In this document: positions 1 to 64,000 of the stretch, one piece after another | How positions within the stretch are numbered: position 1 is the first letter of the stretch | Layout of the letters: each line of letters starts with the position of its first letter | IMG/VR virus record: IMGVR_UViG_3300048918_000116 | Location: 1 to 64,000 of that record | Strand: one strand, 5' to 3' | Length of the DNA stretch: 64,000 nucleotides | Origin: a virus | Notes under the pieces: generated by a model | The model's input: only the letters and a program-made list of their open reading frames with translations | What the model was told of the DNA's origin: nothing | The model's database searches: none | Position numbers and translations under genes: made by a program

Positions 1-3000
1 CTTCGCTGTAGCGATAGCAAATGCAGCTTGAGCATCCGCAGGCGATTTAGATTTAACCACACCTCTTATGCGATTAATCTCGTCAATAATGGTGTCGCCA
101 AGGCTAGTCCATTTGCTCTTTACTTCTTCAGCCATGCGGTCTGTTTCAGCTTGAATCTCTTCCATAGCCGTTGTCCACTTATCAAATGGATCAGCTAGTG
201 CAAGCAGTTTGCCAAGTCTCTCTTGACTTGCAGCATCGTTCCTACCGTTAAACGATTGGACGAGCTGTTTAAAGCCGTACCTGCTCTCAGGGATATACAT
301 GCCAAGGGCAGAGAAGCCTTTGAACAGGTTATTCTTTTGAGTAGCCATCTGTTCTTCTTTGGAGAAGAACTTACTGTTATAAACATTCAACGCGCTCGTC
401 AGGCTGTCCTTGCCGCCAGCACCTTTAACTAGATCGTTATTTGCCTTGTTGTAAATCCTTGCATCATCCATCAACTGCTGGATTTCTTCAAAAGTTTCTA
501 CAATGGTTTGGCCTAGAGCTTCGGTTGCACTAATAGCAGTATCAAAAGAACCTGCCATATCCAGCACCTTACCTGCCAGGCTCTGGAACACCGGATCAGC
601 GTTACCTGCAAGTGCGTTGACAAGTGCTTTAAATTCTGCGCGTGTGTGGGGAACAGCCAGACCAAGCCTAGTGAAGTCTGCCGCTACATTCCTTTGCATC
701 GCAGCGGCTTTTTCTTCTGCACTAAAGAACTTGTCTTGGTAAATAGCCAACGAATCAGCCAAGGCCTTAGTTCCGCCGGCACCTTGCAACATAGCGGTAT
801 TTACTTGGCCTAAACCAACGTCAACCATTATCTTTTGAATGCCGATCAAAGTTTTGTAAGCCGCAATCAGCTCGTCAGCCGTTCCGGACAAGCCCTGCAT
901 TACTTTGCCTACGCCACTGATCGTATCGATAAACTCGTAAACAAGAGCGAAAGAGTTACCATTATTAATCTCACGCACCGCACCCGTATAAGTGCGCATG
1001 GTTTCGTTAAGCACAAGGCTCTGCTTAACAATCTCTGCCTCAATATCACCTTGTTTGTTTGTAACTTCCCAATACTGGACAGACCTGACATTAAGGCGTT
1101 CAAGTGCCTGACGTGCGCTGTCCGTTGCGTTGGAAACTCGGGTGACGGTTTCAAGGTAGCCCTCACCAATCTTAACAAACTCGTCAAACCCAGGCAAAGC
1201 AATACGCGCAATAGAGTCCGCAGCAGCAGAGATCCAAGCGTTAAGCGCGTCTGTAAGCTCTTGACCTTTAAGGTCGCGCAAGCTGACAGCATTTTCCGTA
1301 GGATAATAAACTTGGTTCAGGGTATTCTGGATACCACCTTTATCTCGACCAAGGGCAGCACCTGCTTCGCCAATTACGTCTTGCAGACCTTTAAATACTA
1401 GGCCTAGTTGCATTTGCAGATCGCCAGGCAATGCACCAGTCTCACGGTCGTAGCTTGTCTTCTTAACAAGACCAAAGAATGATGAACTTGTTGTCTTGCT
1501 TGTTGCATACTGACCGAAACCTGCACCGCTGACAAGATCACCAAACGTAGCGCCGGCGTTCATTACCAAGCCTGAATCTTCAAGTGTTCTTGTACTAGAA
1601 CCCCAAATGCCACCAAGCTTCTTGCTTGAGCTAGGTGTGAAGCCCATAGGATTACCTGATGTGATTCCGTATGTGCGGAACACAAGGTTAGCCAGGCCGC
1701 TCATTGCAGCTTCAATATTCTTTAAAGATTGGAGCATTGCAAGAGATACAGGCATTGTTTCGTCTGAGTTATCTTGCAGAATCTTCAACGACTTCATAAT
1801 GGACTGCGACTTAGCATCTGTATCACCAAAAACTGTACCTGTACCTTGAGTCTTTTGTACAGCTTCTTTAGTCATTGACTGATTGCCAGAACTATTGAAA
1901 CCTCCGCCTACGGCAAACCCTAGTGTGGCCATCACGGCCGCCATCGCAGCCATACGAGCCCATGCAGAGTACGGATCACCTTGCGCTTGGCCCATGACTG
2001 CTTTAATAGCAAGTACACTCATTTCTTTGAGCATCATTGCCATTTGGATAGCGTGGGAAACCTTCGACAAGCCGTCCATTGTTTTGTAGCCAGCACTCTG
2101 TTCGCTAAAGAATCCTTTAGCTGCATTAGCCAATTCACCGAACGTACCAATCTGATTTTGCAATGTATCGGATTGTGCCTTAGCCAGCGCCAGTTGCTTT
2201 TCAGCCTCAGTTGCACCAGTAGCATTTACGCTCTTGTCTTTCATCTGGTCAATTTCAAACTGCTTCTTTTGGAACTCAGCAAGAGCAACAGTCATTTGGC
2301 CAATGGACTTGCCTACGTTACCAAAGGCTGATGTCATGCCTTTCTCAAAACGCTTTGCAGAATCTACAGCTTCGTTCAACTGCTTGGCCATAAGCTTATC
2401 TGCTTCAATTTGAGCATTACCAACTTTAGCAGTTTCAAGCAGAGTAGAAAGTTCTTTCTGTTTAGCGATTACCTTTTCTAACCACACTAGCCTGGCCTGG
2501 TATGCCGACACCGCACCTTCGCTTAGTGAACTGTCTTGCAGAACACCTTCAATGAATTTAGCATCAGCTTCGTTCTGAGCAAGACCAACTTCTTCAGCAG
2601 CCTTTCTAGCTTCGTCACGTGCAGACTTACCCCTGCCAATAGAAGCATTATAAACTTCTTGTGCATCAATACGCTTCTGCAAAGACTCAACTTCTTTATT
2701 GCCTACATTGGCAATACTTTCCATTATAGCTTTGAGGGACTTCTGTTCGTCGTCAGTTTGTTTTAGGTCTAACAACGAACCGAGATTGTTAATGCGATCT
2801 TTTTCTTTTTCGTACCAGTTTGTAACTTCAGCAACACGCTTCTTAGTTTGCTCAGCGTCTACAGCGTTGCGAGCATTGTAGTCGTTCAGTAACTTGATCT
2901 TACGCTTATAGGCGTCATCAAGCCCCGCAAGTTCTTGGTCGCGGTCGTTTTTCAGCGTAGAGTAGTACGTTGCAGATTCAATTGTACCTGCACGACGTGA

Positions 3001-4956
3001 TTCTTCAACAAGCTTGGCATTGGCGTCTGTTGCTCGTTTTACTTTGTCATAATCGCCATCAATTTCGCTAAGACCAGTCATTAGCTTTTGAGTGCGACCG
3101 TCGTTGCCTACTGTTACCTTCTTATCTTTGTACTTCTCATTAGCCGCATCTTCCAACTTCTGACGCTGATCAAGAGTAATTGCCAAGTCAATATTATACT
3201 TTTTAGCAAGCTCTAATTGGAGTTTGAATTCGTTGTCCCTATTGTTAATGCGCTCTGCACCACTTAGTTTTTGCTCTTTGGTTGTCTTAGCGTCAAGTTC
3301 GCGCGCTTCTTTAGTTAGTTCTAAATAAGAAATACCCTGCTTTGCTAATTCTGCCTGAATATAACCTGCATTTTTTCCGGCAGCGCGACTATCAGCTTCT
3401 GCGATAGCATCTTTACGCTTCTCTTCGCGAGTCCGAAGCATCTTAGCTTCAGATTCCAAAGCTTTAGTATCCGCAAGAGCTTGCGCCTGAACTTCGGCAG
3501 TCTCGGCATCTAAAGATGCTTTAGAATTTTCTTTGCGTAATTTGGCGTCAAACTCAAGAGCCTTTTTATGCTCTGCTTCCATGACTGCATACCAACCTTG
3601 AACATCCCGACGGCCGGATTTCATTACGTCGTCTGCTGTAAAGTCTGGTTTCTTTAAAGCGTCTTGAATACGCCTTTGAAACTGCTCTGCAACACGGGCA
3701 TGCTCAGCAAGTTCTTCTTTGATACTTGGTCCTGCACCAAGGTGGCGCATTTTTTCGAGAACGCTTTCAATTGCCTTGGACCACCACCGATAAGATTCAA
3801 CAATAATCCCTACCTTGCGGCTATGGTCATCTGCATGTTCAGCAAACCGCTTTGCGGCCTCTGTCATTGCATCTTGTTTGAACCCTTGCTTTTCAAGCAG
3901 ATCAATATGTTCGTACTCTTTAACAGTCAAGAAGTGGTATTGCTTATTTGTCGATTCTGCCCACTTAGCAACGCCACCTTCCATCTTGGCAAAGAAGCCT
4001 ACAGTTTTGTCTGCAGATTCGCCAGTCATGTGGGAATAGTTCATTGCAGCCACACCCATTTCGTTCAAGGTGTCGCGCGTAAACAAACCAGTGGAAGCTA
4101 GTCCACCAAGAATCTCAGTGGCATGAATAATACCACCGCTGACACTTCCTGCCGTTAGGATCTCTCCTAAATTCATGAAAGTATCGCGAGTCAAACCTGC
4201 CATATTGCCTGTCAAGGTAAGCTGCTTTTCAAGATGATCAAATTCAGCAATACCTTTGATAACTTCAACAGCAGTAGCGGCAATTGCGATTCCAGCGCCA
4301 ATAACAGATACACCAAGGGCGCTAAACATCAGCGAGGACATATTGGTATATTCTGCCAGCACCATCATTGAAGCAGGGATGCGCGAGAATCGGCCTTGTA
4401 TCGCTTCGTGCGCAAGTACAATAAGTTCTGAACGTGCGCGTGACGAACTAAAGCTAATACCATCTAAAGAATGAGCAAACTTCTCCGCTGAACCAATGTT
4501 GCGGTCGTGGTTGGCCTTAAGTTGTTCGTAAGCTTTGATTAATGGTTCGGCTTGTGCAGATACGCCAAGCATACTAGCTTTATGACGCCATAAAGCTTCG
4601 GTTGTCATGTTATACGTGGCAACCTGCTCTTTCAAATAGTCCTGGAACTTTTGGCCGTGTGCAGCTAGCGCCTTTTCAGCATTCTCGAGTTCTTTCTTTT
4701 GTCTTGCAAGCTCTTTAGCTGCGATTTCTTCTTCACTGAGAGCTTTAATCTTACGCTTAGTTGCGTTGGTTGAACTGTCGGTAGCCTTAGCTGACTTCTC
4801 TTCGGAAGCAGCGTTCTTGTCAGCAGCATCGGCAGCCTTGTCCAAAGAACCTGCCATCTTATCGAGATTCTTTGCAGCTTCGGCTGGCGACATTGAATCA
4901 ACTTCAATACCGAGTCTAACAAATTCACTGCCTGATGGGTTTGTGGGTTCAGTCAT
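1..4956 (-). CDS. Tail tape measure protein (partial, C-terminus outside window)
   Basis: The minus-strand frame is open from an ATG at 4956 to the left edge, so at least 1652 residues are present and the C-terminus is missing. The protein sets tail length and helps DNA ejection. The first 300 residues resemble the prophage tail tape measure N-terminal domain (HEAIQGRFSRIPASMMVLAE), followed by a hydrophobic segment (ALGVSVIGAGIAIAA). The middle is long Lys/Glu/Ala-rich coiled coil. Near 1880-2000 there is a Gly/Ala-rich hydrophobic segment. Two diverged copies of an 80-residue unit lie close to the left edge (about 800-555 and 425-195), each carrying FFSAEE or FFSKEE, then LG..(V/I)P, then LA(D/G). 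It starts 8 bases inside the tail chaperone extension, the usual order in long-tailed phages. Confidence 0.95.
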   Translation of the reverse strand, partial: MTEPTNPSGSEFVRLGIEVDSMSPAEAAKNLDKMAGSLDKAADAADKNAASEEKSAKATDSSTNATKRKIKALSEEEIAAKELARQKKELENAEKALAAHGQKFQDYLKEQVATYNMTTEALWRHKASMLGVSAQAEPLIKAYEQLKANHDRNIGSAEKFAHSLDGISFSSSRARSELIVLAHEAIQGRFSRIPASMMVLAEYTNMSSLMFSALGVSVIGAGIAIAATAVEVIKGIAEFDHLEKQLTLTGNMAGLTRDTFMNLGEILTAGSVSGGIIHATEILGGLASTGLFTRDTLNEMGVAAMNYSHMTGESADKTVGFFAKMEGGVAKWAESTNKQYHFLTVKEYEHIDLLEKQGFKQDAMTEAAKRFAEHADDHSRKVGIIVESYRWWSKAIESVLEKMRHLGAGPSIKEELAEHARVAEQFQRRIQDALKKPDFTADDVMKSGRRDVQGWYAVMEAEHKKALEFDAKLRKENSKASLDAETAEVQAQALADTKALESEAKMLRTREEKRKDAIAEADSRAAGKNAGYIQAELAKQGISYLELTKEARELDAKTTKEQKLSGAERINNRDNEFKLQLELAKKYNIDLAITLDQRQKLEDAANEKYKDKKVTVGNDGRTQKLMTGLSEIDGDYDKVKRATDANAKLVEESRRAGTIESATYYSTLKNDRDQELAGLDDAYKRKIKLLNDYNARNAVDAEQTKKRVAEVTNWYEKEKDRINNLGSLLDLKQTDDEQKSLKAIMESIANVGNKEVESLQKRIDAQEVYNASIGRGKSARDEARKAAEEVGLAQNEADAKFIEGVLQDSSLSEGAVSAYQARLVWLEKVIAKQKELSTLLETAKVGNAQIEADKLMAKQLNEAVDSAKRFEKGMTSAFGNVGKSIGQMTVALAEFQKKQFEIDQMKDKSVNATGATEAEKQLALAKAQSDTLQNQIGTFGELANAAKGFFSEQSAGYKTMDGLSKVSHAIQMAMMLKEMSVLAIKAVMGQAQGDPYSAWARMAAMAAVMATLGFAVGGGFNSSGNQSMTKEAVQKTQGTGTVFGDTDAKSQSIMKSLKILQDNSDETMPVSLAMLQSLKNIEAAMSGLANLVFRTYGITSGNPMGFTPSSSKKLGGIWGSSTRTLEDSGLVMNAGATFGDLVSGAGFGQYATSKTTSSSFFGLVKKTSYDRETGALPGDLQMQLGLVFKGLQDVIGEAGAALGRDKGGIQNTLNQVYYPTENAVSLRDLKGQELTDALNAWISAAADSIARIALPGFDEFVKIGEGYLETVTRVSNATDSARQALERLNVRSVQYWEVTNKQGDIEAEIVKQSLVLNETMRTYTGAVREINNGNSFALVYEFIDTISGVGKVMQGLSGTADELIAAYKTLIGIQKIMVDVGLGQVNTAMLQGAGGTKALADSLAIYQDKFFSAEEKAAAMQRNVAADFTRLGLAVPHTRAEFKALVNALAGNADPVFQSLAGKVLDMAGSFDTAISATEALGQTIVETFEEIQQLMDDARIYNKANNDLVKGAGGKDSLTSALNVYNSKFFSKEEQMATQKNNLFKGFSALGMYIPESRYGFKQLVQSFNGRNDAASQERLGKLLALADPFDKWTTAMEEIQAETDRMAEEVKSKWTSLGDTIIDEINRIRGVVKSKSPADAQAAFAIATAK

Positions 4957-5356
4957 TTTTCCGCTCGGTTTTGTCTTTTGAGTTGCAGTGGATCATATAG
5001 GCTTCGTCAACCGCACGAATAGCCCGTCTCTCAAACGGCAATATATCTATATCCATCCCATCAGACCATGCAGTTATTTCTACATGAGTGATTGGGTTGA
5101 ACCCCATTCCACCATTCAGTCTAGTCTTATCTAACTCAAGAAACCATGACCAAATATATTGGACTTCATAAGGACAGTCTGTTTCTTCGGGCACTTCTTC
5201 AAAAGTCTTTTCAGTTATTACTGAAGCAGCAAAGGCACTATTTTTGGCAACCTCAATGTGTTCTTGAGTTGAGGCACCATCAGCTTCTTTGTTGCTCCAG
5301 TAAAACCTACTTTTTGCAAACGCGACTAAACCTTTGATCAGGCCTTCATAAAATTT
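4949..5356 (-). CDS. Tail assembly chaperone, -1 frameshift extension (T domain)
   Basis: This frame has no suitable start of its own near the slip site and is entered by -1 slippage from the upstream chaperone frame. After the slip at 5350-5356 it reads YEGLIKGLVAFAKSRFYW and runs 133 codons to a TGA at 4949-4951. The fused product (4949-5847) would be about 299 residues. In lambda-like phages the fused GT-type protein recruits tail tube subunits to the tape measure. The overlap with the tape measure start downstream fits this role. An internal ATG at 5194 exists, but the open frame extends upstream of it to the slip site, which favours frameshifting. Confidence 0.85.
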   Translation of the reverse strand, partial: KFYEGLIKGLVAFAKSRFYWSNKEADGASTQEHIEVAKNSAFAASVITEKTFEEVPEETDCPYEVQYIWSWFLELDKTRLNGGMGFNPITHVEITAWSDGMDIDILPFERRAIRAVDEAYMIHCNSKDKTERKND

Positions 5357-5847
5357 GAGTCATCTTCCAGCGCAGCTAGCACTTTTGCTTGCCATGTTGG
5401 ATAGCGATTGAACATACGTTCAACCAATGTTTTGTCAAAACGAATCAACTGACCGTCGCTCATAAAGCCGTACCAGCCTGTAACCACAGCCAGCGCCTGA
5501 ACACGATCGCCTTCATCAACGGTACGTGCAATCAGTTCTGCACCAGCAGTTGTAGCGGCATCAATGTTCGATTTACGCTTTGAAGCGCGCATGATATTGT
5601 TCACGCGGATTTGCTTTGCTGCGGCCTGGTACTCATTGCTATTTTTACCAACAATAATGAAACCCGAGACGGTATTACCATCTTCGTCGTCCAAGACCGA
5701 TACCCGATGAGTTGGATAGCTGTCTGTAGAGCTAATATCATTAATGTCAAAACCTTTGACTTCTTTAGTAGGTTTAACTGCCGCGGATTGGGCTTGTTCC
5801 ATTACAACGCCATTCATTTGTGTGCTGCTGTCTTGTGCTAGTGACAT
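5338..5847 (-). CDS. Tail assembly chaperone, zero-frame product (G domain)
   Basis: This 169-residue protein lies just upstream of the tape measure gene, the position of lambda G. It begins MSLAQDSSTQ and ends EDDSNFMKA followed by TGA. The last codons carry a canonical slippery heptamer, so a fraction of ribosomes should shift -1 and make a longer fusion. No catalytic motif is visible. The protein is expected to bind the tape measure and keep it soluble during tail assembly, and not to be part of the mature virion. The function is assigned from gene order plus the frameshift signature. Confidence 0.88.
   Translation of the reverse strand: MSLAQDSSTQMNGVVMEQAQSAAVKPTKEVKGFDINDISSTDSYPTHRVSVLDDEDGNTVSGFIIVGKNSNEYQAAAKQIRVNNIMRASKRKSNIDAATTAGAELIARTVDEGDRVQALAVVTGWYGFMSDGQLIRFDKTLVERMFNRYPTWQAKVLAALEDDSNFMKA
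5350..5356 (-). promoter_or_regulatory. -1 programmed frameshift slip site A AAT TTT
   Basis: On the minus strand the heptamer AAATTTT fits the X XXY YYZ rule exactly with zero-frame codons AAT and TTT. It lies five codons before the zero-frame stop. The -1 frame is closed by a stop at 5360-5362, just before the heptamer, and then open for 134 codons, which pins the shift to this spot. Confidence 0.88.
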
Positions 5848-5868
5848 GTTATCTTCCTATTATGGTTT

Positions 5869-5897
5869 AAAAAACCCTCCGGCGTTGAACCGGAGGG
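5869..5897 (-). terminator. Rho-independent terminator after the tail tube gene
   Basis: On the minus strand an 8-bp stem CCCTCCGG/CCGGAGGG with a 7-base loop is followed by six T residues. It lies between the tail tube gene and the tail chaperone gene. Partial termination here would give more tail tube than tape measure message, matching their stoichiometry. A second small hairpin (AGGCGA/TCGCCT) lies just upstream. Confidence 0.9.
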
Positions 5898-5929
5898 AAA
5901 AGCACAGGCGATCGGAGTCGCCTGATTCA

Positions 5930-7162
5930 TTACACGAACAAGCTGTCCTGAACCATGAAGGTTGTCTGGAAGCCCTTTTCGTTCGATGCGAGGTTTTCAA
6001 TTGCAGTGAACGGCATGGTCATCACCAGACCTTTGTTACCGTCATCCTTCGAAGCACCGCCGAACTTCACGCGGGGGAAGGTAAAGGTAATAAAATCGGC
6101 AGTAGCGGAAGTGCTGTTCGATGTAAATGCAGCAATCACCGTTACTTCGGTTTCGTTCAAGAACATGTCGCGGACTGTCGCATCTTGGAACAACACAGTT
6201 GCTTGGCCGTCGACAGTAATAGTGCCTGGAAATACGTCAGGTTCAGCATTCGAACCGACGACACCGCCGATTGTGGAATGACCGCCCTTGACAGAGAAGT
6301 TCATACCAGTGATCAGACCGAGTGGGACACCGTTCACAACGAGCGCACCGGAAGCAGCAGCAAGGATCGCACCGTTAGGAGCAGCAGACGGAGTTGTCAA
6401 AGCTTGAGCCACGCCTGGGGTCATATCCAGACCCATGACGTTAAAGTTCACCGTTGCCAAACCAGAAGCAGGCAGGTTCACGTCCATTTGCGAGATCACG
6501 CAGTCTTTGTACAGTTCAGACTGTGCAATGTCGGAATACCAGTGCTCGATCATGTAGTAGTCACGAGTCTGTGCAGACTGCGGAGCGTAGGTATGCTTGC
6601 CGACTTCGGTAAAGACCACGGCGCCAGTTTCAGTTTTGGGAAGGACGGCAGAACCATCCAAACGCAAAACAGTTAGCGTTTTGCCGGTTGCGTTAATGCC
6701 AATGATTAGCATGTTGGTAGAGTTCTGACCTGTTGCAGTGGTCGTGAACCCTGTTGCTCGTACAACCATGCCTGGACGCAAGCCTTCTGAAACAAACTGG
6801 CCGGCAGTGGTTGTCATTGTGCCCATTGCGCCAGTAGTGCTGGCGGACACAATGTCAGTACGCGATGTTGACGCAACGGCGGTAACAACGTTCTGACGGC
6901 AGATAGACTCCATAAAGTCTTGATAACCGCCAACGGACAGTTCGCCGCTAACAGTACCGTCAACAGTAACCACACCATGTCGGAAGTCAACGACCTGTTG
7001 CGATGGACGGATTTCGTTGGAAGCATAAGTTGCCTTCTTTTTATCCAGCGACGACGTAACGCGACGCAGGTATTCGCCACCAGACAAAGGCGTGTAAGTG
7101 CCTTGAGCGGTTTGGCGCTTCATCGAAAGCTTTTTATTTACGCCTGTTGCAATAACTGTCAT
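5930..7162 (-). CDS. Major tail tube protein
   Basis: This 410-residue protein is preceded by a ribosome site and followed by a strong terminator, as expected for a highly expressed structural gene. It lies between the tail terminator and the tail chaperone, the standard slot of the tail tube subunit. It is rich in Thr, Val, Gly and Ala and lacks catalytic motifs. The segment MKRQTAQGTYTPLSGGEYLR near the start resembles other phage tail tube proteins by eye. It is longer than many tube proteins, so it may carry an extra decoration domain. Assignment rests on position and general character. Confidence 0.8.
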   Translation of the reverse strand: MTVIATGVNKKLSMKRQTAQGTYTPLSGGEYLRRVTSSLDKKKATYASNEIRPSQQVVDFRHGVVTVDGTVSGELSVGGYQDFMESICRQNVVTAVASTSRTDIVSASTTGAMGTMTTTAGQFVSEGLRPGMVVRATGFTTTATGQNSTNMLIIGINATGKTLTVLRLDGSAVLPKTETGAVVFTEVGKHTYAPQSAQTRDYYMIEHWYSDIAQSELYKDCVISQMDVNLPASGLATVNFNVMGLDMTPGVAQALTTPSAAPNGAILAAASGALVVNGVPLGLITGMNFSVKGGHSTIGGVVGSNAEPDVFPGTITVDGQATVLFQDATVRDMFLNETEVTVIAAFTSNSTSATADFITFTFPRVKFGGASKDDGNKGLVMTMPFTAIENLASNEKGFQTTFMVQDSLFV

Positions 7163-7171
7163 GATATCACC

Positions 7172-7801
7172 TCAATTAAAAATGTCTGCATAATAATAGA
7201 TTCGAACAGGGAGCATATACGAGTCATCGCTCATAATTTGCCCCATGATCTCGGGGGTCTTGTCAATCTTTACCACTGTGCCGCTATTGCTGAATGACGC
7301 CCCCCTTGGGAACGCCGACCTAATCAACTCAGCCCGGGCATAGGCATCACCTGTACCAAGCTGAAGAGGATAAACTAAAGTCACTTGAAAGATCCCAAAC
7401 TCGCGGTAAAAGCCATCACCAAAAGTTGGATTGCTAGGTTGCGCAGGAAGCAAATTCACTTTCAAGTATGGCGCAGAATTCGCTATTGCTGGAAAGAACA
7501 TATTTTCCCAGGCAATCAATTGGGCCAATACTGTTCCGCCTGTTCCGGTACTTACTATCTCTTCACGAGTAACAACATCAACAATTGTGAACGTTAAATC
7601 TGTCGGGACATCATCTACAGCATAAACCCCATTCACTCCAGTGTGGTTAGCAATCAGTGCATGCACACCAACAGACAAAAGATGGGGAGCAGATGTTGTA
7701 AAGATGCCGGAGCTCGAAGCTGTAATGTTGGCCTCAGGGATAATACCTGGCATGGCGCTAAGAGCGGTTTCTAACGCTGCTCTAATCTTAACTATAGACA
7801 T
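7172..7801 (-). CDS. Tail terminator protein with an inserted N-terminal domain
   Basis: The protein (209 residues) starts MSIVKIRAALETALSAMPG, and from about residue 95 it reads AWENMFFPAIANSAPYLKV, NLLPAQPS, then FPRG and VRIYYYADIF. This is the pattern of the DUF4128-type tail terminator family, which caps the tail tube and binds the head connector. Between the first helix and the AWEN motif lies an insert of roughly 65 residues (about 26-92), rich in Thr, Val and Ser, that looks like a small beta domain absent from usual members. It overlaps the next upstream gene by one base. Confidence 0.8.
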   Translation of the reverse strand: MSIVKIRAALETALSAMPGIIPEANITASSSGIFTTSAPHLLSVGVHALIANHTGVNGVYAVDDVPTDLTFTIVDVVTREEIVSTGTGGTVLAQLIAWENMFFPAIANSAPYLKVNLLPAQPSNPTFGDGFYREFGIFQVTLVYPLQLGTGDAYARAELIRSAFPRGASFSNSGTVVKIDKTPEIMGQIMSDDSYMLPVRIYYYADIFN

Positions 7802-8277
7802 TACTTCACTCCGCCTTTAAAGTCTGCAACCTTCTCGGCTACAATTTGCGCAAACTCACGCTTTATCTTACCGATCATTCCCAAAGGAGGGCACTGTGTT
7901 GAATGTCCCATCTCCAGCGCGTAGGCGTAAGGAAGATTGTTCACAAAATAGTACGTGTGTCCAACTGTCCAACGTCCCAAGTGGCTTAACCTCTCTATTG
8001 AAGCAGCACCACTATAATCTACGCCCGGAATAATACCTATTGGTTTCGCATCAATTCCAACTTGCCAATTATTCTTAAAGTGTCCTGGAATATATCCTTT
8101 AGGCCAATAAGGCGGATGCCACTTAGAGGGATCACCTACAGGCGACCGCATAACAAGGCGGCGACCAATCTCAAGCAGCACTTCTCTGTTCACCTTTTGG
8201 ACACCAGATTTTGTCATATCTACAAACTTAAACATATCGCTTCTTGCTTTAGCGTTTATGGTTCGTACATTAGACAT
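7801..8277 (-). CDS. Tail completion / neck protein, HK97 gp10-like
   Basis: This 158-residue protein sits between the head-tail stopper and the tail terminator, where HK97 gp10-type proteins are found. Its sequence contains RRLVMRSPVGDP near residue 40, a stretch rich in Trp, Pro and Tyr (WHPPYWPKGYIPGHFKNNW), then NNLPYAYALEMGHS, which is typical of the gp10 family (VxYAxxLExGxS). It probably joins the completed tail to the head. Function is by motif and gene order. Confidence 0.78.
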   Translation of the reverse strand: MSNVRTINAKARSDMFKFVDMTKSGVQKVNREVLLEIGRRLVMRSPVGDPSKWHPPYWPKGYIPGHFKNNWQVGIDAKPIGIIPGVDYSGAASIERLSHLGRWTVGHTYYFVNNLPYAYALEMGHSTQCPPLGMIGKIKREFAQIVAEKVADFKGGVK

Positions 8278-8278
8278 A

Positions 8279-8677
8279 TCAAGCTTTCAATCCAATCAAA
8301 TGAATTAAAGGTATTCCCGCAGGATTGACACTTTGGATATTAAATATTTTATACTTTACGTTGTCAAAGATGATAAGATCTTGAATGCGAGGATCTGGAC
8401 CATTCGCGTCCATATAGATCCATTTATCAGCATCCTGTATAAGTGTACCATCTTTCAGATTCGTACCATACTGCGGACCAATACGATTTTCCGGTGCATC
8501 GACAACAATAGCGTTTCTAGTTGAATCGGAATAAGCTGTACCAATTGAAACAGCTTTTCCAGTGCCAGGATTGTAGGCGCCACCGCCTGTTGGAGTAACA
8601 GCTCTGTAAGTGATAGGCCGCCCGAACTCCGTTAGGAGCTCGAGAGCAGTTGCTGCCATTTCAGAGTAGAAGCTCAT
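8279..8677 (-). CDS. Head-tail connector (stopper) protein
   Basis: The 132-residue product starts MSFYSEMAATALELLTEFGR and contains ITYRAVTPTGGGAYNPGTG and later DKWIYMDANGP. These resemble small head-completion or stopper proteins of siphoviruses. It overlaps its upstream neighbour by one base and ends two bases from its downstream one, so translation is probably coupled. It likely plugs the portal channel after packaging. No enzyme motif is present. Confidence 0.65.
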   Translation of the reverse strand: MSFYSEMAATALELLTEFGRPITYRAVTPTGGGAYNPGTGKAVSIGTAYSDSTRNAIVVDAPENRIGPQYGTNLKDGTLIQDADKWIYMDANGPDPRIQDLIIFDNVKYKIFNIQSVNPAGIPLIHLIGLKA

Positions 8678-9207
8678 TAGACGCGCCTAAGTTTTACCAT
8701 CGCAGAGCTGCCTTGCAAAAGGACACTTAACATCATGTCAATTTGCGTATAGACAGGAGCCGAGGGTAGTTCTTTATCGTAGGCAATAGAAATTGGACCC
8801 ACGGTTTTAGAAAGTACACGCTGCTCTTGCGATTGATCCTTGATTAGTGCATTAATACTAGCACGTATCGCTAGTTCAGCGCAAGCATTTTTTACTTCAT
8901 TTGGGATGCTAGTTGTATCAAGTTGCGCAAAGCCATAACCAGGCGCCGTATTTAACTCGTCTATAACCACACCTGCTCGCGGCCAGTCCAGAGCTTGCGT
9001 AGGCTTAACACGCTGACCTTTCCAACGTTCGCGATAAGTAGCGGTCATAAAGTCTGTTGCTTTGCGTAGAGCAATTTCTTTTTCTAGCGTGTCGAGGTTG
9101 CTCCATTTATCATTGCCGCGTTTGGCATGATAAGCATCAGCAGCCGCTACGGAAATATAAGATTCAGCATCGCTCATTCCTGAGCCTGTTTCAGTTACGA
9201 GAGCCAT
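8677..9207 (-). CDS. Head-tail adaptor, DnaT-like ssDNA-binding family
   Basis: This 176-residue protein starts with GSGMSDAESYISVAAADAYH, then KATDFMTATY and RWKGQRVKPTQALDWPRAG. It matches the phage family usually annotated as putative DnaT-like ssDNA-binding protein, found in head-tail connector positions. Given the place next to the stopper, a role as the first adaptor bound to the portal is more likely than DNA replication. Most of the protein should be helical. Confidence 0.72.
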   Translation of the reverse strand: MALVTETGSGMSDAESYISVAAADAYHAKRGNDKWSNLDTLEKEIALRKATDFMTATYRERWKGQRVKPTQALDWPRAGVVIDELNTAPGYGFAQLDTTSIPNEVKNACAELAIRASINALIKDQSQEQRVLSKTVGPISIAYDKELPSAPVYTQIDMMLSVLLQGSSAMVKLRRV

Positions 9208-9209
9208 GA

Positions 9210-9521
9210 TTAACGCTCCTTAATTTTCAAATAGACAGAACGGTCTTCAATTCGTACTGGCGAATTCGTTGTAGTAATGCGGCAAGTTAAAGTGGCCAGA
9301 TTGCCTACTGTTCCGCCGCTGACCCAGATTGTAACAACAGTTCCAATAACTTCGAAATCTTCAACAGTGAGGTCTTCGCTAACTACAGGCAACGCTGTTG
9401 CAATTGTGTCGTCAACACCTGTCAACCAAGCACTCCAGTCAAAAGAATAATCCAGTGTAGCATTTGGATCTTTATCGATAATAGAACGACCTTTTGAATC
9501 TACAACAAACGTATTAGACAT
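9210..9521 (-). CDS. Phage fiber-tail adaptor-like protein
   Basis: Translation most likely starts at 9521 (MSNTFVVDSKG), because AAAGGA lies 7 bases upstream. A longer form from 9545 is possible. The 103-residue product has YSFDWSAWLTGVDDTIATA followed by beta strands (VVTIWVSGGTVGNLATLTC) and ends RSVYLKIKER. This matches the small Ig-like phage adaptor family that joins fibres or decoration proteins to the virion. It overlaps the large repeat protein upstream by 8 bases, supporting a functional pair. Confidence 0.65.
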   Translation of the reverse strand: MSNTFVVDSKGRSIIDKDPNATLDYSFDWSAWLTGVDDTIATALPVVSEDLTVEDFEVIGTVVTIWVSGGTVGNLATLTCRITTTNSPVRIEDRSVYLKIKER

Positions 9522-11844
9522 AATGCGTCCTTTCTTCACTGCCAAATGCTGCTGTTCGATTTTCTGACGACAAAAGTACAGTTCTGCCTTCAGCTGAAAT
9601 GCTTACCATTCTGTTCTCTGTTGCAATTACCAAAATATTCTGTAGCGGCAATTTAGGAGTACGATCAAAAGCCGCAAGGGTTGTATTGCCTAACGTCTTT
9701 GCAAGACTAGCAGTGACCCTTGCAAGGGCTGTAGAAACTACTGTGCTAGAAGCTAAAGACCTATTGAGGGTTGCTGTAGCGCGAGTTTGCGCTGTTGCGC
9801 TTACACTAGCTGACCGCAGGGTTTTACTCGTGTTTGCAACTAGCGGATCATTTACATAGGACGCTGTAGTGGCATTTTGAAGCGTCTTGTTGGCAATACC
9901 GTGAGTTTGTACCGTACCACTTGAGCTCCGCCCAATACCATTCAGTGTTTGATTAAGTGTTCCTGTTCTTACAATTGCTTGGACTCCACTTGAAGACAAA
10001 GTTGTACTTGCCAATGTCTTTGAAGTAGTGCCTATAACCGGATGCGTAGCTGCCGCAGTCCTGCCAATACCCGCAAGAGTCTTGCTCGTTGTGCCTGTAA
10101 CTGGATGCGAACCTGCTGAGGCAGTTGTCGCGTTTGCCAGCGTTTTGGCAGTAATACCAGTGACAGGGTGTGAACCTGCTGAACTTGAAGTTGCACTAGC
10201 AAGTGTCTTTGATGACGTTGCAGTAATCGGATGCGTTACAGTAGAACTAGACGTCGCGTTAGCAAGAGTCTTTGAAGTAGTTCCAGTTACAGGATGCGAT
10301 GCCGCTGAAGCAGAAGTCGCATTCGCAAGTGTCTTGGACAGCGTACCAGTTCTAACAGTGACGGTGATACCTGTGGACATTAGCGTTGTATTCGCTAATG
10401 TCTTGCTAGTTGTTCCTGCAACAGGAACTGTAGCTGCGGCACTTCTTGTGATGCCTGCTAACGTCTTAGCTGTTGTAGCTGTGACAGGATGCGTTGCAGC
10501 AGAACTTGACGTTGTATTAGCTAACGTCTTAGTCAGCGTACCTATCCGTGCAGTAGTCTGATTTTCAGCTGTGTTGTATCCGTCAAACCAAGCAGGATTA
10601 CCATCAAACGTAAAAGCTGAACTTGCGCCCGATTCAAGATAAATTGCAGGCGACTCAAGGTTCGGCAATAAGAATGTCGAAGTTGCTATCGAAGCTCTGT
10701 TGACCCAATCACCACTTGACGGTGGATTTGTTGACGAAGTTGGTGCCGTGTCCCAAAAAATTGTGCCAGCAGCCTCGCGAATACGTAGCCATCCATAAGT
10801 GGCCTCGCTGTAAAGGTCTGGAGCGGTATCGTAACTTGCCCATACATCGGTATCTACACCTGCAACTCTTTTCTGTGCAACAATACCACCGTATGCAACC
10901 AACCACTTCACCCTATAGGCAAAGTCTGGACTATAAATCATCAGGGAGTTTTCAGATGATACCCCTGTTGAACTATGCTGCATTGGATGCAGTCGGACAA
11001 ATACTGAGCAGTCTAAGAAAACACCATCGTTACGATGGATATTTGCAAAACCTGCTGTTCCGCTTGTAAGATCTATTTCATAACGTTGATTTGTCTCTGC
11101 GCCTGTAACGTTCCCATTTTCCAGTTCTGATGTCCAGGCACTATCTAAAGAGTTATCGTTAAAGTTATCAGTGAAACTATCAGCCTTAACTTTATCAATA
11201 ATAAGCGTGACAGCAGCTATTGTCCCGCGATTTGAAACGCTGGAAGTGGCTGTGGCAGCAGTATTGTTAGCGACAGATCCTGTTGCAGTACGTTCAGAAA
11301 TAGAACTTGCAACAAATGGCGTTGTGTTAAAATTCGCATCAATGACTTCAGTTGCAGAACCGCTATATGCTTCAGATGACGCGGCTGCGGAACCTGCAAT
11401 TGAAGTAAAGATAAGAGTTACATCGCCAGTTTTGGCGCCAGTTGCGAGCGTAGTGCTCAGAGCAGTACCGGCAGAGGCCAGTGTGGTTATAGAACTTGAC
11501 CGAACTGCAATCCGTTTTAAATAACCCCGATACGTGACCACATGCGCCTGGTTGACCGAACCTGTGCCAGCCTCTTTTGTAAAGACTAGCGTTGGTGCAG
11601 ACGAACCACGTTCGCAATAAAACAGTTCGCCAGAAGTGATAGCTGTGCTGTTGGTGGCAGTGTTGCCGCTGCTGGCGTCAAGCAGTTTTGTCCATCCGGT
11701 AGGCGCAGCAAAGCCGATTGCGGAACGGTGCGCAATCCAACAGAACATAATGTCGCCATTAGCGGTTCCAGTTGGTTCTGTGACTGTAAGGTTGGCGTTT
11801 GTAGATGTAAACGGACCGCTAGTCGCAACACGTGAGATAGCCAT
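9514..11844 (-). CDS. Large virion surface protein with about 14 tandem 21-residue repeats
   Basis: The protein (776 residues) has three parts. Residues 1-215 are a beta-rich Thr/Ser/Ala domain containing APTGWTKLLDASSG. Residues about 216-430 look like a lectin/LamG-type domain (FTDNFNDNSLDSAWTSELEN, then YGWLRIREAAGTIFWDTAP). From about 433 to 740 there are about 14 repeats with the core KTLANTTxSSxxxHPVT. The C-terminus (LVIATENRMVSISAEGR, repeated ENRT/EERT) is a short separate module. A sugar-binding or host-attachment fibre or head decoration role is likely. It is coded between the coat gene and the adaptor, so it may sit on the capsid. Confidence 0.75.
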   Translation of the reverse strand: MAISRVATSGPFTSTNANLTVTEPTGTANGDIMFCWIAHRSAIGFAAPTGWTKLLDASSGNTATNSTAITSGELFYCERGSSAPTLVFTKEAGTGSVNQAHVVTYRGYLKRIAVRSSSITTLASAGTALSTTLATGAKTGDVTLIFTSIAGSAAASSEAYSGSATEVIDANFNTTPFVASSISERTATGSVANNTAATATSSVSNRGTIAAVTLIIDKVKADSFTDNFNDNSLDSAWTSELENGNVTGAETNQRYEIDLTSGTAGFANIHRNDGVFLDCSVFVRLHPMQHSSTGVSSENSLMIYSPDFAYRVKWLVAYGGIVAQKRVAGVDTDVWASYDTAPDLYSEATYGWLRIREAAGTIFWDTAPTSSTNPPSSGDWVNRASIATSTFLLPNLESPAIYLESGASSAFTFDGNPAWFDGYNTAENQTTARIGTLTKTLANTTSSSAATHPVTATTAKTLAGITRSAAATVPVAGTTSKTLANTTLMSTGITVTVRTGTLSKTLANATSASAASHPVTGTTSKTLANATSSSTVTHPITATSSKTLASATSSSAGSHPVTGITAKTLANATTASAGSHPVTGTTSKTLAGIGRTAAATHPVIGTTSKTLASTTLSSSGVQAIVRTGTLNQTLNGIGRSSSGTVQTHGIANKTLQNATTASYVNDPLVANTSKTLRSASVSATAQTRATATLNRSLASSTVVSTALARVTASLAKTLGNTTLAAFDRTPKLPLQNILVIATENRMVSISAEGRTVLLSSENRTAAFGSEERTHYV
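9650..10548 (-). repeat. Coding tandem repeat, about 63-66 bp units, about 14 copies
   Basis: The DNA encoding the KTLANTT...HPVT repeats is itself repetitive, with recurring pieces such as GTCTTTGAAGTAGT and GGATGCG on the plus strand at near 63-base spacing. The copies have diverged, so the array is probably old but can still recombine to change fibre length. Confidence 0.8.
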
Positions 11845-11863
11845 CTCAGCGCACCTTTATGGA

Positions 11864-12277
11864 TTAATTGCCGTCGGTCAGCGTAAATGTGCTGATGGTA
11901 ACAGTTTGACCTGTTGCAATATTGATATTATCCAGTTCCATATCGCCGCCACCAGAGGTAGCAGTAATTGTACCTTGAATATGGCAAACTGTGCCAGCAG
12001 CATTATAGATACGGAAATGGCCGGCATTCGTACCTGCGCCAGCATTGGCGTGACCAGTACCGGACCATGTACCAGCCTTAGCCTTTACGCCACCGGACGA
12101 TGCACCCATAAAGTCAGAAGGAAGAGCAACTTCCAAGCACTTTGTACCAGAGTCAGCAGTCGCTGGAGTTGCAGGAGGAGAACCTGAAAAGATCCGCAGC
12201 ATTGGCGTGGTGCTGATAGCCGTTTCAATCGCGTCGTTACGAGCATCCTTTACGGTGTCGCTCATCTTAATAGTCAT
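11864..12277 (-). CDS. Virion decoration-type protein
   Basis: This 137-residue protein starts at 12277 with AAGGA eight bases upstream. It contains TPMLRIFSGSPPATPATADSG, a pattern seen in small phage structural proteins downstream of coat genes, and GHFRIYNAAGTVCHIQGT, then a Thr-rich tail. It lies directly downstream of the coat terminator and upstream of the large repeat protein. It probably decorates the capsid or anchors the repeat protein. No enzymatic motif is seen. Confidence 0.6.
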   Translation of the reverse strand: MTIKMSDTVKDARNDAIETAISTTPMLRIFSGSPPATPATADSGTKCLEVALPSDFMGASSGGVKAKAGTWSGTGHANAGAGTNAGHFRIYNAAGTVCHIQGTITATSGGGDMELDNINIATGQTVTISTFTLTDGN

Positions 12278-12315
12278 GATATTTCCTTATTGATTACCAC
12301 ACTATATTTAGAACA

Positions 12316-12338
12316 AAGCCCGGAACAAGTCCGGGCTT
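12316..12338 (-). terminator. Terminator after the coat protein gene
   Basis: A 9-bp perfect stem AAGCCCGGA/TCCGGGCTT with a 5-base loop lies 20 bases past the coat stop codon. On the minus strand it is followed by TGTTCT, a weak T-run, so it is probably a partial terminator that boosts coat message relative to downstream genes. Confidence 0.75.
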
Positions 12339-12357
12339 GTCTTTACAGCAGTTTGAA

Positions 12358-13503
12358 TTAACCGAGCAAGATTGCGGTATGAGCAGACTTAATGCCCTTC
12401 ACGCCCCATGCTGCGGAGATTTCGTACTGCATTTGACGGTACTGCGGATACATTGCAATCTCAAACGAGATGCCCGAACGTGGGTCAGTGATCATAGTAC
12501 GGTCAACTGCCAGGTCACCGCCGTCAGGCAGAGCTGGAGCGCGGGTTGCAAGGATTAGAGCCGAACGGTTGAACACCAGATTGCCAGTGTAGTCATTGCC
12601 GACAGCCACACCAGTTGCCGAAGCAGGAATCGCTTTGCGCAGACCAGGCTTAGCGATAACAACAACGCCGCCAGTTAGAGCAGTTTCAACGACGTACTTA
12701 TTGGCAGTGTCGCCAGTGATACTGAGCACATCACCAGCAAGGATAGTACCAGAACCAGTAATCAGCGTAAGGCTAGTTGCGCCAACGGCATAACCGGCAG
12801 TGTTGGTCGTGTAGGCTGTACCGCCGCCTTTGGTTGTGATGCCAATACCAGCAGACTCATGCACAGACATATTGAACAAATTCATCAGTTCACCATCACG
12901 CAGGGTCATGGTTGTACCGGCTTCATTTGCCTTGGTCAGTTGAGTCAGAACGCGCATTTTGGCGCCAGCAGTGGTATCAATCACCATGCAGCGATCGCTA
13001 GCCGGCGCACCGTTGTCATCCAGAATCTTGCGAATCTGGGCAGCTTCGGACAGGTCTGTACCGAACGGGGTTTGTGCGGCAGTACCATAGGCGCGGGAAG
13101 CGGCAACACGAGCAGCACCAACAAGGTCAACTTCCATTTCGTTCACAAGAGTACGCATTGCTTGTGTGATTTGGTCGTTTTGAATTGCAGCAGCGCCTGG
13201 ACCGTTGGAATTCAGGCCGAGTGTTTGCTCACCGTTCCAGCGGAATGGAACCCGGCGGGACTTGGTGATTGTCATCGATACACTGCCGATTGTCTGGTCG
13301 CCGTCATCCGGAGGCGTAACGCCTGGGGTAATGTCAGTTGCGGTCGACGCAGGTGTCATGAATGAATAAACCGTTTGGTTGACAGCAGCGCGGGATGTGG
13401 TAGCGTCTACAGTTGCGCAGGGAATGCATCCCACAAGTTCACGCGATACAACATCTAAAGATGCGTACAGCGATGGAATCAAATTGGTAAGCGTATTAGC
13501 CAT
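12358..13503 (-). CDS. Major capsid (coat) protein, P22 coat-like
   Basis: The protein is 381 residues and starts MANTLTNLIPSLYASLDVVS. It contains TITKSRRVPFRWNGEQTLGL near residue 80, a recognisable feature of P22-type coat proteins with the HK97 fold, and ends ISAAWGVKGIKSAHTAILLG. An inserted Gly/Thr-rich stretch around 225-285 (TTNTAGYAVGATSLTLITG) probably corresponds to the accessory domain of this family. A ribosome site AGGA is 8 bases upstream. The gene has a strong promoter two genes upstream and its own terminator. Confidence 0.9.
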   Translation of the reverse strand: MANTLTNLIPSLYASLDVVSRELVGCIPCATVDATTSRAAVNQTVYSFMTPASTATDITPGVTPPDDGDQTIGSVSMTITKSRRVPFRWNGEQTLGLNSNGPGAAAIQNDQITQAMRTLVNEMEVDLVGAARVAASRAYGTAAQTPFGTDLSEAAQIRKILDDNGAPASDRCMVIDTTAGAKMRVLTQLTKANEAGTTMTLRDGELMNLFNMSVHESAGIGITTKGGGTAYTTNTAGYAVGATSLTLITGSGTILAGDVLSITGDTANKYVVETALTGGVVVIAKPGLRKAIPASATGVAVGNDYTGNLVFNRSALILATRAPALPDGGDLAVDRTMITDPRSGISFEIAMYPQYRQMQYEISAAWGVKGIKSAHTAILLG

Positions 13504-13515
13504 GATCTTTTCCTA

Positions 13516-14301
13516 TCAGTCAATGAGTTTAACACCGCTTCTGGCAACCTTTCCTTGTTCTACAGGAGACAGCTTGTCGAAGTCAGCGCGTTTAATTACT
13601 TTTCCTGTTCCGGAACCGCCTTCGCGGACATCAAGACTACCGCTGCCGGAAGTACCTGATGGGAACCAATGTGGTTTCAATTCTTTTTGCTGCTCGATCC
13701 ATTCAGCCGGGCTGAAAGGTGTCGTTCCATCTTTACCGCGCACTGGAGTTACTCCATCAGAGTCCAGTTGTACTGCGTTGCCTTTGGCATCAAGAACAAA
13801 TAACTGTCGTGCCGCCAGAAGCGCGTCCTCAACGGCTCCTTTGTGTAATCCGGTGCATACAGACCGAATCTGGTTATCGAGCACAGCGCCGCGATATGTA
13901 TCAGCGCGTTGCGCTTCAGCTTTGACACGATCTTCAGCAGCTACTAGATCGGCTGCGTGTTGAGCGCGCATCCGCTCGGTGTACTTTTCGATAACAACAT
14001 TCTTCTTTCCCTGAGCAAGAAGCAGTGCATCTTCGTCTTGGTCAAGGCGTTCTTTCAGGGCCTTCATTTCGGCAGGATCAATGCCTTCAAACGACTTCAA
14101 CTTTTCGCCAGATGTTTTCAGTTTGCCCAACAGTTCGTCGTTCTTGGCTTTCAGACCTTGGGTCGCTGCCGCAACTGCCGCTGCAATCTTTGCATCCAGA
14201 TCGTCACCGCCACCTGCTCCTGCACCTGCCGGCGGATCTTCGCCTTCCATCACATACATCACAGTTGACAACGGTTTTGTTGAATAAAGATTCTTAAACA
14301 T
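13516..14301 (-). CDS. Capsid scaffolding protein
   Basis: The 261-residue product lies between portal and coat, the usual place for scaffold. It is charged and helical: an Ala/Lys-rich coiled coil (KIAAAVAAATQGLKAKNDEL) is followed by EKLKSFEGIDPAEMKALKE and a long Lys/Glu/Ala stretch, ending with a basic C-terminus (KRADFDKLSPVEQGKVARSG) of the type that binds coat protein. GAGGGG lies 7 bases before the ATG at 14301. It is expected to be removed before DNA packaging. No protease gene is visible nearby. Confidence 0.85.
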   Translation of the reverse strand: MFKNLYSTKPLSTVMYVMEGEDPPAGAGAGGGDDLDAKIAAAVAAATQGLKAKNDELLGKLKTSGEKLKSFEGIDPAEMKALKERLDQDEDALLLAQGKKNVVIEKYTERMRAQHAADLVAAEDRVKAEAQRADTYRGAVLDNQIRSVCTGLHKGAVEDALLAARQLFVLDAKGNAVQLDSDGVTPVRGKDGTTPFSPAEWIEQQKELKPHWFPSGTSGSGSLDVREGGSGTGKVIKRADFDKLSPVEQGKVARSGVKLID

Positions 14302-14353
14302 CAGGTTCCCCTCGGGAGGTTTAGAGATACGGCTTGGCCGCGGTTGAGATTGG

Positions 14354-14385
14354 ATCTAGCTACTTGCTTGGCAAGATAGCTAGAT
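14354..14385 (-). promoter_or_regulatory. 5' stem-loop at the start of the scaffold/coat message
   Basis: ATCTAGCTA and TAGCTAGAT pair perfectly, and inside them CTTGC pairs with GCAAG around a 3-base loop, giving 14 bp with one bulged base. The predicted start of transcription from the promoter at 14395-14423 is only about 3 bases upstream. A hairpin at the very 5' end of a message usually protects it from decay, which would suit scaffold and coat expression. Confidence 0.7.
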
Positions 14386-14394
14386 TTGTAACTA

Positions 14395-14423
14395 ATTATA
14401 TTCGATCTAAAACGGGATTGCAA
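14395..14423 (-). promoter_or_regulatory. Sigma70-type late promoter for scaffold and coat
   Basis: On the minus strand TTGCAA (14423-14418) is separated by 17 bases from TATAAT (14400-14395). This is close to the ideal host promoter. It lies in the 134-base gap between portal and scaffold, so structural genes can be expressed independently of terminase and portal. Confidence 0.85.
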
Positions 14424-14435
14424 GCACTTTCGCGG

Positions 14436-15971
14436 CTATTTCTGCATTTGAGTTATAGTCGGGTTAGCTCCAGTTCCAGATGCAGCAGCCTTCGGAGCGT
14501 TCGGGCTAGGGCTTCCAGGCGTTGTGCCTACTCCGGGAATTGGAGCTGGATTCTCTTTGATTGCTTTTTGTTCTTGTTCTGCAGTTTGTTCAGGTTTGAC
14601 AATTTCACCCTTCTGCAGATTTTCAAACATTGTGTCATAGCTGTATGCACCATTTTGCCATCCAGCAATCACAGCAGTAAGCGTCAGTGCATCCATTGGT
14701 ACAGGGAAGAAGTCGCGGTTCAGATCAAACTTTACATTTGCATCGTCAGCGCCAGCAAAACGGCAGAAGGTTTTCAACACCTTAGTTACACCGATTGAAA
14801 TTGCTTGAGCTACGCTGGACAGCATAGACTGTTCGCCTCCGCGGTGAATAGCTGCTGTGTTTGCAGACTCAACACCGTTGCCCCGCGATACCTCGAGCAT
14901 ACGTGCGCCCAAGATTGCCATCTGTGCTTCTTTACGAGCAAGATTCTTTTCCAGTGCGTTAAGACCTTCGCCCTTGAACTCAAGGAATGTAGCTTTAGCG
15001 TCATGACGTGGAAATACCCAAGCAGTCATTGAACCAATATTAAACTTCTCTCCTTCTGTGTTAGGCGTGTAACCTGAGATTACGGGGGTGGGCAAACCTG
15101 TAAAGTGGCAACCATGCTCGTAATCTGCAGAGACTCGGTAGTGCGCAAGATTCAAGTTCACAAGGTCGATAAGTGGTGGCTCGTCAACTTCCCAATTTAC
15201 ATCATCAACACCGATGAATTGAAATGGTATTTCGCTCAGTGCCTGTCCGTCAATTTTCGGGATACCTTCAAAGACCGTCTTTTCTTCTTCCTTGCCGTTG
15301 TTCTCTACAATTTGAATCAAACGGACACGATAGATAGTGTTTATAACCACACTACCGTCAGGCTTGATGTCAGGCAGGTCAATAAGATCTAGAACTCGGT
15401 ACTGCTCAATTTCAACGTCGCTAAATTCATCTTCAGCAACAAGGACACATTCTTTCAGCACAACCATTGAGAGAACTGTCGCGTTATTGATTGTGCGTGT
15501 CTTCCAGTTAATAATGGATTTTGCACGATACATTTTCAACAACGGACGATGATTCTTAACAATGGCATCCGCTTTAGTCTCCTTTTCTGTATCCACTATA
15601 GGGTAATCAACGAACACACCTACGCGACCAACCTTCAGGCATTCTTCGGACAAACCCAAGGCAAAGATATGCAACGGAGTGCCGTCAAGCGTAATGTTCT
15701 CGCGCATCTTCTCAACTGCCGGCGGAACAACAACTTTGGGCGGTTTGCGAAACAGCATGCCTTGTAGACCAACAATGGTCCGCCATGTGGCATTGTAGAA
15801 AGGTGTACGAAGCTTGTACGCTTCATATTCTGCAGCCGTCTGCTCGGATAGACCAGGAAGGTACAATGACCCTTGCGCGTGTATAATGTCTTGACCATCA
15901 GAGACATCTTCACAACGCTGCCATTTGTTGAGGTTTTCTGTGTACTCGGGATGCTGTGTCTTTACAGGCAT
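14436..15971 (-). CDS. Portal protein (DUF4055 type)
   Basis: Translation probably starts at 15971 (MPVKTQHPEYTENLNKWQRC), with GGAG 8 bases upstream, immediately after the terminase stop, giving 511 residues. The sequence FYNATWRTIVGLQGMLFRKP near the start and VGRVGVFVDYPIV are typical of DUF4055 portal proteins. The C-terminus is Pro/Gly/Ala-rich. It forms the dodecameric DNA channel at one capsid vertex and binds the terminase coded just upstream. Confidence 0.9.
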   Translation of the reverse strand: MPVKTQHPEYTENLNKWQRCEDVSDGQDIIHAQGSLYLPGLSEQTAAEYEAYKLRTPFYNATWRTIVGLQGMLFRKPPKVVVPPAVEKMRENITLDGTPLHIFALGLSEECLKVGRVGVFVDYPIVDTEKETKADAIVKNHRPLLKMYRAKSIINWKTRTINNATVLSMVVLKECVLVAEDEFSDVEIEQYRVLDLIDLPDIKPDGSVVINTIYRVRLIQIVENNGKEEEKTVFEGIPKIDGQALSEIPFQFIGVDDVNWEVDEPPLIDLVNLNLAHYRVSADYEHGCHFTGLPTPVISGYTPNTEGEKFNIGSMTAWVFPRHDAKATFLEFKGEGLNALEKNLARKEAQMAILGARMLEVSRGNGVESANTAAIHRGGEQSMLSSVAQAISIGVTKVLKTFCRFAGADDANVKFDLNRDFFPVPMDALTLTAVIAGWQNGAYSYDTMFENLQKGEIVKPEQTAEQEQKAIKENPAPIPGVGTTPGSPSPNAPKAAASGTGANPTITQMQK

Positions 15972-15972
15972 T

Positions 15973-17418
15973 TTAAACTCCACCAATCTTAACTTTATGA
16001 ACTTCATGGTCCGCTGCAAGCACACGATACCTTGTATCATCAGCTGAGTGGTCTTCTGCTTCAGTGTCTACATCATCTTGATCTTTTGGATCACGCGGGA
16101 TAGGCGGTACAGTACGAATCCAGTCCCGGCAAGTATTGAATACATATAAGCCAGGCTGCTCTGCTTTCTCGCGGTCGGTAACAGCACTTAGGCGGTCACG
16201 CATTAGTTCCCACCCGTTCTTACGGCTACCAGACTTCTTATCTGCTTCAGTCCAGAACACACCTTCAGACTCCATATTTTGGCCGATAGACGCATCGTCT
16301 GTAACGGCATAAATTGCAGAGTCAGCAGGGCCGCTATTTACACGGTTCTCGATACCAAGCATCTTTTCGCGGATCAAGATGCCTTGTGCAACTGACTTTG
16401 CAGTCATCCGCAAACCTTCATTTGGCTTGCCAGTGCTGCCGTACCACTCGCCAATACGAATCAACGTCTTGCGCGGGAACTGGAGTCTTGTTCCGTTTGG
16501 TAGTTCAGCCTCTGTACCGTCCGTCTGCGCCCACCAACCAACACTAAACGGTTTGCTTGAGCCCCAGTCAAACGAACGATCAATGCGCCAGCTCGGTGGA
16601 ATTTTAAATGGCGCAAGGATATGTTTCTGTGCGTCCCACAAATCATCGAACATACCGCCGGACGTAATATCCCAGGAACCTTCAAGCCAGGCTTTACGCT
16701 TGTTTGGATCGGTAATGGATTGGAGCGTTTTAATGTATTCGTCACCGAGGTACGGATTTTCCTTGATCGATCCAAATAAGCAAACACGTTTGTTCCCATC
16801 TGCATCCTCAATGATTTTACCATACGGCGCGGGATCAATAAAGTAACCCTTGACCCAACTATGTCCGACTCCATACGGGTTTGTTGACGAACGTATGTAA
16901 CGCGGGATTCGCGGCAATCGCGTTGTCCCTTGGAATGAGCTACGATTACAAGACTTCATTGATTCGTAGCAATTGATGTTCGCCCAGCTTGTTAGCTCTT
17001 CCCATCCAATGTAAGGGTATTCGTGTCCGTGGTAGCTCCAGTAGTCTTCCTCGTCTTCAAAGGCACGAAGAAGTAATTCTTCCCCTGTAGGCCAGACCCA
17101 TTTAAGGGCGGAAGTTCCAGCAAGAAAACGGGGTTTCTGAGCGGACTGTTTAAACCATCGTTTGGACTTGGAGATAATATCGTCAAGGTGTTTGTAGTTA
17201 CGTCGAAATATAACGCCGCGCCAGTAATCTCCATATCCCATCCCGCAATATTGAGCAAACCCCATTAGCATTGCATCTGTCTTGCCCGGACCACGAGTTC
17301 CAGCGAAACACACTTCCCGAATAGGGCTCTGCAGAAACAAACTTTGACTGCCAGGCAGAGCTTCCCATACGGGTTTGTATATGTGTGGTGATCGACGGGG
17401 AATAACAAGTTGATTCAT
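15973..17418 (-). CDS. terL: Terminase large subunit
   Basis: The 481-residue protein has a Walker A motif FAGTRGPGKTDAMLM near residue 37, a Walker B region YPYIGWEELTSW near 135, and a nuclease region beginning RSFDWGSSKPFSVGWW near 283, as in two-domain packaging motors. It cuts concatemeric phage DNA and drives it into the prohead. It starts one base inside the small-subunit stop and is followed by portal, the classic order. Confidence 0.95.
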   Translation of the reverse strand: MNQLVIPRRSPHIYKPVWEALPGSQSLFLQSPIREVCFAGTRGPGKTDAMLMGFAQYCGMGYGDYWRGVIFRRNYKHLDDIISKSKRWFKQSAQKPRFLAGTSALKWVWPTGEELLLRAFEDEEDYWSYHGHEYPYIGWEELTSWANINCYESMKSCNRSSFQGTTRLPRIPRYIRSSTNPYGVGHSWVKGYFIDPAPYGKIIEDADGNKRVCLFGSIKENPYLGDEYIKTLQSITDPNKRKAWLEGSWDITSGGMFDDLWDAQKHILAPFKIPPSWRIDRSFDWGSSKPFSVGWWAQTDGTEAELPNGTRLQFPRKTLIRIGEWYGSTGKPNEGLRMTAKSVAQGILIREKMLGIENRVNSGPADSAIYAVTDDASIGQNMESEGVFWTEADKKSGSRKNGWELMRDRLSAVTDREKAEQPGLYVFNTCRDWIRTVPPIPRDPKDQDDVDTEAEDHSADDTRYRVLAADHEVHKVKIGGV

Positions 17419-17963
17419 TAGTGAATACTAGGCGGAGGCGTCTCTGGTGTAACCACACTCTCGCCGACCAATTTAGCTTGCTGATCCGCGGCTGCGGCAG
17501 TCCATTGCTCAGGCGTCATAATGCCAGGCAGAACAAATACACCTTCGCCGATATCAGGTTGGTTCTCAGGGGGTTTGTTGGTGGGATCCATACCGTACAG
17601 ATTAGCCAAGCGCGACAATGCCGCAACTCGGGCACTTTGCGACGAGCCTGGACCACGATAGTTCGCTTCGCGATTCAGACCGGCAATGATACGTTTCTTA
17701 GCAACTTCTGGATCATCAGAACCTGCACCAATCTCACCTTCCTTTTGTTGGATTGTGCGCAACACATAAGGCTCGGCCATGAATCGTGCAGCAAATTCTT
17801 TGGCATAGCTCTTGCCGTAGCCCACGCGGACGCATGCGCCTACAGCATCGTAATCAACTAGGTATTCGTTAATGAAGAAATCTCGCAGAGCTTTCTCGCG
17901 ATATGAATAAGTTCTTTCTTCTTCCGGCTCGCTGATGGGGAGTACGTCCTCGACGTTTTCCAT
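17418..17963 (-). CDS. terS: Terminase small subunit
   Basis: This 181-residue protein carries KALRDFFINEYLVDYDAVGA and GYGKSYAKEFAARFMAEPYV, a helix-turn-helix region typical of the Terminase_2 small subunit family, then an oligomerisation helix (RVAALSRLANLYGMD). It recognises the packaging site and loads the large subunit, whose start overlaps its stop by one base. The gene has its own promoter at 17994-18023. Confidence 0.88.
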   Translation of the reverse strand: MENVEDVLPISEPEEERTYSYREKALRDFFINEYLVDYDAVGACVRVGYGKSYAKEFAARFMAEPYVLRTIQQKEGEIGAGSDDPEVAKKRIIAGLNREANYRGPGSSQSARVAALSRLANLYGMDPTNKPPENQPDIGEGVFVLPGIMTPEQWTAAAADQQAKLVGESVVTPETPPPSIH

Positions 17964-17993
17964 GTTACCCTCTAGAGTCTGACAACTTTAGTG

Positions 17994-18023
17994 AGTATAG
18001 GGTAATCGTTTTGGGAAATGCAA
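17994..18023 (-). promoter_or_regulatory. Promoter for the terminase-portal operon
   Basis: On the minus strand TTGCAT (18023-18018) is followed after 18 bases by TATACT (17999-17994). It lies 30 bases upstream of the small terminase gene, within a 197-base gap that separates accessory genes from structural genes. Confidence 0.72.
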
Positions 18024-18160
18024 GGACTATTTGCTATGGGAGCGTTAAATTATGCGCGGCAGGGTAGCGCAATGTGCGCAGGTTAAACGCTAGCAGGGAG
18101 GGAGGGTACAGGGTAGGGGCAAGGGTTAAAACCGCTTGCCCACCGTTTTAAACGGTTGTA
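18024..18160. other. Gap with hairpins between accessory and packaging genes
   Basis: No gene is visible. GGGCAAG pairs with CTTGCCC around 18115-18148, and ACCGTTT.AAACGGT forms another dyad at about 18147-18163. On the minus strand these follow the nuclease gene and may terminate its message, although no clear T-run follows. The plus strand is G-rich (GGAGGGAGGG). Confidence 0.45.
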
Positions 18161-18547
18161 TCAAATTAAGTTGCCTGTCATGTAGCGGACAATAAGGTCT
18201 CGTGCCTTTTCCCAATGGTCGCAGCATTCATACCAATAATACAGATCAGAGACAAAAGCTCCAAACTCTTTTTGGTTTTGTGACTCTTTACCGCCTGGTT
18301 TCTTCATTTCAATAAAGAGCCCATGGAGGTATCCCCTAGGAACAGGAATAAAGATGTCGGATACACCTGACTTAACGCCTTCTGCTTTGAGCCTGGCTGC
18401 GACGGCAGGGTTACGCTCTCCGCCGTTAGGAATAGCAAAGGCCCATTCTAGTTCTGGATAGATGTCGCGGTTTTGTTGCATCCACATAAATAAGGCAACT
18501 TGATGTGCATGCTCTGTGCCTACGGCTGCATATTGTTCTGGACTCAT
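18161..18547 (-). CDS. VRR-NUC domain nuclease
   Basis: The 128-residue product shows the VRR-NUC form of the PD-(D/E)XK fold: GTEHAHQVALFMWMQQN, then FAIPNGGERNPAVAARLKAEG, then KSGVSDIFIPVPRGYLHGL and FIEMKKPGG. The catalytic Asp (SDIF) and Glu-x-Lys (EMK) are both present, so it should be active. Phage members are thought to cut branched DNA, possibly as a Holliday junction resolvase before packaging. It overlaps the next upstream gene by 4 bases. Confidence 0.88.
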   Translation of the reverse strand: MSPEQYAAVGTEHAHQVALFMWMQQNRDIYPELEWAFAIPNGGERNPAVAARLKAEGVKSGVSDIFIPVPRGYLHGLFIEMKKPGGKESQNQKEFGAFVSDLYYWYECCDHWEKARDLIVRYMTGNLI

Positions 18548-18753
18548 TCTAATTCCTCAAGTACAATTTTACTACCGTTAGATAATTCGAAGGTATGGAC
18601 AATACAACCCTGTGTATATCTTACATCTTTTTGGTGGGCGGTTATACAAACCTTCTGCGTGTAAAAGTTAAACCACTTCTCCTCTTTATACCGATCTTCT
18701 AGAGCTCTTATTGTTTGATACCGTATTCCCTTTTCATAATCTTGTTCGGACAT
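18544..18753 (-). CDS. Small unknown protein
   Basis: The likely start is ATG at 18753 (MSEQDYEKGIRYQTIRALED), giving 69 residues. A longer reading exists but lacks a good start context. The ATGA overlap with the nuclease gene indicates coupled translation. The protein is mildly acidic, with a C-terminal beta-like stretch (CIVHTFELSNGSKIVLEELE). No known family is recognised. Confidence 0.6.
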   Translation of the reverse strand: MSEQDYEKGIRYQTIRALEDRYKEEKWFNFYTQKVCITAHQKDVRYTQGCIVHTFELSNGSKIVLEELE

Positions 18754-18757
18754 GGTT

Positions 18758-19027
18758 TCACCTGTAAAGGTCTTCAGCAGAAAATCCATCATAAAACTCA
18801 ATGCCAATGTTACCGTAGACAATCTTTCTTTTAAGCATGTCCGGATTGTGCGGATAATCTTGCATGAGATCGCCATTCTTGTCCCGAACATAAACTATAG
18901 CTTCGCCCTTGTCTGTATCGGCGGTAAGACAATCCTCTAAAACAACGCCGTTCTTATAGACGTTCTTAATGAGAACCCAAGCGTTAATGTAATACCCGCG
19001 ATCTTTGTCGTCAATAGAAACTCTCAT
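18758..19027 (-). CDS. Unknown protein
   Basis: The start is placed at 19027 (MRVSIDDKDRGYYINAWVLI) because it overlaps the upstream stop as ATGA. The 89-residue product is a mixed alpha/beta sequence (VVLEDCLTADTDKGEAIVYV, then GNIGIEFYDGF). No family is recognised. It sits in a tightly packed run of small minus-strand accessory genes with overlapping ends, which suggests one transcript. Confidence 0.65.
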   Translation of the reverse strand: MRVSIDDKDRGYYINAWVLIKNVYKNGVVLEDCLTADTDKGEAIVYVRDKNGDLMQDYPHNPDMLKRKIVYGNIGIEFYDGFSAEDLYR

Positions 19028-19461
19028 GCATCCCACCATTTCGCTTTCTTAAGGCGCCTAGACATACCGTATTCAAAAATAAGACTTGTACCATAATCAT
19101 GGCATACGATGTGTTTGTTGTGCATGCCATAATTAGTAGACTTGAAGTCTGTGAAGAACACAGGCATCTTTTCTGGCAAGTTGTCAGGAGGAACAGGGTA
19201 CGTCTTTTTCATTACTAAGACGCTACCGTTTGGACTAATCCACTCGCAAGGTGCAAACCATTTAGCCAAGTCTGTCTCTTTAATGCGATTCCAAGTCTCC
19301 CATTCAATAACATTTTGGAAGTTGCAAACAGAGTCCTCTACCTTAACCACACTATCTTTAAGTATCTGGCTCGAGTAAACGATGCGGCTCATTCCACAAC
19401 CAATTTGCTCGTCGCAGAGCATCCAGAAGGTATCCTTCCATATTGTTGAGTTGGTGCTCAT
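19024..19461 (-). CDS. Kinase-like fold protein
   Basis: The start at 19461 (MSTNSTIWKDTFW) overlaps the upstream stop as ATGA, giving 145 residues. The layout echoes a reduced protein kinase: a Gly-rich loop (IGCGMSRIVYSS), a lysine in VVKVED, a hinge-like region (CEWISPNGSVLVMKK), FTDFKSTNYGMHN in the catalytic-loop position and CHDYG where DFG would be. Similar proteins of unknown role occur in many phages. Whether it phosphorylates anything cannot be judged, since the usual HRD motif is absent. Confidence 0.65.
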   Translation of the reverse strand: MSTNSTIWKDTFWMLCDEQIGCGMSRIVYSSQILKDSVVKVEDSVCNFQNVIEWETWNRIKETDLAKWFAPCEWISPNGSVLVMKKTYPVPPDNLPEKMPVFFTDFKSTNYGMHNKHIVCHDYGTSLIFEYGMSRRLKKAKWWDA

Positions 19462-19679
19462 GACGCTGGCCACTCTTTGGTACAGATTTCTAAGGCTTGT
19501 TCTTCGGTGAAACCCTGAGCAATAGCAGCGTCATACTTTGCCTTGCAAATCTTGGATTTGTATTCGTAAATCTCAAGCTGCACCATCCAGCTATCGTAGA
19601 CGTTCTTGATACCTGCTAGAACTTTCTTGCCGGCAGCTTGAAGGTTAGTTATCGGATTGGATTTTGGAGCTTCGGGCAT
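19458..19679 (-). CDS. Small unknown protein with a UBA-like helix
   Basis: The 73-residue protein starts MPEAPKSNPITNLQAAGKKV. Its C-terminal half AAIAQGFTEEQALEICTKEW has the G-F-x-x-x-x-A-L pattern of UBA-like three-helix modules, though too short to be sure. It is followed by an ATGA overlap with the kinase-like gene. No family is recognised. Confidence 0.55.
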   Translation of the reverse strand: MPEAPKSNPITNLQAAGKKVLAGIKNVYDSWMVQLEIYEYKSKICKAKYDAAIAQGFTEEQALEICTKEWPAS

Positions 19680-19685
19680 TATTGT

Positions 19686-19985
19686 TCACCTTGTTAAGAA
19701 AGCACGACCGTTATGGTATTCTACTTCATCTTCTAGGTATATCTTTGGACCGTAGTGTTCCATGCTTACGCATGTGGAGTATTCAATTGTCCGCTGCTGC
19801 GGATCGTCAATTTCAATCGCCTTCCAGCTGAGTGTGATGTCACCGCGCTCAATTGTAAGTACAGGGTCTTGCGTCACCTTGCATTTTAGCAGCATTCCGT
19901 AACCTGCCTCGTAGAATATTGTGCCTAGTTTCAGCTTAGTGCGGTCAAACCTAAATTTGATAGGCTTACCAGAATTCGCGTCCAT
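19686..19985 (-). CDS. Unknown protein
   Basis: The 99-residue protein is rich in beta-prone residues (FRFDRTKLKLGTIFYEAGYG, then ITLSWKAIEIDDPQQRTIEY). No known motif is seen. It overlaps the upstream gene by 20 bases and belongs to the same run of accessory genes. Confidence 0.6.
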   Translation of the reverse strand: MDANSGKPIKFRFDRTKLKLGTIFYEAGYGMLLKCKVTQDPVLTIERGDITLSWKAIEIDDPQQRTIEYSTCVSMEHYGPKIYLEDEVEYHNGRAFLTR

Positions 19986-20235
19986 GTAAATTACTCCTTT
20001 GAGGTTGTGTTTGGGAGACTAACTTTGCGTGTGACTTTGGACCCATCATTATAGCGTTTGATTCTTGCAAGACAAGTATTTCGCTCTTTGTACCAAAGAA
20101 CTCAAGCATCCATCGATTTGTTTCAGCAATAACATCCGGAGTCAGATATTCTTTAACCTTTTCGGAGAGCTGCATCCTTGGCACATTATCTAACCAAGGA
20201 GTTACGATGACCTTCATACCGTTAAAGACGTTCAT
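19966..20235 (-). CDS. Unknown protein
   Basis: The product has 89 residues. It starts MNVFNGMKVIVTPWLDNVPR and contains YLTPDVIAETNRWMLEFFG. Small proteins with this type of N-terminus occur in other phages, usually without assigned function. The C-terminus is Gln/Ser-rich and looks unstructured. Overlaps on both sides show tight packing. Confidence 0.6.
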   Translation of the reverse strand: MNVFNGMKVIVTPWLDNVPRMQLSEKVKEYLTPDVIAETNRWMLEFFGTKSEILVLQESNAIMMGPKSHAKLVSQTQPQRSNLHGREFW

Positions 20236-20429
20236 TTTATCACCTCGGCTTTAATGCAGACTAGAGAGTAGTTGGAACGCACAATGATGCCGCCTTTCTT
20301 TGCGCATTGATTTACCTTGTCGGTATGGAAGATATAGACAACAGAGGCTACGACAATTGCTGCAATTGCAACGACGCAAGCTATACCGAAGCTTTCAAGT
20401 GCGTCGTTAATGCGAGAGTTAATGGACAT
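20232..20429 (-). CDS. Small membrane protein
   Basis: The 65-residue product has one clear membrane segment (FGIACVVAIAAIVVASVVYI, residues about 14-33), with a short N-terminal tail and a basic C-terminal tail containing two Cys (QCAKKGG and LVCIK). It could be an inner membrane accessory or lysis helper, but it is not near other lysis genes. Start and stop overlap neighbours. Confidence 0.6.
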   Translation of the reverse strand: MSINSRINDALESFGIACVVAIAAIVVASVVYIFHTDKVNQCAKKGGIIVRSNYSLVCIKAEVIK

Positions 20430-20431
20430 GG

Positions 20432-20641
20432 CTAGCGACCCTTTGCAACGGCAAGTCGGAGCGAAATGTACACGACTGCCAGTTCTGCTGCCTGTGGAAA
20501 CTTAACGTGCAAGAATTCCATACGATCCAGCACGTACTTGATGTCCTTTTGTTCTTTTTCAGGTAGGTTTCGCAAGTCGGTTTCAAAGTTACCGAGAGCA
20601 ATTTGTGCCGGCGTCGGTTGGTTTGGTGGGATGAAGTTCAT
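20432..20641 (-). CDS. Small unknown protein
   Basis: This 69-residue, mainly helical protein starts MNFIPPNQPTPAQIALGNFE and contains DLRNLPEKEQKDIKYVLDRM. No family is recognised. It is packed between the membrane protein and the ribbon-helix-helix gene. Confidence 0.55.
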   Translation of the reverse strand: MNFIPPNQPTPAQIALGNFETDLRNLPEKEQKDIKYVLDRMEFLHVKFPQAAELAVVYISLRLAVAKGR

Positions 20642-20646
20642 GTTGG

Positions 20647-20853
20647 TTATCCGATCAAAATAAGGTGGTTGATAATTTTTCCGTCGCTATTTACAAACGC
20701 CATGCGCTCACCATTTTTCCCGCGCTCATGGACTGCTTGATAGAGCCTTAAAGCCTGCCGAAGTACGTGCGTCTTGCTCAAGTCCATTTCCGTTGCCAAT
20801 CCTTCGAGAACTTCGTTTTCCCGTTCGGACAGGTTGAGGGTCATTGTGCTCAT
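20647..20853 (-). CDS. Ribbon-helix-helix DNA-binding protein
   Basis: The 68-residue protein has the CopG/Arc pattern: a beta strand (MTLNLSERENEVLEGL), then EMDLSKTHVLRQALRLYQAV, where SKTHVLRQALR matches the second helix. A C-terminal extension (MAFVNSDGKIINHLILIG) follows. It probably binds DNA as a dimer and may regulate the accessory genes. Its target could be one of the palindromes in this window, but nothing links them directly. Confidence 0.72.
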   Translation of the reverse strand: MSTMTLNLSERENEVLEGLATEMDLSKTHVLRQALRLYQAVHERGKNGERMAFVNSDGKIINHLILIG

Positions 20854-21077
20854 TCTGTCGTCCCTCCCTTGCCGTTATCTACTGCGCCGTTGGTGGCTTC
20901 CTTGACCTTGTTTTCGATCATTTCAGCTACGGACTTGTGCTGGCAGTTGCCACTGAAGCCGCAATACTTCATACCTACGATGACGTGGCCGCACATGGCG
21001 TTAGGTGCAAGCATTCCGTGTACTTTGCATGTCGGCTTATCCACGATTGCCCCCTGTTGGTTCCTCTGGTGTTTCAT
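20850..21077 (-). CDS. Cys/His-rich small protein, possible zinc site
   Basis: Start is uncertain. ATG at 21077 (MKHQRNQQGAIVDKPTCKVH) gives 75 residues and a 41-base overlap with the upstream gene. Cysteines and histidines in PTCKVHG, MCGHVI, YCGFSG and NCQHKS could hold a zinc ion. The C-terminus is acidic and Gly-rich. No family is recognised. Confidence 0.5.
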   Translation of the reverse strand: MKHQRNQQGAIVDKPTCKVHGMLAPNAMCGHVIVGMKYCGFSGNCQHKSVAEMIENKVKEATNGAVDNGKGGTTE

Positions 21078-22551
21078 CACAGCGTAGCTGCTCATTCGGC
21101 TGCATGGCGGCGTCGAGGGCCTCTCTGAGTGTCTTAAACGCGTCGTATTCGTAGCTTGTAAATTTCGCCTCAAAGAACAAGTTTTTGCGGAAGGAAAATT
21201 GCTTACCTTCTTTCATGGAACGCTCAAGGAAATCTAGCCGTTCCGCATCCTTCGCGTCGGCAGAGCAGGGCGCAGCATTGCATTCATCTTTTCTTGTGCA
21301 ACTCTGAAGGCAGGAGATTCCTAGGGTATCCTTGCAGCACAGCGGTCGATAACTCCTCTCCTCTTGCTTGCTTAGTACTGGCTGTGATGGCAGAGCAGGG
21401 AGGGCGGCAATAATTGTCGCAAGGTCGATGTCGCCCATTTTTTCATGCCAATCGTCAGCCGAATCGTCAGGGCTATAGCAGGAACCGCATGCCTGCCGGA
21501 TGGCTTGAGCGATCTGCATTTCACGCTCACTTGGTAATGACGCTACCAGCATTGGCGCAGGTTGTGCCTTTAATACCGGATCGCCCATGTGCGTAGGGCC
21601 ATTCATTTCATTCAGATCTTGAGCCATCTTGCGGCAAGATTCCTCCGCTTTTAGCGCCCGTTTCTTCCACTCTTGCAAGTCGTCACGCGCTCCGCGATAG
21701 GCGTCGTGATAGTTGTTCGTCGGCGCAGGTTGTGCGGCAATAGTACGGACGGCATCAGCGAAATCTGCCTTAGACTTCTTGCTATCGCAGAAATCAAGCC
21801 ATACTTGATTGATCTGCGGATCGCTTATTGTTTTCGCAGGTTGTGCGGCTTTCGGCTGCGGTGCATTGCTGCGAGAGAGAAGGATGCGCAATACCATCGA
21901 CTCAATAGATCTGCCAAAACGAAGCGCCTCATCATCGGTCATATTGCTGCGTCGCTCTGCATCGATAATTTGATCGGGTGTTAAAACCAACTCGTCCGTT
22001 ATTCCTGCTGGTGCATTCTCCGTAATTTCAATTGCAATTCTCAAGCCGCTTCGCAGACCGGATGCGAAATTATCCGCTTGTTCATCATTATGTTTTGAAA
22101 CATAATCTTCCTCTGCCTTCAGGCGGGAACGCAGTGATGGCAGAGCAGAGAGCGCATGCACCGTCATTAAACCTTTCCACTGCGGACCGTCAAAGGCTGT
22201 AGGGCGCTTCTTGAAGAATGTAATATGACCGTCGCATGCTTCGGCAGCGTATCCGTAAGGCTCTTGTTGAACTGGTGCGGCTCGCAGACGTTCAATTTCC
22301 TCGCGCATCACGTCGGCGCAATGCTTGCCAAGCGACCCGACAGGGAATGTGCTGATTTGTTGCTGCACCCATTTTGTCTTTTCAATCCATTCGTCATAGG
22401 CAACTGCTTTCCGCTGCATTAAACGGTCTGTATTATTTGCTTGGAGGTCGGCAGCTAGACGCGCAAATTTAAAGAATGCGCGTGTTGGAATCGTCTTTGG
22501 AAAGCACTCTTTCATTATAGCAGCAATCTGCGCATCAGTCATTGTGCTCAT
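21037..22551 (-). CDS. Ead/Ea22-like early accessory protein
   Basis: The 504-residue product is mosaic in the way of phage Ead/Ea22 proteins: blocks of charged helix alternate with Pro/Gln/Ala linkers (NAPQPKAAQPAK, TIAAQPAPTNN, VLKAQPAPMLVA). A Cys-rich knot near residue 425 (CCKDTLGISCLQSCTRKDEC) precedes AERLDFLERSMKEGKQFSFR, a piece common in this group. The function of such proteins is unknown. It begins MSTMTDAQIAAIMKECFPKT. Confidence 0.6.
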   Translation of the reverse strand: MSTMTDAQIAAIMKECFPKTIPTRAFFKFARLAADLQANNTDRLMQRKAVAYDEWIEKTKWVQQQISTFPVGSLGKHCADVMREEIERLRAAPVQQEPYGYAAEACDGHITFFKKRPTAFDGPQWKGLMTVHALSALPSLRSRLKAEEDYVSKHNDEQADNFASGLRSGLRIAIEITENAPAGITDELVLTPDQIIDAERRSNMTDDEALRFGRSIESMVLRILLSRSNAPQPKAAQPAKTISDPQINQVWLDFCDSKKSKADFADAVRTIAAQPAPTNNYHDAYRGARDDLQEWKKRALKAEESCRKMAQDLNEMNGPTHMGDPVLKAQPAPMLVASLPSEREMQIAQAIRQACGSCYSPDDSADDWHEKMGDIDLATIIAALPALPSQPVLSKQEERSYRPLCCKDTLGISCLQSCTRKDECNAAPCSADAKDAERLDFLERSMKEGKQFSFRKNLFFEAKFTSYEYDAFKTLREALDAAMQPNEQLRCDETPEEPTGGNRG

Positions 22552-22895
22552 TTCTGTGTCTCCATGTATTCAACGGCAACTTCAAAGGCCTTTTTGAATG
22601 CAAAGGCGTAGACGCGATGAGCACTGCCTGAATTAAGGTCCGGACGTGCGTCGAAGAATTCATCTTCGTGGAAAATAAGCTGGCCTTCCATTACAGCGCG
22701 ACGCTGCTCGGACGTGTGGACTGGTTTTGGTGGCTCAGGGACAAACGTACATTCGTAGAGTTCTTTAAATGCTTGCGGACTTATTGGCTTGCGGGCTTCA
22801 ATTTGAGTCAATTGCTCAATGATAGGCCACATTTTATTACGATATTCTGTATGTAGCGCGGCAAGCTCTTGCCTTAACAGGTTTTCTGTGCTCAT
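22548..22895 (-). CDS. Unknown protein
   Basis: The protein has 115 residues and starts MSTENLLRQELAALHTEYRN, a helical region, followed by VPEPPKPVHTSEQRRAVMEG. The C-terminal half (AYAFAFKKAFEVAVEYME-like) is helical. It overlaps genes on both sides by 4 bases. No family is recognised. Confidence 0.6.
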   Translation of the reverse strand: MSTENLLRQELAALHTEYRNKMWPIIEQLTQIEARKPISPQAFKELYECTFVPEPPKPVHTSEQRRAVMEGQLIFHEDEFFDARPDLNSGSAHRVYAFAFKKAFEVAVEYMETQK

Positions 22896-23260
22896 TTGGA
22901 TAGACCTATCTTTTGCATGAAGGTTTTGGTGTGTTCCGTGGGCTTGTAGGCTTCAACAATGTCAACAACTTTGGATAGTGACTTTGCTGGACGACGGTGT
23001 GGAGCAAATACGTCGTCAATGTCAATAATGATACCGTCAAATACTTTGCTGATCATTACGGGAATTTGCATAGCAAGTGCGGGTTCCATGTCGGTAAAGT
23101 GGACGCAGTGCAAAGCGTGAAGCTGTAGTAGAGTTTTAGGATCACTGGGCGTAATGTTGGCCAGTTTGAGACATTCTTTAATGCTGCAAATGTCAACCCA
23201 ACCTTTCTTGAACATATTGCTCAGAGCTGCTTTTATTACAAGTTGTGTAGTTTTGTCCAT
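22892..23260 (-). CDS. Unknown protein
   Basis: The start at 23260 (MDKTTQLVIKAALSNMFKKG) directly follows the upstream stop, giving 122 residues. The N-terminal 60 residues are helical (WVDICSIKECLKLANITPSD), then PALAMQIPVMISKVFDGIII and DIDDVFAPHRR. No family is recognised. It may be a small regulator, but no DNA-binding motif is certain. Confidence 0.55.
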   Translation of the reverse strand: MDKTTQLVIKAALSNMFKKGWVDICSIKECLKLANITPSDPKTLLQLHALHCVHFTDMEPALAMQIPVMISKVFDGIIIDIDDVFAPHRRPAKSLSKVVDIVEAYKPTEHTKTFMQKIGLSK

Positions 23261-23262
23261 GA

Positions 23263-23493
23263 TTATTCGTCCGGTACGGTTGGAGGGATGTTGGTGCCTT
23301 GGAATTGCTTTTCGTAATACGGCTTGACGTTGCCTGGGCTTGCGGCACCAATGGAGGATAACCACGCTCTCAGCTGCTGCCTAGCTACACGTCGCTCGGC
23401 GGTACGCTGCTCGCGTGTATGGGCTTTAATACCTAGGATTGTGCGTATAGCCTCAACGACGTGATGTGGCGCAGGTTTGTCGTTCTTTAACAT
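23263..23493 (-). CDS. Small basic unknown protein
   Basis: The 76-residue protein contains an Arg-rich helix (REQRTAERRVARQQLRAWL) that could bind nucleic acid. It overlaps the upstream gene by 7 bases. No family is recognised. Confidence 0.55.
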   Translation of the reverse strand: MLKNDKPAPHHVVEAIRTILGIKAHTREQRTAERRVARQQLRAWLSSIGAASPGNVKPYYEKQFQGTNIPPTVPDE

Positions 23494-23807
23494 GATGTTT
23501 TAGAAGTGTGGTTAGATAAAGGATTATAGGGACTGTACGGACCTGTCTTAGGCTTTGATTTAGCTGTTGGATAGCGTACAGAAAATGCAGGAGGACGGAG
23601 GTGGATGTTAAACAGGTATAGGATTTTGTGACGGTCGTCTTCAGAAATGGAGTGGGAGAAGAAACACTCTGCTGAGACTGTTAGCAAGAAGACGTTGATG
23701 TCGTCGTTTGCGAACGGACCGTCGTTTAACAGGTCGTGGACCATACGGTGAAAGCGAAAGACGTCCGGAGGTAAGTCTGGAGGTAAGTCTGGGAGAATAG
23801 TGTCCAT
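23487..23807 (-). CDS. Unknown protein
   Basis: The 106-residue protein starts with a short Pro-rich repeat (ILPDLPPDLPPDVFRF), then VHDLLNDGPFANDDINVFLL, with a basic Pro-rich C-terminus. No family is recognised. The ribosome site is weak on the minus strand upstream of 23807. Confidence 0.5.
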   Translation of the reverse strand: MDTILPDLPPDLPPDVFRFHRMVHDLLNDGPFANDDINVFLLTVSAECFFSHSISEDDRHKILYLFNIHLRPPAFSVRYPTAKSKPKTGPYSPYNPLSNHTSKTSC

Positions 23808-23850
23808 GGCATGTGCCTTTAGGAGTTGTTGGGATTTGGGAGTTGTGTGG

Positions 23851-24156
23851 TTAGTCTTGGACGTGTGGCTTGGTCTTGTTAATGGCTGCTACGCCAGCGT
23901 CGGCAAGTTGTTCTTTGAACTTAGCGAGAGCTGTAACGGGATCGTAAGGGACGGTAGTGGTTATTGATGAGGGAAGGTTGTTGACCACACTTACGAGTGC
24001 AGGAAGGTTGAAGTCGTCTGGCGTGACTAACTGTGTAAAGACAGTACGGACGGGATATGTTGCGTAGCCGTATTGGCCTGGAGCTGGCGAAGGTGCGGTT
24101 TCAACGAGCTCGACTGTAACTTTGTAGAAACTAGATGCGCCTGGAATTGGAGACAT
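23851..24156 (-). CDS. Unknown protein
   Basis: This 101-residue product starts MSPIPGASSFYKVTVELVET with beta-like segments and ends with a helix (PVTALAKFKEQLADAGVAAI). A run of ten C residues (minus strand) lies 26 bases upstream of its start at 24182-24191. No family is recognised. Confidence 0.5.
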   Translation of the reverse strand: MSPIPGASSFYKVTVELVETAPSPAPGQYGYATYPVRTVFTQLVTPDDFNLPALVSVVNNLPSSITTTVPYDPVTALAKFKEQLADAGVAAINKTKPHVQD

Positions 24157-24191
24157 GGCAGTTGCCTTTCTGGTTGTGGTTGGGGGGGGGG

Positions 24192-24461
24192 TTAGTTGGT
24201 GGCTTCTTTGATTGTGGAAAGACGGTAGGCTTCAATAGTTGCGGCGAAAGCATCGTGGTCGATCTTGAGTAGCGGAGCCCAGGCTACAAAGTATTCGCCT
24301 AGTTGACCATACCAGCTTCCAGTTACGCATATACCACCGATAGTGAGAAGCTGCATTTTACCGGAGCGGATGCTAGATGGTGGCAAGGTAAAGCTCCAAG
24401 AGAGGGTCACTTGTGTAGAGACAGCAACTAAGGGGCTATTCGGTTGGAGGTTATTGGTCAT
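24192..24461 (-). CDS. Unknown protein, first gene of the minus-strand run
   Basis: The protein has 89 residues and contains VTLSWSFTLPPSSIRSGKM and LLTIGGICVTGSWYG, suggesting a small beta domain, then a helix (DHDAFAATIEAYRLSTIKEA). It looks like the first well-supported gene of the leftward accessory run. No clear promoter is seen in the 60 bases upstream. Confidence 0.5.
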   Translation of the reverse strand: MTNNLQPNSPLVAVSTQVTLSWSFTLPPSSIRSGKMQLLTIGGICVTGSWYGQLGEYFVAWAPLLKIDHDAFAATIEAYRLSTIKEATN

Positions 24462-24523
24462 TTGGAAGTGATCTGGTAATGTGGTGGTAGCGAATTGGTA
24501 TAGGGTAATAGTACGTTAGAATG

Positions 24524-24709
24524 TTATGGATACGCAATAAGAATATTGTATCGGTAGTTGATAGGGAACATTGGGAATTTTCCTAGTTTTTTTTTTAGGA
24601 TGGGAGATAGTGAAAGTATGGACGGGGTGTACTTTGATAGGTGATATGGAAACGTTGGAGAGTATGGATAAAATAGGCCCACGTAGCCGCTTTTGTTGCC
24701 TTTTGGCAT
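24524..24709 (-). CDS. Doubtful small ORF
   Basis: A 61-codon frame starts MPKGNKSGYVGLFYPYSP. It has no convincing ribosome site, is rich in Tyr, Pro, Ser and Ile, and contains a run of nine A on the coding strand, all typical of non-coding AT-rich DNA. It lies directly beside the divergent regulatory region. It may not be translated. Confidence 0.2.
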   Translation of the reverse strand: MPKGNKSGYVGLFYPYSPTFPYHLSKYTPSILSLSPILKKKLGKFPMFPINYRYNILIAYP

Positions 24710-24736
24710 GATTTACTTACAGCATGATGCATACAG

Positions 24737-24778
24737 TTTGCGCTAGCGCAAAGCGTGTCAGCTAGGGTAGGCTATACT
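24737..24778 (+). promoter_or_regulatory. Palindromic promoter/operator, copy 1
   Basis: A perfect 16-base palindrome TTTGCGCTAGCGCAAA (24737-24752) is followed after 20 bases by TATACT (24773-24778), about 70 bases upstream of the first rightward gene. The same layout recurs at 26206 and 30492. The half-site CGCAAA covers the -35 position, so a phage or host regulator probably binds there, as activator or repressor. As it is symmetric it could serve the leftward genes too. Confidence 0.75.
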
Positions 24779-24846
24779 ACAGTTATGGGTAGTGCACCAC
24801 TACCCACCTAACCCCAGGCAGGGGTACATTACTAAGGAGCAACACC

Positions 24847-25341
24847 ATGTCCAAGCAACAACAAGCCACACAGCAACATGCTGTTGAGCAATCAGTTAAC
24901 ACATCCGTGCAGCAACTGTTTTCCGCTGGGCCAGATTCCCTGCGCGCACGTCGCCTTGCCGCAATACAAGTTACTTTGCAGCAGCGTCGTATCGCTGCAA
25001 AGCAAGCTAAGTTTGTTGCTGTATCGCAAGCACATGCCGCAGAGCAAGAGCGTCTTGCTAAGCAGCAAGCATACCAGTTAGCAGTAGAGCAGCTTGCCGC
25101 GCAGTATGGTATTCCCCTGCATCAACACGTAGCACCACGCGCTAACAGTGCAACAACAGTTCCAAGCAACAACCAAATTCTTATCGATGGGCAATACTTT
25201 ACACCATGCAAAGCAGTGCACGCTCTTGCTGCTATGCATGGGAACCGTAAGGACACATTAGCAGCATGCAAGTTGCATGGTATCAACCCTGCTACTGCTG
25301 CCACACAATGGGGCGTGTACAAGAAGGAACATGGCCTGTAA
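24847..25341 (+). CDS. Gln/Ala-rich protein with a C-terminal VW/TQY-type domain
   Basis: The 164-residue protein has AAGGAG before its ATG. Residues 1-100 are a Gln/Ala-rich helix (KQQQATQQHAVEQSVN and RRIAAKQAKFVAVSQAHAAE). The last 50 residues (CKAVHALAAMHGNRKDTLAA, then GINPATAATQWGVYK) resemble the C-terminal domain of three other proteins in this window (33037, 49280, 50121). The domain looks like a small helical DNA-binding module in which the GINPATAATQW part would be the recognition helix. It is the first rightward early gene, so an early regulator is plausible. Confidence 0.65.
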   Translation: MSKQQQATQQHAVEQSVNTSVQQLFSAGPDSLRARRLAAIQVTLQQRRIAAKQAKFVAVSQAHAAEQERLAKQQAYQLAVEQLAAQYGIPLHQHVAPRANSATTVPSNNQILIDGQYFTPCKAVHALAAMHGNRKDTLAACKLHGINPATAATQWGVYKKEHGL

Positions 25342-25351
25342 TCAATAGGTA

Positions 25352-25402
25352 AGCAACCCCGCAAGGGTTGCTCTAAGGTCATTCACCTAGTGGCCTTAGA
25401 GC
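25352..25402 (+). terminator. Two overlapping hairpins (possible attenuator)
   Basis: AGCAACCC/GGGTTGCT (25352-25372, loop CGCAA) and GCTCTAAGGTC/GGCCTTAGAGC (25370-25402) share the bases 25370-25372, so the full stems compete. No T-run follows either. They may form a Rho-type or antitermination-controlled stop between the first early gene and the rest. Confidence 0.55.
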
Positions 25403-25444
25403 AGCACTTAGCACTGTGCCACACAACGCTGACACATTAGTTAA

Positions 25445-25556
25445 CTCTTTAACAACTAGAACCTAAAGACTGACGAACAGTCGCCGACCGTACAGGTCGC
25501 CACATAGCGTGTGACAGACGCCGTGTGATTGCCCTTTAGAAATAGAGTGCAATCAC
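25445..25556 (+). promoter_or_regulatory. nut-like leader: boxA plus an array of short hairpins
   Basis: CTCTTTAACAA (25445-25455) matches the rRNA-type boxA. It is followed 12 bases later by GACTG-ACGAA-CAGTC (25468-25482), then CGACC-GTACA-GGTCG (25485-25499), both 5-bp stems with 5-base loops like lambda boxB. CACA-TAGCG-TGTG (25501-25513) and a longer stem GTGATTGC/GCAATCAC (25525-25556) follow. The layout suggests NusB/S10-dependent antitermination of the early operon. A phage N-like protein is not identified. Confidence 0.6.
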
Positions 25557-25586
25557 TGAAATTAATTCATGAAAGGAAGGTGCATC

Positions 25587-25757
25587 ATGACATCAGCAAG
25601 TGGAATCCATCATCTACCACAATTCTACGCACAAGACGACGGATTCGGCAACCTAATTATGGGATCAAGTGCCAGCTGGATTTGGATCTTTGACTGGCAA
25701 TTTGATGGTGACATCACATATGTCAATTCATTAACATATTTAACAGGACACATTTAA
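25587..25757 (+). CDS. Small unknown early protein
   Basis: ATG at 25587 with GGAAGG seven bases upstream gives a 56-residue protein (MTSASGIHHLPQFYAQDDGF) that is rich in aromatic residues near its middle (SWIWIFDWQFDG). No family is recognised. It is the first gene after the nut-like leader. Confidence 0.55.
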   Translation: MTSASGIHHLPQFYAQDDGFGNLIMGSSASWIWIFDWQFDGDITYVNSLTYLTGHI

Positions 25758-25759
25758 TC

Positions 25760-25975
25760 ATGACCGCCGAACAAATCATGAGACTTCATATCAATACTCT
25801 CGAAATAAATGAAAGACGAATATTAGAACAAATTGCTTGGGCTAATGAAAATATCTATTATGAATTAGCTGAAGCGTTAGATTTAGCTTTAGTTCATATA
25901 TCACAGAAAAAGACCTTCGCTCGTCATTTGTTGGAAGAAATGAAAATTAACAAGGAGTTATCTAATCATGAATAG
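25760..25975 (+). CDS. Small helical unknown protein
   Basis: The 71-residue product starts MTAEQIMRLHINTLEINERR and is almost all helix (AWANENIYYELAEALDLALV). Its stop overlaps the next start by 8 bases. No family is recognised. Confidence 0.6.
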   Translation: MTAEQIMRLHINTLEINERRILEQIAWANENIYYELAEALDLALVHISQKKTFARHLLEEMKINKELSNHE

Positions 25976-26186
25976 CAAAATTATTCAACCTTACGCCGGA
26001 TATTACGAAGGAGGCTTAGAATATCCAAAAGCTATAAGATATCATGACGGCGATAATTTTGTGATGCACACAGACGGACGCATCTTCAATTGTCATCCAA
26101 GAATTAACGGAATTTGGCCTATTCGTTTCCAAATTAAGGAATACGACGGAAATTTCCAATTTGTTAAAGAACTTTTCTCTTCATGA
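25968..26186 (+). CDS. Small unknown protein
   Basis: The 72-residue product has aromatic beta-like segments (YAGYYEGGLEYPKAIRYHDG) and ends NFQFVKELFSS. AAGGAG lies upstream, inside the previous gene. No family is recognised. Confidence 0.6.
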   Translation: MNSKIIQPYAGYYEGGLEYPKAIRYHDGDNFVMHTDGRIFNCHPRINGIWPIRFQIKEYDGNFQFVKELFSS

Positions 26187-26205
26187 GTAGATTATCAGCA
26201 GGGAG

Positions 26206-26247
26206 TTTGCGCAAACGCAAAGTGTATCCTTGCAGTAATGTTATAAT
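26206..26247 (+). promoter_or_regulatory. Palindromic promoter/operator, copy 2
   Basis: TTTGCG-CAAA-CGCAAA (26206-26221) is followed after 20 bases by TATAAT (26242-26247), the same geometry as at 24737. It precedes the gene at 26332. Confidence 0.75.
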
Positions 26248-26331
26248 ATAATTCTAGCATTGCGGAAAATTCTGCTAACTCATTCAAAGGAGTGGGTTAG
26301 CGGGGCAATTCCGCCCATTGGAGAAATAATC

Positions 26332-26673
26332 ATGACATTTACTACCCGCCACGAAGCTGTCGCCTACCTTGTGGAGACAGGCAAACCTCTAGCCATGGCA
26401 AAAGTTGCAATCAATGAGTGTTTCAATCAAATTCCGGTGCCCAAAGATGAAGATAATGATCTATTACGTATTGTTACAGGTCCTGAAACTACTCAGGTGG
26501 CTACTGCTTCGACTGAAATCGTTAATCAGGCTTATGATGAAGTGATCGGTTGCGACTTTGATTGCGGCGATGAAGGAATTTCCATCATGGGTGAGCTCAA
26601 ATACGACCTCAAAGGTGATTTAATACCTCCACCTGCTGAACAAAATGCACCAAGCACAGAAGTAACTCAATAA
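26332..26673 (+). CDS. Unknown protein, paralogue of the gene at 30568
   Basis: ATG at 26332 with GGAG 10 bases upstream gives 113 residues. MTFTTRHEAVAYLVETGKPL matches MLTTRTQVINYLVTQGKPEN of the later gene. Both continue with acidic stretches and share a C-terminal hairpin region (GISIMGELKYDLKGDLIPP here). Both genes also sit under the palindromic promoter type. The stop codon is directly joined to a CCACACT motif. The function is unknown. Confidence 0.7.
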   Translation: MTFTTRHEAVAYLVETGKPLAMAKVAINECFNQIPVPKDEDNDLLRIVTGPETTQVATASTEIVNQAYDEVIGCDFDCGDEGISIMGELKYDLKGDLIPPPAEQNAPSTEVTQ

Positions 26674-26719
26674 CCACACTCACGGGCGGTCGAGATGGCC
26701 GCTCTTTAGGAGAACAATT

Positions 26720-26920
26720 ATGGAAGCATTTTGCATTGCTTATACTTATCGTGTTGGAAGTAGAACTAAACGTACTCGCGTCATTGTAACAGCAGAAAAT
26801 TACGAAGAAGCAAAAGAAATTCTTCGTAAGAGTGAACGCTTCACGACTATCAACATTGAAGAACCTGCTACCATTATTCCAAGTGGCGAAATTTGGTTCT
26901 TAGACGAAACCATTTTATGA
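26720..26920 (+). CDS. Small unknown protein
   Basis: The 66-residue product has a good ribosome site (TTAGGAG). It contains RTKRTRVIVTAENYEEAKEI, an alternating strand-helix pattern, and ends SGEIWFLDETIL. No family is recognised. A short hairpin with a GCGG/CCGC stem lies upstream at about 26685-26703. Confidence 0.6.
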   Translation: MEAFCIAYTYRVGSRTKRTRVIVTAENYEEAKEILRKSERFTTINIEEPATIIPSGEIWFLDETIL

Positions 26921-26931
26921 GGAGAACTAAA

Positions 26932-27066
26932 ATGAAAACAGAAATGAAACTGGCACTGATGTACATCTTAGGCTCAGCTTTAATCGTCGGAGCCTGCGTT
27001 GCATCAGTAGCTATTGAAATTTACAAGGAAGAACTTGTGCACATCATTCTTCTTGTGCGTAAGTAA
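26932..27066 (+). CDS. 44-residue membrane protein
   Basis: ATG at 26932 is preceded by GAGGAGAAC. The product MKTEMKLALMYILGSALIVG continues with ACVASVAIEIYKEE and HIILLVRK, so one membrane segment (about residues 7-27) is followed by a short tail. The role is unknown. Confidence 0.65.
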   Translation: MKTEMKLALMYILGSALIVGACVASVAIEIYKEELVHIILLVRK

Positions 27067-27089
27067 TTTATTCATGAATGGAGTTTATC

Positions 27090-27320
27090 ATGAATTTACC
27101 AACTGTAGACGAATTAATCAAAATGTTTCAAAAGATTAATTCCGATTGTCGTGCAACTGATGGCGAAGAGTTCGTTACTCTAAGCGATTGGGAATTTTAC
27201 AGCGACCAAATCTTTGCAATTTATGAGGATAGTAAAATTACTCATGAAGAGGCAGAAAAATTAGCAAAAGAAATGGCCGAAAAAGTGACAAGAGAAAATA
27301 TCTCAAGTTTTTATTCATGA
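27090..27320 (+). CDS. Small acidic unknown protein
   Basis: ATG at 27090 follows GGAGTTTATC. The 76-residue product is helical and acidic (MNLPTVDELIKMFQKINSDC, then HEEAEKLAKEMAEKVTREN). No family is recognised. Confidence 0.6.
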   Translation: MNLPTVDELIKMFQKINSDCRATDGEEFVTLSDWEFYSDQIFAIYEDSKITHEEAEKLAKEMAEKVTRENISSFYS

Positions 27321-27337
27321 ATAGAAAGGTAAGGCAT

Positions 27338-27529
27338 ATGACCACACTCATTGCGGTTCGCCTTGAGGAAATTAGAGGCGGGCTCCAGACGGACAATAGG
27401 ATGCTTTTGTTCAGGAAAAGAGGTGCGATTGGACATGCTACTCACTACATTCTGGTCATGAAATGGCAGAAATTAAAGTTTGATCAGAAGCGAGAGATTC
27501 GCAAGGAATTTGAGCAAGTAGTAGCGTAA
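27338..27529 (+). CDS. Small basic unknown protein
   Basis: The start at 27338 (MTTLIAVRLEEIRGGLQTDN) follows AAGG. A start 21 bases earlier is possible. The 63-residue product is basic with LVMKWQKLKFDQKREIRKEF. The start codon forms part of a TNACCACACT motif. No family is recognised. Confidence 0.55.
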   Translation: MTTLIAVRLEEIRGGLQTDNRMLLFRKRGAIGHATHYILVMKWQKLKFDQKREIRKEFEQVVA

Positions 27530-27534
27530 AGAAG

Positions 27535-27562
27535 CCTGCCGGTGCTAGTTCAGGCCGGTAGG
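27535..27562 (+). terminator. Hairpin at the end of the first early gene block
   Basis: CCTGCCGG pairs with CCGGTAGG (8 bp, one wobble) around a 10-12-base loop, a few bases after the stop at 27529. It lacks a T-run, so it may only mark the mRNA 3' end. Confidence 0.5.
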
Positions 27563-28007
27563 ATGTTAATGTAAAACTTGTTAAATGATACAGATTTTAC
27601 ATTAGCAAATTAGTGTACTCCTATTTTTTAGGGTATTCTGCCACATATAATGCGTTAGCCTATCATATATGTAGAATCTTGGGTACTACTAATGGGGTAT
27701 ATACTAGGGAATATAAGGGTTTTATATATATTATTAGTATTATTAGTAGTTTAGGAGTAGCACGCCTCAAAACATATTAGTCTTACTATAAGTTCTAGTA
27801 CGATGATAGATTTTAATAGTTCTTTTGCACATTATATAGGCAACACAGGCTTACTATATAAGGCTTACTACGCCGTCCCCGGGCTAGCACACTTTACTAA
27901 TAATAATTTTGCGTGCACCGTGGCTTAACTATATAGGCAGCCTATGTACTAATTCCGCAAAGCAACAGACACAATAAATGCACTTGCAATCTTATTAGTC
28001 TTACTGG
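27563..28007. other. AT-rich non-coding block, candidate replication origin
   Basis: No gene is visible in about 450 bases. The block is much richer in A and T than its surroundings and contains tandem TTATTAGTA units near 27730, AGGCTTACTA twice (27850-27872) with a related TGGCTTAACTATATAGG nearby, and ATTAGTCTTACT at both 27775 and 27992. Iteron-like repeats plus AT-rich DNA at the edge of an early region are typical of phage origins, but no known initiator site is recognised. Confidence 0.45.
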
Positions 28008-28013
28008 TACACT
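27984..28013 (+). promoter_or_regulatory. Probable promoter
   Basis: TTGCAA (27984-27989) is separated by 18 bases from TACACT (28008-28013). It precedes the gene at 28059, which has almost no leader and no clear ribosome site. Confidence 0.55.
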
Positions 28014-28058
28014 TTAAAAGCTGTCCAGACCAACAAACCTTTTCATATCATGCTTAAC

Positions 28059-28802
28059 ATGTCTACTAAACTAAATGCAGAAACACCGCTGCTAGTTCCA
28101 TTAGAGCAGCTAGTAAATCATTACGATGTTGACTCAGCATACGTCGTCAAGCAATACCCGCACCATCGCGGAATTAACACTCAAGTTCGTTATTGGGTAG
28201 AAACCCGCAAACCATATGGCCAACGCTTGGTATATCAAACGCTTGACCCTTACACATGCAAATGGCTCAAAGAAAAGCCTGGAGCGTATGTAGCATTAGC
28301 AATCATGCGAGTAAACTGCGATTACGATCATCCACAGTGTGGTCATGTAATTCCGCTCGTTTACCCGACATTTCTTAATCTTAACAACCAACAGTTCTGT
28401 GAGCTTGCATTAGCGTACTCTTACACAGAATATCAGAAAAATGTTATTATGAAAGAACTTATTGAACGTTTCGGCCCTGTCCAACCGCCACCATGGCGCA
28501 ACGACCCGCCCATTAACCTAGCAGATGCAAACCGAGCAGAAAATCCGCTCCCTTATGAATTGCGTGTGGAACGTTTAACCACACCTGAAGGAATTATCTG
28601 TGAAACATTTGCAGCAGCGCATACTCGCGTTCGTAAGGAAAGACGCGCTCTTAAACTTCAACAACACCCTGAACTAGCCGACGAGCCCAAGCGTACACGA
28701 GCACCAACAAAGTTCAAAAAAGTTGATCCACATAGCGTTGACAACCTTAACGATCACGAACTTGCGCTGTTTAACGAACTCATGCAGCCTCCATCCGATT
28801 AA
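28059..28802 (+). CDS. Unknown protein with a basic C-terminus
   Basis: The start is uncertain: ATG at 28050 or 28059, neither with a clear ribosome site. The product is about 247 residues. Its N-terminal part has aromatic and charged segments (VVKQYPHHRGINTQVRYWVE); two Cys/His sites lie in NCDYDHPQCGHVIPL; the C-terminus is basic (KRTRAPTKFKKVDPH) and ends with an acidic helix. No family is recognised. Being the first gene after the AT-rich block, it could act on that DNA, but nothing in the sequence proves it. Confidence 0.6.
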   Translation: MSTKLNAETPLLVPLEQLVNHYDVDSAYVVKQYPHHRGINTQVRYWVETRKPYGQRLVYQTLDPYTCKWLKEKPGAYVALAIMRVNCDYDHPQCGHVIPLVYPTFLNLNNQQFCELALAYSYTEYQKNVIMKELIERFGPVQPPPWRNDPPINLADANRAENPLPYELRVERLTTPEGIICETFAAAHTRVRKERRALKLQQHPELADEPKRTRAPTKFKKVDPHSVDNLNDHELALFNELMQPPSD

Positions 28803-28827
28803 CCCGTAACACATATCAAGGACAACA

Positions 28828-28989
28828 ATGTTCTCTAAGCTCTCCAACTGGTACGCCTCTTGGCCCAAATTATTACGCTTCACGATTCAAACAATTCTAT
28901 TTCCCTTCTTTGCAATATGTGCCGTTCCATTCTTTATCGTAATAGGCATACTGCAAGGTATCCTTGAAATGTACGATGATTTTAAGTAG
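28828..28989 (+). CDS. 53-residue membrane protein
   Basis: ATG at 28828 follows CAAGGACAACA. The product starts MFSKLSNWYASWPKLLRF and has a membrane segment (TIQTILFPFFAICAVPFF, continuing IVIGIL), ending EMYDDFK. One or two short membrane passes are possible. The function is unknown. Confidence 0.65.
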   Translation: MFSKLSNWYASWPKLLRFTIQTILFPFFAICAVPFFIVIGILQGILEMYDDFK

Positions 28990-29021
28990 TCCAACCACTC
29001 CCAACCTCAAAGGAGCTCCAA

Positions 29022-29381
29022 ATGGCCACACCTACACCTCTACAACAAACATTCATTAACGCTCTGCGTACATCTGTAATTGGAATAGGTACAATAGTTC
29101 CAAGACCAATCAAACAAATCAAAGGCCAACTAAGAGACAGTTGTGGCGGGTTCTGCTTCCTTGGTCTTGCTAAGCATCTTGCTAAGGACGACGATTATTG
29201 TTCCGACGCACTACGCCGTCTTAACATCTTTGAGCTTGACGAATTTGGTAGTTATATGTTCAACCCAATGGACATCCCTGAATGCGCTCACACTTGGGTT
29301 AGCCTTAACGACGCAGATAACGGGCTTACCTTTCCACAGCTTGCTGACTGTGTAGAATGGCTCATCCGTTCTCAGCAGTAA
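29022..29381 (+). CDS. CFxLG/LNDxxGxTFPQ-family protein 1
   Basis: The 119-residue protein has CGGFCFLGLAKHLAKDD near residue 42 and ends SLNDADNGLTFPQLADCVEW. This pairing of a Cys-rich CF(C)LG motif with a C-terminal LND..G.TF.Q.A helix marks a small protein family widespread in phages, function unknown. Two related genes follow (29480 and 30023). The conserved Cys pair might bind a metal. Confidence 0.7.
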   Translation: MATPTPLQQTFINALRTSVIGIGTIVPRPIKQIKGQLRDSCGGFCFLGLAKHLAKDDDYCSDALRRLNIFELDEFGSYMFNPMDIPECAHTWVSLNDADNGLTFPQLADCVEWLIRSQQ

Positions 29382-29402
29382 TTACCAGAGCAGTAATTGC
29401 CC

Positions 29403-29455
29403 GCTGTATGCCTACACAAACCAGCGTGTGGGCATACGGAGCGTAATTCACGCTC
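29403..29455 (+). other. Two strong hairpins between paralogous genes
   Basis: GTATGCC-T-ACAC / GTGT-G-GGCATAC (29406-29437) forms a 12-bp stem with an 8-base loop. GAGCGT-AATTC-ACGCTC (29439-29455) follows. They lie in the 98-base gap before the gene at 29480. No T-run follows, so processing or stability signals are more likely than a terminator. Confidence 0.6.
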
Positions 29456-29479
29456 ATAACCTTAACAGGAGAAATAACT

Positions 29480-29902
29480 ATGACTATCTCAACCAAACGC
29501 ACTCTCAATCGTGGTAACTGCCTCGAGTTAGCCAAGTTCCTTGAAACCCCTGACCTCAAACAAACGACAGGGATGTTACATATTAATGATTGCTTCTGTC
29601 TCCTTGGAGCAGCATGTGAAGTCTATCGTCAAAATACAAAGCGTGGTCGTTGGGAAGTACAACAGTCTTCATCCGGCAACCAAATGTTCCAGTTCATTAC
29701 AGCGAACGATCACAACATTAGTACATTGCCGCAAGAAGTTATCAACTGGTATGGTTTCGATAGCGACTTGCCTTACAGTCCTGTATCTGATAGATCTTCG
29801 CCTTTCTTTGGTACAATATCTTATTCAGGTCTAAACGACGGCGGTTTTACCTTTCCACAAATTGCCAACATCTTACGCTATCACACAACTATCCCTGACT
29901 AA
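29480..29902 (+). CDS. CFxLG/LNDxxGxTFPQ-family protein 2
   Basis: The 140-residue protein starts MTISTKRTLNRGNCLELAKF. It contains LHINDCFCLLGAACEVY near residue 35 and GLNDGGFTFPQIANILRYH near its end, the two family signatures. The ribosome site is ACAGGAG. It is a tandem paralogue of its neighbours, which suggests local duplication followed by divergence. Confidence 0.72.
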   Translation: MTISTKRTLNRGNCLELAKFLETPDLKQTTGMLHINDCFCLLGAACEVYRQNTKRGRWEVQQSSSGNQMFQFITANDHNISTLPQEVINWYGFDSDLPYSPVSDRSSPFFGTISYSGLNDGGFTFPQIANILRYHTTIPD

Positions 29903-30022
29903 CACCTAATATCCAACCGTACGTAATAACAACAATCACCAATCAGCATCCGTAATGCCTAGTTCTGCTAGTATCCTATGCTGTCAACAAGTGTTGAAAA
30001 CAACCTAACAGTAAAGGCAATT

Positions 30023-30454
30023 ATGTCAAAAAATCCTGAGTTTGCTAAAGATTTAAGCTCCTTAATAAATCTTGTGTCTGTACATCCTCAAGAGTATCGT
30101 TACCCTGACCCGTCTAAGTACGCATATACGCGGCCAGCTCTTCAACGCTTTATCAACAATCTGCGTACCAACAAATACATTCAGATTACTGGATGGTATT
30201 TCCACGATGACCCAATAACATATCCTAACCATTGCACTTTTGATGGTGCCGTAGTTCTAGAAATATTGCACAAACCGGAAGAAGAATTTTACGCACAACA
30301 GCGAGCGTTCTTTGACCTTGGTTTTCTGCGACGCGGCGTTGATACACCAGACGGTTATTATTCGTTCTGGGACCTGAACGATAAACACGGCATTACTTTC
30401 CCTCAATTTGCCGACCTTATTCAGTGGGCGGCCCGTAGCGGTCAAACTATTTAA
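30023..30454 (+). CDS. LNDxxGITFPQ-family protein 3
   Basis: ATG at 30023 (MSKNPEFAKDLSSLINLVSV) follows AAAGG, giving 143 residues. An ATG at 29978 is possible but has no ribosome site. It ends SFWDLNDKHGITFPQFADLI, the same C-terminal motif as the two preceding genes. The N-terminal Cys motif has decayed to NHCTFDGAVVLEI. The role is unknown. Confidence 0.68.
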   Translation: MSKNPEFAKDLSSLINLVSVHPQEYRYPDPSKYAYTRPALQRFINNLRTNKYIQITGWYFHDDPITYPNHCTFDGAVVLEILHKPEEEFYAQQRAFFDLGFLRRGVDTPDGYYSFWDLNDKHGITFPQFADLIQWAARSGQTI

Positions 30455-30491
30455 TCATTCCATCAACGCGCTAACGTTTATCTTTGTCGAG

Positions 30492-30534
30492 TTTGCGTTA
30501 GCGCAAACCCTATTGCACCACAACACGGTACAAT
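30492..30534 (+). promoter_or_regulatory. Palindromic promoter/operator, copy 3
   Basis: TTTGCG-TTAG-CGCAAA (30492-30507) is followed after 21 bases by TACAAT (30529-30534), matching the copies at 24737 and 26206. It precedes the gene at 30568. Confidence 0.75.
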
Positions 30535-30567
30535 GTAAATGCACACCCCATAACAGAAGGAGCAATC

Positions 30568-30870
30568 ATGCTAACTACTCGCACTCAAGTTATTAACTAC
30601 CTTGTAACCCAAGGTAAGCCCGAAAACTTCGCTCGCGCAATGACTAATGAATTTCTGAACTGGGATAGCAACCCAAATGATCCAGACTTCGTTCCCGACC
30701 TAATTTGGTTTACTGAGCCATCGCATAAAGATTCCGATGTAGTAAGCATTACCGAAAAAGAAGCACTCAAGTTTTATGACGATTTTATGGGCTACGGAGT
30801 AGAACTCACTCCTGACGGTATCACATTCGATTATGACTTAACCTTCGACACTCAAGGCAATTACCTTTAA
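30568..30870 (+). CDS. Unknown protein, paralogue of the gene at 26332
   Basis: The 100-residue product starts MLTTRTQVINYLVTQGKPEN and ends GVELTPDGITFDYDLTFDTQ plus GNYL. Both ends match the protein at 26332. Both genes have the same promoter type, which suggests the promoter and gene were duplicated together. Its stop codon abuts the first hammerhead ribozyme. Confidence 0.7.
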   Translation: MLTTRTQVINYLVTQGKPENFARAMTNEFLNWDSNPNDPDFVPDLIWFTEPSHKDSDVVSITEKEALKFYDDFMGYGVELTPDGITFDYDLTFDTQGNYL

Positions 30871-30920
30871 CCACACTGACGAGTTCATAGGAACGAAACC
30901 TCTGCGAAGAGGCCTGTGGT
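30870..30920 (+). ncRNA. Hammerhead ribozyme 1 (type I)
   Basis: Stem I is ACCACA/TGTGGT. The core CTGACGA (30876-30882) is followed by stem II GTTC-ATAG-GAAC, core GAAA (30895-30898) and stem III CCTCT-GCGA-AGAGG. All conserved core bases are present. Cleavage is predicted after C30914. The one deviation is at the cleavage triplet: it reads GCC, so A15.1 faces C where U is usual, which could slow cleavage. The ribozyme begins at the stop codon of the upstream gene and ends 27 bases before the next ATG. Confidence 0.8.
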
Positions 30921-30946
30921 CAACAACAATTTGAAAGGAGCTAACT

Positions 30947-31288
30947 ATGCACAATATTCCACTCAACACGCACATTGAATCGTTCGACCGTGAATCTGCG
31001 CTCGTGGATGAAGTGTGCCCTCTTACGGATACGCCACTCAACCTAGAAGAAGGCAATTATGTTTTCTTCTACGACTATCCGATGAACGAAGATGTTTGTT
31101 TCAATCATCGCCTAACGCCAGCAATGAGCGTTATTGATGTGCTTCTGTTAGCAACAGAAGATTACAAAGAAATCTACAAGGACTATGACAATACTTGGGG
31201 GGGGGGCCACAGTCTGAATAACCTTTTCTTTGAAACGGTTCGCATTGCACCGCAGACCAAGGAAGTTTGCTTTAATATTGGTTCGTAA
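30947..31288 (+). CDS. Unknown protein with a coding G10 tract
   Basis: The 113-residue protein starts MHNIPLNTHIESFDRESALV after GAAAGGAG. It contains two Cys sites (VCPLTDTPLNLEEGNYVF and EDVCFNHRL). The codons for WGGGH include a run of ten G (31197-31206), prone to slippage in replication or sequencing. The predicted message start created by hammerhead cleavage lies 32 bases upstream. Confidence 0.62.
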   Translation: MHNIPLNTHIESFDRESALVDEVCPLTDTPLNLEEGNYVFFYDYPMNEDVCFNHRLTPAMSVIDVLLLATEDYKEIYKDYDNTWGGGHSLNNLFFETVRIAPQTKEVCFNIGS

Positions 31289-31290
31289 CT

Positions 31291-31464
31291 ATGAAAGTTC
31301 TAACCGCACCCACAGCACTCGCACTCATTGCAGCAATGCACGAGATTGTCAAAGGTGAGTCCGAGTTCTGCACTTGGGAAATAGTTCATAACCCAACTGG
31401 TATGTCAATCCTCATCTTCAACAGTGCAAGTGAAGTAATTGGTGAAGTTAAACAGTCGTATTAA
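31291..31464 (+). CDS. Small unknown protein
   Basis: ATG at 31291 lies two bases after the previous stop, so translation is probably coupled. The 57-residue product starts MKVLTAPTALALIAAMHEIV and continues with beta strands (TGMSILIFNSASEVIGEV). No family is recognised. Confidence 0.6.
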   Translation: MKVLTAPTALALIAAMHEIVKGESEFCTWEIVHNPTGMSILIFNSASEVIGEVKQSY

Positions 31465-31476
31465 CTGGAGTCAATA

Positions 31477-31653
31477 ATGGCAATTCACTTATTGTACGTC
31501 TACATTGAAGAAGGTGACGGAATGTCTGAAAATGCGCTGGAAGAAGCAGTGCATGACGGTAACTACGTTGATCTTACTCTGTCAAACAATATGGCGCTAG
31601 TAGTTAGTGCCAAGGAAATGTTGGATGATTATATTGCATTGAAAGGAATTTAA
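31477..31653 (+). CDS. Small acidic unknown protein
   Basis: The 58-residue product starts MAIHLLYVYIEEGDGMSENA and ends DDYIALKGI, with the next ATG immediately after its stop. CTGGAG lies upstream. No family is recognised. Confidence 0.6.
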   Translation: MAIHLLYVYIEEGDGMSENALEEAVHDGNYVDLTLSNNMALVVSAKEMLDDYIALKGI

Positions 31654-31890
31654 ATGGCCTTCTTTGAACCTACACAAGAACGTATTGATTATCTTATCGA
31701 CATGTATAGTGAAGGTGGTTTTGAGTCTGCTATGATTACTGAGAAATCAGATCATCATTACTACGAAACCGAATTGCAAGATATCGGTCCATTGTATATT
31801 ATGGATGATTTTGGCAATGCACAAATTGTGGCCTTTGAAATGTTCGGACAGGAAATGTTCATCTTTCCTCCACTCAAAGTTTTAACTTAA
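31654..31890 (+). CDS. Small unknown protein
   Basis: The start directly follows the previous stop codon (TAAATG). The 78-residue product is acidic (MAFFEPTQERIDYLIDMYSE) with hydrophobic strands near its end (VAFEMFGQEMFIFPPLKVL). AAAGGA lies inside the previous gene. No family is recognised. Confidence 0.6.
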   Translation: MAFFEPTQERIDYLIDMYSEGGFESAMITEKSDHHYYETELQDIGPLYIMDDFGNAQIVAFEMFGQEMFIFPPLKVLT

Positions 31891-31901
31891 CAGGACAACT
31901 A

Positions 31902-32090
31902 ATGGACCAACATCTTATTCGTTACCTCGCGCTCATAGCGGCAGCGAACGCCCGTGTGGCAGGTATGCAAGCGGAGAACAAGCTCAACGAGTTCTACCAA
32001 GTGCGTCCAGCTTATGGTGAAGACCACTTTAATGCGATCGCCAACGAGCTTGAAGCTTTATCTACTGAAATAGTCAACTACAGAGGTTAA
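31902..32090 (+). CDS. Small helical unknown protein
   Basis: The 62-residue product starts MDQHLIRYLALIAAANARVA and is predicted to be helical throughout, ending EALSTEIVNYRG. The gene is one base from the next start. No family is recognised. Confidence 0.58.
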   Translation: MDQHLIRYLALIAAANARVAGMQAENKLNEFYQVRPAYGEDHFNAIANELEALSTEIVNYRG

Positions 32091-32091
32091 T

Positions 32092-32601
32092 ATGACTTTT
32101 GATGAATTATACAATGAATCGCTAACGCGTCTTGATGCTTACATAGCGACTCAGAAAACCCAAGACCAAATCCTTGACGCTAAGCATGTAAAGCGCCATG
32201 TTGAAATCAACAAAAGGTTTTACGAGCACCGTCACGCTAAAGGCGAGCTCCTGTATATTTGCAGCTCTTGCGGTCAGCTTGAAGCGGCTACTTACACGGA
32301 GCCAACCCGAACCCAAATGCTCGATCGCAATGTTTGCTTTCATTGCAATTACTGGGCAGAAATTGTTACCGAACATCCGGTAAATCGCGTCATTGTTGAC
32401 GGTAAAGTGTACAGCGACGCGGGTAATGATGACGGGCATTCTATCAGCAGGTTCCGCGGTCACGGTGGGCATGTATGGCACATTCAAGACGGTAACGGAC
32501 ATCGCTGGGAGACTAACAACCTCTGGTTCAATGGTGTCGTTCCAGAAGAGTATCGTGTCAAATTGCCTGACAACGCCAAGTTTCTTTATCCTAACAAATA
32601 G
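32092..32601 (+). CDS. Protein with a CxxC...CxxC zinc-ribbon-like site
   Basis: This 169-residue protein has ICSSCGQL near residue 57 and NVCFHCNYW near 83, a four-Cys zinc-binding arrangement. The C-terminal half contains SRFRGHGGHVWHIQDGNGHR and WETNNLWFNGVVPEEYRVKL, a His- and Gly-rich segment seen in similar uncharacterised phage proteins. The N-terminus is a charged helix. It may bind nucleic acid. The function is unknown. Confidence 0.62.
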   Translation: MTFDELYNESLTRLDAYIATQKTQDQILDAKHVKRHVEINKRFYEHRHAKGELLYICSSCGQLEAATYTEPTRTQMLDRNVCFHCNYWAEIVTEHPVNRVIVDGKVYSDAGNDDGHSISRFRGHGGHVWHIQDGNGHRWETNNLWFNGVVPEEYRVKLPDNAKFLYPNK

Positions 32602-32610
32602 GAGGATATT

Positions 32611-32844
32611 ATGACTGAACGGGCAACAGCATTCTCAACACCTGACGAAATTTCTTACTTTCGTTTCGCATCAATTAAGCAGCGTTTGAAGCTTGAATCG
32701 GTCGGCCTTAAGTTTCGTGGCGGCAGTACACGAAGTCTGGTCGCCAAAGAGTTTGGTCTTAAGCCGCGAGCACCGTTCGCAGAATACATCGCCTACTGTG
32801 AATCGCAAATGGCTATTCTGATTGCCAAAAAGAAGCAATCTTGA
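32611..32844 (+). CDS. Small basic unknown protein
   Basis: The 77-residue protein follows AGGAGG. It starts MTERATAFSTPDEISYFRFA, then IKQRLKLESVGLKFRGGSTR and SLVAKEFGLKPRAPFAEYI, a pattern seen in uncharacterised phage proteins. It is the last gene of the segment bracketed by the two hammerheads. Confidence 0.62.
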   Translation: MTERATAFSTPDEISYFRFASIKQRLKLESVGLKFRGGSTRSLVAKEFGLKPRAPFAEYIAYCESQMAILIAKKKQS

Positions 32845-32939
32845 ATAGTGAACCAATCCAAAAATGTTACAATTAATCTTTAGCGTTTAGCTGCATTTTA
32901 GCGCACAATGTAATTGTACCGCAGCAGCAAGCAATATCA

Positions 32940-33004
32940 GCCACACTGATGACGACCTTAATGGTTGAAACCCGCAATCTTCAATCTTCACGCGGGTCTG
33001 TGGC
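32940..33004 (+). ncRNA. Hammerhead ribozyme 2 (type I)
   Basis: Stem I is GCCACA/TGTGGC. The core CTGATGA (32946-32952) leads to stem II GACC-TTAAT-GGTT, core GAAA (32967-32970), stem III CCCGC/GCGGG with a 16-base loop, and the canonical cleavage triplet GTC (32996-32998) with A15.1-U16.1 paired. Cleavage is predicted after C32998, 38 bases before the ATG at 33037. The deviation is one extra C (32953) between the core and stem II, where a G-C pair is usual. Confidence 0.8.
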
Positions 33005-33036
33005 AGGTGCCACGTTTAACTCTACAGGAGTGTATC

Positions 33037-34194
33037 ATGACTGCACAGAAATCCAGCAGCAAGTCTGCAACCAAAAGCCAGCCAAAGCCGGCCAATAAGT
33101 CTGCGGCGAAGCCCGTTCAGGTGGCACCGCAAACTACGGTCGCGTCGGTACAAGAGCCGTCAGCTGCTCAAACCGCTGAAAGCTCGGCCGCTCCGAACAT
33201 TGTGCAAGCATTACTTGCCAATCCGGATATGTCTACCAAGCTGACCAAGCTGGCCTACGAAACAGGTGTACTGCCTGACCGTCGTCAGGACGAACGCCGC
33301 CACGATGGTGACAATGCAATGCAGTTCGCGGTGACGCAACTCACCACTCCGGCAGCAAGCGCAGCAGCTAGCACCGAAACCGCACTTGCACCGTTTACAG
33401 CACCCCCAAGCGAACCGCAAGCTAGCGCACCGCTTACAGCACCGACAGCAGCACCCGCAAGCGTACCAACAGCAGCAACAGCGGAAATGAATCCGACGCA
33501 ACTGGCACAGTTTCAGGCTGCAATGCTTGCACTTGGTCAGCAGTTCGGAATGCCGGCGGAAGTTATTCAGAACCTCAGCAATCCTTCAACACTGTTGGCT
33601 ACTACGCCGCGTTCAGCGAAGGATACACGGAACAGTATTACTCGTCCCGGCGCTGATACGAAGACCGGCAAGGTGTGGGCAATAGGCGATGCAATTAGTA
33701 TGCAGAAAGGCGGTACGCCAGAAACTACGCCAGCAAGCATTGCTGAACTGAAGGCGCACCCTGACCTTCGCCAGTTTAATGACCACACTATCCGGACGCA
33801 ATATGCTCGCTGGAGGCAATATTACGGCGTAAGCGGTCGCGTTCAGTCGGAAATGGTTTCTGCGCCGGCTACCAAGCCAACGCAAAAGGCGTTCCCGAAA
33901 ATGACTGATGACGACTTCGCACGTTACATGGATTTGCGTAGCCGTGGTCAGTTGGATGAGGGTTACAAAGAATGGCTTGACTTTGAAGAATATCGTCGGA
34001 ATCCCGCAGCAGGGAATGCAGCAGCCGGCCAAGCTCAAGCACCAAAGCAGTTCGCACCAACCGAAGCACCGATTGGGCCAATGGCTGATGAAGTTTACAA
34101 CAGGCTTCTTCTGTTGAAGAACAACAACACGCTGCCAATCAACTTCCAAGCAGCATTTGACGCTGAAACCGCTCGCCGGGCCTCAGCAGCGTAA
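33037..34194 (+). CDS. Ala/Pro-rich protein with a GKVWxIxDxI...TQYARW domain
   Basis: ATG at 33037 follows CAGGAG, giving 385 residues. Residues 1-150 are low-complexity Lys/Ala/Pro/Thr sequence. Around 195-265 lies the shared domain (SITRPGADTKTGKVWAIGDA, then NDHTIRTQYARWRQYYG). The C-terminus is another linker plus helices (DDDFARYMDLRSRGQLDEGY). Three other proteins here carry the domain. I infer a DNA-binding, chromatin-like or regulatory role, but no family function is known to me. Its message would begin at the hammerhead 2 cut. Confidence 0.65.
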   Translation: MTAQKSSSKSATKSQPKPANKSAAKPVQVAPQTTVASVQEPSAAQTAESSAAPNIVQALLANPDMSTKLTKLAYETGVLPDRRQDERRHDGDNAMQFAVTQLTTPAASAAASTETALAPFTAPPSEPQASAPLTAPTAAPASVPTAATAEMNPTQLAQFQAAMLALGQQFGMPAEVIQNLSNPSTLLATTPRSAKDTRNSITRPGADTKTGKVWAIGDAISMQKGGTPETTPASIAELKAHPDLRQFNDHTIRTQYARWRQYYGVSGRVQSEMVSAPATKPTQKAFPKMTDDDFARYMDLRSRGQLDEGYKEWLDFEEYRRNPAAGNAAAGQAQAPKQFAPTEAPIGPMADEVYNRLLLLKNNNTLPINFQAAFDAETARRASAA

Positions 34195-34205
34195 TGCCTG
34201 GCGCA

Positions 34206-34299
34206 TTGAAGCCGGAGAGGGCAACTTCTCCGGTTATTTGCGTTCGCTCTTGTAAAGCTTCAACGATAGGCCCTTTGCCTATCGTGGGCGCTTTGCCCA
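34206..34299 (+). terminator. Terminator inside a multi-hairpin intergenic RNA
   Basis: CCGGAGA/TCTCCGG (34212-34233) followed by TTATTT looks like a terminator. It is enclosed by TTGAAGC/GCTTCAA (34206-34212 and 34257-34263), then CGATAGG/CCTATCG (34264-34284) and TGGGC-GCTTT-GCCCA (34285-34299). The last hairpin ends 16 bases before the protease ATG and may affect its translation. Confidence 0.65.
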
Positions 34300-34314
34300 G
34301 AACTGGAGGTTATT

Positions 34315-35253
34315 ATGAAACCCAATCTTAAGCTCAAGATTTTGCCATTGCTAGTGTTATCAGCATGCGGCGGCGGAGCTCCCGACCATGTACTCACCAG
34401 CACAGTAGGCGACACACCTGTTCAGTGCGAAACATTCCTCACACCGAACTCATCGCCCAACACAGCTACGACCAATTGCATTAGTCCGACGCTGCCGTTT
34501 CAGCCCACAGTGCAGCCAGCTTTGCCTCCCGGCGTAACCGCGCCAATTCCTCCGCAAGTGCCAACTACACCTGCGAAGGTCGTCAACGCACCGACGACAG
34601 CACCCACAGCGTCGCCAACCGCACCAACAATGGCCACTCCGGTTCTGGTAGTCAGCGCACCTAGCGTTAGCTATTCGCAACGGGCAACTTCCGACCGTAC
34701 CGACGAGCAAAGCAAGCAGCAAATTCACGTCATATACCTGCTCGCTAAAGGCGCCGTTGATCGCAACCTTGACAGAGTTGGTAGCATTCAGAATTACACC
34801 GACGCTATGAATAGCTGGCTTACTGATCGTACTAGCCAGAAATTCAACTTTGACCGTTATCAAAGTTACGTTGATGTAACTACGATAGCTTTGTTGAATG
34901 AAGATAGCTGGTACGATAGCCAGCCTAACCAGTTCAAACGCGATGCTATCGAGAACGAGCTACTGACTCGCGGCTTCGTAAATAGCGCCAACAAGCGTTA
35001 TCTTGTCTTCTACGAAGGCTACAACCCTGACGGTAACTGCGGCGATTCAAGAAACGTAACTAGCATCCTTTATCTGCTCGCTGCGGATGGCCGTTGCGCA
35101 ACCGAGCTTGTCGCCATACATGAACTCCTTCATAACTTCGGTGCAGTTCATAGCAGCGTCCCGAACGATATCATGTATAGCGGCCCGCTTAACCGTTCCA
35201 CCAGCTACACAATCACCGCGTCCGAACTCAAAGGCGCTTACTTGGAGCAATAA
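34315..35253 (+). CDS. Lipoprotein zinc metalloprotease (metzincin-like)
   Basis: The 312-residue product has a signal peptide with a lipobox LSAC (cleavage before Cys18; Gly at +2 suggests the outer membrane). Residues 30-120 are a Pro/Thr-rich linker. A catalytic domain follows, with HELLHNFGAVH at about 269-279, matching the HExxHxxGxxH zinc signature, and NDIMYSG nearby as a possible Met-turn. Cys pairs (NCGDSR, GRCATEL) may form disulphides. A surface protease could prevent superinfection, cut host proteins or help release. It is unusual in a phage genome. GGAGG precedes the start. Confidence 0.82.
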   Translation: MKPNLKLKILPLLVLSACGGGAPDHVLTSTVGDTPVQCETFLTPNSSPNTATTNCISPTLPFQPTVQPALPPGVTAPIPPQVPTTPAKVVNAPTTAPTASPTAPTMATPVLVVSAPSVSYSQRATSDRTDEQSKQQIHVIYLLAKGAVDRNLDRVGSIQNYTDAMNSWLTDRTSQKFNFDRYQSYVDVTTIALLNEDSWYDSQPNQFKRDAIENELLTRGFVNSANKRYLVFYEGYNPDGNCGDSRNVTSILYLLAADGRCATELVAIHELLHNFGAVHSSVPNDIMYSGPLNRSTSYTITASELKGAYLEQ

Positions 35254-35255
35254 TT

Positions 35256-35621
35256 ATGAAAACCGAATTTAGCGATCACAAACTCTTCGTATTGGAAGCC
35301 CTTCATCGCGGGCTACAAATCTTTACATACCCTCCTTCACACGAAGGTATGCACGAAGACGATATGCTTGAGCCAACAGTTGTTGGCATTCGTCAGATTA
35401 ACCCAAAACCAGACTATCCCGGCGACAAGTATATTGATATTGCGTTCGGGATGGGTTACTTGATATGCGTTCGCGAAAACGAATGGATATTTGAAGGTGT
35501 GCTATTTGATACCGATGCTGAGTTTGCAGATTGGTATGAAGAGCAAATGTTGAAAGATTTAGATGAGCAGATTCAATTAATAAATAAGTCAATTGGCCCC
35601 GACGACAGCAACAAGGGTTAA
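35256..35621 (+). CDS. Unknown acidic protein
   Basis: The 121-residue product starts two bases after the protease stop, so the two are likely co-translated. It contains SHEGMHEDDMLEPTVVGIRQ and IDIAFGMGYLICVRENEWIF, then an acidic helix (DWYEEQMLKDLDEQIQLINK). No family is recognised. It could be a cytoplasmic partner of the protease, but only position suggests this. Confidence 0.6.
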   Translation: MKTEFSDHKLFVLEALHRGLQIFTYPPSHEGMHEDDMLEPTVVGIRQINPKPDYPGDKYIDIAFGMGYLICVRENEWIFEGVLFDTDAEFADWYEEQMLKDLDEQIQLINKSIGPDDSNKG

Positions 35622-35665
35622 AATTAACGTGCAACAACTTTTCAACCACAACCGAAAGGAATAAT

Positions 35666-35926
35666 ATGGCCAGGCAAAAAGAATATACACGGAAAGTTCG
35701 TGCCGTGTATTACGAAAATATGAAGGCTACAAAAGTAGTCAAAGAGACTCGAGGTACTCGTCCTGAAGGTATGGTTCAAGCTGCTTTTCGTCATCTGCGT
35801 TACAATCACTATGCCGCAATGGTTGTTGAGGTATTTGACGATGATGGTAAGCTTTATGACATTCTCAAACGCCATATTAACGGCAAAGTTGAGAGCATGT
35901 TACAACAATCTAAAATAAAGGATTGA
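35666..35926 (+). CDS. Small basic unknown protein
   Basis: This 86-residue protein starts MARQKEYTRKVRAVYYENMK after GAA AGGA. It alternates basic helix with strands (NHYAAMVVEVFDDDGKLYDI). No family is recognised. Confidence 0.58.
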   Translation: MARQKEYTRKVRAVYYENMKATKVVKETRGTRPEGMVQAAFRHLRYNHYAAMVVEVFDDDGKLYDILKRHINGKVESMLQQSKIKD

Positions 35927-35930
35927 TATC

Positions 35931-36407
35931 ATGACAACCCAAAACAAGCGTCATGCTAATTACGTTAAGATGGCCGAGTTTCGCGCGGCTGCTGTGGCGT
36001 ACATTAACACCATTGATAAGTTCACGCCTGGCAGCGAAATCATTGGTTCGCTGTCACACGTACTTTCTAGCATGGGAGTAAACGAGAAACAGGCCAATGT
36101 TCAGCTAAGAGGCTTAGCAGAAGCAGGTCTTATTGAAATCAACAAATCAGGTAAGAACTTCTCCTACAAAGGCAATAATGGCGACATCGCACTGGCTGCA
36201 AAGTCCGGTACAATGTGGGCTCGGGAAGCAAAGGCTGCTTTTTACCACACTCAGCCTGAAGCGACCGTAATGGCGGTTCAACAAAGCTCAGTTAAGCCAG
36301 GCAAAGCCAGTGCGCCAACGTTCACAGTTGATCTGGTAAAGAGCTCTGGGCGCGTGAGGGTTGCGCTTGGAGGTGTGGTCATTGAAATCGGTGTCGTTGA
36401 TAACTAG
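35931..36407 (+). CDS. Winged-helix DNA-binding protein
   Basis: The 158-residue product has a helix-turn-helix/winged region at about 20-85 (PGSEIIGSLSHVLSSMGVNE, then LRGLAEAGLIEINKSGKN, followed by a strand FSYKG as the wing). A second beta domain ends the protein (SGRVRVALGGVVIEIGVVDN). It is probably a transcriptional regulator of phage or host genes. Confidence 0.65.
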   Translation: MTTQNKRHANYVKMAEFRAAAVAYINTIDKFTPGSEIIGSLSHVLSSMGVNEKQANVQLRGLAEAGLIEINKSGKNFSYKGNNGDIALAAKSGTMWAREAKAAFYHTQPEATVMAVQQSSVKPGKASAPTFTVDLVKSSGRVRVALGGVVIEIGVVDN

Positions 36408-36415
36408 GAGAAATT

Positions 36416-36640
36416 ATGAAACACAAACCAGAAGAGTACCGCCACATCCGTGCGTGGGGACGTCATCTTCATTCCTTCAACTATTACATTGAAGACCAAC
36501 AATGGAGAGCATCCGAAGAACACGCTCCGTTGAACGCAATCTTCAAAGGCACTGACGGAACTTGGCATACTGTAGATGGTATTGCCAGCGAAGAGCTTAA
36601 GACTAAGATTGAGCACGATGCCACTCGGGATGTATTTTAG
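36416..36640 (+). CDS. Small unknown protein
   Basis: The 74-residue protein starts MKHKPEEYRHIRAWGRHLHS after TAGGAG. It is rich in His and Trp (YIEDQQWRASEEHAP). No family is recognised. Its stop is followed by a terminator. Confidence 0.58.
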   Translation: MKHKPEEYRHIRAWGRHLHSFNYYIEDQQWRASEEHAPLNAIFKGTDGTWHTVDGIASEELKTKIEHDATRDVF

Positions 36641-36642
36641 CG

Positions 36643-36710
36643 TTTGCACCGTACCGCTAGCGCAAAACACCGCGCTTGCGCATGCGGCAAGGGGGGTAGG
36701 CGCGGTTTTT
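36643..36710 (+). terminator. Strong terminator with a partial operator-like sequence
   Basis: ACCGCGC/GCGCGGT (36669-36675 and 36700-36706) is followed by TTTTT, a rho-independent terminator with a 24-base loop that includes G6. Just before it, GTTTGCACC and CTAGCGCAAA (36642-36666) resemble the half-sites of the palindromic operators but are spaced too far apart. Confidence 0.7.
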
Positions 36711-36803
36711 AGCTTGCACCCCTATGCTGCATAAGCGCAGCATTAAAAATAGCGTGTAGCGCGTTTAAACAAGCTGTCCGTTTTAACTCAACAAGGAGTG
36801 ATT
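36711..36803 (+). other. Leader with an ATGCTGC/GCAGCAT hairpin
   Basis: ATGCTGC-ATAAGC-GCAGCAT (36724-36743) is a clean 7-bp hairpin followed by TAAAAAT. No convincing promoter is seen. On the minus strand the hairpin has a short T-run. The next gene has AAGGAG at 36792. Confidence 0.4.
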
Positions 36804-37052
36804 ATGGCAAGGCGCGGTGCTCTCAATGTAAAAGACTTTGAGTTTTTAAAAGCTGAGAAGGAAAAAGGACCGAAGACCGTATGGGTGGCCCGATTTCCTC
36901 TCTGGTTAAGGATGAAACCCATTGAATGTGAAGATCCTAAACTATTTATCAAATTGGTAGCAAAGATTCAGAAGATGTACCCAGATATGAAAATTACTAT
37001 CCACAAGATGAAACTTTCAGATTCAGACAACCTTACAATAAGGGAGGAATAA
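36804..37052 (+). CDS. Small basic unknown protein
   Basis: ATG at 36804 follows AAGGAGTGATT. The 82-residue product (MARRGALNVKDFEFLKAEKE) is Lys-rich throughout, with a central segment ARFPLWLRMKPIECEDPKLF. Its stop codon touches the next ATG. No family is recognised. Confidence 0.58.
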   Translation: MARRGALNVKDFEFLKAEKEKGPKTVWVARFPLWLRMKPIECEDPKLFIKLVAKIQKMYPDMKITIHKMKLSDSDNLTIREE

Positions 37053-37268
37053 ATGAGTGAACTCTGTACGAAAGAGAGACCAATGCCTGCGAACCAAGAC
37101 CAAATAGGTCAGAATTGGGTTCACGATAATTGCAAGATGTTAAGCTTTATAAACTATGTTGCTCACTTCAAGTGTATGAACTGCGGTTATGAATTTCGGT
37201 CATCTTATAATACATCTAAAAAGAGAGGAATAAATGCTAACGGTGCAAGAGGTAAAACCAAAGCTTGA
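37053..37268 (+). CDS. Small Cys-containing protein
   Basis: The 71-residue product has HDNCKM and FKCMNCGYEF, so three or four Cys/His could form a zinc ribbon, then a basic tail (SSYNTSKKRGINANGARGK). It overlaps the HNH gene by 35 bases. It may be a small nucleic-acid-binding partner. No family is recognised. Confidence 0.55.
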   Translation: MSELCTKERPMPANQDQIGQNWVHDNCKMLSFINYVAHFKCMNCGYEFRSSYNTSKKRGINANGARGKTKA

Positions 37269-37731
37269 AAATCTCAAAAATTGGCTGATTGCCCGCGGTG
37301 CTGAGGTTTTTGATCCAATTGGCGATTTTGAGTTATTTCGGTTTAAGACGCAAAAAGGCTGGTCATCTTTTTATTTTAAGAAGACCGGCGTTATTACATT
37401 CTTCGGTGAGGCTGAAACTGTATGGAACGCTTTTACCAAGAATACTAACTGGAGAGCATGCCCACGAGTAAAGCGCCCTAAAGCGCATAACCGGCATTTT
37501 GATGCAATTCGCAAGCGTGACGGCGATCTATGTTTTTATTGCCGACTTGAAGTTGAAAATATAGACGCTTCTGAAGAACATTTGGTGGCATTAGCTCACG
37601 GAGGTCCTAATCATATAAGCAACAAGCTTCTGGCGCACAAGAAATGCAATAACGCTGTTGGCCATCTTAGTGCCGCCGAGAAGATTAAAATTCATGTAGC
37701 CGCTATTACAGCCATCCGAAATAAAAAATAA
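37234..37731 (+). CDS. HNH endonuclease
   Basis: The 165-residue protein ends in an HNH domain: DGDLCFYCRLEVEN provides a CxxC pair, SEEHLVALAHGGPNHISN the first His and Asn, and LLAHKKCNNAVGHLS the last part. The N-terminal 95 residues are a separate domain with no known family. Free-standing HNH enzymes of this type can be homing endonucleases or structure-specific nucleases. The start at 37234 is preceded by AGAGAGG inside the upstream gene. Confidence 0.82.
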   Translation: MLTVQEVKPKLENLKNWLIARGAEVFDPIGDFELFRFKTQKGWSSFYFKKTGVITFFGEAETVWNAFTKNTNWRACPRVKRPKAHNRHFDAIRKRDGDLCFYCRLEVENIDASEEHLVALAHGGPNHISNKLLAHKKCNNAVGHLSAAEKIKIHVAAITAIRNKK

Positions 37732-37741
37732 GGAAGACGCC

Positions 37742-38224
37742 ATGGAACAAATTTCAAGAGTACAACAAGAGGTTGCATATCCAGATTATGAAGATTACAT
37801 TGTAGCATCAGCTCTAGCTATTCTAAGCAAGAGATTGAAAAAGAGTACACCGATAACGGATCCTGCCGTCATGCGACAGTATTTAGCCGTCCTGTTAGCG
37901 GAGCGAGAGCACGAAGTTTTTGGTCTAGTATTCCTAGACTATCAATCTCGTGTCATAGCTGTAAAGGAAATGTTCAGAGGTTCGCTTAACCACAGTTCAG
38001 TGTATCCGCGAGAAGTCATTAAGGAAGCACTTTCCTTCAATGCAGGGTTCGTGATTTTGTTTCACAACCATCCGGGCGGGTTGCCTACGCCTAGCAAAGG
38101 AGACTTAGACCTTACCAAAGGTCTTGCAGACGCACTCAAGTTAGTGGATATTGTAGTATCCGACCACATTATAGTGTGTGGTCATAAAACCTATTCCTTT
38201 AAAGAACAGGGTAAGTTGGGCTGA
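37742..38224 (+). CDS. RadC-like JAB domain protein
   Basis: This 160-residue protein matches the RadC C-terminal (MPN/JAB) domain: VFGLVFLDYQSRVIAVKEMF, then YPREVIKEALSFNAGFVILF, then HNHPGGLPTPSKGDLDLT, which is the JAMM-type metal signature (H-x-H-P-G...S...D). RadC-family proteins occur with recombination genes and some anti-defence loci; their exact activity is not settled. Residues 1-60 are a short helical lead-in. Confidence 0.88.
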   Translation: MEQISRVQQEVAYPDYEDYIVASALAILSKRLKKSTPITDPAVMRQYLAVLLAEREHEVFGLVFLDYQSRVIAVKEMFRGSLNHSSVYPREVIKEALSFNAGFVILFHNHPGGLPTPSKGDLDLTKGLADALKLVDIVVSDHIIVCGHKTYSFKEQGKLG

Positions 38225-38298
38225 TATAAGACACATTCGCTCACCAAATACAATAATAAAGAGCGAATTGTGACGCAGTAAATATTTTTTGTTCCCCG

Positions 38299-38327
38299 TT
38301 GTGATATTTTTGCTTGCGTATTACAAT
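38299..38327 (+). promoter_or_regulatory. Sigma70-type promoter for the replication operon
   Basis: TTGTGA (38299-38304) and TACAAT (38322-38327) are separated by 17 bases in an AT-rich gap. This is the natural promoter for the HTH protein and the primase-helicase. Confidence 0.75.
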
Positions 38328-38358
38328 ATTGTTTTGTCCCTCCAACACACTGTTTAAC

Positions 38359-38607
38359 ATGACAGATCAACCTATCTTGTCAGCAGAAGAGACAGCACAA
38401 AGTCGCTTCAATAAAACTTATATAAGTTCTGCTGAAATCATGCAAGAATTAAATGTTTCGCGCCAAGTTATCCAGTATGCAAGAAAGACTGGTAAGCTGC
38501 CTGGCGCTATTGTCATCCAAGAAAATTCAGTTTACATTTGGGAGAGATCGGAGATTGAAGATTACCTACACGCATGGAAAATAATTCTAAACGCGCGTAG
38601 GGGATAA
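38359..38607 (+). CDS. Helix-turn-helix protein, excisionase/MerR-like
   Basis: ATG at 38359 (MTDQPILSAEETAQSRFNKT) gives 82 residues; an upstream ATG has no support. The segment SAEIMQELNVSRQVIQYARK followed by LPGAIVIQENSVYIWERSEI and EDYLHAW matches the winged HTH used by phage excisionase-like and small regulator proteins. It may bind the replication origin or promoter. It is coupled to the primase gene 3 bases downstream. Confidence 0.72.
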   Translation: MTDQPILSAEETAQSRFNKTYISSAEIMQELNVSRQVIQYARKTGKLPGAIVIQENSVYIWERSEIEDYLHAWKIILNARRG

Positions 38608-38610
38608 AAC

Positions 38611-41013
38611 ATGATCTTTACATACGATCGCATTCCGGAAGAAATGCGTTGGGATCGCGCCTGGTGTTTAGCCGGTCCTGACGATACAGGCAAGTATAAA
38701 GCTCCGCATAGTTTTGGCACAAGGGGGATCTTTAAAATCCCGCCTACCCAAACAGACCAATTGCGCGACCTAGAGGGTGTTATCGACGCTGCGGAGCTGT
38801 ATAAGCCTTGCGGTATTGGTTTCATGCTGTCCAAAGACGACCCGTACACCTGCATTGATTTGGACATTAAAAATGAACGAAACGAACCAGACAAATCCAA
38901 ATGGACTACTAACGAGCAGCTCGAGAGGTTTTGGAAAATCATACGCGCTTTTGATAGCTATACTGAACGGTCCGTCTCAGGCTGTGGTTTCCATATTTGG
39001 ATCAGAGGGAAAATTGGAAAGGGATGTAAGCGTGATGGAGTTGAGGTCTATAGTCAAGAACGCTTCATCGTATGCACAGGCGATGTCGTTGTTGACAAAG
39101 ATATTGAAGACCGACAGGGGCTTTTGGATGTATTGGTCGCCGAAATTGGAAACGCCAAACAAGGCAAAATTGAGCTTACAGATTTACTCGAATCCGATGA
39201 CGATACGATCATCTTGGATCGAGCAAGAAATGCTGAAAACGCAGATAAATTCAACAAGCTATACAGTGGGGATTGGGGAGGTTATCCTTCTCAGTCCGAA
39301 GCCGACTTGGCGCTTATGTCCATTTTCACGTTTTATACCAAGTCCAATGCACAGTGCCGACGTCTATTCCGAACTTCGAATCTGGGGAGGCGCTCGAAAG
39401 CTACCAAAAATGATCGTTACCTTAACGACACATTACGGCTTATCCGCGGGCGCGAAGCGCGGGAAGAAGAAGTAGAGTTCGCGGGCGCTGCTCAAGCTGC
39501 TGCCTTGCTAGCTAACCTCAACACACGCGAGGTTGTAGATCAGGAGACCGACGAAACAACGACCGAAGAAATACCTGCTCATCTTATTATGGATGACGCA
39601 GACTTACCTGAAGAAGAACTTGACGAAAATGCTAAGGGCCTTCCATGGCCGCCCGGTTTAGTTGGCGAGATTTCGCGTTACATCTTTAATGGTGCGCCAC
39701 GTCCAGTAAAAGAAGTTGCTATAGTGTCAGCACTTGGACTTATGGCTGGCGTATGCGGTAAAGCATTTAACATTCCGCAGTCTGGTTTGAATGTGTATAT
39801 TGTTCTAGTAGCTAAGTCTGCTATTGGTAAAGAAGCGATGCACAGTGGTATCGCGAACCTTCTTGCGTACATTGCAGAATCTGTTCCTGCTGCTATGAGC
39901 TTTGTTGACTTTACCGACTATGCTTCAGGACCAGCGTTGACGAAAGCTGTAGCCGGCAATCCTAGCTTTGTAAACGTTTCCGGTGAATGGGGTCGTAAGC
40001 TACGTCGTCTAGGTATGGAAGACGGACGCGATGGGCCTATGCAACAACTCCGCACAGTGATGACAAACCTGTACCAAAAGTCAGGGCCTAAGTCTATTGT
40101 CGGAGGTATTGGTTATTCAGATAAAGAAAAGAATGTAGCGTCAGTCTCTGGTGTAGCATACAGTATGATTGGCGAAACTACTCCGAGTACGTTTTACGAC
40201 GCGCTTACAGAGTCAATGATGGAAGACGGCTTTCTAAGTCGGTTTACTGTTATTGAATACAACGGGGAGCGCCCGGCTAACAACAGCCGCGGAATTATTG
40301 CTCCTCACCAAGCGTTGAAGGATGCCTTGTGCAGTCTTTTCACACAGGCCGCAGCACTCAACCAACGCTTTGAAACCCAAGAAGTCACGCGCAGTTACGA
40401 GGCAACACAAATACTTGACGCCTTTGACAAAGAATGCGATAGTAAGATCAATGGTAGCGAGGACGAAGGTTTCCGGCAAATGTGGAATCGCGCGCACCTT
40501 AAAGTGTACCGCATTGCTGCATTGCTCGCAGTAGCAGACGACCATGTGAATCCGGTTATCAGCAAACTGCACACAGAGTGGGCGCTGGACGTCATACGGC
40601 GCGACATTGGTGTTATGAGTCGTCGTATTAGTTCTGGTGATGTTGGTGTAGGTGACTCTTCGCGCGAGAAAAAGATCCTTACCATTATTCATAAGTTCCT
40701 CAAAGAAGGTGCGCCACCTAGCTACGGCGTACCGGAAGAAATGCGCAAGAATGCAGTTGTTCCACGGAAGTACCTACAGATCTGCACACAGCGGGCGTCT
40801 AATTTTACGTCGCACCGCGGAGGTCAAAATATGGCACTTGACTTAACAATCAAGTCCCTTATTGATAGCGGATACTTGCAAGAGTATGCCAAAGACAAAG
40901 CTGCAAAAGACTTTGACTTCTTGGGTAAATGCTATCGTGTGATCACTCTGCCTTTGAATACAGCCGAAGGTAGGGAGCTTCAAGCGACACGTAAAAGTTT
41001 AGGATCTAAGTAA
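38611..41013 (+). CDS. Primase-polymerase / DUF3987 helicase-like replication protein
   Basis: The 800-residue protein starts after AGGGGAT. Residues 1-200 match the bifunctional primase/polymerase domain: MRWDRAWCLAGPDD, GIGFMLSKDDPYTCIDLDIK with the acidic metal site, and SGCGFHIWIRGKIG. Residues 330-720 match DUF3987, a D5/AAA-type helicase relative, with a degenerate Walker A (VLVAKSAIGKEAMHSG) and NVSGEWGRKLRRLG. It should prime and unwind phage DNA. The C-terminus has a winged-helix-like segment. Confidence 0.88.
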   Translation: MIFTYDRIPEEMRWDRAWCLAGPDDTGKYKAPHSFGTRGIFKIPPTQTDQLRDLEGVIDAAELYKPCGIGFMLSKDDPYTCIDLDIKNERNEPDKSKWTTNEQLERFWKIIRAFDSYTERSVSGCGFHIWIRGKIGKGCKRDGVEVYSQERFIVCTGDVVVDKDIEDRQGLLDVLVAEIGNAKQGKIELTDLLESDDDTIILDRARNAENADKFNKLYSGDWGGYPSQSEADLALMSIFTFYTKSNAQCRRLFRTSNLGRRSKATKNDRYLNDTLRLIRGREAREEEVEFAGAAQAAALLANLNTREVVDQETDETTTEEIPAHLIMDDADLPEEELDENAKGLPWPPGLVGEISRYIFNGAPRPVKEVAIVSALGLMAGVCGKAFNIPQSGLNVYIVLVAKSAIGKEAMHSGIANLLAYIAESVPAAMSFVDFTDYASGPALTKAVAGNPSFVNVSGEWGRKLRRLGMEDGRDGPMQQLRTVMTNLYQKSGPKSIVGGIGYSDKEKNVASVSGVAYSMIGETTPSTFYDALTESMMEDGFLSRFTVIEYNGERPANNSRGIIAPHQALKDALCSLFTQAAALNQRFETQEVTRSYEATQILDAFDKECDSKINGSEDEGFRQMWNRAHLKVYRIAALLAVADDHVNPVISKLHTEWALDVIRRDIGVMSRRISSGDVGVGDSSREKKILTIIHKFLKEGAPPSYGVPEEMRKNAVVPRKYLQICTQRASNFTSHRGGQNMALDLTIKSLIDSGYLQEYAKDKAAKDFDFLGKCYRVITLPLNTAEGRELQATRKSLGSK

Positions 41014-41034
41014 ATAGATTTAATGCTTTTGCGC

Positions 41035-41040
41035 TACAAT
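41035..41040 (+). promoter_or_regulatory. Weak promoter-like -10 next to a TTTGCGC half-site
   Basis: TACAAT lies immediately after CTTTTGCGC and 27 bases before the MazG-like gene. The TTTGCG half-site recalls the early operators, but here it directly touches the -10 box. A -35 box is not clear. Confidence 0.35.
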
Positions 41041-41066
41041 ATAACTTAACTTAACAAGGAACAAAA

Positions 41067-41621
41067 ATGTCAAATTTCTGGTTAGTATCAAGAATGAACG
41101 AAGCGTTTGGAAACCCTGAAGGTGATCCAAGCAATATTGACATTGATCGCATCCGCAGTCAGTGCAAGAATATCTTGGACGAGTTTGTCGAGCTTATGGT
41201 TGCGCTCGGTGCAAACAAATCCCGCATTGAAGCAGCGCGTACAAGCTTCCTTGCCCAGTTGGTCTTTGACAGCAAGTTTGAAGACGACATTAGCCATGTA
41301 CGCGATGCGCTTATTGACATCCACGTCTTTGCTTACGGCGCGCATCACCTTATGGGTATCGATGCAGATCGCGACATGGGTTCTGTTATCAGCGGCGTAA
41401 TGTCACGCTTTATCAAAGACGAAGCAGACAAAGAGGCAACTATCGCCAAACATGCAGCAAAAGGCGTCATCGAAGTCTACTTCGAAGGTGAATACCCTGC
41501 AATGATTATGAAGTCTGCTGTCGACCAACCTGACGCACCAAAAGGTAAGTTCCTGAAGTCCGCAAGCTACAAAGAGCCAGTGTTTTACCAACTGCATCCA
41601 ACGCCGATCGTTAGCTGGTGA
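41067..41621 (+). CDS. MazG-like nucleotide pyrophosphohydrolase
   Basis: The 184-residue protein begins NFWLVSRMNEAFGNPEGD and has a helical bundle with ILDEFVELMVALGAN, then DDISHVRDALIDIHVFAYGA and HHLMGIDADRDMGSVISG. The E..E...D..DxxD-type acidic helices are characteristic of the all-alpha NTP pyrophosphatase superfamily. Phage members change nucleotide pools, for example removing unwanted dNTPs, or lower (p)ppGpp. It fits with modified-base DNA synthesis. The C-terminal 50 residues are a separate extension. Confidence 0.75.
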   Translation: MSNFWLVSRMNEAFGNPEGDPSNIDIDRIRSQCKNILDEFVELMVALGANKSRIEAARTSFLAQLVFDSKFEDDISHVRDALIDIHVFAYGAHHLMGIDADRDMGSVISGVMSRFIKDEADKEATIAKHAAKGVIEVYFEGEYPAMIMKSAVDQPDAPKGKFLKSASYKEPVFYQLHPTPIVSW

Positions 41622-41845
41622 TTCAGCGGCGCGTTTGATCCGCTAGTTTGATTTTGTAGTAAGCTGTGCCATGCCCGACATTCCAATTCGGTTAAGACAT
41701 GGTGCAGGTCGTCCGGTGGTGTCTGGTAGCCCGTAAGGGTAGCGGCCCGTGGGCAACTTCTCTGAAGACCCAAAGGTGATCCGTGCATAAGTGAACTCTA
41801 CTCAGTGAGCGATAACCCGGCAAGTCAGTGGAAAGCTGACTTTAA
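41622..41845 (+). ncRNA. Structured non-coding stretch upstream of a tRNA-like gene
   Basis: No coding frame is convincing. The sequence has many local stems: GCGG/CCGC (41628-41643), CCATG/CATGG enclosing CCGA/TCGG (41669-41702), CCCGTAAGGG (41730-41740), GGCCCGTGGGC, CTTC-TCT-GAAG (41757-41767) and AGTCAG/CTGACT (41823-41841). The last is followed by TTTAAC and could end a message. The stretch may be one structured RNA or the leader of the tRNA-like element. I recognise no known RNA family. Confidence 0.45.
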
Positions 41846-41934
41846 CTTCAAGTACGTCTTAAATGGAAAAGCGGTTCTGGTTGACGGGGCGGGATACCGG
41901 AGCGTCAGAGGTTCGAGTCCTCTCTTGAAGGCCA
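41846..41934 (+). tRNA. tRNA-like gene 1 with an abnormal anticodon region
   Basis: Acceptor CTTCAAG/CTTGAAG, T arm AGAGG-TTCGAGT-CCTCT, discriminator G and an encoded CCA (41932-41934) are canonical. The D arm is weak (CGT/GCG). A stem TCTGG/CCGGA can form where the anticodon stem belongs, but its loop is 16 bases instead of 7. An alternative fold puts CGG-GATA-CCG in a long variable arm. Neither gives a normal anticodon loop, so the amino acid cannot be assigned and function as a tRNA is uncertain. Confidence 0.6.
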
Positions 41935-42018
41935 ACATTTGGGCATCTGGATAAAGATGGCAGCTGAAACCAGCCCTGCCAGGCACCCTTAGCAGAGGGC
42001 CGGGTGTCCAAATGTTGG
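41932..42018 (+). ncRNA. Long stem-loop starting at the CCA of tRNA-like 1
   Basis: CCAACATTTGGGCATCT pairs with the sequence ending GTCCAAATGTTGG (42002-42018), 17 bp with a few wobbles. Inside, GGCAG/CTGCC and CCCT-TAGCAG-AGGG make a three-way junction. The first three bases are the tRNA CCA end, so the stem would hide it until processing. A closely similar stem follows tRNA-like 4 at 51199. Confidence 0.7.
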
Positions 42019-42042
42019 TAAGACTAACTAACGGAGAAAGAA

Positions 42043-42465
42043 ATGACCACACTAGCTTCGCCAGCGGCTGCTCCCGCAGTCACGCAACAAGACCTCAACG
42101 ATTGGTACGATCTGCAATCAAAGCTCGCTATCATTAAAGATCAAGAGATGGAATTGCGCAAGAAAATATTTAGCGCATACTTCCCATCGCCAACGGAAGG
42201 TGTCAATACTGCACCGCTGTCCGAAGGATGGGTGATCAAAGGTACGCACAAGATTACACGTTCCATTGACGAAGCTATGCTCTTGGCAAAGCAGGACGAG
42301 CTTCTAAAAGAAGGTATTGCTATCAACGACCTTATCCGTCGCAAACCGGAACTTAACCTTAAAGCCTACAAAGCTTTGCCCGACCGCGCGAGCCTCCTGT
42401 TTAGCCAAGTGCTTGACATCAAGCCTGGTTCACCTTCCCTTGAAATTGTTAAACCAAAACGATAA
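42043..42465 (+). CDS. Unknown phage protein in the replication operon
   Basis: The 140-residue protein starts MTTLASPAAAPAVTQQDLND after GGAG. It is helical (WYDLQSKLAIIKDQEMELRK), with a middle segment GWVIKGTHKITRSIDEAMLL and LKAYKALPDRASLLFSQVLD, a pattern found in uncharacterised proteins of replication modules. The start codon lies in a TNACCACACT motif. Its stop overlaps the next start (TAATG). Confidence 0.6.
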   Translation: MTTLASPAAAPAVTQQDLNDWYDLQSKLAIIKDQEMELRKKIFSAYFPSPTEGVNTAPLSEGWVIKGTHKITRSIDEAMLLAKQDELLKEGIAINDLIRRKPELNLKAYKALPDRASLLFSQVLDIKPGSPSLEIVKPKR

Positions 42466-42701
42466 TGCCTCGCAGCCGCTATACACAGGGACGAGCGGAC
42501 GCCAACCGCTTGTTTGACTGGATTAGGGAAGAATACAACTTCCCTACTGACGCCAAAATGGCAAACGCATTGCATCTTGACTTTACTTTAATTAGTAAGT
42601 ATAGAAGTGGAAAAGAGTTATTGAGTTCTTTAGGTCTTCTTGCAGTACACGAGTTCACTGGTTTACATCTCAAAACAATACTTGAAAAGGCACAAGGATA
42701 A
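42465..42701 (+). CDS. Small HTH (Cro/CI-like) protein
   Basis: The 78-residue product has FPTDAKMANALHLDFTLISK followed by YRSGKELLSS, a helix-turn-helix pattern of the lambda repressor type, then a helix VHEFTGLHLKTILEKAQG. It begins on the A of the preceding stop (TAATG). It is likely a small regulator. Confidence 0.68.
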   Translation: MPRSRYTQGRADANRLFDWIREEYNFPTDAKMANALHLDFTLISKYRSGKELLSSLGLLAVHEFTGLHLKTILEKAQG

Positions 42702-42704
42702 ATT

Positions 42705-42884
42705 ATGAGCATGCTACATACTGTTTCAACCATTGGTAGAGCCCTTGATCCAAATAGTAAAGAGCGGTATGGGCGTGTTGGCGAAGTACGTCTTACAGTA
42801 AGAGACGTACAAGCACTTCTTAACGACTGGAAGCGTTTGGATAAAGAAGTCCGTGAACTTAACGAATTAATGAAGGCTAAATAA
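42705..42884 (+). CDS. Small unknown protein
   Basis: ATG at 42705 follows AAGGATAA. The 59-residue product starts MSMLHTVSTIGRALDPNSKE and ends with a charged helix (LLNDWKRLDKEVRELNELMK). The stop overlaps the next ATG. No family is recognised. Confidence 0.6.
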   Translation: MSMLHTVSTIGRALDPNSKERYGRVGEVRLTVRDVQALLNDWKRLDKEVRELNELMKAK

Positions 42885-43207
42885 TGTCGAATGAATTACT
42901 TGCAGTTAGCACTGCATTTGATGATATAGATGCGCAGATTAAGTTTGCTGCCGAGGTGACGGAAATTGTAGAACAGTTGAAGCAAATGCTCATCGCAAAG
43001 AACCGCAAGTATGGTGATGCGGCGCTTAATCCTTCACGCACGTTTGCAACGTCGTCTGCCGCTGAGCTTATTAATGTTCGCATTGACGATAAACTAAGCC
43101 GTATTAAAAACCGTCAAACCGACGACGATGAAGACCCAGAGTGGGACTTAATGGGCTATCTTGTTCTTAAGCGTATTGCTGTCAAGCGCGAAAAGGGTTC
43201 AAAATGA
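42884..43207 (+). CDS. Conserved phage protein (KNxxYGDAALxP family)
   Basis: The 107-residue protein is helical. MLIAKNRKYGDAALNPSRTF, then ELINVRIDDKLSRIKNRQ and DPEWDLMGYLVLKRIAVKR, form a pattern common in phage and prophage proteins of unknown role, often near replication or nucleotide genes. Acidic residues in DDKLSRI and the D-L-x-G-Y motif recall a MazG-like bundle, though this is only an impression. Confidence 0.68.
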   Translation: MSNELLAVSTAFDDIDAQIKFAAEVTEIVEQLKQMLIAKNRKYGDAALNPSRTFATSSAAELINVRIDDKLSRIKNRQTDDDEDPEWDLMGYLVLKRIAVKREKGSK

Positions 43208-44151
43208 CAATTAAAGCGATGCGGGCAGCAAACTACGATCCCGCTAAAATTAAGTTCCCCGTTTGGGCAGAGCCAAAGATTGACGGTGTACGAGGCTACA
43301 ATCCGGACGGCATATTGCTAGCTCGCACAATGAAGAAGCTTAAGAACAAATATACAACGGAGTTCTTTAGCGGTCCGGACTATATAGGGTTTGACGGTGA
43401 GCTTGCAGCAAACCACGAATGTCATCCAGACTTGTGTCGTCTTACGAGCAGTGCAGTAGGCACAATCGAAGGTAAGCCTTACGTCCTATGGCACATCTTT
43501 GACTACGTTACAGAAGCTACTCGTGGTCTGCCTTATTCGCGGCGCAAGGATATTTTGGAGCGCAAGATTCGCGATCTGCAAGCCAACGGAAAGTGTGGTT
43601 ATCTACGGGTTGTTCCGCACATTGTTTGTAATAATATGGCAGAATTAACGGCAGCCCATGAACACTTCATGGAGCTTGGTTACGAGGGGACTTGTTTCTA
43701 TGGGCCTAATGTCACGCATAAAGAGGGCAAGAGTTCGCCTACGCATAATGGGGTATTGCGTATTAAGGATTTTATCGATGCGGAAGCTGTTGTCCTTGAG
43801 ATTGTCGAAGGTGAGACAAACAACAACGAAGCTCAAGTTAATGAACTCGGGCGAACATTTCGTACCTCACATCAAGAGAACAAAGTCTCCAACGGAATGG
43901 TAGGTAGCATGACGTGCAAGATGTTAGACGACGTTTATGACCTACATGACCATACAAAACTCTTGTTGGCTAAGCATCAAATTATTACCGTTTCGCCTGG
44001 CAAGATGACGGAAAAAGATCGCATTTACTATTTCCAGCATCAGATTGGTTTAATTGGACAAGCGATCAAATTTAAGTTCTTTCCCAAAGGAATTAAAGAC
44101 AAACCTCGCTTCCCTACATTTGAAAGCATACGCTTGCCTGAGGACATGTAG
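43204..44151 (+). CDS. ATP-dependent DNA ligase
   Basis: The 315-residue protein contains ligase motif I EPKIDGVRGY with the nucleotide-binding Lys at about residue 24, motif III IGFDGELAA, motif IV LGYEGTCFYG and motif V VLRIKDF, then a C-terminal OB-like region. The length is typical for small phage ligases (T7 type). It seals nicks during replication and recombination. The start overlaps the preceding stop as ATGA. Confidence 0.92.
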   Translation: MTIKAMRAANYDPAKIKFPVWAEPKIDGVRGYNPDGILLARTMKKLKNKYTTEFFSGPDYIGFDGELAANHECHPDLCRLTSSAVGTIEGKPYVLWHIFDYVTEATRGLPYSRRKDILERKIRDLQANGKCGYLRVVPHIVCNNMAELTAAHEHFMELGYEGTCFYGPNVTHKEGKSSPTHNGVLRIKDFIDAEAVVLEIVEGETNNNEAQVNELGRTFRTSHQENKVSNGMVGSMTCKMLDDVYDLHDHTKLLLAKHQIITVSPGKMTEKDRIYYFQHQIGLIGQAIKFKFFPKGIKDKPRFPTFESIRLPEDM

Positions 44152-44165
44152 ATACAAAATAGTTG

Positions 44166-44196
44166 TTGCACTGTTGCACTAAAAATCGCATAATAT
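44166..44196 (+). promoter_or_regulatory. Probable promoter
   Basis: TTGCAC (44166-44171) and TAATAT (44191-44196) are 19 bases apart, a little long. A second TTGCAC lies at 44174. It precedes the RecA-like ATPase gene; a TNACCACACT motif lies at 44220-44229, between promoter and gene. Confidence 0.5.
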
Positions 44197-44266
44197 TACT
44201 TACCTGCTTCGGCAGAGATTAACCACACTAGCTTGTCGCTCGTGTGCTCTTACTATTGGAGCCGCA

Positions 44267-45106
44267 ATGAGTATTCTTGGAACTGTCAGTAACAGTCCTA
44301 CGCAATCGGGTATCCGCATTGTTCTTAGCGGTGTTGAAAAGGTCGGCAAAACGACACTTTCTTGTAATGCCCCTCGGGTCTTGCTTGTACCGCTTGAAAT
44401 GGGTACAGGAACGATGCAAGTCCACAAAACACCAATGCTGACCAGTTTCGCTCAAGTGATGGCTTTGCTTGACGAAATTATAGCAAGCGCCCAACAAGGT
44501 CAGTTTGCCTTTAAGACAATCGTCTTTGACAGCGCAACAGCACTGGAACGTTTGATTCACCTAAGTATTCTCGAGCTGGATCCAAGCTACGGCAAAGATA
44601 ATAAGAAAGCTGTAACAATGGAATCCGCGCTCGGTGGCTACGGTAAAGCGTACACCTACGCAAACGAGCTCTTCGGTAACTTCCTCGCTAAATGCGACAC
44701 CTTGGCCATCTACGGCCATATCAATATTGTGCTGACATGTCATGTCTTTGCAGCACAAGTCCTTGATCCTACTGCTGGTGAATACAACACTTGGGATCTT
44801 CTGCTACACTCCCCCAAAAATCAAAAGACTTACGGCAAGCGTGAAATGATTACGCAATGGGCCGACGTCATTGGCTTCTTGCATGAAACAGTTTTCATCA
44901 ACGAAGGCAAGAATATGAATATGGGTGTAAGCTCTAACACAGGACGTCAGCTTGCTGTAACCCGTACTCCCGGATACGTCGCTGGAAACCGTTACGGCGT
45001 TGTTGGACCTATCGCCATCCCGATGGTTAATGGATGGAACACGTTTGCGCACGAGCTTTATACTGCTTCGGGCGTTGATATTTTTAATAGGGATGTAGTA
45101 GCATGA
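44267..45106 (+). CDS. RecA-like ATPase (AAA_24 / Sak4 type)
   Basis: The 279-residue protein has Walker A GVEKVGKTTLS at 22-32 and Walker B FKTIVFDSATALERL near 92, followed by INIVLTCHVFAAQVLDP. Phage Sak4-type ATPases assist single-strand annealing and recombination with an SSB partner. That fits with the DUF669 SSB-like gene, Cas4-like nuclease and helicase next to it. GGAG precedes the ATG. Confidence 0.88.
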   Translation: MSILGTVSNSPTQSGIRIVLSGVEKVGKTTLSCNAPRVLLVPLEMGTGTMQVHKTPMLTSFAQVMALLDEIIASAQQGQFAFKTIVFDSATALERLIHLSILELDPSYGKDNKKAVTMESALGGYGKAYTYANELFGNFLAKCDTLAIYGHINIVLTCHVFAAQVLDPTAGEYNTWDLLLHSPKNQKTYGKREMITQWADVIGFLHETVFINEGKNMNMGVSSNTGRQLAVTRTPGYVAGNRYGVVGPIAIPMVNGWNTFAHELYTASGVDIFNRDVVA

Positions 45107-45408
45107 GTACGAACATTGTAAGACATCAACATGCGTTATTTGATGCGATTCGGGAGAACTTTATCGTAAAGAATGAGTTCGAACTTGCTTGCGCACTTAA
45201 CATATCAAGAACGCATGTAGCAAAACTTCGTATGCGGTTGATTCCAGTTACGGATGAAGTTATCCTTTCCGCACACGATGCAACAGGTTGGCCCATTTCT
45301 AAGATCAAGGAATTGGTTGCTGAATCTAAACTTCAATCTGTAACTGTGAGGAAACGTCAAAATGGTAACAAAGAAAACAGTAGCAAAGACTCCGGCACCG
45401 CGTCTTAG
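45103..45408 (+). CDS. HTH protein
   Basis: The 101-residue product overlaps the ATPase gene as ATGA. FELACALNISRTHVAKLRMR is a helix-turn-helix. The C-terminus is a basic, Ser/Asn-rich tail (KRQNGNKENSSKDSG). It probably regulates transcription, or may help load recombination proteins. It overlaps the next gene by 47 bases. Confidence 0.68.
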   Translation: MSTNIVRHQHALFDAIRENFIVKNEFELACALNISRTHVAKLRMRLIPVTDEVILSAHDATGWPISKIKELVAESKLQSVTVRKRQNGNKENSSKDSGTAS

Positions 45409-45556
45409 TGCGGAAGACAAAAAGTGGATGGCGCGTGACGACTTGCGTACCATCCAACAAGCGCAGAGTATCGCAGCTGATCCAAAGCGCATGAAAGCAG
45501 CGCAGCAAGAAGCACAAGCGCAGGTCAAGGCGCTTCAAAGTATTGCAAAGAAGTAG
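45362..45556 (+). CDS. Small charged conserved phage protein
   Basis: The 64-residue protein (MVTKKTVAKTPAPRLSAEDK) continues WMARDDLRTIQQAQSIAADP and KRMKAAQQEAQAQVKALQSI. It is helical and basic. Similar small proteins are common beside phage recombination genes. The function is unknown. GAGGAA precedes the start. Confidence 0.6.
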   Translation: MVTKKTVAKTPAPRLSAEDKKWMARDDLRTIQQAQSIAADPKRMKAAQQEAQAQVKALQSIAKK

Positions 45557-45568
45557 ATTTAAACCGCG

Positions 45569-45596
45569 TTGCTGTCTGGCGGATAACAGACAGCAA
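45569..45596 (+). other. Hairpin in the leader of the SSB-like gene
   Basis: TTGCTGTCTG pairs perfectly with CAGACAGCAA (10 bp, 8-base loop) between the stop at 45556 and the ATG at 45614. There is no T-run, so it probably affects mRNA processing or translation of the abundant SSB-like protein. Confidence 0.6.
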
Positions 45597-45613
45597 ACAA
45601 CTTAGGATTTAAA

Positions 45614-46429
45614 ATGACAGCATTTTCTTTTAATGCAAAAACAGTTGAACCGGATCAGGGCCGTATTGGTGCATTGCCCGCTGGATGGTATCCTGTGTCT
45701 GCAGACGAAACCGAACTGAAGCCTACAGGTAACGGCGGCGGCGAATACATCAATGTTCGTTTCACCATTCTTGACGGCCCTTACAAGAACAGCAAGTTCT
45801 GGCATCGCTTCAATACAAAGAACCTCAGCGACAAAGCGGTCGAAATTGGCTACAAACAACTCAGCGCGCTGATGCATGCAATTAACGTGCTTGAAATCAA
45901 AGTGCTAGCGCAACTGCAAAACGTCCCACTGTTCGTCAAGGTGAAGTTGGTTCCTGCTGAATACGAACCTGACGGCGTTACTGTCAAGTACGAAGCTAAA
46001 AACGAAATCACTGCATTCCGTTCAATCACCGACGAAGCAGCTCGTGCAGGTTTCCAAGGTGTCGGCGCCAAGCCAGCCGCAGCAAAAGCTCCACCTCCAC
46101 CAACTGCGGCAGTAGCAGCGCCGGCAGCAGGTTGGAAACCTCCTGTAGCGGAACAACCATGGACTCCCCCAAACACGGCAGCGGCAGTCGCAGCAGTAGT
46201 TCAGGCTCCGGTTGCCGCTGCCGTGACGGCTCCGGTTACTTCTACAGTGACCCAGACCTCGGCCCCTGCTGCTGCACCAGTAGTTCAACCAAGTTGGGCA
46301 ACTGCGCCAGCTACGGTTGCCGTGGCCCCGACGACGACGGCTGTCCCATCACAGGAACAGCCTGCTGCCCAGGCTGAAGCTCCGGCTAGCACAGAAGTTC
46401 CACCTTGGATGGTTCCGCCAGCAGAGTAA
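45614..46429 (+). CDS. DUF669 ssDNA-binding-like protein
   Basis: The 271-residue product starts MTAFSFNAKTVEPDQGRIGA. Residues 1-140 match DUF669 (LPAGWYPVSADETELKPTGN, then FHRFNTKNL-type strands and AVEIGYKQLSALMHAI), a family used as phage single-strand DNA-binding protein. A long Ala/Pro/Val linker (145-255) leads to a hydrophobic acidic tip (VPPWMVPPAE), the arrangement seen in SSB proteins, where the tip recruits partners. It probably works with the Sak4-like ATPase. Confidence 0.8.
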   Translation: MTAFSFNAKTVEPDQGRIGALPAGWYPVSADETELKPTGNGGGEYINVRFTILDGPYKNSKFWHRFNTKNLSDKAVEIGYKQLSALMHAINVLEIKVLAQLQNVPLFVKVKLVPAEYEPDGVTVKYEAKNEITAFRSITDEAARAGFQGVGAKPAAAKAPPPPTAAVAAPAAGWKPPVAEQPWTPPNTAAAVAAVVQAPVAAAVTAPVTSTVTQTSAPAAAPVVQPSWATAPATVAVAPTTTAVPSQEQPAAQAEAPASTEVPPWMVPPAE

Positions 46430-46434
46430 TCCGA

Positions 46435-46512
46435 CTACGGTGTGCGAGCGAATGTCAAGAGGCCAGTAGCTCGTAGTTAGTCCGTAGAGGCGCCCTTTTC
46501 GGAGGGCGTTTT
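46435..46512 (+). terminator. Terminator preceded by a structured stem
   Basis: CGCCCT-TTTCGG-AGGGCG (46491-46508) followed by TTTT is a rho-independent terminator after the SSB-like gene. Before it, CTACGG/CCGTAG (46435-46440 and 46482-46487) encloses GAGC/GCTC, making a second hairpin domain. Confidence 0.8.
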
Positions 46513-46603
46513 AAAGTGACGAATGCAACAAAAGCTGAAAGCAATTGCAAATACGCGGATACTCGGGATTAGCGCCGAGCGTCACTTTAAAACTGGAGGA
46601 ATA

Positions 46604-47512
46604 ATGGCTATAATTGTCGCAAAAAAGACTAAAGCAGCAATTGATGCAATGTTGGAAGCGGATCAAGGCGCTCGTTACCGCACGACGTTGAAAAATGTTA
46701 TCCCACACATGGGCGACGCATATCGCGGAGCTGACGATGGGTTTCGGTCACACCTTGGAGCATCACAGATTGGTAAGGTGTGCGATCGTGCGCTATGGTA
46801 CGGTTTTAGATGGGCAGTTAAGCCCAAGTTTATTGGTCGTATGTTACGACTGTTTAACCGTGGACACCTAGAGGAAGCACGTTTCATTGCGCTACTGTTA
46901 TCCATTGATGTAAAGGTATGGCAGCAAGACGCTAACGGGAACCAATTCCGTATTAGCGAATTTGGAGGCCACTTTGGAGGTTCGGGCGATGGTGTGGGCA
47001 TGGGAATTCCGGACATTGAACTTAATAGTCCGTGCGTACTTGAATTCAAAACCCACAACGATAAGTCTTTTAAAAAACTCATTACTGATGGTGTGAAAGC
47101 TGTAAAGCTAGAGCATTGGGTACAGATGCAGTCTTACATGCGAAAGATGGGCATTCCTGTCGCTTTGTATGGAGCGGCTAATAAGAACGATGACGAGTTG
47201 TATTTCGAGATTGTACATCTTGATACTGTTGCGGCAGACATTTACATCCAACGTGCCCACACTATAATCTTCACGCGGACTCCACCAGATAAAATCCATG
47301 ACTCAACAGGTTGGTATGAATGCAAATACTGCGACCAAAACACGGTCTGTCATCTTGGTGCGGAACCAGCGCGTAACTGTCGAACTTGTCACTTTGTCTC
47401 CTTTGAGGCTGACGGTACAGTTGCATGCCGCAATCCCTTTGGACCAAAAGCCAAGCAAACCCTAACAAAAGAAGATCAACTTTCGGCCTGTACTGAATAC
47501 GAGAAATTCTGA
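46604..47512 (+). CDS. Cas4-like PD-(D/E)XK nuclease with Cys cluster
   Basis: ATG at 46604 follows GGAGGAATA, giving 302 residues. The N-terminal part has LGASQIGKVCDRALWYGFRW with the first Cys. The catalytic region includes GDGVGMGIPDIELN and CVLEFKTHNDKSFKKL (D and ExK motif). The C-terminal Cys sites YECKYCDQNTVC and NCRTCHF could hold a 4Fe-4S cluster, as in Cas4 and AddB-type nucleases. It probably resects DNA ends for annealing-based recombination. It overlaps the helicase gene by one base. Confidence 0.85.
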   Translation: MAIIVAKKTKAAIDAMLEADQGARYRTTLKNVIPHMGDAYRGADDGFRSHLGASQIGKVCDRALWYGFRWAVKPKFIGRMLRLFNRGHLEEARFIALLLSIDVKVWQQDANGNQFRISEFGGHFGGSGDGVGMGIPDIELNSPCVLEFKTHNDKSFKKLITDGVKAVKLEHWVQMQSYMRKMGIPVALYGAANKNDDELYFEIVHLDTVAADIYIQRAHTIIFTRTPPDKIHDSTGWYECKYCDQNTVCHLGAEPARNCRTCHFVSFEADGTVACRNPFGPKAKQTLTKEDQLSACTEYEKF

Positions 47513-49206
47513 TGCCGCTAAAGCTACGCGATTATCAAGAAGAGTCAATAAACGCTCTTTTTGAATATTTCAAACGTAAAAAGGGAAATCCCTTGGTTGG
47601 CTTGCCTACGGGCACAGGCAAAGCTCTTGTTATCGCTGAGTTTGTGCGGCAAGCGTTAGCTTGGTATTCCAAACAGAAGATCCTTGTTGTTACGCACGTT
47701 AAAGAACTTGTAGACCAGAACTACGAAGAGTTCTTGGAGCAATGGCCTACAGCGCCAGCTGGCATTTATAGTGCCGGCCTTGGACGTAAAGAATGCCATA
47801 ACAATGTGACGTTCTGCGGCATTGCTTCTATTTCAAGAAATATCCTTGCATTTGGTAAAGTTGATCTTTTTATCATTGACGAAGCACATTTATTGAGCGA
47901 CGATGATGAAACGCAATACATGCGTGTTATAACTGCGCTCAAGACTTATAATCCAATGATGAAGGTAATAGGTCTTACCGCTACTCCGTGGAGACAGGGT
48001 TTAGGTGTCTTAACTAATGGCAAGCTGTTTACCGACTTTGCTATTGACCTTACTGATATGAAGTCGTTTAATCGTTTCATCAAAGAAGGTTATTTAGTCC
48101 CGCTTGTTTCCAAACCTACGCAAACAATCCTTGACGTAAGCGGCGTCAACATGCGTATGGGCGATTACAACTCCAAGCAATTGGACTTGGCTGTAAATAA
48201 AGACAACATAACGTATGCGGCTCTGCAAGAGACGATTACATACGCGCACGACCGTCACAGCTGGCTAGTCTTTGCCACAAGTATTGAGCACGCTGAAAAG
48301 ATTAAGCAGATGCTACAGTACCTTGGCGTATCGTGCCGCGTAGTTCACAGTAAAATGGGAAAGAAGGAAAGAGATGCGAATATCGCAGATTGGAAGGCGC
48401 TTAAATATACGGCCATCGTCAATATGGGCGTACTTACTACCGGCGTTAATCATCCTGCTCTGGATCTTATTGTCATGTTGCGTCCAACTATGTCGACTGT
48501 TCTATGGGTTCAAATGCTTGGTCGTGGGACTCGCCCGTTATTTGCGCCTGGCTATGATATCTCGACGCTTGAGGGACGATTAGCTGCTATTGCTGCCAGC
48601 CCAAAACAGAACTGCCGTGTATTAGACTTTGCAGGTAACATTAAACGATTAGGACCAATCAATGACCCTGTCCTCCCGCGCAAGAAAGGCGAAACTAAAG
48701 GCGAAGCACCAGTTAAAATCTGCGACTCATGTGGAGGTTATAACCACATCTCAGCTCGTCATTGCGGTGGAGAGCCTTATCCAACAAACGAAGGTTGCGG
48801 CCAAGAGTTTGTCTTTCGCGTCCAAATTACAAGAGCAGCAAGCACTGAAGAGATCATTAAAAACGACTCTCCTATTGTGGAGACTTATGCAGTTGATCGA
48901 ATAACATGTGCAGTGCATCGCAAGGTAGGAAAACCAGACAGTATTCTTGTCACCTACTATTGCGGGTTCAACCGCTATCGCGAGTTTATCATGCCTGAGC
49001 ATACAGGCTTTGGACGTCGTAAAGCTTTAGCGTGGTGGCAGAAGCGAACAAATATGGAACTGCCTGGAACTACCGAGGAAACAATAGCGTTGTTCGACAA
49101 GCTGGACGTACCAACGCATATTAAGGTCTGGATAAATAAACCGTATCCAGAGATTCTAACTGAGACATTTACAGGTACATTCAATAAGGACGAAGTTCCA
49201 TTTTAA
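47512..49206 (+). CDS. SF2 DEAH-box helicase
   Basis: The 564-residue protein has the Q-motif region LRDYQEESINALFEYF, Walker A GLPTGTGKALVIA near residue 33, DEAH box LFIIDEAHLL, motif III GLTATPWRQG, and motif VI QMLGRGTRPLF. A Cys-rich insert (ICDSCGGYNHISARHCGGEP) after 400 could bind zinc. The C-terminal 130 residues are a separate domain. It is probably a replication/recombination helicase related to the UvsW-like and RecG-like phage enzymes. Confidence 0.92.
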   Translation: MPLKLRDYQEESINALFEYFKRKKGNPLVGLPTGTGKALVIAEFVRQALAWYSKQKILVVTHVKELVDQNYEEFLEQWPTAPAGIYSAGLGRKECHNNVTFCGIASISRNILAFGKVDLFIIDEAHLLSDDDETQYMRVITALKTYNPMMKVIGLTATPWRQGLGVLTNGKLFTDFAIDLTDMKSFNRFIKEGYLVPLVSKPTQTILDVSGVNMRMGDYNSKQLDLAVNKDNITYAALQETITYAHDRHSWLVFATSIEHAEKIKQMLQYLGVSCRVVHSKMGKKERDANIADWKALKYTAIVNMGVLTTGVNHPALDLIVMLRPTMSTVLWVQMLGRGTRPLFAPGYDISTLEGRLAAIAASPKQNCRVLDFAGNIKRLGPINDPVLPRKKGETKGEAPVKICDSCGGYNHISARHCGGEPYPTNEGCGQEFVFRVQITRAASTEEIIKNDSPIVETYAVDRITCAVHRKVGKPDSILVTYYCGFNRYREFIMPEHTGFGRRKALAWWQKRTNMELPGTTEETIALFDKLDVPTHIKVWINKPYPEILTETFTGTFNKDEVPF

Positions 49207-49244
49207 ATGGATGCACAATTCCCTTTTTAAAGATACGTTTTGCT

Positions 49245-49253
49245 TGGTATAAT
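49245..49253 (+). promoter_or_regulatory. Extended -10 promoter
   Basis: TGGTATAAT (49245-49253) is an extended -10 element with a perfect TATAAT, 27 bases before the next ATG. The -35 region is weak. Confidence 0.6.
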
Positions 49254-49279
49254 TAATTATTGCGTTAGGAAATCCAAGT

Positions 49280-50011
49280 ATGCACATCCTTATTGATAGA
49301 GAAGATCTTTGCTTGCTGTATAAGCATCCAAACTTTTCCGTAATAGACAACTTGCGGCATATTGAATGCCAAAAGAAATGTGTCATTACGGACTTGCAAG
49401 GCAAAGATACAGTATTTGGCGACATGACCGATCTGGAGCTGCGACTGCTACACCGGAATTTGTGTGGTCAAAGCTTCAGTGGCTACAGCCGTCCTCATTT
49501 AATCGCGACCGTAGCAGCTATGTGTGACGCTGCTCCGATTGCAGATGTTAATCCGCTGGAAGTTGAGCTTCAAGCAATGCAGATTGATATGGACGATGAT
49601 GCGGAGTATCGGTATGCGCCGGGGTGTGCGACAGCAAGTGAGCAGCAGTATTTAAACCGCTTACAAGCGTTTAAAACTAGCCCCCTAGTGTTACCCTTAA
49701 TACCCCCCGAAAAACCGCTTGCAGCACCCTCGCCGCAGTACCTAGCACTATTAGCAGCACATGCAGCGCATGCAGCACCGAGCGCACCGCGAGAGGCACG
49801 TGAGTCTAATCCGTCCACATACGTTCCACCTAAAGGCGGAAGCAAGACCGGACGTGTATGGGAGATTGCCGAGCCTATTTGGGCAGCGGCAGCAAAGCCA
49901 GAGAATTGGAAAGAGATTCGGAAAGCAATTGTTGAAGCTTGCGAAGCCGAAGGTATTAATGGATCAACAGCATCTGTCCAATATGGTAAGTGGAAGCAAA
50001 CTAAATTGTAG
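49280..50011 (+). CDS. Protein with GRVWEIxE...SVQYGKW C-terminal domain
   Basis: The 243-residue product starts MHILIDREDLCLLYKHPNFS. Residues 1-90 form an alpha/beta domain, 105-185 are an Ala/Pro-rich linker, and the last 60 residues (GGSKTGRVWEIAEPIWAAAA, then GINGSTASVQYGKWKQ) are the domain shared with the genes at 33037 and 50121 and, weakly, 24847. A regulatory or DNA-binding role is inferred. It has its own extended -10 promoter. Confidence 0.65.
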   Translation: MHILIDREDLCLLYKHPNFSVIDNLRHIECQKKCVITDLQGKDTVFGDMTDLELRLLHRNLCGQSFSGYSRPHLIATVAAMCDAAPIADVNPLEVELQAMQIDMDDDAEYRYAPGCATASEQQYLNRLQAFKTSPLVLPLIPPEKPLAAPSPQYLALLAAHAAHAAPSAPREARESNPSTYVPPKGGSKTGRVWEIAEPIWAAAAKPENWKEIRKAIVEACEAEGINGSTASVQYGKWKQTKL

Positions 50012-50027
50012 TATCTGAAAAAAGCAC

Positions 50028-50056
50028 TTGCATTTAAAAACGGTTCGCGCTATATT
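50028..50056 (+). promoter_or_regulatory. Strong sigma70-type promoter
   Basis: TTGCAT (50028-50033) and TATATT (50051-50056) are separated by 17 bases, 65 bases before the ATG at 50121. It likely drives the Lys/Ala-rich protein and possibly the RNA cluster after it. Confidence 0.78.
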
Positions 50057-50120
50057 TAAACCTCATTCGCGAGAATGGTTAATTAACCAAATTTCAAACA
50101 TTATCTAATCGGAGTTCCAA

Positions 50121-50741
50121 ATGGAAAACACAGAACAAGCCGCAATCGACGCAGCAAATGCCAAAGCCGCTGCCGAAGAAGCAAAGGCACTCGCTAAGGC
50201 ACAGGCTGACGCTGCAAAGGCTGAAGCAAAAGTAAAAGCTGACGCTGCTCGTGCAGAAGCAAAGGCTGCAAAAGACGCTGCTGCTAAAGCTGTCAAAGAA
50301 GCAAAAGAAGCTGCTGCTGTCCAGGCCAAGGCTGCAAAAGAAGCTGCCGCTGCTGAAGCAAAAGCAAAGAAAGATGCCGAAGTCGCTGCCAAGAATGAAG
50401 CCAAGGCTGCTGAAGCTGCTGCCAAAGCTCAAGCAAAGGCTGAAGCTGCTGCAACAAAAACCAAAGTTGTCATGCCTTCGCAGAACGGTATCACCCGTCC
50501 TCGTCCTGACGGTGCTTGCGGTAAAGTCTGGGCAATTGCTGATGCAATCTCGCAACGTATCGGCCAAGCTGCGCCGATCAATCTGTTGGCACCGGAATGC
50601 TCCGCTGCCGGCTTGAACGACGCGACAACTCGCACTCAGTACGCTCGCTGGAAGACTTTCAACGGCGTGTTCGGCGCAGTACCGAAGTACACTGCTCAGG
50701 TTGTTGAAACTGCCGCTGCTACTGAAACCGTCGTTGCGTAA
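50121..50741 (+). CDS. TolA/H1-like Lys-Ala coiled coil fused to the GKVWxIxDxI domain
   Basis: The 206-residue protein has two parts. Residues 10-110 are a long Ala/Lys/Glu helix (EAKALAKAQADAAKAEAKVK and further copies), like histone H1 tails or TolA. Residues 117-180 are the shared domain (TRPRPDGACGKVWAIADAIS, then GLNDATTRTQYARWKTFNG). It follows a strong promoter, has few rare residues and looks abundant. A DNA-binding, nucleoid-like protein is my best inference. Confidence 0.68.
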   Translation: MENTEQAAIDAANAKAAAEEAKALAKAQADAAKAEAKVKADAARAEAKAAKDAAAKAVKEAKEAAAVQAKAAKEAAAAEAKAKKDAEVAAKNEAKAAEAAAKAQAKAEAAATKTKVVMPSQNGITRPRPDGACGKVWAIADAISQRIGQAAPINLLAPECSAAGLNDATTRTQYARWKTFNGVFGAVPKYTAQVVETAAATETVVA

Positions 50742-50828
50742 GGCCTTGAAGGTTGGCAGAGACCCTTCGCCGCTCTCCGTGGGCTCAGGCAACAAACGGA
50801 TCGGTGAGAAAACTGCCAAGTTTCAATC
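50742..50828 (+). ncRNA. Stem-closed RNA element before the tRNA cluster
   Basis: TTGGCAG (50753-50759) pairs with CTGCCAA (50813-50819), enclosing about 53 bases. Within it, CTC-T-CCGT can pair with ACGG-ATCG-GTGAG. There is no T-run. It lies between the Lys/Ala-rich gene and tRNA-like 2 and could be a processing element or a separate small RNA. I recognise no family. Confidence 0.5.
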
Positions 50829-50983
50829 CTCGAGATAGCTCAGATAGGTAGAGCACCACGTAGTAGATGTAATAGGCGACATGCTTGAGGCTGGAAACGC
50901 GCGTTGCGCTGGAACCTCCAATATAGCTGAGTAACTAGACATCTTTATTGTGGAGGTCGAAGGTTCAAATCCTTCTCTTGGGT
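50829..50983 (+). tRNA. tRNA-like gene 2 with a long insert in the anticodon arm
   Basis: Acceptor CTCGAGA/TCTTGGG, D arm GCTC-AGATAGGTA-GAGC and T arm GAAGG-TTCAAAT-CCTTC are canonical, and the variable loop is AGGTC. The anticodon stem CCACG/TGTGG can form, but the loop is opened by about 90 bases. The insert is closed by AGATGT/ACATCT and contains GAGG/CCTC and GCGC-GTT-GCGC hairpins. No CCA is encoded. It could be an intron-containing tRNA or a tRNA-derived RNA with another role. A group I intron is excluded by its small size. Confidence 0.6.
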
Positions 50984-50997
50984 CAAGTAACACAATT

Positions 50998-51069
50998 CTC
51001 GAGATAGCTCAGTCGGTAGAGCAGTCGTGACGGCGAAGGTCGTGGGTTCGAGTCCCACTCTCGAGGCCA
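50998..51069 (+). tRNA. tRNA-like gene 3 with a shortened anticodon arm
   Basis: Acceptor CTCGAGA/TCTCGAG, D arm GCTC-AGTCGGTA-GAGC, T arm GTGGG-TTCGAGT-CCCAC, discriminator G and encoded CCA are all canonical. Only 13 bases lie where a 17-base anticodon arm is expected; GTCG-TGA-CGGC could make a 4-bp stem with a 3-base loop. No standard anticodon can be read. It may be a decoy, a pseudogene or a tRNA-like RNA. Confidence 0.6.
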
Positions 51070-51072
51070 ATT

Positions 51073-51201
51073 CTCAAGATAGCTCAGTCTGGTAGAGCGC
51101 CAGGAACTTGCAGAGTGAAACGTCGGCCGAAGGCTCAGTAACCTGTCAAGTTGTACTGTATATAAAGAGGTCGGAGGTTCAAATCCTTCTCTTGAGAGCC
51201 A
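51073..51201 (+). tRNA. tRNA-like gene 4 with a long insert after the D arm
   Basis: Acceptor CTCAAGA/TCTTGAG (8 bp if T51072 pairs with A51197), D arm GCTC-AGTCTGGTA-GAGC, variable loop AGGTC, T arm GGAGG-TTCAAAT-CCTTC and encoded CCA (51199-51201) are present. About 75 bases lie between D arm and variable loop. AACTTG/CAAGTT and CAGG/CCTG within it would cross as a pseudoknot. A weak arm TTGTA-CTGTATA-TAAAG next to the variable loop resembles a tRNA-Tyr (GUA) anticodon arm with one mismatch, which would place the insert after position 26. Confidence 0.55.
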
Positions 51202-51322
51202 ACATTAGACTCAGTTAGCGGTTAGTCACCGTTTGTGGGGTGAAACTCCTGACTAGGGGAGTAGCTCTATACGACGACCGGACGCCTCAGAAACGACGGA
51301 TAATAGCTGAGTCTAATGTTGG
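51199..51322 (+). ncRNA. 16-bp stem-loop starting at the CCA of tRNA-like 4
   Basis: CCAACATTAGACTCAG (51199-51214) is the exact reverse complement of CTGAGTCTAATGTTGG (51307-51322). Inside, CGGT-TAGTC-ACCG can form a hairpin whose loop pairs with GACTA downstream, a possible pseudoknot. The first bases are the tRNA CCA. The same CCAACATT...AATGTTGG arrangement follows tRNA-like 1. It separates the odd tRNA-like genes from the normal tRNA-Leu. Confidence 0.72.
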
Positions 51323-51325
51323 TGT

Positions 51326-51410
51326 GCCGTCGTGGTGGAATTGGTAGACACGCTATCTTGAGATGGTAGTGGCGAAAGCCGTACAAGTTCAAGTCTTGTC
51401 GTCGGCACCA
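51326..51410 (+). tRNA. tRNA-Leu (GAG)
   Basis: Class II tRNA with acceptor GCCGTCG/CGTCGGC (one T-T mismatch), D arm with GGTAGAC, anticodon stem CTATC/GGTAG with loop TTGAGAT (anticodon GAG), a long variable arm (GGCGAAAGCC), T arm ACAAG-TTCAAGT-CTTGT and encoded ACCA. It looks functional and would read CTC and CTT codons. Confidence 0.9.
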
Positions 51411-51423
51411 AACAGTTTTAAAT

Positions 51424-51501
51424 CTGAGTGTAAGTCAGCCCGGTCAGACGACCTGCTTTGGAAGCAGGAGGTCGTTGGTTCAAATCCAACCACTCAGACC
51501 A
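51424..51501 (+). tRNA. tRNA-Pro (TGG)
   Basis: Acceptor CTGAGTG/CACTCAG, anticodon stem CCTGC/GCAGG with loop TTTGGAA (anticodon TGG), variable loop AGGTC, T arm GTTGG-TTCAAAT-CCAAC and encoded ACCA. The D arm is short (GTC/GAC) but acceptable. It should be functional and read CCA and CCG codons. Confidence 0.92.
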
Positions 51502-51557
51502 ACTCTTTTCGCTGTATTAACCCGTACTCAAGCTCTGCTTGATCCTCGTGAGGTAAA

Positions 51558-52292
51558 ATGAAACAAATCAATATACAGCCTATCGAGAAGCAAAATCTCG
51601 ACCAAAGTGGAAACCTCTCAGTACATAGCGTCTTCTACACTATCCAAGGCGAAGGCCCGTTCACAGGTCGTCCAGCAGTATTTCTCCGCCTAGCGGGTTG
51701 CAACCTTCAATGTCCGTCTTGCGATACCAATTACACAATTGGACGCGAATCAATGACGCTGCATGAGATTGAAGTTGCAGTTGCTCATGCATGCCGCGAT
51801 ACCATCAAACCGAGCGTAAAACCACTTGTGGTTATCACAGGAGGCGAACCTTTCCGGCAAAATATTGCTAAATTGGTTCGATCGCTTGGCAGCAAAGGTT
51901 ATCACGTTCAAATTGAAACAAATGGGACATTGTATGTTCCAGAGTTACCTTGGGATAGTGTTACGATCGTCTGTAGCCCAAAGGCGGGCAAGATTTCTCC
52001 GTTGCTCACACCGCATATTGATGCATATAAGTATGTGATGTCAGCAGACAGTGTTGATCCTGAAGACGGCTTACCTATCCTTGCACTTGACCACACTGCT
52101 AAGCCAAAGGTGGCTCGGCCATTTCCAGGCAATTCTAAACCTATTTATCTCCAGCCGATGGATCCTGGTATGACTATCGGTCCGGACGAACACGATACGT
52201 ATCGTAAGAATCTGAATGCCTGTATCGCCAGCTGCATGAAGCATGGTTACATCTTGCAATTGCAGACCCACAAAATTATCGGCTTGGAGTAA
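51558..52292 (+). CDS. queE: 7-carboxy-7-deazaguanine synthase QueE
   Basis: The 244-residue protein is a radical SAM enzyme: GPFTGRPAVFLRLAGCNLQC holds Cys48 and Cys52, with Cys55 in PSCDT (C-x3-C-x2-C for the 4Fe-4S cluster), and VVITGGEPFRQN is the SAM-contact GGE motif. It converts 6-carboxytetrahydropterin to 7-carboxy-7-deazaguanine. Together with QueC and QueD coded nearby it makes the precursor of modified DNA bases. GTGAGG precedes the start. Confidence 0.92.
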   Translation: MKQINIQPIEKQNLDQSGNLSVHSVFYTIQGEGPFTGRPAVFLRLAGCNLQCPSCDTNYTIGRESMTLHEIEVAVAHACRDTIKPSVKPLVVITGGEPFRQNIAKLVRSLGSKGYHVQIETNGTLYVPELPWDSVTIVCSPKAGKISPLLTPHIDAYKYVMSADSVDPEDGLPILALDHTAKPKVARPFPGNSKPIYLQPMDPGMTIGPDEHDTYRKNLNACIASCMKHGYILQLQTHKIIGLE

Positions 52293-52296
52293 TCAA

Positions 52297-53115
52297 ATGA
52301 GCAAAATTGATACAATTAATCAGCACAAGGCTATTGTCGTTTTTTCTGGCGGTCAAGACTCCACAACCTGCCTATATTGGGCCATGCGTCAAGGTTGGGA
52401 TGTTTATCCCATCACATTTAACTACGGTCAGAAACATGCCATTGAAATTGGGGCCGCTCGTCGTATCGTCGAAATGGCAGGTCTTACGCACAAGCACGAA
52501 GTCGTCAACCTTGGCGATGGAATCCTCAAAGGTACTTCGCCGCTTGTCAATAAAGACGTAGCACTAGAGCAGTATGCAAGCCATCAAGTTTTGCCGGGCG
52601 GTTTAGAAAAGACATTTGTGCCCATGCGCAACCAGTTATTTCTCACCGTCGCAGCTAACCGCGCCTTTGTTTACGGCGCTCGCTATATTGTAACAGGCGT
52701 CTGTCAAGAAGACAACGGCGGTTATCCAGATTGCCGTCGTGTCTTTATTAATGCAGTGCAAGATGCAAGCAACGTTGGTACAATTGACGTAGTAAATCCG
52801 CAGTGCAATCCAATTGAAATACTTACACCGCTGATGTTCCAAACAAAAGCAGACACAGTGCGTTTTGCTATGTCATTGCCTGGCTGCATGCAAGCATTAG
52901 CGTTCTCCCACACCTCTTATGACGGTCAATATCCACCTATTGGACACGATCATGCAACGCTGCTCCGCGCTAAAGGCTTTGAAGAAGCCGGCGTACCGGA
53001 TCCGCTTGTCGAACGAGCAGTCTTTGAAGATTTGATGCCCGTACCCGATTCGTCAAATTACGACGATTTGCGGCGAGTTATGTTTAACAGGAAACAAGCT
53101 CAAGACGCAGAGTAA
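52297..53115 (+). CDS. queC: QueC-like 7-cyano-7-deazaguanine synthase, altered zinc site
   Basis: ATG at 52297 lies four bases after queE. The 272-residue product has the PP-loop VVFSGGQDSTTCLYW (17-22 SGGQDS) and CQEDNGGYPDCRRVF, both QueC signatures; the enzyme uses ATP and ammonia to make preQ0. The C-terminal zinc site, normally four Cys, is replaced: only one Cys remains (LPGCMQALAFSHTSYDGQYP), followed by His-rich IGHDHATLL. His may replace Cys as ligands, or the enzyme may stop at the amide intermediate. Confidence 0.85.
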   Translation: MSKIDTINQHKAIVVFSGGQDSTTCLYWAMRQGWDVYPITFNYGQKHAIEIGAARRIVEMAGLTHKHEVVNLGDGILKGTSPLVNKDVALEQYASHQVLPGGLEKTFVPMRNQLFLTVAANRAFVYGARYIVTGVCQEDNGGYPDCRRVFINAVQDASNVGTIDVVNPQCNPIEILTPLMFQTKADTVRFAMSLPGCMQALAFSHTSYDGQYPPIGHDHATLLRAKGFEEAGVPDPLVERAVFEDLMPVPDSSNYDDLRRVMFNRKQAQDAE

Positions 53116-53122
53116 TAAAATT

Positions 53123-53239
53123 CGGCTTAGCTGTCTGCACTCCCTCTAGAGGTAAGCTTGTAGATAAGCGGTCGATTGGCGGGAGCTGTACCGTACTGAC
53201 AATTCAGCCGCCTGACCCTCGTAAGGGGTCATTTCTTTT
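53123..53239 (+). terminator. Structured RNA element ending in a terminator
   Basis: CGGCT/AGCCG, GTC/GAC and CTCCC/GGGAG (53123-53210) nest into one long domain containing the palindrome CCTCTAGAGG. It is followed by TGACCC-TCGTAAG-GGGTCA and TTTCTTTT (53213-53239), a terminator. It ends the queE-queC message. The upstream domain might be a riboswitch for a deazaguanine, but it does not match the preQ1 classes I know. Confidence 0.6.
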
Positions 53240-53258
53240 AACCTTCCTTCTAAACAAA

Positions 53259-54020
53259 ATGAAAAAACATCTTTTTGCGCTAGCTATGATTTGCGCTATG
53301 GGCGGAGCTTTCGCGACAACGCCATCCAACTCGAACAACTCCGATAACATCACCAACAATACGACAAACAACACCTACAATGTTCCGCAAGGTGGACAAG
53401 GAGGTCAAGGTGGTTCAGCTTACTCGTCAAACAGCAACAAGAACAGCAACAAGAACACCAACAGCAATGTCAACAAACAAGGCCAGGCTCAAGGTCAAGA
53501 CCAAAAGCAGAATCAAGGCCAAGCACAAACGCAAAATTCTACGAGCAAGGCGACTGGCGGCAATTCAACAGCCACAGGTGGTCTATCGTCCTCTACATCG
53601 GAAGGTGGAGCTGTAAGCGAGAGCAACAATGCAGCGCAGAGCACTAACGTAACGACCAATGCACCGCGTCAAACCGCCTCCGCTGCGAATGTTACCCTTA
53701 TGCCTACAGCAGTCTGCTCCGGAACTACTGCGGCCGGCGCCCAAGGTGCAACATTTGGTCTGAGCTTCGGTACATCTTGGACAGATACGAACTGCATGTT
53801 GCTTGAACAAGTGCGTACCGTAGCCAGCATCCTTGAGCAACCAAGAATTGCTTCCGAAATGATGTGTGCTATTGACGCATACCGCGAAGCTCGTCTGCGT
53901 TTGGGTGATCTATGTATCACTACCAAAGACACAAGCAATAGTGGTAAAATAGCGGTAAAGCAAGAGGAATATACAGACCCTATTATTCGCGCTCGTTTGA
54001 ACCTTCCACCTCTGAAATAA
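53259..54020 (+). CDS. Secreted Asn/Gln/Gly-rich protein
   Basis: The 253-residue protein has a signal peptide (MKKHLFALAMICAMGGAFAT, cleaved after AFA). Residues 25-130 are low complexity (NNSDNITNNTTNNTYN, then GQAQGQDQKQNQGQAQTQNS). The C-terminal 110 residues are folded: VCSGTTAAGAQGATFGLSFG, then WTDTNCMLLEQVRTVASILE and MMCAIDAYREARLRLGDLC. The Cys-W-x-D-x-x-C layout is common in periplasmic proteins of large phages, function unknown. It may alter the envelope of infected cells. Confidence 0.72.
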   Translation: MKKHLFALAMICAMGGAFATTPSNSNNSDNITNNTTNNTYNVPQGGQGGQGGSAYSSNSNKNSNKNTNSNVNKQGQAQGQDQKQNQGQAQTQNSTSKATGGNSTATGGLSSSTSEGGAVSESNNAAQSTNVTTNAPRQTASAANVTLMPTAVCSGTTAAGAQGATFGLSFGTSWTDTNCMLLEQVRTVASILEQPRIASEMMCAIDAYREARLRLGDLCITTKDTSNSGKIAVKQEEYTDPIIRARLNLPPLK

Positions 54021-54022
54021 AA

Positions 54023-54493
54023 ATGGATATCCCGAAGAATCTTATTGATCTTTTTAACAGTTACCTCTTTAGAGTGAGTAACGGCTGTCTTATATACACC
54101 GGAGGAAAGGTGAGAGATGGCTACGGATGGTTCAATACTCCTTCGGGATTCCCTAAACAGGCCCACCGATTTGCATATCTGTTAGCTAACGGAAAACTTG
54201 ACGAGAATTTATTAGTCTGTCATACTTGTGATAATCCAGCTTGTTGTGAACCGGGACATCTTTTTCAAGGTACGCACCAAGACAATTCAGACGACTGTGT
54301 TAATAAAGGTCGCGGAAACGTACACATTGGAACTAGAAACCCAAATGCAAAGTTGACAGATGAACAAGTTCTTTTAATCCGCAAGATTAAATCAGAAACA
54401 AACTGTACTTATAAATCTTTATCTGCGCAGTTCGGAGTAACGCCTGAGATGGTTTCATACATTTGCAGACGTATTTATAGAAACGACATTTAG
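54023..54493 (+). CDS. HNH homing-type endonuclease 1
   Basis: The 156-residue product has GYGWFNTPSGFPKQAHRFAY, then LLVCHTCDNPACCEPGHLFQ, then GTHQDNSDDCVNKGR: the HNH_3 pattern (C-H-x-C-D-x-P-x-C...N/H-L..G). A basic helix-turn-helix (LTDEQVLLIRKIKSETNCTY) at the C-terminus binds DNA. Such free-standing enzymes spread themselves between related phages. It sits between the secreted protein and queD, splitting the deazaguanine genes. Confidence 0.88.
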   Translation: MDIPKNLIDLFNSYLFRVSNGCLIYTGGKVRDGYGWFNTPSGFPKQAHRFAYLLANGKLDENLLVCHTCDNPACCEPGHLFQGTHQDNSDDCVNKGRGNVHIGTRNPNAKLTDEQVLLIRKIKSETNCTYKSLSAQFGVTPEMVSYICRRIYRNDI

Positions 54494-54501
54494 AGGATAA
54501 A

Positions 54502-54963
54502 ATGTATTGCTCTACAAAAACATACGGACATGAACTAGGCCTCTCCGCAGCTTTTAGACAATGGAGGGCAGAGTCACATTGCAGGTTGATTCATGGATAC
54601 GCTTTAGCAATTAAATTTGTTTTCGCGTGTGAAGAGCTAGACGTCCGAAATTGGACCGTTGACTTTGGCAGTTTGAAAAGCCTGAAGGGTTGGCTTGAAG
54701 ATACGTTTGACCACACTTTGTTGGTTGCCGGTGACGATCCGGAACTCGAAACATTCTTTCTCTTAAAAGCAAAAGGGATTGCTGATGTCGTCATAGTTGA
54801 GAAAACGGGTTGCGAGGCCTTCGCTAAGTTGATTTTTGAATGCGCCGAAATATGGCTGAAGGACAACGGCTACTCACCGCGAGTGTGGTTAAACTCCGTT
54901 GAAGTAAAAGAACACGGCGCTAACAGCGCAATCTACGTTCAAGGAAAACCAAATGCTGAATAA
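54502..54963 (+). CDS. queD: 6-carboxy-tetrahydropterin synthase QueD
   Basis: The 153-residue protein has the pterin synthase features: HELGLSAAFRQWRAESHCRL, IHGYALAIKF with zinc-ligand His residues, WTVDFGSLKSLKGWLEDTFD, DHTLL, and near the end VEVKEHGANSAIYV. It converts dihydroneopterin triphosphate to 6-carboxytetrahydropterin, the step between FolE and QueE. The start follows AGAGGATAA. The stop overlaps the fusion gene downstream. Confidence 0.88.
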   Translation: MYCSTKTYGHELGLSAAFRQWRAESHCRLIHGYALAIKFVFACEELDVRNWTVDFGSLKSLKGWLEDTFDHTLLVAGDDPELETFFLLKAKGIADVVIVEKTGCEAFAKLIFECAEIWLKDNGYSPRVWLNSVEVKEHGANSAIYVQGKPNAE

Positions 54964-55897
54964 AATAGTCTTAACACACGCAATGGTGGATGGCATGGTA
55001 CAAGGCATGCACTTCTTAATTGAGAAGTATTTCCCTGTAGGCGGGAGCGTTTTAAAGGTGTACGCAATACCGCGAGGGGGGATTCCTGCCGCTTACCTGC
55101 TTACAAAGTATCGCCCTGTTCGGCTTGTTGATAATCCAGCAGATGCAGATATCTTTGTTGATGACATCATTGACAGCGGTGCAACGGCAACTCGCTACAC
55201 AAATGGATATCCTGATACACCGTTCTTTGCCTTGGTGGATAAGAGCAACGAGGATTTCCATGCTGCAGCAGACATCGGACGAAAGACTTGGGTTGTGTTC
55301 CCTTGGGAAAAAACCGTAAGCGATAGCGACGAGTCTGCAACCGACAATATCAAGCGTATCTTGCAGTACATCGGTGAAGATCCTGGACGTGAAGGTTTGC
55401 TCGAGACGCCGAAGCGTGTGGTTAAGGCATGGAATCACTGGGCTAGCGGTTACGAAGTTGACATTGGTGCATTGCTCAAGGTCTTTGAAGACGGCGGGGA
55501 GAATTACGATGAAATGGTTATTGTTAAAGATATCCCCATTTATAGCAAATGTGAGCACCATCTTGCTGATATTTTTGGGACTGCTACTATTGCTTATATT
55601 CCTAATGGCCGCATTGTTGGCCTTAGTAAGCTTTCTCGGGTTGCAGATGCTTATGCGCGCCGACTACAAGTTCAGGAAAGGCTTACAAGTCAAATCGCGG
55701 ACGCGCTGGACCTCCACCTAGAACCGAAGGGTGTAGGTGTTATTATCAGGGCAAGACACATGTGTATGGAGTCAAGGGGCGTGAACCAACAAGGGCATCA
55801 TACAATAACGAGCGCCTTACGTGGTGTTATCAAAACCGACCCAACTGTCCGAGCTGAATTTATGGCACTTGCAAATGGCCCGAGTTTACGAGCGTAA
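54953..55897 (+). CDS. folE: Phosphoribosyltransferase-GTP cyclohydrolase I fusion (FolE domain)
   Basis: The 314-residue protein has an N-terminal domain of about 115 residues with YAIPRGGIPAAYLL and ADADIFVDDIIDSGATATRY, the PRPP-binding motif of type I phosphoribosyltransferases. From about 125 it is GTP cyclohydrolase I: GLLETPKRVVKAWNHWASGY, PIYSKCEHHLADIFG with zinc ligands Cys and His, IVGLSKLSRVADAY, and ARHMCMESRGVNQQGHHTIT. FolE opens GTP, the first step of deazaguanine synthesis. The fusion is unusual: the extra domain could supply nucleotides or salvage a deazapurine base. Confidence 0.88.
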   Translation: MLNKIVLTHAMVDGMVQGMHFLIEKYFPVGGSVLKVYAIPRGGIPAAYLLTKYRPVRLVDNPADADIFVDDIIDSGATATRYTNGYPDTPFFALVDKSNEDFHAAADIGRKTWVVFPWEKTVSDSDESATDNIKRILQYIGEDPGREGLLETPKRVVKAWNHWASGYEVDIGALLKVFEDGGENYDEMVIVKDIPIYSKCEHHLADIFGTATIAYIPNGRIVGLSKLSRVADAYARRLQVQERLTSQIADALDLHLEPKGVGVIIRARHMCMESRGVNQQGHHTITSALRGVIKTDPTVRAEFMALANGPSLRA

Positions 55898-55901
55898 ATC
55901 A

Positions 55902-56360
55902 ATGTCTGAACGTCTGGACAAGTATTATATTGACCCGACTTCAGACTGCTGGATTTGGTATGGTTCCGTTGATAAAGACGGTTACGGACGGTTGCGCGGT
56001 TCTATAAATGGTGTCATTGTTGTTGACCGAGCACCAAGAGCAAGTTACGAGCTTCATGTTGGCCCAATACCAGAAGGATTAATGGTATTGCATCATTGCG
56101 ATGTGCCTGCTTGCATTAACCCGAAACATCTTTATCTTGGAACACAAAAGGAAAACGGACACGATAAAAAGGTAAGAGGTAGAGCAAGAACAACTCCGCA
56201 ATTTGGAGCAGCAAACGGAATGTATGGACGATGTTTGGAGCTTAACCCGTTTTGGGGAAAGCATCACACCCAAGAAACAAAAGATAAGATAGCCGCTGCA
56301 AATAGTAAGAAGGCTCCGGAAGGCGTCATAATAACTGATTGGACAACTGAAAGGAAATAA
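55902..56360 (+). CDS. HNH homing-type endonuclease 2
   Basis: The start at 55902 (MSERLDKYYIDPTSDCWIWY) lies four bases after the folE stop, giving 152 residues. An earlier start inside folE is possible. The domain reads GYGRLRGSINGVIVVDRAPR, then GLMVLHHCDVPACINPKHLY, then LGTQKENGHDKKVRGRARTT, an HNH_3 enzyme. The C-terminus (FWGKHHTQETKDKIAAANSK) is a NUMOD-type DNA-binding motif common in homing enzymes. It interrupts the run from folE to dpdA. Confidence 0.88.
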   Translation: MSERLDKYYIDPTSDCWIWYGSVDKDGYGRLRGSINGVIVVDRAPRASYELHVGPIPEGLMVLHHCDVPACINPKHLYLGTQKENGHDKKVRGRARTTPQFGAANGMYGRCLELNPFWGKHHTQETKDKIAAANSKKAPEGVIITDWTTERK

Positions 56361-56361
56361 A

Positions 56362-56595
56362 ATGATTCCGATGCGTGTAGTTTTGAATTGTGAAGGTGCA
56401 TTCCCTAACATGGATTCACTCGGTGAAATAACCGCAGTTGGCCGACTCCCTCAAGGGATGCAGTCTGGCAAGTCCAGTATTGTGATTGAAATTGAAGTCA
56501 ACGGTGTTAAGTACCATGCTCAAACCTCGCTGGCAATAATGGTGACAGCAATGGAAGCCTTTAAAGCTCGCGAACTAGCTGAAGCTACAAACTGA
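56362..56595 (+). CDS. Small unknown protein
   Basis: The 77-residue protein starts MIPMRVVLNCEGAFPNMDSL, one base after the HNH stop. It is a beta-rich sequence (SSIVIEIEVNGVKYHAQTSL) and ends with a helix. No family is recognised. Confidence 0.55.
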   Translation: MIPMRVVLNCEGAFPNMDSLGEITAVGRLPQGMQSGKSSIVIEIEVNGVKYHAQTSLAIMVTAMEAFKARELAEATN

Positions 56596-56596
56596 A

Positions 56597-56860
56597 ATGA
56601 TAGTCAAACGCATTGAAAATGCAAGTCGCATACTTGGGGCGCCCGAAGACTGGAAGGACGATGGTTCTTCTTGTGTTGGGCTCCCTGTACGCGACGTGAG
56701 CACCGACCAAGGCATGTTTATGGTCAGTGCATGGGAACCTACGCTCGAGGAAATTGAGTTAATAACAAAAGGTCACAGCATACAGCTTTGGATTCGTGGC
56801 ACAAGTCATCCTGTTGTATCGTTGACCGTAGGTGTTGGCTTAGAGGAGTTTAAAAAGTGA
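56597..56860 (+). CDS. Small unknown protein
   Basis: The 87-residue product contains PVRDVSTDQGMFMVSAWEPT and GHSIQLWIRGTSHPVVSLTV, a pattern seen in small uncharacterised phage proteins. The stop overlaps the next start by 4 bases. The function is unknown. Confidence 0.58.
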   Translation: MIVKRIENASRILGAPEDWKDDGSSCVGLPVRDVSTDQGMFMVSAWEPTLEEIELITKGHSIQLWIRGTSHPVVSLTVGVGLEEFKK

Positions 56861-57090
56861 AACTTTCTGATTTTGATAAAGCTAGAGAATTAAAACGTCA
56901 AGTTGACGAAGTTAGCTTGCAGATTGCGCTAGTAGAAAGTAGAAATGGTCTTGGTGTCACAATTAAAGGTACATACCAAGACGAAGTAATGCTTGATGCT
57001 GTTCAAGCATCGGTTTTAAAAGAGCTAGAAAGAAGGCGGGAAGTTTATTTGTCAGAACTTGTCAAAATTGGCGTAATGGTGACACAGTGA
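56857..57090 (+). CDS. Small helical unknown protein
   Basis: The 77-residue product (MKLSDFDKARELKRQVDEVS; start codon GTG at 56857) is a coiled-coil-like helix ending LERRREVYLSELVKIGVMVT. It overlaps the dpdA-like gene by 4 bases, so the two are probably translated together. No family is recognised. Confidence 0.55.
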   Translation: MKLSDFDKARELKRQVDEVSLQIALVESRNGLGVTIKGTYQDEVMLDAVQASVLKELERRREVYLSELVKIGVMVTQ

Positions 57091-58013
57091 ATCTGTTCCT
57101 TGCTGCCGTATATACCAACTCATATATGGAGACTCAAAATCGCTATGTAAAGTTGACTGAAGTTGAACAAGCAATAGTTAAGCGTATTCCACACATCTTG
57201 GAGTCGTACCACTATGTCAATTCTCAAAAGTTTGTTGATGTCATGCGGCAGCAAGGCGCGAAGGTTTTTCTTGACTCTGGAGCGTTCTCTGCGTTTCATC
57301 TCGGCGTCAATATTAATATTAATGACTATTGCGATTATATCAAACGCAATGCTGATATACTTCGCGTTGAGGATGGGGCCGTAATGGCGTCCGTGCTTGA
57401 CGGTATTGGCAACCCGCTCAAGACTTGGCAAAACCAACTTTATATGGAGCAACAAGGTGCGAAACCCCTCCCATGCTTCCACTTCGGCGAAGATCCACGG
57501 TATCTTGACTGGTACATCCAACGGTACGACTATATCACTATCGGAGGGCTCGTTGGAAAATCTATTAAAGACGCACGTACTTGGCTCGACAGAATGTGGG
57601 ATAACCACATGCTCGACGGATCCGGACGTGCTCGTCTTAAAGTTCACGCCTTTGGTATGACATCACCGGAGTTAATGGCGCGTTATCCTTGGTTTAGTGC
57701 CGACTCATCTTCATGGATTCAAGCAGCAGCGTTTGGTAGCATCTACACTTCTGAGTACGGTCCTGTAGCTGTATCCAAAGATTCGCCCAGCAAACACGAT
57801 GCAGGAAGACATTTGTCGACCCTTACACCTATCGAGCAGGAAAGCATGTATAATATGCTTGCGGTAAAGGGTTTTAATTACGAAAGGTTATCCACCATTT
57901 ATGAAAGTAGAGCTGCCTATAACTGTTTAGGTTATATGGAGTTAAACGATCTAATTAACCAACGTGTTGAGCAAAATGGATACGAGGTAGCTCAAGCGCA
58001 ACAACTTTTCTAG
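57087..58013 (+). CDS. dpdA: DpdA-like DNA guanine transglycosylase
   Basis: The 308-residue product (GTG start at 57087) has the barrel features of the tRNA-guanine transglycosylase superfamily in the form typical of phage DpdA: AKVFLDSGAFSAFHLG with the nucleophile-region Asp, VLDGIGNPLKTWQNQLYMEQ, PLPCFHFGEDPRYLDWYI, YITIGGLVGKSIKD, VHAFGMTSPELMARYPWFSA, and DSSSW. It should exchange guanine in phage DNA for a 7-deazaguanine made by FolE-QueD-QueE-QueC. The zinc-binding Cys cluster of tRNA enzymes is not evident. It lies directly upstream of rtcB. Confidence 0.85.
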   Translation: MNLFLAAVYTNSYMETQNRYVKLTEVEQAIVKRIPHILESYHYVNSQKFVDVMRQQGAKVFLDSGAFSAFHLGVNININDYCDYIKRNADILRVEDGAVMASVLDGIGNPLKTWQNQLYMEQQGAKPLPCFHFGEDPRYLDWYIQRYDYITIGGLVGKSIKDARTWLDRMWDNHMLDGSGRARLKVHAFGMTSPELMARYPWFSADSSSWIQAAAFGSIYTSEYGPVAVSKDSPSKHDAGRHLSTLTPIEQESMYNMLAVKGFNYERLSTIYESRAAYNCLGYMELNDLINQRVEQNGYEVAQAQQLF

Positions 58014-58022
58014 GAGCACAGA

Positions 58023-59210
58023 ATGAAAGTTATTAACGACGAAGGTTCCAAGCCGATCAAGATTTGGACCGACGATATTGAGGATGCGGCGCTGACGCAG
58101 TTGAAGAATCTGGCGCGCTTGCCGTTCATCGCTGGCAATGGTGTTGCGTGTATGCCGGACGTTCATGCTGGCATTGGCTCCACGGTTGGGACGGTGATAG
58201 CTACCGACAAAGCGATTATTCCGGCTGCGGTCGGCGTCGATATTGGTTGTGGAATGAATGCAGTGCGTCTGTCGTTAAAAGCTTCCGACCTGCCAGAAAG
58301 CTTGGTAAATATCCGCCACCAAATTGAGCGGGATATTCCGCTTGGCGCAGGTGGAGCGCATTCTAGAATTGCGCCACAAGGACAACACACATTATGGGCA
58401 GATGTTCCTGACTCTGTGTTTCAAGTAACTGGCGGAAGCGCAAAGTTCTATAAGAAGGCGGAACCGCAGCTAGGCACGTTGGGCTCAGGCAACCATTTTA
58501 TTGAGCTGTGCTTAGATGAGAACCAAGACGTATGGATTATGCTGCACTCTGGTTCACGCGGCATTGGCAACATGATTGGCATGTATTTCATTGAAAAAGC
58601 CAAGCGCCGAATGGAGCAATATTTCATTAGCTTGCCAGACGGCGATCTTGCTTACTTCCCTGAAGATACAGACGAATTTAATGAATACGTTGAGGCAGTA
58701 GGTTGGGCGCAAAACTATGCTTTGGAAAACCGTCGCATGATGATGCAGCTAGTAATTGCAGCGTTGCGCCGCCATATTCCGATTGAATTCACAATCACCC
58801 AAGAAGCAATTAACTGCCACCATAACTACGTCGAGAAGGAAAACCACTTTGGACGGAACCTTTGGGTCACGCGAAAAGGCGCTATTCGAGCACGTGAGGG
58901 CGACCTTGGGATTATCCCAGGCTCAATGGGACAGAGAAGTTACATCGTCCGTGGCAAGGGAAATCCTGAATCATACTGCTCTTGTTCGCACGGAGCTGGG
59001 CGTAAAATGTCTCGCAGTAAGGCTCGTAAAGTCTTTACTATTGCTGACCTAAAAGAACAAACTGCTGGCGTTGAATGCCTTAAAACAGACGCCGTACTAG
59101 ATGAAATTCCAGGCGCTTACAAGAACATTGACGATGTTATGAACAACCAGAAAGACTTGGTTGAAATCGTTCATACTCTAAAACAGGTCTTGTGCGTTAA
59201 GGGGGCATAA
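58023..59210 (+). CDS. rtcB: RNA ligase RtcB
   Basis: The 395-residue protein matches RtcB throughout: MPDVHAGIGSTVGTVIATDK, PAAVGVDIGCGMNAVRL with the Mn-binding Asp/Cys, QLGTLGSGNHFIELC, MLHSGSRGIGNMIG, EAINCHHNYVEKENHFG, PGSMGQRSYIVRGKG, and CSCSHGAGRKMSRSKA with the guanylated His. It uses GTP to join 2',3'-cyclic phosphate or 3'-phosphate to 5'-OH RNA ends. Hammerhead ribozymes leave exactly these ends, and tRNAs cut by host anticodon nucleases also do. The start follows AGGAG; the stop overlaps the next gene. Confidence 0.95.
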   Translation: MKVINDEGSKPIKIWTDDIEDAALTQLKNLARLPFIAGNGVACMPDVHAGIGSTVGTVIATDKAIIPAAVGVDIGCGMNAVRLSLKASDLPESLVNIRHQIERDIPLGAGGAHSRIAPQGQHTLWADVPDSVFQVTGGSAKFYKKAEPQLGTLGSGNHFIELCLDENQDVWIMLHSGSRGIGNMIGMYFIEKAKRRMEQYFISLPDGDLAYFPEDTDEFNEYVEAVGWAQNYALENRRMMMQLVIAALRRHIPIEFTITQEAINCHHNYVEKENHFGRNLWVTRKGAIRAREGDLGIIPGSMGQRSYIVRGKGNPESYCSCSHGAGRKMSRSKARKVFTIADLKEQTAGVECLKTDAVLDEIPGAYKNIDDVMNNQKDLVEIVHTLKQVLCVKGA

Positions 59211-59398
59211 TGTTTTACGATGACAACACTATGGACGTTGAGTTCACCGACGGCAAAACTGAGCGTCGCAAAATTGATCGGGTTGAGAGAGGTGTAGCAA
59301 GGTCAAACTTTCCGGTTGCTATACCTGTCTTGAAAGAAGGTGAAGAAGCATTCTGGAGGATTAGTTCTAGCGTACCTATTATTATCAAGGTGTCGTAA
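59210..59398 (+). CDS. Small unknown protein
   Basis: The 62-residue product (MFYDDNTMDVEFTDGKTERR) starts on the last base of rtcB and is beta-rich, ending FWRISSSVPIIIKVS. No family is recognised. Coupling suggests a link to RtcB, not proven. Confidence 0.58.
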   Translation: MFYDDNTMDVEFTDGKTERRKIDRVERGVARSNFPVAIPVLKEGEEAFWRISSSVPIIIKVS

Positions 59399-59592
59399 TG
59401 GGCAAAGAGATTGAACCTTGCAAGGTATGCCAGACCAAGACTACGGATTCTTGTTCGCATGTTAAATGCCCGAACCGAAAGCTCATAACTGCGCAAGTAG
59501 GTGACGGTAGTCAGACAGTGCATTCCAAAGATGCACTTGGTCGTGGTTATGCAGACGGATATCGTAAGTTCCCAACTAAGAGCGAATCATAA
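59398..59592 (+). CDS. Small Cys-rich protein
   Basis: The 64-residue protein has EPCKVCQTKTTDSCSHVKCP, four or five Cys/His that could form a zinc finger, then a basic tail (GRGYADGYRKFPTKSES). Overlaps on both sides (TAATG) show coupled translation. No family is recognised. Confidence 0.6.
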   Translation: MGKEIEPCKVCQTKTTDSCSHVKCPNRKLITAQVGDGSQTVHSKDALGRGYADGYRKFPTKSES

Positions 59593-59771
59593 TGGAACAC
59601 AAGAACAGACCAACAGATATGCTAATACGTCAGCAAGCTGCAAATCGAAATGCGGCGCGTTATAGAAATCCTGAAACTAAACAAAGACATTTTTGTCACT
59701 TGCCTTTGTTTCGGTCTGCCTTTGTTTTAGATATGCTTGCTATTCGTAAAGAATTGAGGTTAAGGAAATGA
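59592..59771 (+). CDS. Small basic unknown protein
   Basis: ATG at 59592 overlaps the previous stop. The 59-residue product starts MEHKNRPTDMLIRQQAANRN and has a basic N-terminal half and a hydrophobic helix (FRSAFVLDMLAIRKELRLRK). It ends in an ATGA overlap. No family is recognised. Confidence 0.58.
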   Translation: MEHKNRPTDMLIRQQAANRNAARYRNPETKQRHFCHLPLFRSAFVLDMLAIRKELRLRK

Positions 59772-59971
59772 ATAAAGATACTGAAGCACTGCTGAAACGT
59801 TTGCAAAAAGAAGCTTTATCGTCAGCTAAAGAAGGTGTCCGCATTTTGGAAAAAGATATTGATAAAGATATTTCATTGCGCACTGCGGCCAACCAGCTTC
59901 GTCAAGCTGCAAAAGACTTAGACACAATGGACGGAATCTTTCAGGCGCTTTATTGGGAGAAGCAGAAATGA
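59768..59971 (+). CDS. Small helical unknown protein
   Basis: The 67-residue protein (MNKDTEALLKRLQKEALSSA) is helical throughout, ending DGIFQALYWEKQK. It overlaps the previous and next genes as ATGA. No family is recognised. Confidence 0.58.
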   Translation: MNKDTEALLKRLQKEALSSAKEGVRILEKDIDKDISLRTAANQLRQAAKDLDTMDGIFQALYWEKQK

Positions 59972-60366
59972 AAGTTATCGTCGCAGGCTCCAGAACAGTT
60001 ACTAGCATGACCTTTGTAGAGCTAGCTATCAAAGAATCAAAGTTCGAAATAACCGAGCTTGTATCTGGTGGAGCTCGCGGCGTTGACGAACTTGGTGAAG
60101 TATGGGCTGCATTTAATCATATTCCCATTAAACAATTCCGTGCAGCGTGGGGCTTCTATGGTCAAAGCGCAGGTATGATCCGGAATGGCGAAATGGCTCA
60201 ATATGCAGATGCACTTATTGCGGTCTGGGATGGTAGAAGCAAAGGCACTAAGCACATGATCTGGACTGCACAACACAGATTTAAATTGCCTACTTATGTT
60301 GCAAATGTCTCAGATGCAAGAAGAACGCCTATGCTACCAGACGCAACAACAGGAGACTATTCATAA
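59968..60366 (+). CDS. SLOG-fold protein (YspA/DUF2493-like)
   Basis: The start at 59968 (MKVIVAGSRTVTSMTFVELA) overlaps the previous stop as ATGA, giving 132 residues. The motifs IVAGSRT, ELVSGGARGVDELGE and ADALIAVWDGRSKGTKHMI are those of the DUF2493/DprA-related SLOG superfamily, Rossmann-like proteins that bind nucleotide ligands. Phage members are common. Some SLOG proteins sense or degrade signal nucleotides, so a counter-defence role is possible. Confidence 0.8.
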   Translation: MKVIVAGSRTVTSMTFVELAIKESKFEITELVSGGARGVDELGEVWAAFNHIPIKQFRAAWGFYGQSAGMIRNGEMAQYADALIAVWDGRSKGTKHMIWTAQHRFKLPTYVANVSDARRTPMLPDATTGDYS

Positions 60367-61325
60367 TGCTTAACGCTTTAAAGTTCTGTGCCGGCAGCGT
60401 CGCTAAGAAAGACTTTGTAGCCGCACTGACACACTTCGCAATTGAAAATGGACGTGTGAGAGGTTTCAATGGTACGCTTGCTCTATCTAGCCCTATACCT
60501 TTCGATGTTACCTGCAAACCTAAGGCCGATATTCTTATTAAAGCCATTGCCAACTGTGAAGATACAGTCCAGCTTGCACTCACAGGTGCAGGCCGACTCT
60601 CTGTTAAGTCCGGAGTCTTTAAAGCTTTCGTCAACTGTGTTGAAGGAGACACACCACATGTTGAGCCCGACGGAGCAGTTGTTAATTTTGACGGTGCAGC
60701 CTTACTAGAAGGTATCAAACAAGTCGCGAGCTTTGTTGGTGAAGATGCTTCGCGTCTTTGGGCACAAGGTGTCCTTATAAAAGACAAAAGTTTGTTTGCG
60801 ACAAACAATATTATCCTTGTACAATATTGGTTAGGTGTTGATTTCCCGCATATTGTAAATATACCTCGAGCCGCGATCAAAGAGATGTTACGCATTAACG
60901 AGCCGCCTCTCTTTGCGCAAGTTGCAGAGAATAGCATTACGTTCCACTACGAAGGTGAACGTTGGTTGCGTACACAACTATACTCGACTGAATGGCCTGA
61001 CCTCAGCAAGATCCTTGATAAGCCATTTACGCCGTTCCCGATTGACGATCGCATCTTTGCAGGATTAGAAGTTATTAAGCCGTTCTTGGACAAGCAAGAG
61101 ACTGTACACTTCAAAGATGCGCATGTTGCAACCAGTCTTGAAGAAGGTGAAGGTGCAAGCTACTATGTACCGGATCTGCAATGGGACGGCAAGTATAACC
61201 ACACTATGCTTACTCTACTTAAAGGCGTCGTGGAAAAGATTGATTGGAGCACATGGCCGGCCCCTTGTCTTTTTACTGGAGGTAAGAATCGTCTGCGCGG
61301 TGCAATCGTAGGGATGCGAGCATGA
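60366..61325 (+). CDS. DNA polymerase sliding clamp-like protein
   Basis: The 319-residue product starts MLNALKFCAGSVAKKDFVAA, with THFAIENGRVRGFNGTLALS and IANCEDTVQLALTGAGRLSV, strand-rich repeats like beta-clamp domains. A C-terminal part reads SITFHYEGERWLRTQLYSTE and PDLQWDGKYNHTMLTLLKGV. It lies three short steps upstream of the DNA polymerase, in a continuous overlapping operon, which supports a processivity role. The start overlaps the previous stop by one base. Confidence 0.72.
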   Translation: MLNALKFCAGSVAKKDFVAALTHFAIENGRVRGFNGTLALSSPIPFDVTCKPKADILIKAIANCEDTVQLALTGAGRLSVKSGVFKAFVNCVEGDTPHVEPDGAVVNFDGAALLEGIKQVASFVGEDASRLWAQGVLIKDKSLFATNNIILVQYWLGVDFPHIVNIPRAAIKEMLRINEPPLFAQVAENSITFHYEGERWLRTQLYSTEWPDLSKILDKPFTPFPIDDRIFAGLEVIKPFLDKQETVHFKDAHVATSLEEGEGASYYVPDLQWDGKYNHTMLTLLKGVVEKIDWSTWPAPCLFTGGKNRLRGAIVGMRA

Positions 61326-61576
61326 AACCAACAAACCATCCTTTTTATCTCGATATAGATACACAAACACCGTTGACCATGTTGGTATGTGTTTACTCAA
61401 TAACAAGAGGTATTCACTTATCTTCATATACAACTTTTCCTAACAACTTTGAATTATCAAAAGAAACAAAAGCTAAGATTAAGAAATTAACTGCTGAATA
61501 TAACAGAGCAAAAGTTCAACGTAATAAACGCTTAGAAAAAGAACTACTGCTTAAACTTAGAGAGTTGGGAGTATGA
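61322..61576 (+). CDS. Small unknown protein
   Basis: The 84-residue product starts MKPTNHPFYLDIDTQTPLTM and ends with a basic coiled coil (AEYNRAKVQRNKRLEKELLL). It overlaps both neighbours by 4 bases. No family is recognised. Confidence 0.58.
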   Translation: MKPTNHPFYLDIDTQTPLTMLVCVYSITRGIHLSSYTTFPNNFELSKETKAKIKKLTAEYNRAKVQRNKRLEKELLLKLRELGV

Positions 61577-61746
61577 GTCCACTTAGGATAACTAAACGTG
61601 CATACGTCTGTTGGGACGGACCTTGGTGCGGTCATACTCTTTATATGAGTTCGCCATTTACCTTGCCTGTTCTAATTAACGGCATCTTGAGTCGTTATAG
61701 AGTTGGTCCTGTTGGATATCTTTATTGGGAACGTTTAAATGGCTAG
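61573..61746 (+). CDS. Small unknown protein
   Basis: ATG at 61573 overlaps the previous stop. The 57-residue product (MSPLRITKRAYVCWDGPWCG) is rich in aromatic residues and ends GYLYWERLNG. It overlaps the polymerase start by 8 bases. No family is recognised. Confidence 0.55.
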   Translation: MSPLRITKRAYVCWDGPWCGHTLYMSSPFTLPVLINGILSRYRVGPVGYLYWERLNG

Positions 61747-63970
61747 AGCAGATGCACTAGGAATGTTCTGGCAGGATGAACCGAAAGTTAAGGCGGTCGC
61801 GAAAGAAAAGATTAAACGCGAGCCGCCTTTTCCGTTTTGGTTGCAATCCGACTACCTTCCAGGCCTTGCCGAAGCGCAAGCGTTTGACATCCCGCTATTC
61901 ACTGACTACGAGTTAGGTCAAGCTGCGCTTAACAAAGAGCGATTAGTATGGGACATCGAGTCTTACCCTAACTATGCGCTTATCGGGTTTAAGTCTATTG
62001 ACTCCGGCAAGGTTGTTTATGTTGAACAGTCCAACGACTACGGGATGGGCGTATGGTTTGACCTTGGCAAGCTTGACTGGATTATACGCAACTTCTGCAT
62101 CGTTAGTTTTAACGGTAGGCATTATGATATGCCTATACTTACGCTTGCACTGGCTGGCTTTGGTCCCGAAGCATTATGGGATGCAACAGTGCGAATCATT
62201 AAGTTCGGTGAGCGCCCTGATGAAGTGCTTAAAGCCTTCAAGGTTAAGAAGCTAAAAGATATAGACCATATTGACATTAAAGAAGTTGCACCTCTACATG
62301 ACTCGTTGAAGATTTACTCCGGTCGTCTGCACACACGTCGGATGCAAGACTTACCATTTAAGCCTGGCACTGTTCTCAATGCAGACCAAATGGACATTGT
62401 GCGCTATTATTGGGTTAATGATCTACAGTCAACGGAAGAACTGTATAACGAGCTACTACCTGCAATTCAGCTTCGTGAAGCAATGTCTAAAGAGTACAAG
62501 ACAGACGTTCGCAGTAAGTCTGATGCGCAGGTTGCGGAAGCAGTAGTTTTGAGCGGGTTAAAAGCTATAACGGGACAGCAAAGGTTTGAGAAACCTACTG
62601 TCAATCCGGGACTTATGTTTAAGTACCAGATTCCGCATTATGTGAAGTATCAAACACCGTTGTTGAACTCGGTCTTGCAACACGTTCGGGATGCGGAGTT
62701 TGTTGTTGGTGATGGCGGAGAAGTCTTAAAACCAGGCTGTTTCCCAATTGAGTTCCAGATTGCAGATAGCAAGTACACCCTTGGCATCGGTGGATTGCAT
62801 AGCTGCGAGAAAAGTGTCACACATTGCGCTGGCGCAGAATGGTTGCTAATTGATCGCGACGTTGCATCCTTCTACCCGCGCGTTATCCTGACGCAACGGT
62901 TGTATCCGGCACATCTTGGGCCGGCATTCCTGAAGGTTTATAACACGATTGTTACACGTCGTCTTGCGGCTAAGGATCAAGCAGCAAACCTAAAGAAGAA
63001 GTTTAAGGGTCAGGTAATGCCTGACGCTATTGCAAAGCAAGTTGCAGACCTCACTATTGTTGCCGACTCGCTTAAGATTACGATTAACGGTTCATTCGGT
63101 AAGTTTGGCAATGCTTACAGCATGTTGTATTCGCCTAACCTAATGATCCAAGTTACGCTTACAGGTCAGCTTGTACTAATTATGCTCATTGAAAGACTCG
63201 AGCTAGCTGGCATTAAAGTTGTGAGCGCGAATACAGACGGTGTGGTTATCAAATGTCATGTAACCCAAAAGGAAAAGCTAGATGCGATCATTAAACAGTG
63301 GGAAACGGATATTGATTGCCAAACGGAAGAAACAAGATACAGCTCCACGCATAACCGTGATGTCAATAACTACTTTGCCATCAAAGACGATGGTGAAATC
63401 AAGGTTAAGGGAGTTTATTCCGAACGTGGGTCAGCAGGTAACTCTGTACTCTCAAAGAATCCCTATGCGCTTATTGCGAGCGACGCGGTTAAGAAGTTTC
63501 TGGTTGACGGGACGCCTGTTGACCACACTATTCGGGCGTGTACTGATATCAGACGGTTTGCCTGTCTGCGTTACGTTAAAGGCGGAGCGGTCAAAGTGTA
63601 CAATAACAACTACGACGCTAAGCTGTCAAACGAAAAGAAGATTGAAATTGTTAAGAGTAAAGGCGGTTACGAGTTCATAGACGGTTATTGGTTATTCAAA
63701 GGCGAAAGCGACCGAGAGGTAAAAGATCTAGAAACTATCTATAAATTGTGCTGCACCGCTGACCCTAACGAATATCTTGGTAAAGCGATTAGATGGTATT
63801 ACTCGACCAACGTAGAGGGAGAGATTGTAAATTCGGTCAACGGTAACAAAGTGTCTATGACCGATAACGCTAGACCCATAATGACACTACCAAAAGAAAT
63901 ACCAGAAGATATGGACTATGACTGGTATATTCAAAAAGCACATGACATCTTAGAAGAAGTGGCAGCATAA
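61739..63970 (+). CDS. Family B DNA polymerase with proofreading domain
   Basis: The 743-residue product has a 3'-5' exonuclease domain: ExoI RLVWDIESYPNYALIG (Asp-Ile-Glu, residue about 72), ExoII CIVSFNGRHYDMP. The polymerase part has motif A WLLIDRDVASFYPRVIL (Asp of DVASFYP, residue about 380), motif B KITINGSFGKFGN and motif C VVSANTDGVVI, where NTDG replaces the usual DTD. It copies phage DNA with the clamp coded upstream. The length is compact for the family. The start overlaps the preceding gene. Confidence 0.9.
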   Translation: MARADALGMFWQDEPKVKAVAKEKIKREPPFPFWLQSDYLPGLAEAQAFDIPLFTDYELGQAALNKERLVWDIESYPNYALIGFKSIDSGKVVYVEQSNDYGMGVWFDLGKLDWIIRNFCIVSFNGRHYDMPILTLALAGFGPEALWDATVRIIKFGERPDEVLKAFKVKKLKDIDHIDIKEVAPLHDSLKIYSGRLHTRRMQDLPFKPGTVLNADQMDIVRYYWVNDLQSTEELYNELLPAIQLREAMSKEYKTDVRSKSDAQVAEAVVLSGLKAITGQQRFEKPTVNPGLMFKYQIPHYVKYQTPLLNSVLQHVRDAEFVVGDGGEVLKPGCFPIEFQIADSKYTLGIGGLHSCEKSVTHCAGAEWLLIDRDVASFYPRVILTQRLYPAHLGPAFLKVYNTIVTRRLAAKDQAANLKKKFKGQVMPDAIAKQVADLTIVADSLKITINGSFGKFGNAYSMLYSPNLMIQVTLTGQLVLIMLIERLELAGIKVVSANTDGVVIKCHVTQKEKLDAIIKQWETDIDCQTEETRYSSTHNRDVNNYFAIKDDGEIKVKGVYSERGSAGNSVLSKNPYALIASDAVKKFLVDGTPVDHTIRACTDIRRFACLRYVKGGAVKVYNNNYDAKLSNEKKIEIVKSKGGYEFIDGYWLFKGESDREVKDLETIYKLCCTADPNEYLGKAIRWYYSTNVEGEIVNSVNGNKVSMTDNARPIMTLPKEIPEDMDYDWYIQKAHDILEEVAA

Positions 63971-63992
63971 CAATCAGTAAACAGGGATAACT

Positions 63993-64000
63993 ATGCAAGG
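63993..64000 (+). CDS. Start of a further gene (partial)
   Basis: ATG at 63993 follows CAGGGATAACT, 22 bases after the polymerase stop. Only two codons and two bases are visible, so the product cannot be named. Confidence 0.5.

Follow-up and report, generated by a model that had tools for sequence, protein, structure and literature searches.

The window, the whole stretch of DNA that was analysed, comprises 64 kb out of a 71,244-base IMG/VR phage contig. In its central part, two type-I hammerhead ribozymes of the same orientation, designated HHR1 and HHR2, lie on either side of seven small ORFs. An earlier note on this DNA had placed the hammerheads at 30870–30920 and 32940–33004 on the plus strand, with cut sites after C30914 and C32998, and seven ORFs at 30947–32844 between them; both placements were borne out, the former by a descriptor and by a covariance model. 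The features considered here are the following:

30870–30920, plus strand: HHR1, type-I hammerhead by sequence, fold, descriptor and covariance model; stem I 30870–30875/30915–30920, core CUGACGA 30876–30882, stem II 30883–30886/30891–30894, GAAA 30895–30898, stem III 30899–30903/30908–30912, C16.1 at 30913, cut position after C30914
30915–30946, plus strand: 32-nt leader left after the predicted HHR1 cut, with the Shine-Dalgarno (SD) site GAAAGGAG and without a 5'-terminal hairpin
30947–32844, plus strand: seven small ORFs starting at 30947, 31291, 31477, 31654, 31902, 32092 and 32611, tightly packed with gaps of 0–12 nt
32868–32918, plus strand: inverted repeat TACAATTA / TAATTGTA
32940–33004, plus strand: HHR2, type-I hammerhead by the same four lines of evidence; stem I 32940–32945/32999–33004, core CUGAUGA 32946–32952, extra C at the base of stem II 32953, stem II 32954–32957/32963–32966, GAAA 32967–32970, stem III 32971–32975/32992–32996, U16.1 at 32997, cut position after C32998
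32999–33014, plus strand: 5'-terminal hairpin of the HHR2 downstream product, UGUGGC-AGGU-GCCACG, predicted at -8.4 kcal/mol
33037–34194, plus strand: gene directly 3' of HHR2, 385 aa, with a C-terminal helical domain common to two paralogs
34210–34235, plus strand: terminator-like hairpin of 11 pairs, 3' of the 33037 gene
58023–59210, plus strand: rtcB, 395 aa (PF01139, E 5.5e-130), 25 kb away

The predicted piece between both cut sites (30915–32998) thus measures 2,084 nt and carries all seven genes. The TAA stop codon upstream of HHR1 (30868–30870) overlaps the ribozyme, and HHR2 begins 95 nt after its upstream stop codon, inside a gap of 192 nt that precedes the downstream gene. The inverted repeat at 32868–32918 lies within this gap, upstream of HHR2, and is possibly an operator or promoter region. 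Runs of ten G residues are found at 24182–24191 and at 31197–31206, the second falling within ORF 30947; they are possibly phase-variable tracts or assembly errors.

Using a strict descriptor (CUGANGA, GAAA and three stems) on both strands of the 64 kb, only HHR1 and HHR2 were matched, Markov shuffles giving 0.007 matches per window. We trained a covariance model on 27 hammerheads of other viral contigs (phages), leaving out the window; it scored HHR1 at 49 bits (E 3.2e-10) and HHR2 at 43 bits (E 1.1e-8), with the next-best candidate at 11 bits, and detected no third hammerhead in the whole 71,244-base record. Both elements show the CUGANGA and GAAA core and the three helices of a type-I hammerhead open at stem I, and the MFE fold is a three-way junction in each case. 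Rfam 15, at the gathering threshold and at E<=5, reported neither HHR1 nor HHR2; since it was also silent on five contigs with canonical hammerheads, its miss in the window is a failure of sensitivity.

At the core, HHR2 has an A15.1–U16.1 pair and a normal GUC at the cut position. In HHR1, A15.1–C16.1 replaces A–U and the cleavage triplet is GCC; of the 45 phage hammerheads collected, 44 have U at position 16.1 and HHR1 alone has a C. Changes at 15.1/16.1 reduce activity at least 10-fold according to a previous study (PMC3088659). Judged by its sequence, HHR1 cutting may be slowed because of the C at 16.1.

Through a DNA pattern search of IMG/VR, we collected dozens of phage hammerheads, several contigs holding tandem series of 2–7 in one orientation. 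A second DNA pattern, from which the 5' arm of stem I was omitted, returned 73 stretches, nearly all by chance, two of which satisfy the descriptor, one of these weakly. The large terminase has 23 relatives at 71–83% identity, including four contigs already caught by the ribozyme pattern. The near-full-length terminase clade, six contigs of 69 kb or more, comprises the phage's own record (two hammerheads), G021 (three), G023 (two), G005 (three), G004 (one) and G028 (at least three). In the hammerheads of other phages, 99% of stem cells pair and compensatory changes are present, a result partly forced by the collecting descriptor. An SD-preceded start codon follows the cut by 5–81 nt in 28 of 31 distinct hammerheads (median 39 nt; HHR1 32 nt, HHR2 38 nt), the other three having none within 250 nt, and the upstream stop codon lies within about 1 nt of the hammerhead in 16 of the 30 scored.

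The 33037 gene has relatives in eight related contigs. A single-sequence search with its protein gave no relatives (a terminase search did yield them), and the family of its C-terminal domain is present in many phages. The domain search also gave uncharacterised phage proteins and one named 'transcriptional activator', and a fold search with the domain returned weak matches only (Z below 5) to assorted helix-turn-helix and other small helical domains. The two paralogs of this domain are located at 49280–50741, adjoining a tRNA cluster. A hammerhead stands directly 5' of the 33037 ortholog in G023 (43 nt), G026 (36 nt) and G019 (41 nt), as in the window (38 nt), and 132 nt ahead of it in G028; in G018 and G028, a hammerhead core lies 7–8 nt past the stop of the ortholog. 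Counting against leader processing, in G005, G004 and G018 the hammerhead comes after the conserved neighbour gene and not directly before it. Hammerhead positions elsewhere than beside the 33037 gene differ among relatives. Promoter and terminator scans were just slightly above shuffles. Beyond the terminator-like hairpin, at 34315–35253, we observed a lipoprotein-like ORF with a zincin motif and a weak Peptidase_M10 match.

The predicted 5'-terminal hairpin of the HHR2 product is built from the 3' strand of stem I and a copy of its complement that lies further downstream. In the uncut HHR2 RNA, the best folds with stem I (-31.5) and with the hairpin (-31.2) are nearly equal in energy. A first count of such hairpins, in which G-U pairs were allowed, was uninformative (31 observed vs 30 expected) and was superseded by an energy-based test. 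Over 45 non-redundant hammerheads, the best 5'-terminal hairpin averages -3.13 kcal/mol, compared to -1.41 for shuffled and -2.32 for swapped leaders; with the window removed, the observed mean was reached by none of 3000 shuffles and none of 3000 swaps, and with one hammerhead per contig the test gave 0 (shuffled) and 0.007 (swapped). For stem-I strands other than GUGG, the mean is -2.23 vs -0.99 in swapped controls, and the greater strength of these hairpins indicates covariation. About half of the collected hammerheads, HHR1 included, are without a strong 5' hairpin. No earlier description of a 5'-terminal product hairpin of this kind came to light in the literature consulted. Emory, Bouvet and Belasco reportedly found in 1992 that 5'-terminal stem-loops stabilise E. 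coli mRNAs.

Taken together, these results suggest a model, which we regard as probable, in which HHR1 and HHR2 are intercistronic, cis-acting mRNA-processing elements that cut leaders before the next SD-ATG. During plus-strand transcription of the operon, each hammerhead would fold after the upstream gene and cut the transcript about 30–40 nt before the next start codon with its SD site, and the downstream message would receive a uniform short leader with a 5'-OH. At HHR2, cutting would free the 3' strand of stem I to form the hairpin at the very 5' end; this refolding would render the cut irreversible and should protect the message from 5'-end-dependent decay (RNase E/RppH). As the terminator-like hairpin at 34210 ends the 33037 gene, HHR2 and this hairpin would together frame a monocistronic mRNA. 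HHR1 would act likewise ahead of the seven genes, C16.1 probably making it slow; its core change and its lack of a 5' hairpin count against leader processing at this site, as do, for the model in general, the hammerheads that have no strong hairpin or no SD-preceded start codon nearby and the one (L033) that stands before a tRNA. Motif identity, placement, recurrence beside the 33037 gene and the covarying 5' hairpin are all features of the sequences themselves, from which we infer cleavage in the cell, stabilisation of the message and a benefit for expression. Trimming of 5' leaders, which the earlier note had offered as its second option, is thereby supported, in a more specific form, by comparative evidence (placement, recurrence and product hairpin).

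The cuts might instead chiefly serve the upstream messages, the 2',3'-cyclic phosphate and the hammerhead body blocking 3' exonucleases, or the messages becoming separate units. Hammerheads do abut upstream stop codons, also behind the 33037 ortholog in the two relatives named above, and Perreault et al. 2011 propose operon- or gene-length mRNAs (PMC3088659). As the main function we nevertheless consider this unlikely, since it leaves two features unexplained, the covarying hairpin on the downstream product and the near-constant spacing between the cut and the next SD-ATG; the upstream and the leader-processing functions are mutually compatible. Still less probable, in our estimate, is that we are dealing with selfish or decaying elements that have no function in expression, with HHR1 as a decaying copy. 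Its core change and the variable positions among relatives (except beside the 33037 gene) would fit such an origin, but the pairing and compensatory changes of the stems in other phages (partly descriptor-forced, as noted), the near-invariance of position 16.1 and the constraint on leader length and placement argue against it.

The earlier note had favoured another outcome, in which the RNA between the cuts (30915–32998) is circularised by the phage's RtcB into a stable polycistronic circular message. The end chemistry is right in principle, and the complete rtcB that the note had reported at 58023 proved to be intact. Moreover, in the window pair the HHR2 arm GCCACA can form 6 bp with the 5' end UGUGGU and could thereby draw the ends together, and G021, the sole other clade member with rtcB, likewise has several hammerheads. 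However, four of the six near-full-length clade genomes hold hammerheads without rtcB, a count to be read with the reservation that a few genes may be missing from contigs of 69 kb or more and that a host RtcB is possible; and just 3 of 26 hammerhead-bearing contigs have rtcB, which is a lower bound since many of them are partial. Nor does end complementarity behave as a selected property: among 21 neighbouring hammerhead pairs it averages 2.5 bp vs 2.1 bp between different phages (P 0.23), with zero complementary bp in 10 of the 21. The seven-gene block is not bracketed by hammerheads in the relatives examined, HHR1 has its core change, and the 5' end of the downstream product tends to be locked in a hairpin. 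In comparable arrays, circular products had been suggested and looked for without being detected (PMC3088659). Phage rtcB is normally read as RNA repair (PMC7824862). The gene is common in phages (658 INPHARED records), and its neighbours here are queuosine-type genes, QueC and DpdA-like as assigned from sequence. In some bacteria, rtcB is accompanied by a Ro60/TROVE gene; none was found in this phage. Hammerheads without rtcB, unmatched ends, a block that is not conserved and the altered core of HHR1 leave the circle a minority reading, which is not supported and which we hold to be very improbable. The same scant likelihood attaches to a version in which the 2,084-nt RNA would be ligated by RtcB into a translated circular message, with the altered core of HHR1 setting the ratio of circular to linear forms.

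The earlier note had also said that its author knew of no described phage system that pairs bracketing hammerheads with its own RtcB, a statement that holds in part. A literature search, with most subscription papers outside its reach, indeed found no work on phage hammerheads and RtcB; clusters of hammerheads flanking gene blocks in prophages, together with the suggestion of a circle, had however been published in 2011 (Perreault et al. 2011, PMC3088659). The same paper reports that tandem hammerheads of prophages cut themselves both in vitro and in E. coli, some having been shown to cleave, and proposes processing into gene- or operon-length mRNA (PMC3088659). As in those clusters, two or more same-orientation hammerheads lie on either side of a single gene or a short gene block in phage DNA. 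Unlike those clusters, the present elements belong to a defined phage clade, recur beside one gene family, and combine a near-constant distance to the next SD-ATG with a covarying 5'-terminal hairpin, of which the text consulted gave no description (PMC3088659).

A second point of comparison is RiboJ, a synthetic insulator composed of the sTRSV hammerhead and a hairpin in the leader, which in E. coli increases mRNA levels about 2-fold and those of protein 2- to 10-fold (PMC6206723). Like RiboJ, the phage elements place a hammerhead in the leader, with a cut upstream of the RBS and a hairpin at or near the mRNA 5' end; unlike it, they are natural, type I and intercistronic, and their hairpin draws on the 3' strand of stem I, where RiboJ has a separate hairpin module (PMC6206723). 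By sequence and predicted fold, HHR2 shares both the distance (38 nt) and the hairpin (-8.4 kcal/mol) with this arrangement, HHR1 the distance only. By analogy, we infer that the HHR2 product hairpin would exert a stabilising effect of the same kind as RiboJ or the 5' stem-loops of E. coli. Retrozymes, viroid-like RNAs and other ribozyme-made circular RNAs also have hammerheads at both ends and RtcB-type ligase chemistry available (PMC7229834). Unlike in retrozymes and viroid-like RNAs, the phage hammerheads are dissimilar rather than copies of one repeat, the piece between them is protein-coding and 2 kb long with ends that are not co-selected, and the hammerheads are retained where rtcB is absent (PMC7229834).

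The array itself is of a known kind; what is new is the constraint on the leader, the gene that recurs beside the hammerheads and the hairpin formed by refolding. The hammerheads of the window are part of a pattern widespread in phages, whose most likely effect, judging from the sequences compared, is to shorten message leaders and leave a small hairpin as a cap. The role of phage hammerhead ribozymes has been a standing question since at least 2011, and the near-constant distance to the start codon, the recurring gene and a hairpin complete only on the cut product provide a concrete, testable answer, namely natural leader processing that would work like the synthetic RiboJ part. If true, such a system would be a source of natural insulator parts and would also offer a route to phage hammerheads that escaped the present Rfam search.

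Additional observations concern tRNAs. At 50829–51197, three odd tRNA-like elements, with anticodon arms that are abnormal or about 50–80 nt longer, adjoin normal tRNA-Leu and tRNA-Pro. A sub-threshold match to YrlA (Y RNA-like) falls at 51038–51098, in a phage that has rtcB and no detected Ro60 gene. Between tRNA-like elements, at 51200–51323, CCAACATTAGACTCAG and CTGAGTCTAATGTTGG make up a perfect inverted repeat of 16 bp whose arms are spaced by about 90 nt, possibly a structured RNA. In another contig of the collection (L033), a hammerhead on the minus strand (12250–12323) precedes a tRNA and not a message: its cut position lies exactly one base (G-1) ahead of tRNA-His (12183–12256), and its stem I is built with the acceptor strand of that tRNA. 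Judged by its sequence, this hammerhead would produce the mature tRNA-His 5' end independently of RNase P.

Follow-up and report, generated by a model that had tools for sequence, protein, structure and literature searches.

A Type I Hammerhead Motif in the Leader of an Ala/Pro-Rich Gene of an Uncultured Tailed Phage

HH2, located at positions 32940–33004 of the window (the whole stretch of 64,000 nucleotides analysed here, positions 1 to 64,000 of the IMG/VR virus record IMGVR_UViG_3300048918_000116), is almost certainly a type I hammerhead in the leader of an Ala/Pro-rich gene, because distant relatives keep the same fold with different letters. In the full reading, which is considered very probable, HH2 is a genuine hammerhead of an uncultured tailed phage, which would cut the transcript co-transcriptionally, leave a hairpin at the new 5′ end and, together with the sister element HH1, produce gene-sized messages. 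The fold and its conservation are supported by sequence and comparison, whereas that HH2 cuts, when it would do so, what the 5′ hairpin does and the processing function are inferred.

Anatomy and Irregularities of HH2

In HH2, three helices meet at the core and stem I is open-ended, with 6 pairs in stem I, 4 in stem II (including one bulge and one G-U) and 6 in stem III (as shown in Table 1). The core features of the type I hammerhead are found in it, namely CUGANGA (N7 = U), GAA, A15.1-U16.1 and H17, and the site is GUC. The original prediction had described a GUC triplet with A15.1-U16.1, a six-base stem I and five G-C/C-G pairs in stem III, all of which are present in the sequence (GCCACA/UGUGGC and CCCGC/GCGGG, respectively); its 38-base leader was also reproduced, since the predicted cut at 32998/32999 leaves 38 nt to the ATG at 33037. 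The word canonical, which it had applied to the GUC site, is slightly generous, since HH2 has an inserted C and stem II starts with a G-U pair. Nor is the extra C the only oddity, as had been claimed: the first pair of stem II (10.1-11.1) is also G-U, and the extra C is paired with core G12 by minimum-energy folding.

Table 1. Coordinates of HH2 and of associated elements in the window.
Feature	Position	Strand	Basis
HH1, sister hammerhead with a GCC site, immediately following the stop of the gene that ends at 30870	30870–30920	+	
Stem I 5′ strand GCCACA	32940–32945	+	pairs perfectly with 32999–33004; stem I compensates in relatives
Conserved core CUGAUGA (C3–A9)	32946–32952	+	sequence; CTGANGA invariant, 16/16 lineage members
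Extra C between A9 and stem II	32953	+	sequence
Stem II GACC/GGUU, loop UUAAU, first pair G-U	32954–32966	+	sequence, comparison
Core G12 A13 A14 (GAA, 32967–32969) and A15.1 (32970)	32967–32970	+	GAAA invariant, 16/16 lineage members
Stem III CCCGC (32971–32975)/GCGGG (32992–32996), 16-nt loop, closed by A15.1-U16.1	32971–32997	+	sequence, folding
U16.1	32997	+	
Predicted cleavage site, 3′ of C17 (32998) of GUC	32998–32999	+	inferred from hammerhead consensus
Stem I 3′ strand UGUGGC; predicted 5′-OH end of the mRNA	32999–33004	+	sequence
Third strand GCCAC, repeating the 5′ strand of stem I; predicted post-cleavage hairpin with 33000–33004	33009–33013	+	folding
Ribosome-binding site AGGAG of the Ala/Pro-rich gene	33026–33030	+	sequence
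Ala/Pro-rich protein of 385 aa with a conserved ITRP...WRxYxGxxGR domain (phrog_18634, function unknown)	33037–34194	+	
RtcB-type RNA ligase (phrog_1075, E 6.6e-153)	58023–59210	+	

HH2 deviates here from a common preference, which is not a strict requirement, for stem II to follow A9 without an insertion and for 10.1-11.1 to be G-C; G-C occupies the first stem II pair in 15 of the 16 lineage members. A single extra base at the same A9/stem II site is carried by 7 other phage hammerheads of the collected set described below, always as T, and no second copy of the exact extra-C variant was found elsewhere. Since G12 is a potential partner of the extra C and stem II starts with G-U, the activity of HH2 may be reduced, and some loss of rate through the C-G12 pairing is likely. 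Among viroids, one hammerhead whose core carries an extra nucleotide reportedly cleaves well; it is reportedly of type III, with a base different from that of HH2. By its entry in the 2017 review (PMC6155905), De la Pena and Flores 2001 has the extra core nucleotide of a viroid hammerhead as its subject. Loop II of HH2, UUAAU, is of a recurrent kind (UUAAU/UCAAU/UAAUU) that ranks among the commonest in the phage relatives, and this recurrence suggests a shared loop contact, putatively a tertiary one with the stem I side.

Rarity of the Motif

With a strict descriptor (the core, stem II of at least 3 pairs, stem III of at least 4 with A15.1-U16.1, and stem I of at least 4), HH2 is the sole match in the 64 kb, and 0.01 matches are expected per shuffled 64 kb. 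The core pattern alone is loose and not rare, with 11 matches in the window against 4.3 expected; therefore, it is the stems that carry the weight. No type II or type III hammerhead was found in the window and the 7.2 kb remainder of the record. As for the Rfam models, HH2 gave no hammerhead match at gathering or relaxed thresholds, and none up to E 10 in 251 bases. HH2 matches none of RF00163 (Hammerhead_1), RF03152 (RAGATH-1-hammerhead) and RF02275 (Hammerhead_HH9), and its relatives score weakly: against the RF00163 cut-off of 34, L004 and L008 reach 30.4 and 26.6 bits, and L087 reaches 35.3 bits with RF03152, where the cut-off is 56.3.

Conservation in Relatives

Four uncultured phage records (L008, L004, L054 and L057) were tied to the window by translated searches. 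Each has a gene homologous to the Ala/Pro-rich one, with a CCACA hammerhead no further than about 1.1 kb from it. The hammerhead of L057 lies directly upstream of the gene homologue, like HH2, with a 41-nt leader, and hammerheads near the homologue are also found in L054, L004, L008, L082, L085 and L087. In a profile search with the Ala/Pro-rich protein, 38 loci were obtained, at which the descriptor found 12 hammerheads and, in ten-fold shuffles, 0; the stem I variants at these loci include ACTGCT, CCGCA, ACAACA, GCCCA, CCGCG and TCCACT.

Sixteen lineage hammerheads from eight related phage records were aligned over stem I, the outer three stem II pairs and 15.1-16.1. The original prediction had proposed looking for compensatory changes in stem II across homologous phages, and had named disrupted stems in close relatives as a refutation. 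The element passed this check, and the helices do compensate in relatives: pairs are formed in 95.6% of cells, a value biased upward since the descriptor used to pick the 16 rows itself demands pairs, and 35 cells are double-changed against a shuffled mean of 7.6. Neither figure was reached in any of 500 shuffles, and sliding the partner by one column abolishes the pairing.

Judged by its primase, the phage is distantly related to the Queuovirinae, for example to Pseudomonas phages NP1 and PaMx25 (46–58% identity), and it encodes QueC and GTP cyclohydrolase. No structured hammerhead was found in eight cultured records, mostly Queuovirinae-like. No DNA-level relatives of the window were found among deposited phages, and no close relatives were found via the protein at 30947.

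In addition to the alignment, relatives were sought by sequence patterns. The pattern CCACACTGAYGA..GAAAC..TGTGG contains the stem I letters of HH2 and HH1 and leaves stems II and III free; it gave 59 stretches in viral contigs and 3 when the core was scrambled. Clean stems II and III are present in 33 of the 46 distinct matches by a strict count, and the other 13, judged by eye, comprise 10 which pair with a bulge or an inner mismatch and 3 which look like chance. Applied to bacterial and archaeal genomes (257 Gb), this pattern gave 17 stretches, 2 of them structured; the motif therefore belongs to phages. A second pattern, in which the outer stem II pairs were fixed and stem I was free, gave at least 127 distinct matches. 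Among the matches listed, 105 of 127 have 5 pairs or more in stem I, against about 5 when strands were swapped among members, and at least 56 different stem I sequences occur. These searches, with the stems left free, point to the same answer as the lineage alignment without its pairing bias.

Placement of Phage Hammerheads and the Sister Element HH1

The set comprises 210 distinct hammerheads collected, with an upstream gene callable in 151 cases (de-duplicated). Its stop codon stands at −12 to −7 from C3, right against stem I, in 78 of the 151; it is the core UGA itself in 30 (about a fifth), and it ends stem I in 9. Counted from the predicted cut, the next start preceded by a ribosome-binding site comes after a median of 32 nt, and adjacent hammerhead pairs, with a median spacing of 716 bp, are on the same strand in 84 cases and on opposite strands in 0. 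Phage hammerheads thus have a regular address: against the upstream stop, about 32 nt before the next start and on one strand. Some viral contigs have serial hammerheads a few hundred bases apart (L202:460-2319, L150:2402-3826 and L001:8690-13186).

The leader length of HH2 fits the set, but its upstream stop is 96 nt away, unlike that of most relatives. HH1 fits the usual placement exactly, with the stop at −8 from C3 and a 32-nt leader to the ATG at 30947; its A15.1 faces C, and it is the sole GCC case of the 210. According to the general site preferences of hammerheads, a GCC site should cleave slowly.

The role of phage and prokaryotic hammerheads is called an open question in the 2017 review (PMC6155905). 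The simplest reading of the placement is genome economy together with cuts made between genes, in line with the proposal of Perreault et al., and the abutment on the stop may reflect merely compact intergenic space. The proposal can be put in testable form: the elements are putative cutters which would divide the polycistronic RNA of phages into messages of one gene each, every message having a defined 5′-OH leader and some also a 5′ hairpin.

The Third Strand

In HH2, the arrangement is GCCACA ... UGUGGC-AGGU-GCCACG, that is, the 5′ strand of stem I is repeated downstream of its 3′ strand, and the predicted start of the mRNA after the cut, UGUGGCAGGUGCCACG, folds as a 5-pair hairpin. According to secondary-structure energies, which are blind to tertiary contacts, stem I is near certain when the transcript ends at 33005–33011 and has a probability of 0.03–0.4 once 33014 is made; in the complete leader the hairpin is favoured over stem I and so competes with the active fold.

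Across the phage hammerheads, hairpins between the released strand and the tail (at least 4 pairs, loop of 3–8) are found in 48 of 198, compared with 23 for swapped tails (p 0.0005) and 20 for shuffled tails (p 0.002). Among the CCACA members, 18 of 34 have a third strand against 3.4 with shuffled tails, the strand being constant there and swapping therefore uninformative; among the other members with a GC-rich stem I there are 16 of 84 against 7.3 (p 0.0015). Examples are CCGCG..CGCGG-ATGT-CCGCG (L087) and CCGCA..TGCGG-ATGA-CCGCA (L195), and HH2 is one of the clearest cases. No enrichment was found in the members with an AT-rich stem I as a group. The idea of the tail as a general thermodynamic switch was rejected, as predicted switchers number 49 in the whole set and 48–60 with shuffled tails. 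A tentative proposal, somewhat more doubtful than probable, is that there is a sub-class of phage hammerheads in which the third strand captures the cleaved 3′ strand, blocks re-ligation and places a hairpin on the 5′-OH, which would make the ribozyme a one-way cutter at gene boundaries that also readies a structured leader. In the open-licence literature searched, no description of the third-strand arrangement was found.

Proposed Mechanism and Alternative Explanations

In the proposed mechanism, stems I–III would form as the RNA polymerase passes about 33005, and the RNA would cut itself between 32998 and 32999. The cut would part the downstream message from the upstream transcript and give it a 38-nt leader with a 5′-hydroxyl; the other product of hammerhead self-cleavage ends in a 2′,3′-cyclic phosphate. 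The released UGUGGC would then pair with GCCAC at 33009–33013 to form a hairpin at the start of the new mRNA, so that the cut strand could not easily re-anneal and be re-ligated. Acting together, HH2 and HH1 would convert a longer phage transcript into gene-sized messages.

Other explanations agree with part of these data. There is some chance, though a small one, that the leader is bistable, with the third strand holding the uncut fold, so that cutting takes place co-transcriptionally or on a shift (a ribosome at 33026, or a protein) and serves as a gene switch. The fall of the predicted stem I probability, on secondary-structure energies, from about 1.0 to 0.03–0.4 as 33014 is transcribed agrees with this, as do the enrichment of third strands across phage hammerheads and a second hairpin, AUCAG/CUGAU, which could mask the core; however, over the whole set shuffled tails give predicted switching no less often than the real ones (48–60 versus 49), and no ligand or factor is known. 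It is improbable that HH2 is a decayed, inactive relic in the phage, for which the extra C, the G-U and the GCC of HH1 would be lesions. HH2 and HH1 do each deviate at one core-adjacent place where the lineage relatives are regular, and the extra C is able to pair with G12 in folding, but the remaining core positions and all three stems of HH2 are intact, one extra base occurs at the same place in seven other phage hammerheads, and an extra core nucleotide has a counterpart in a viroid hammerhead (De la Pena and Flores 2001, as listed in PMC6155905).

RtcB joins the end types made by hammerheads, and it is encoded in the window, where HH1 and HH2 lie on the same strand. Even so, the idea that the two elements excise an RNA of about 2.1 kb, which is circularised or re-joined by the phage RtcB, is very improbable: the HH1 GCC site is unfavourable, and the ligase is present in just 5 of about 85 hammerhead-bearing phage records, which is not the distribution of a regular partner. 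On the same count, RtcB was rejected as a general hammerhead partner in a retrozyme-like circular RNA system. A fortuitous match, or a leader region with nothing but plain hairpins, is refuted by the comparison and keeps only a negligible chance. Of the three stems of HH2, two are predicted as simple hairpins anyway, but the descriptor expects 0.01 matches per shuffled window, and homologous loci show compensatory changes.

Comparison with Known Phage Hammerheads

Phage hammerheads are already known, and HH2 adds one with a small core irregularity. Perreault et al. 2011 (PMC3088659) proposed that long phage transcripts are processed in this way, and showed cleavage for three tandem bacterial sets. 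The type I hammerheads of phages and prophages described there share the core, the stems and the open stem I of HH2; likewise, several occur per phage on one strand and flank single genes or short blocks. The Queuovirinae-like lineage (by primase) of HH2 was not found in the passages of PMC3088659 covered here, nor do they mention the stop-codon abutment and the third strand of the present set. The hammerhead of haloviruses HF1/HF2 described in that paper precedes a gene, as HH2 does, an early gene in that case, and a mapped transcript 5′ end lies at most 3 nt from its predicted cut. It is unlike HH2 in its variant core, its position 13 nt before the start codon and its archaeal host.

Neighbouring Genes and Sequences

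A run of ten G at 31197–31206 (+), in the small gene 30947–31288 directly 3′ of HH1, is possibly a slippage site or a weak point of the assembly. A near-repeat, ACAATGTAAWTGYAC, is found at 32905–32917 and 30530–30544 (+), upstream of the HH2 and HH1 regions; at 32905 it reads as the perfect palindrome ACAAT-GTA-ATTGT, possibly an operator or promoter. A scan for sigma-70 promoters gave no more matches than in shuffles.

The protein encoded at 34315–35253 (+) has a lipoprotein-signal-like start (LSACGGG) and a zinc-protease-like motif, HELLHNFGAVH, with a weak Peptidase_M10 match below the cut-off. A second protein with the ITRP...WR domain is encoded at 50121–50741 (+) and shows 47% identity over 73 aa to the Ala/Pro-rich product; its gene precedes a radical-SAM (QueE-like) gene, and in Pseudomonas phage Iggy the homologues at this place bear the annotation putative transcriptional activator. 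RtcB may act on tRNAs, and the phage has a tRNA cluster: four tRNA matches lie at 50998–51498 (+), one of them with a long insert at 51073–51197.
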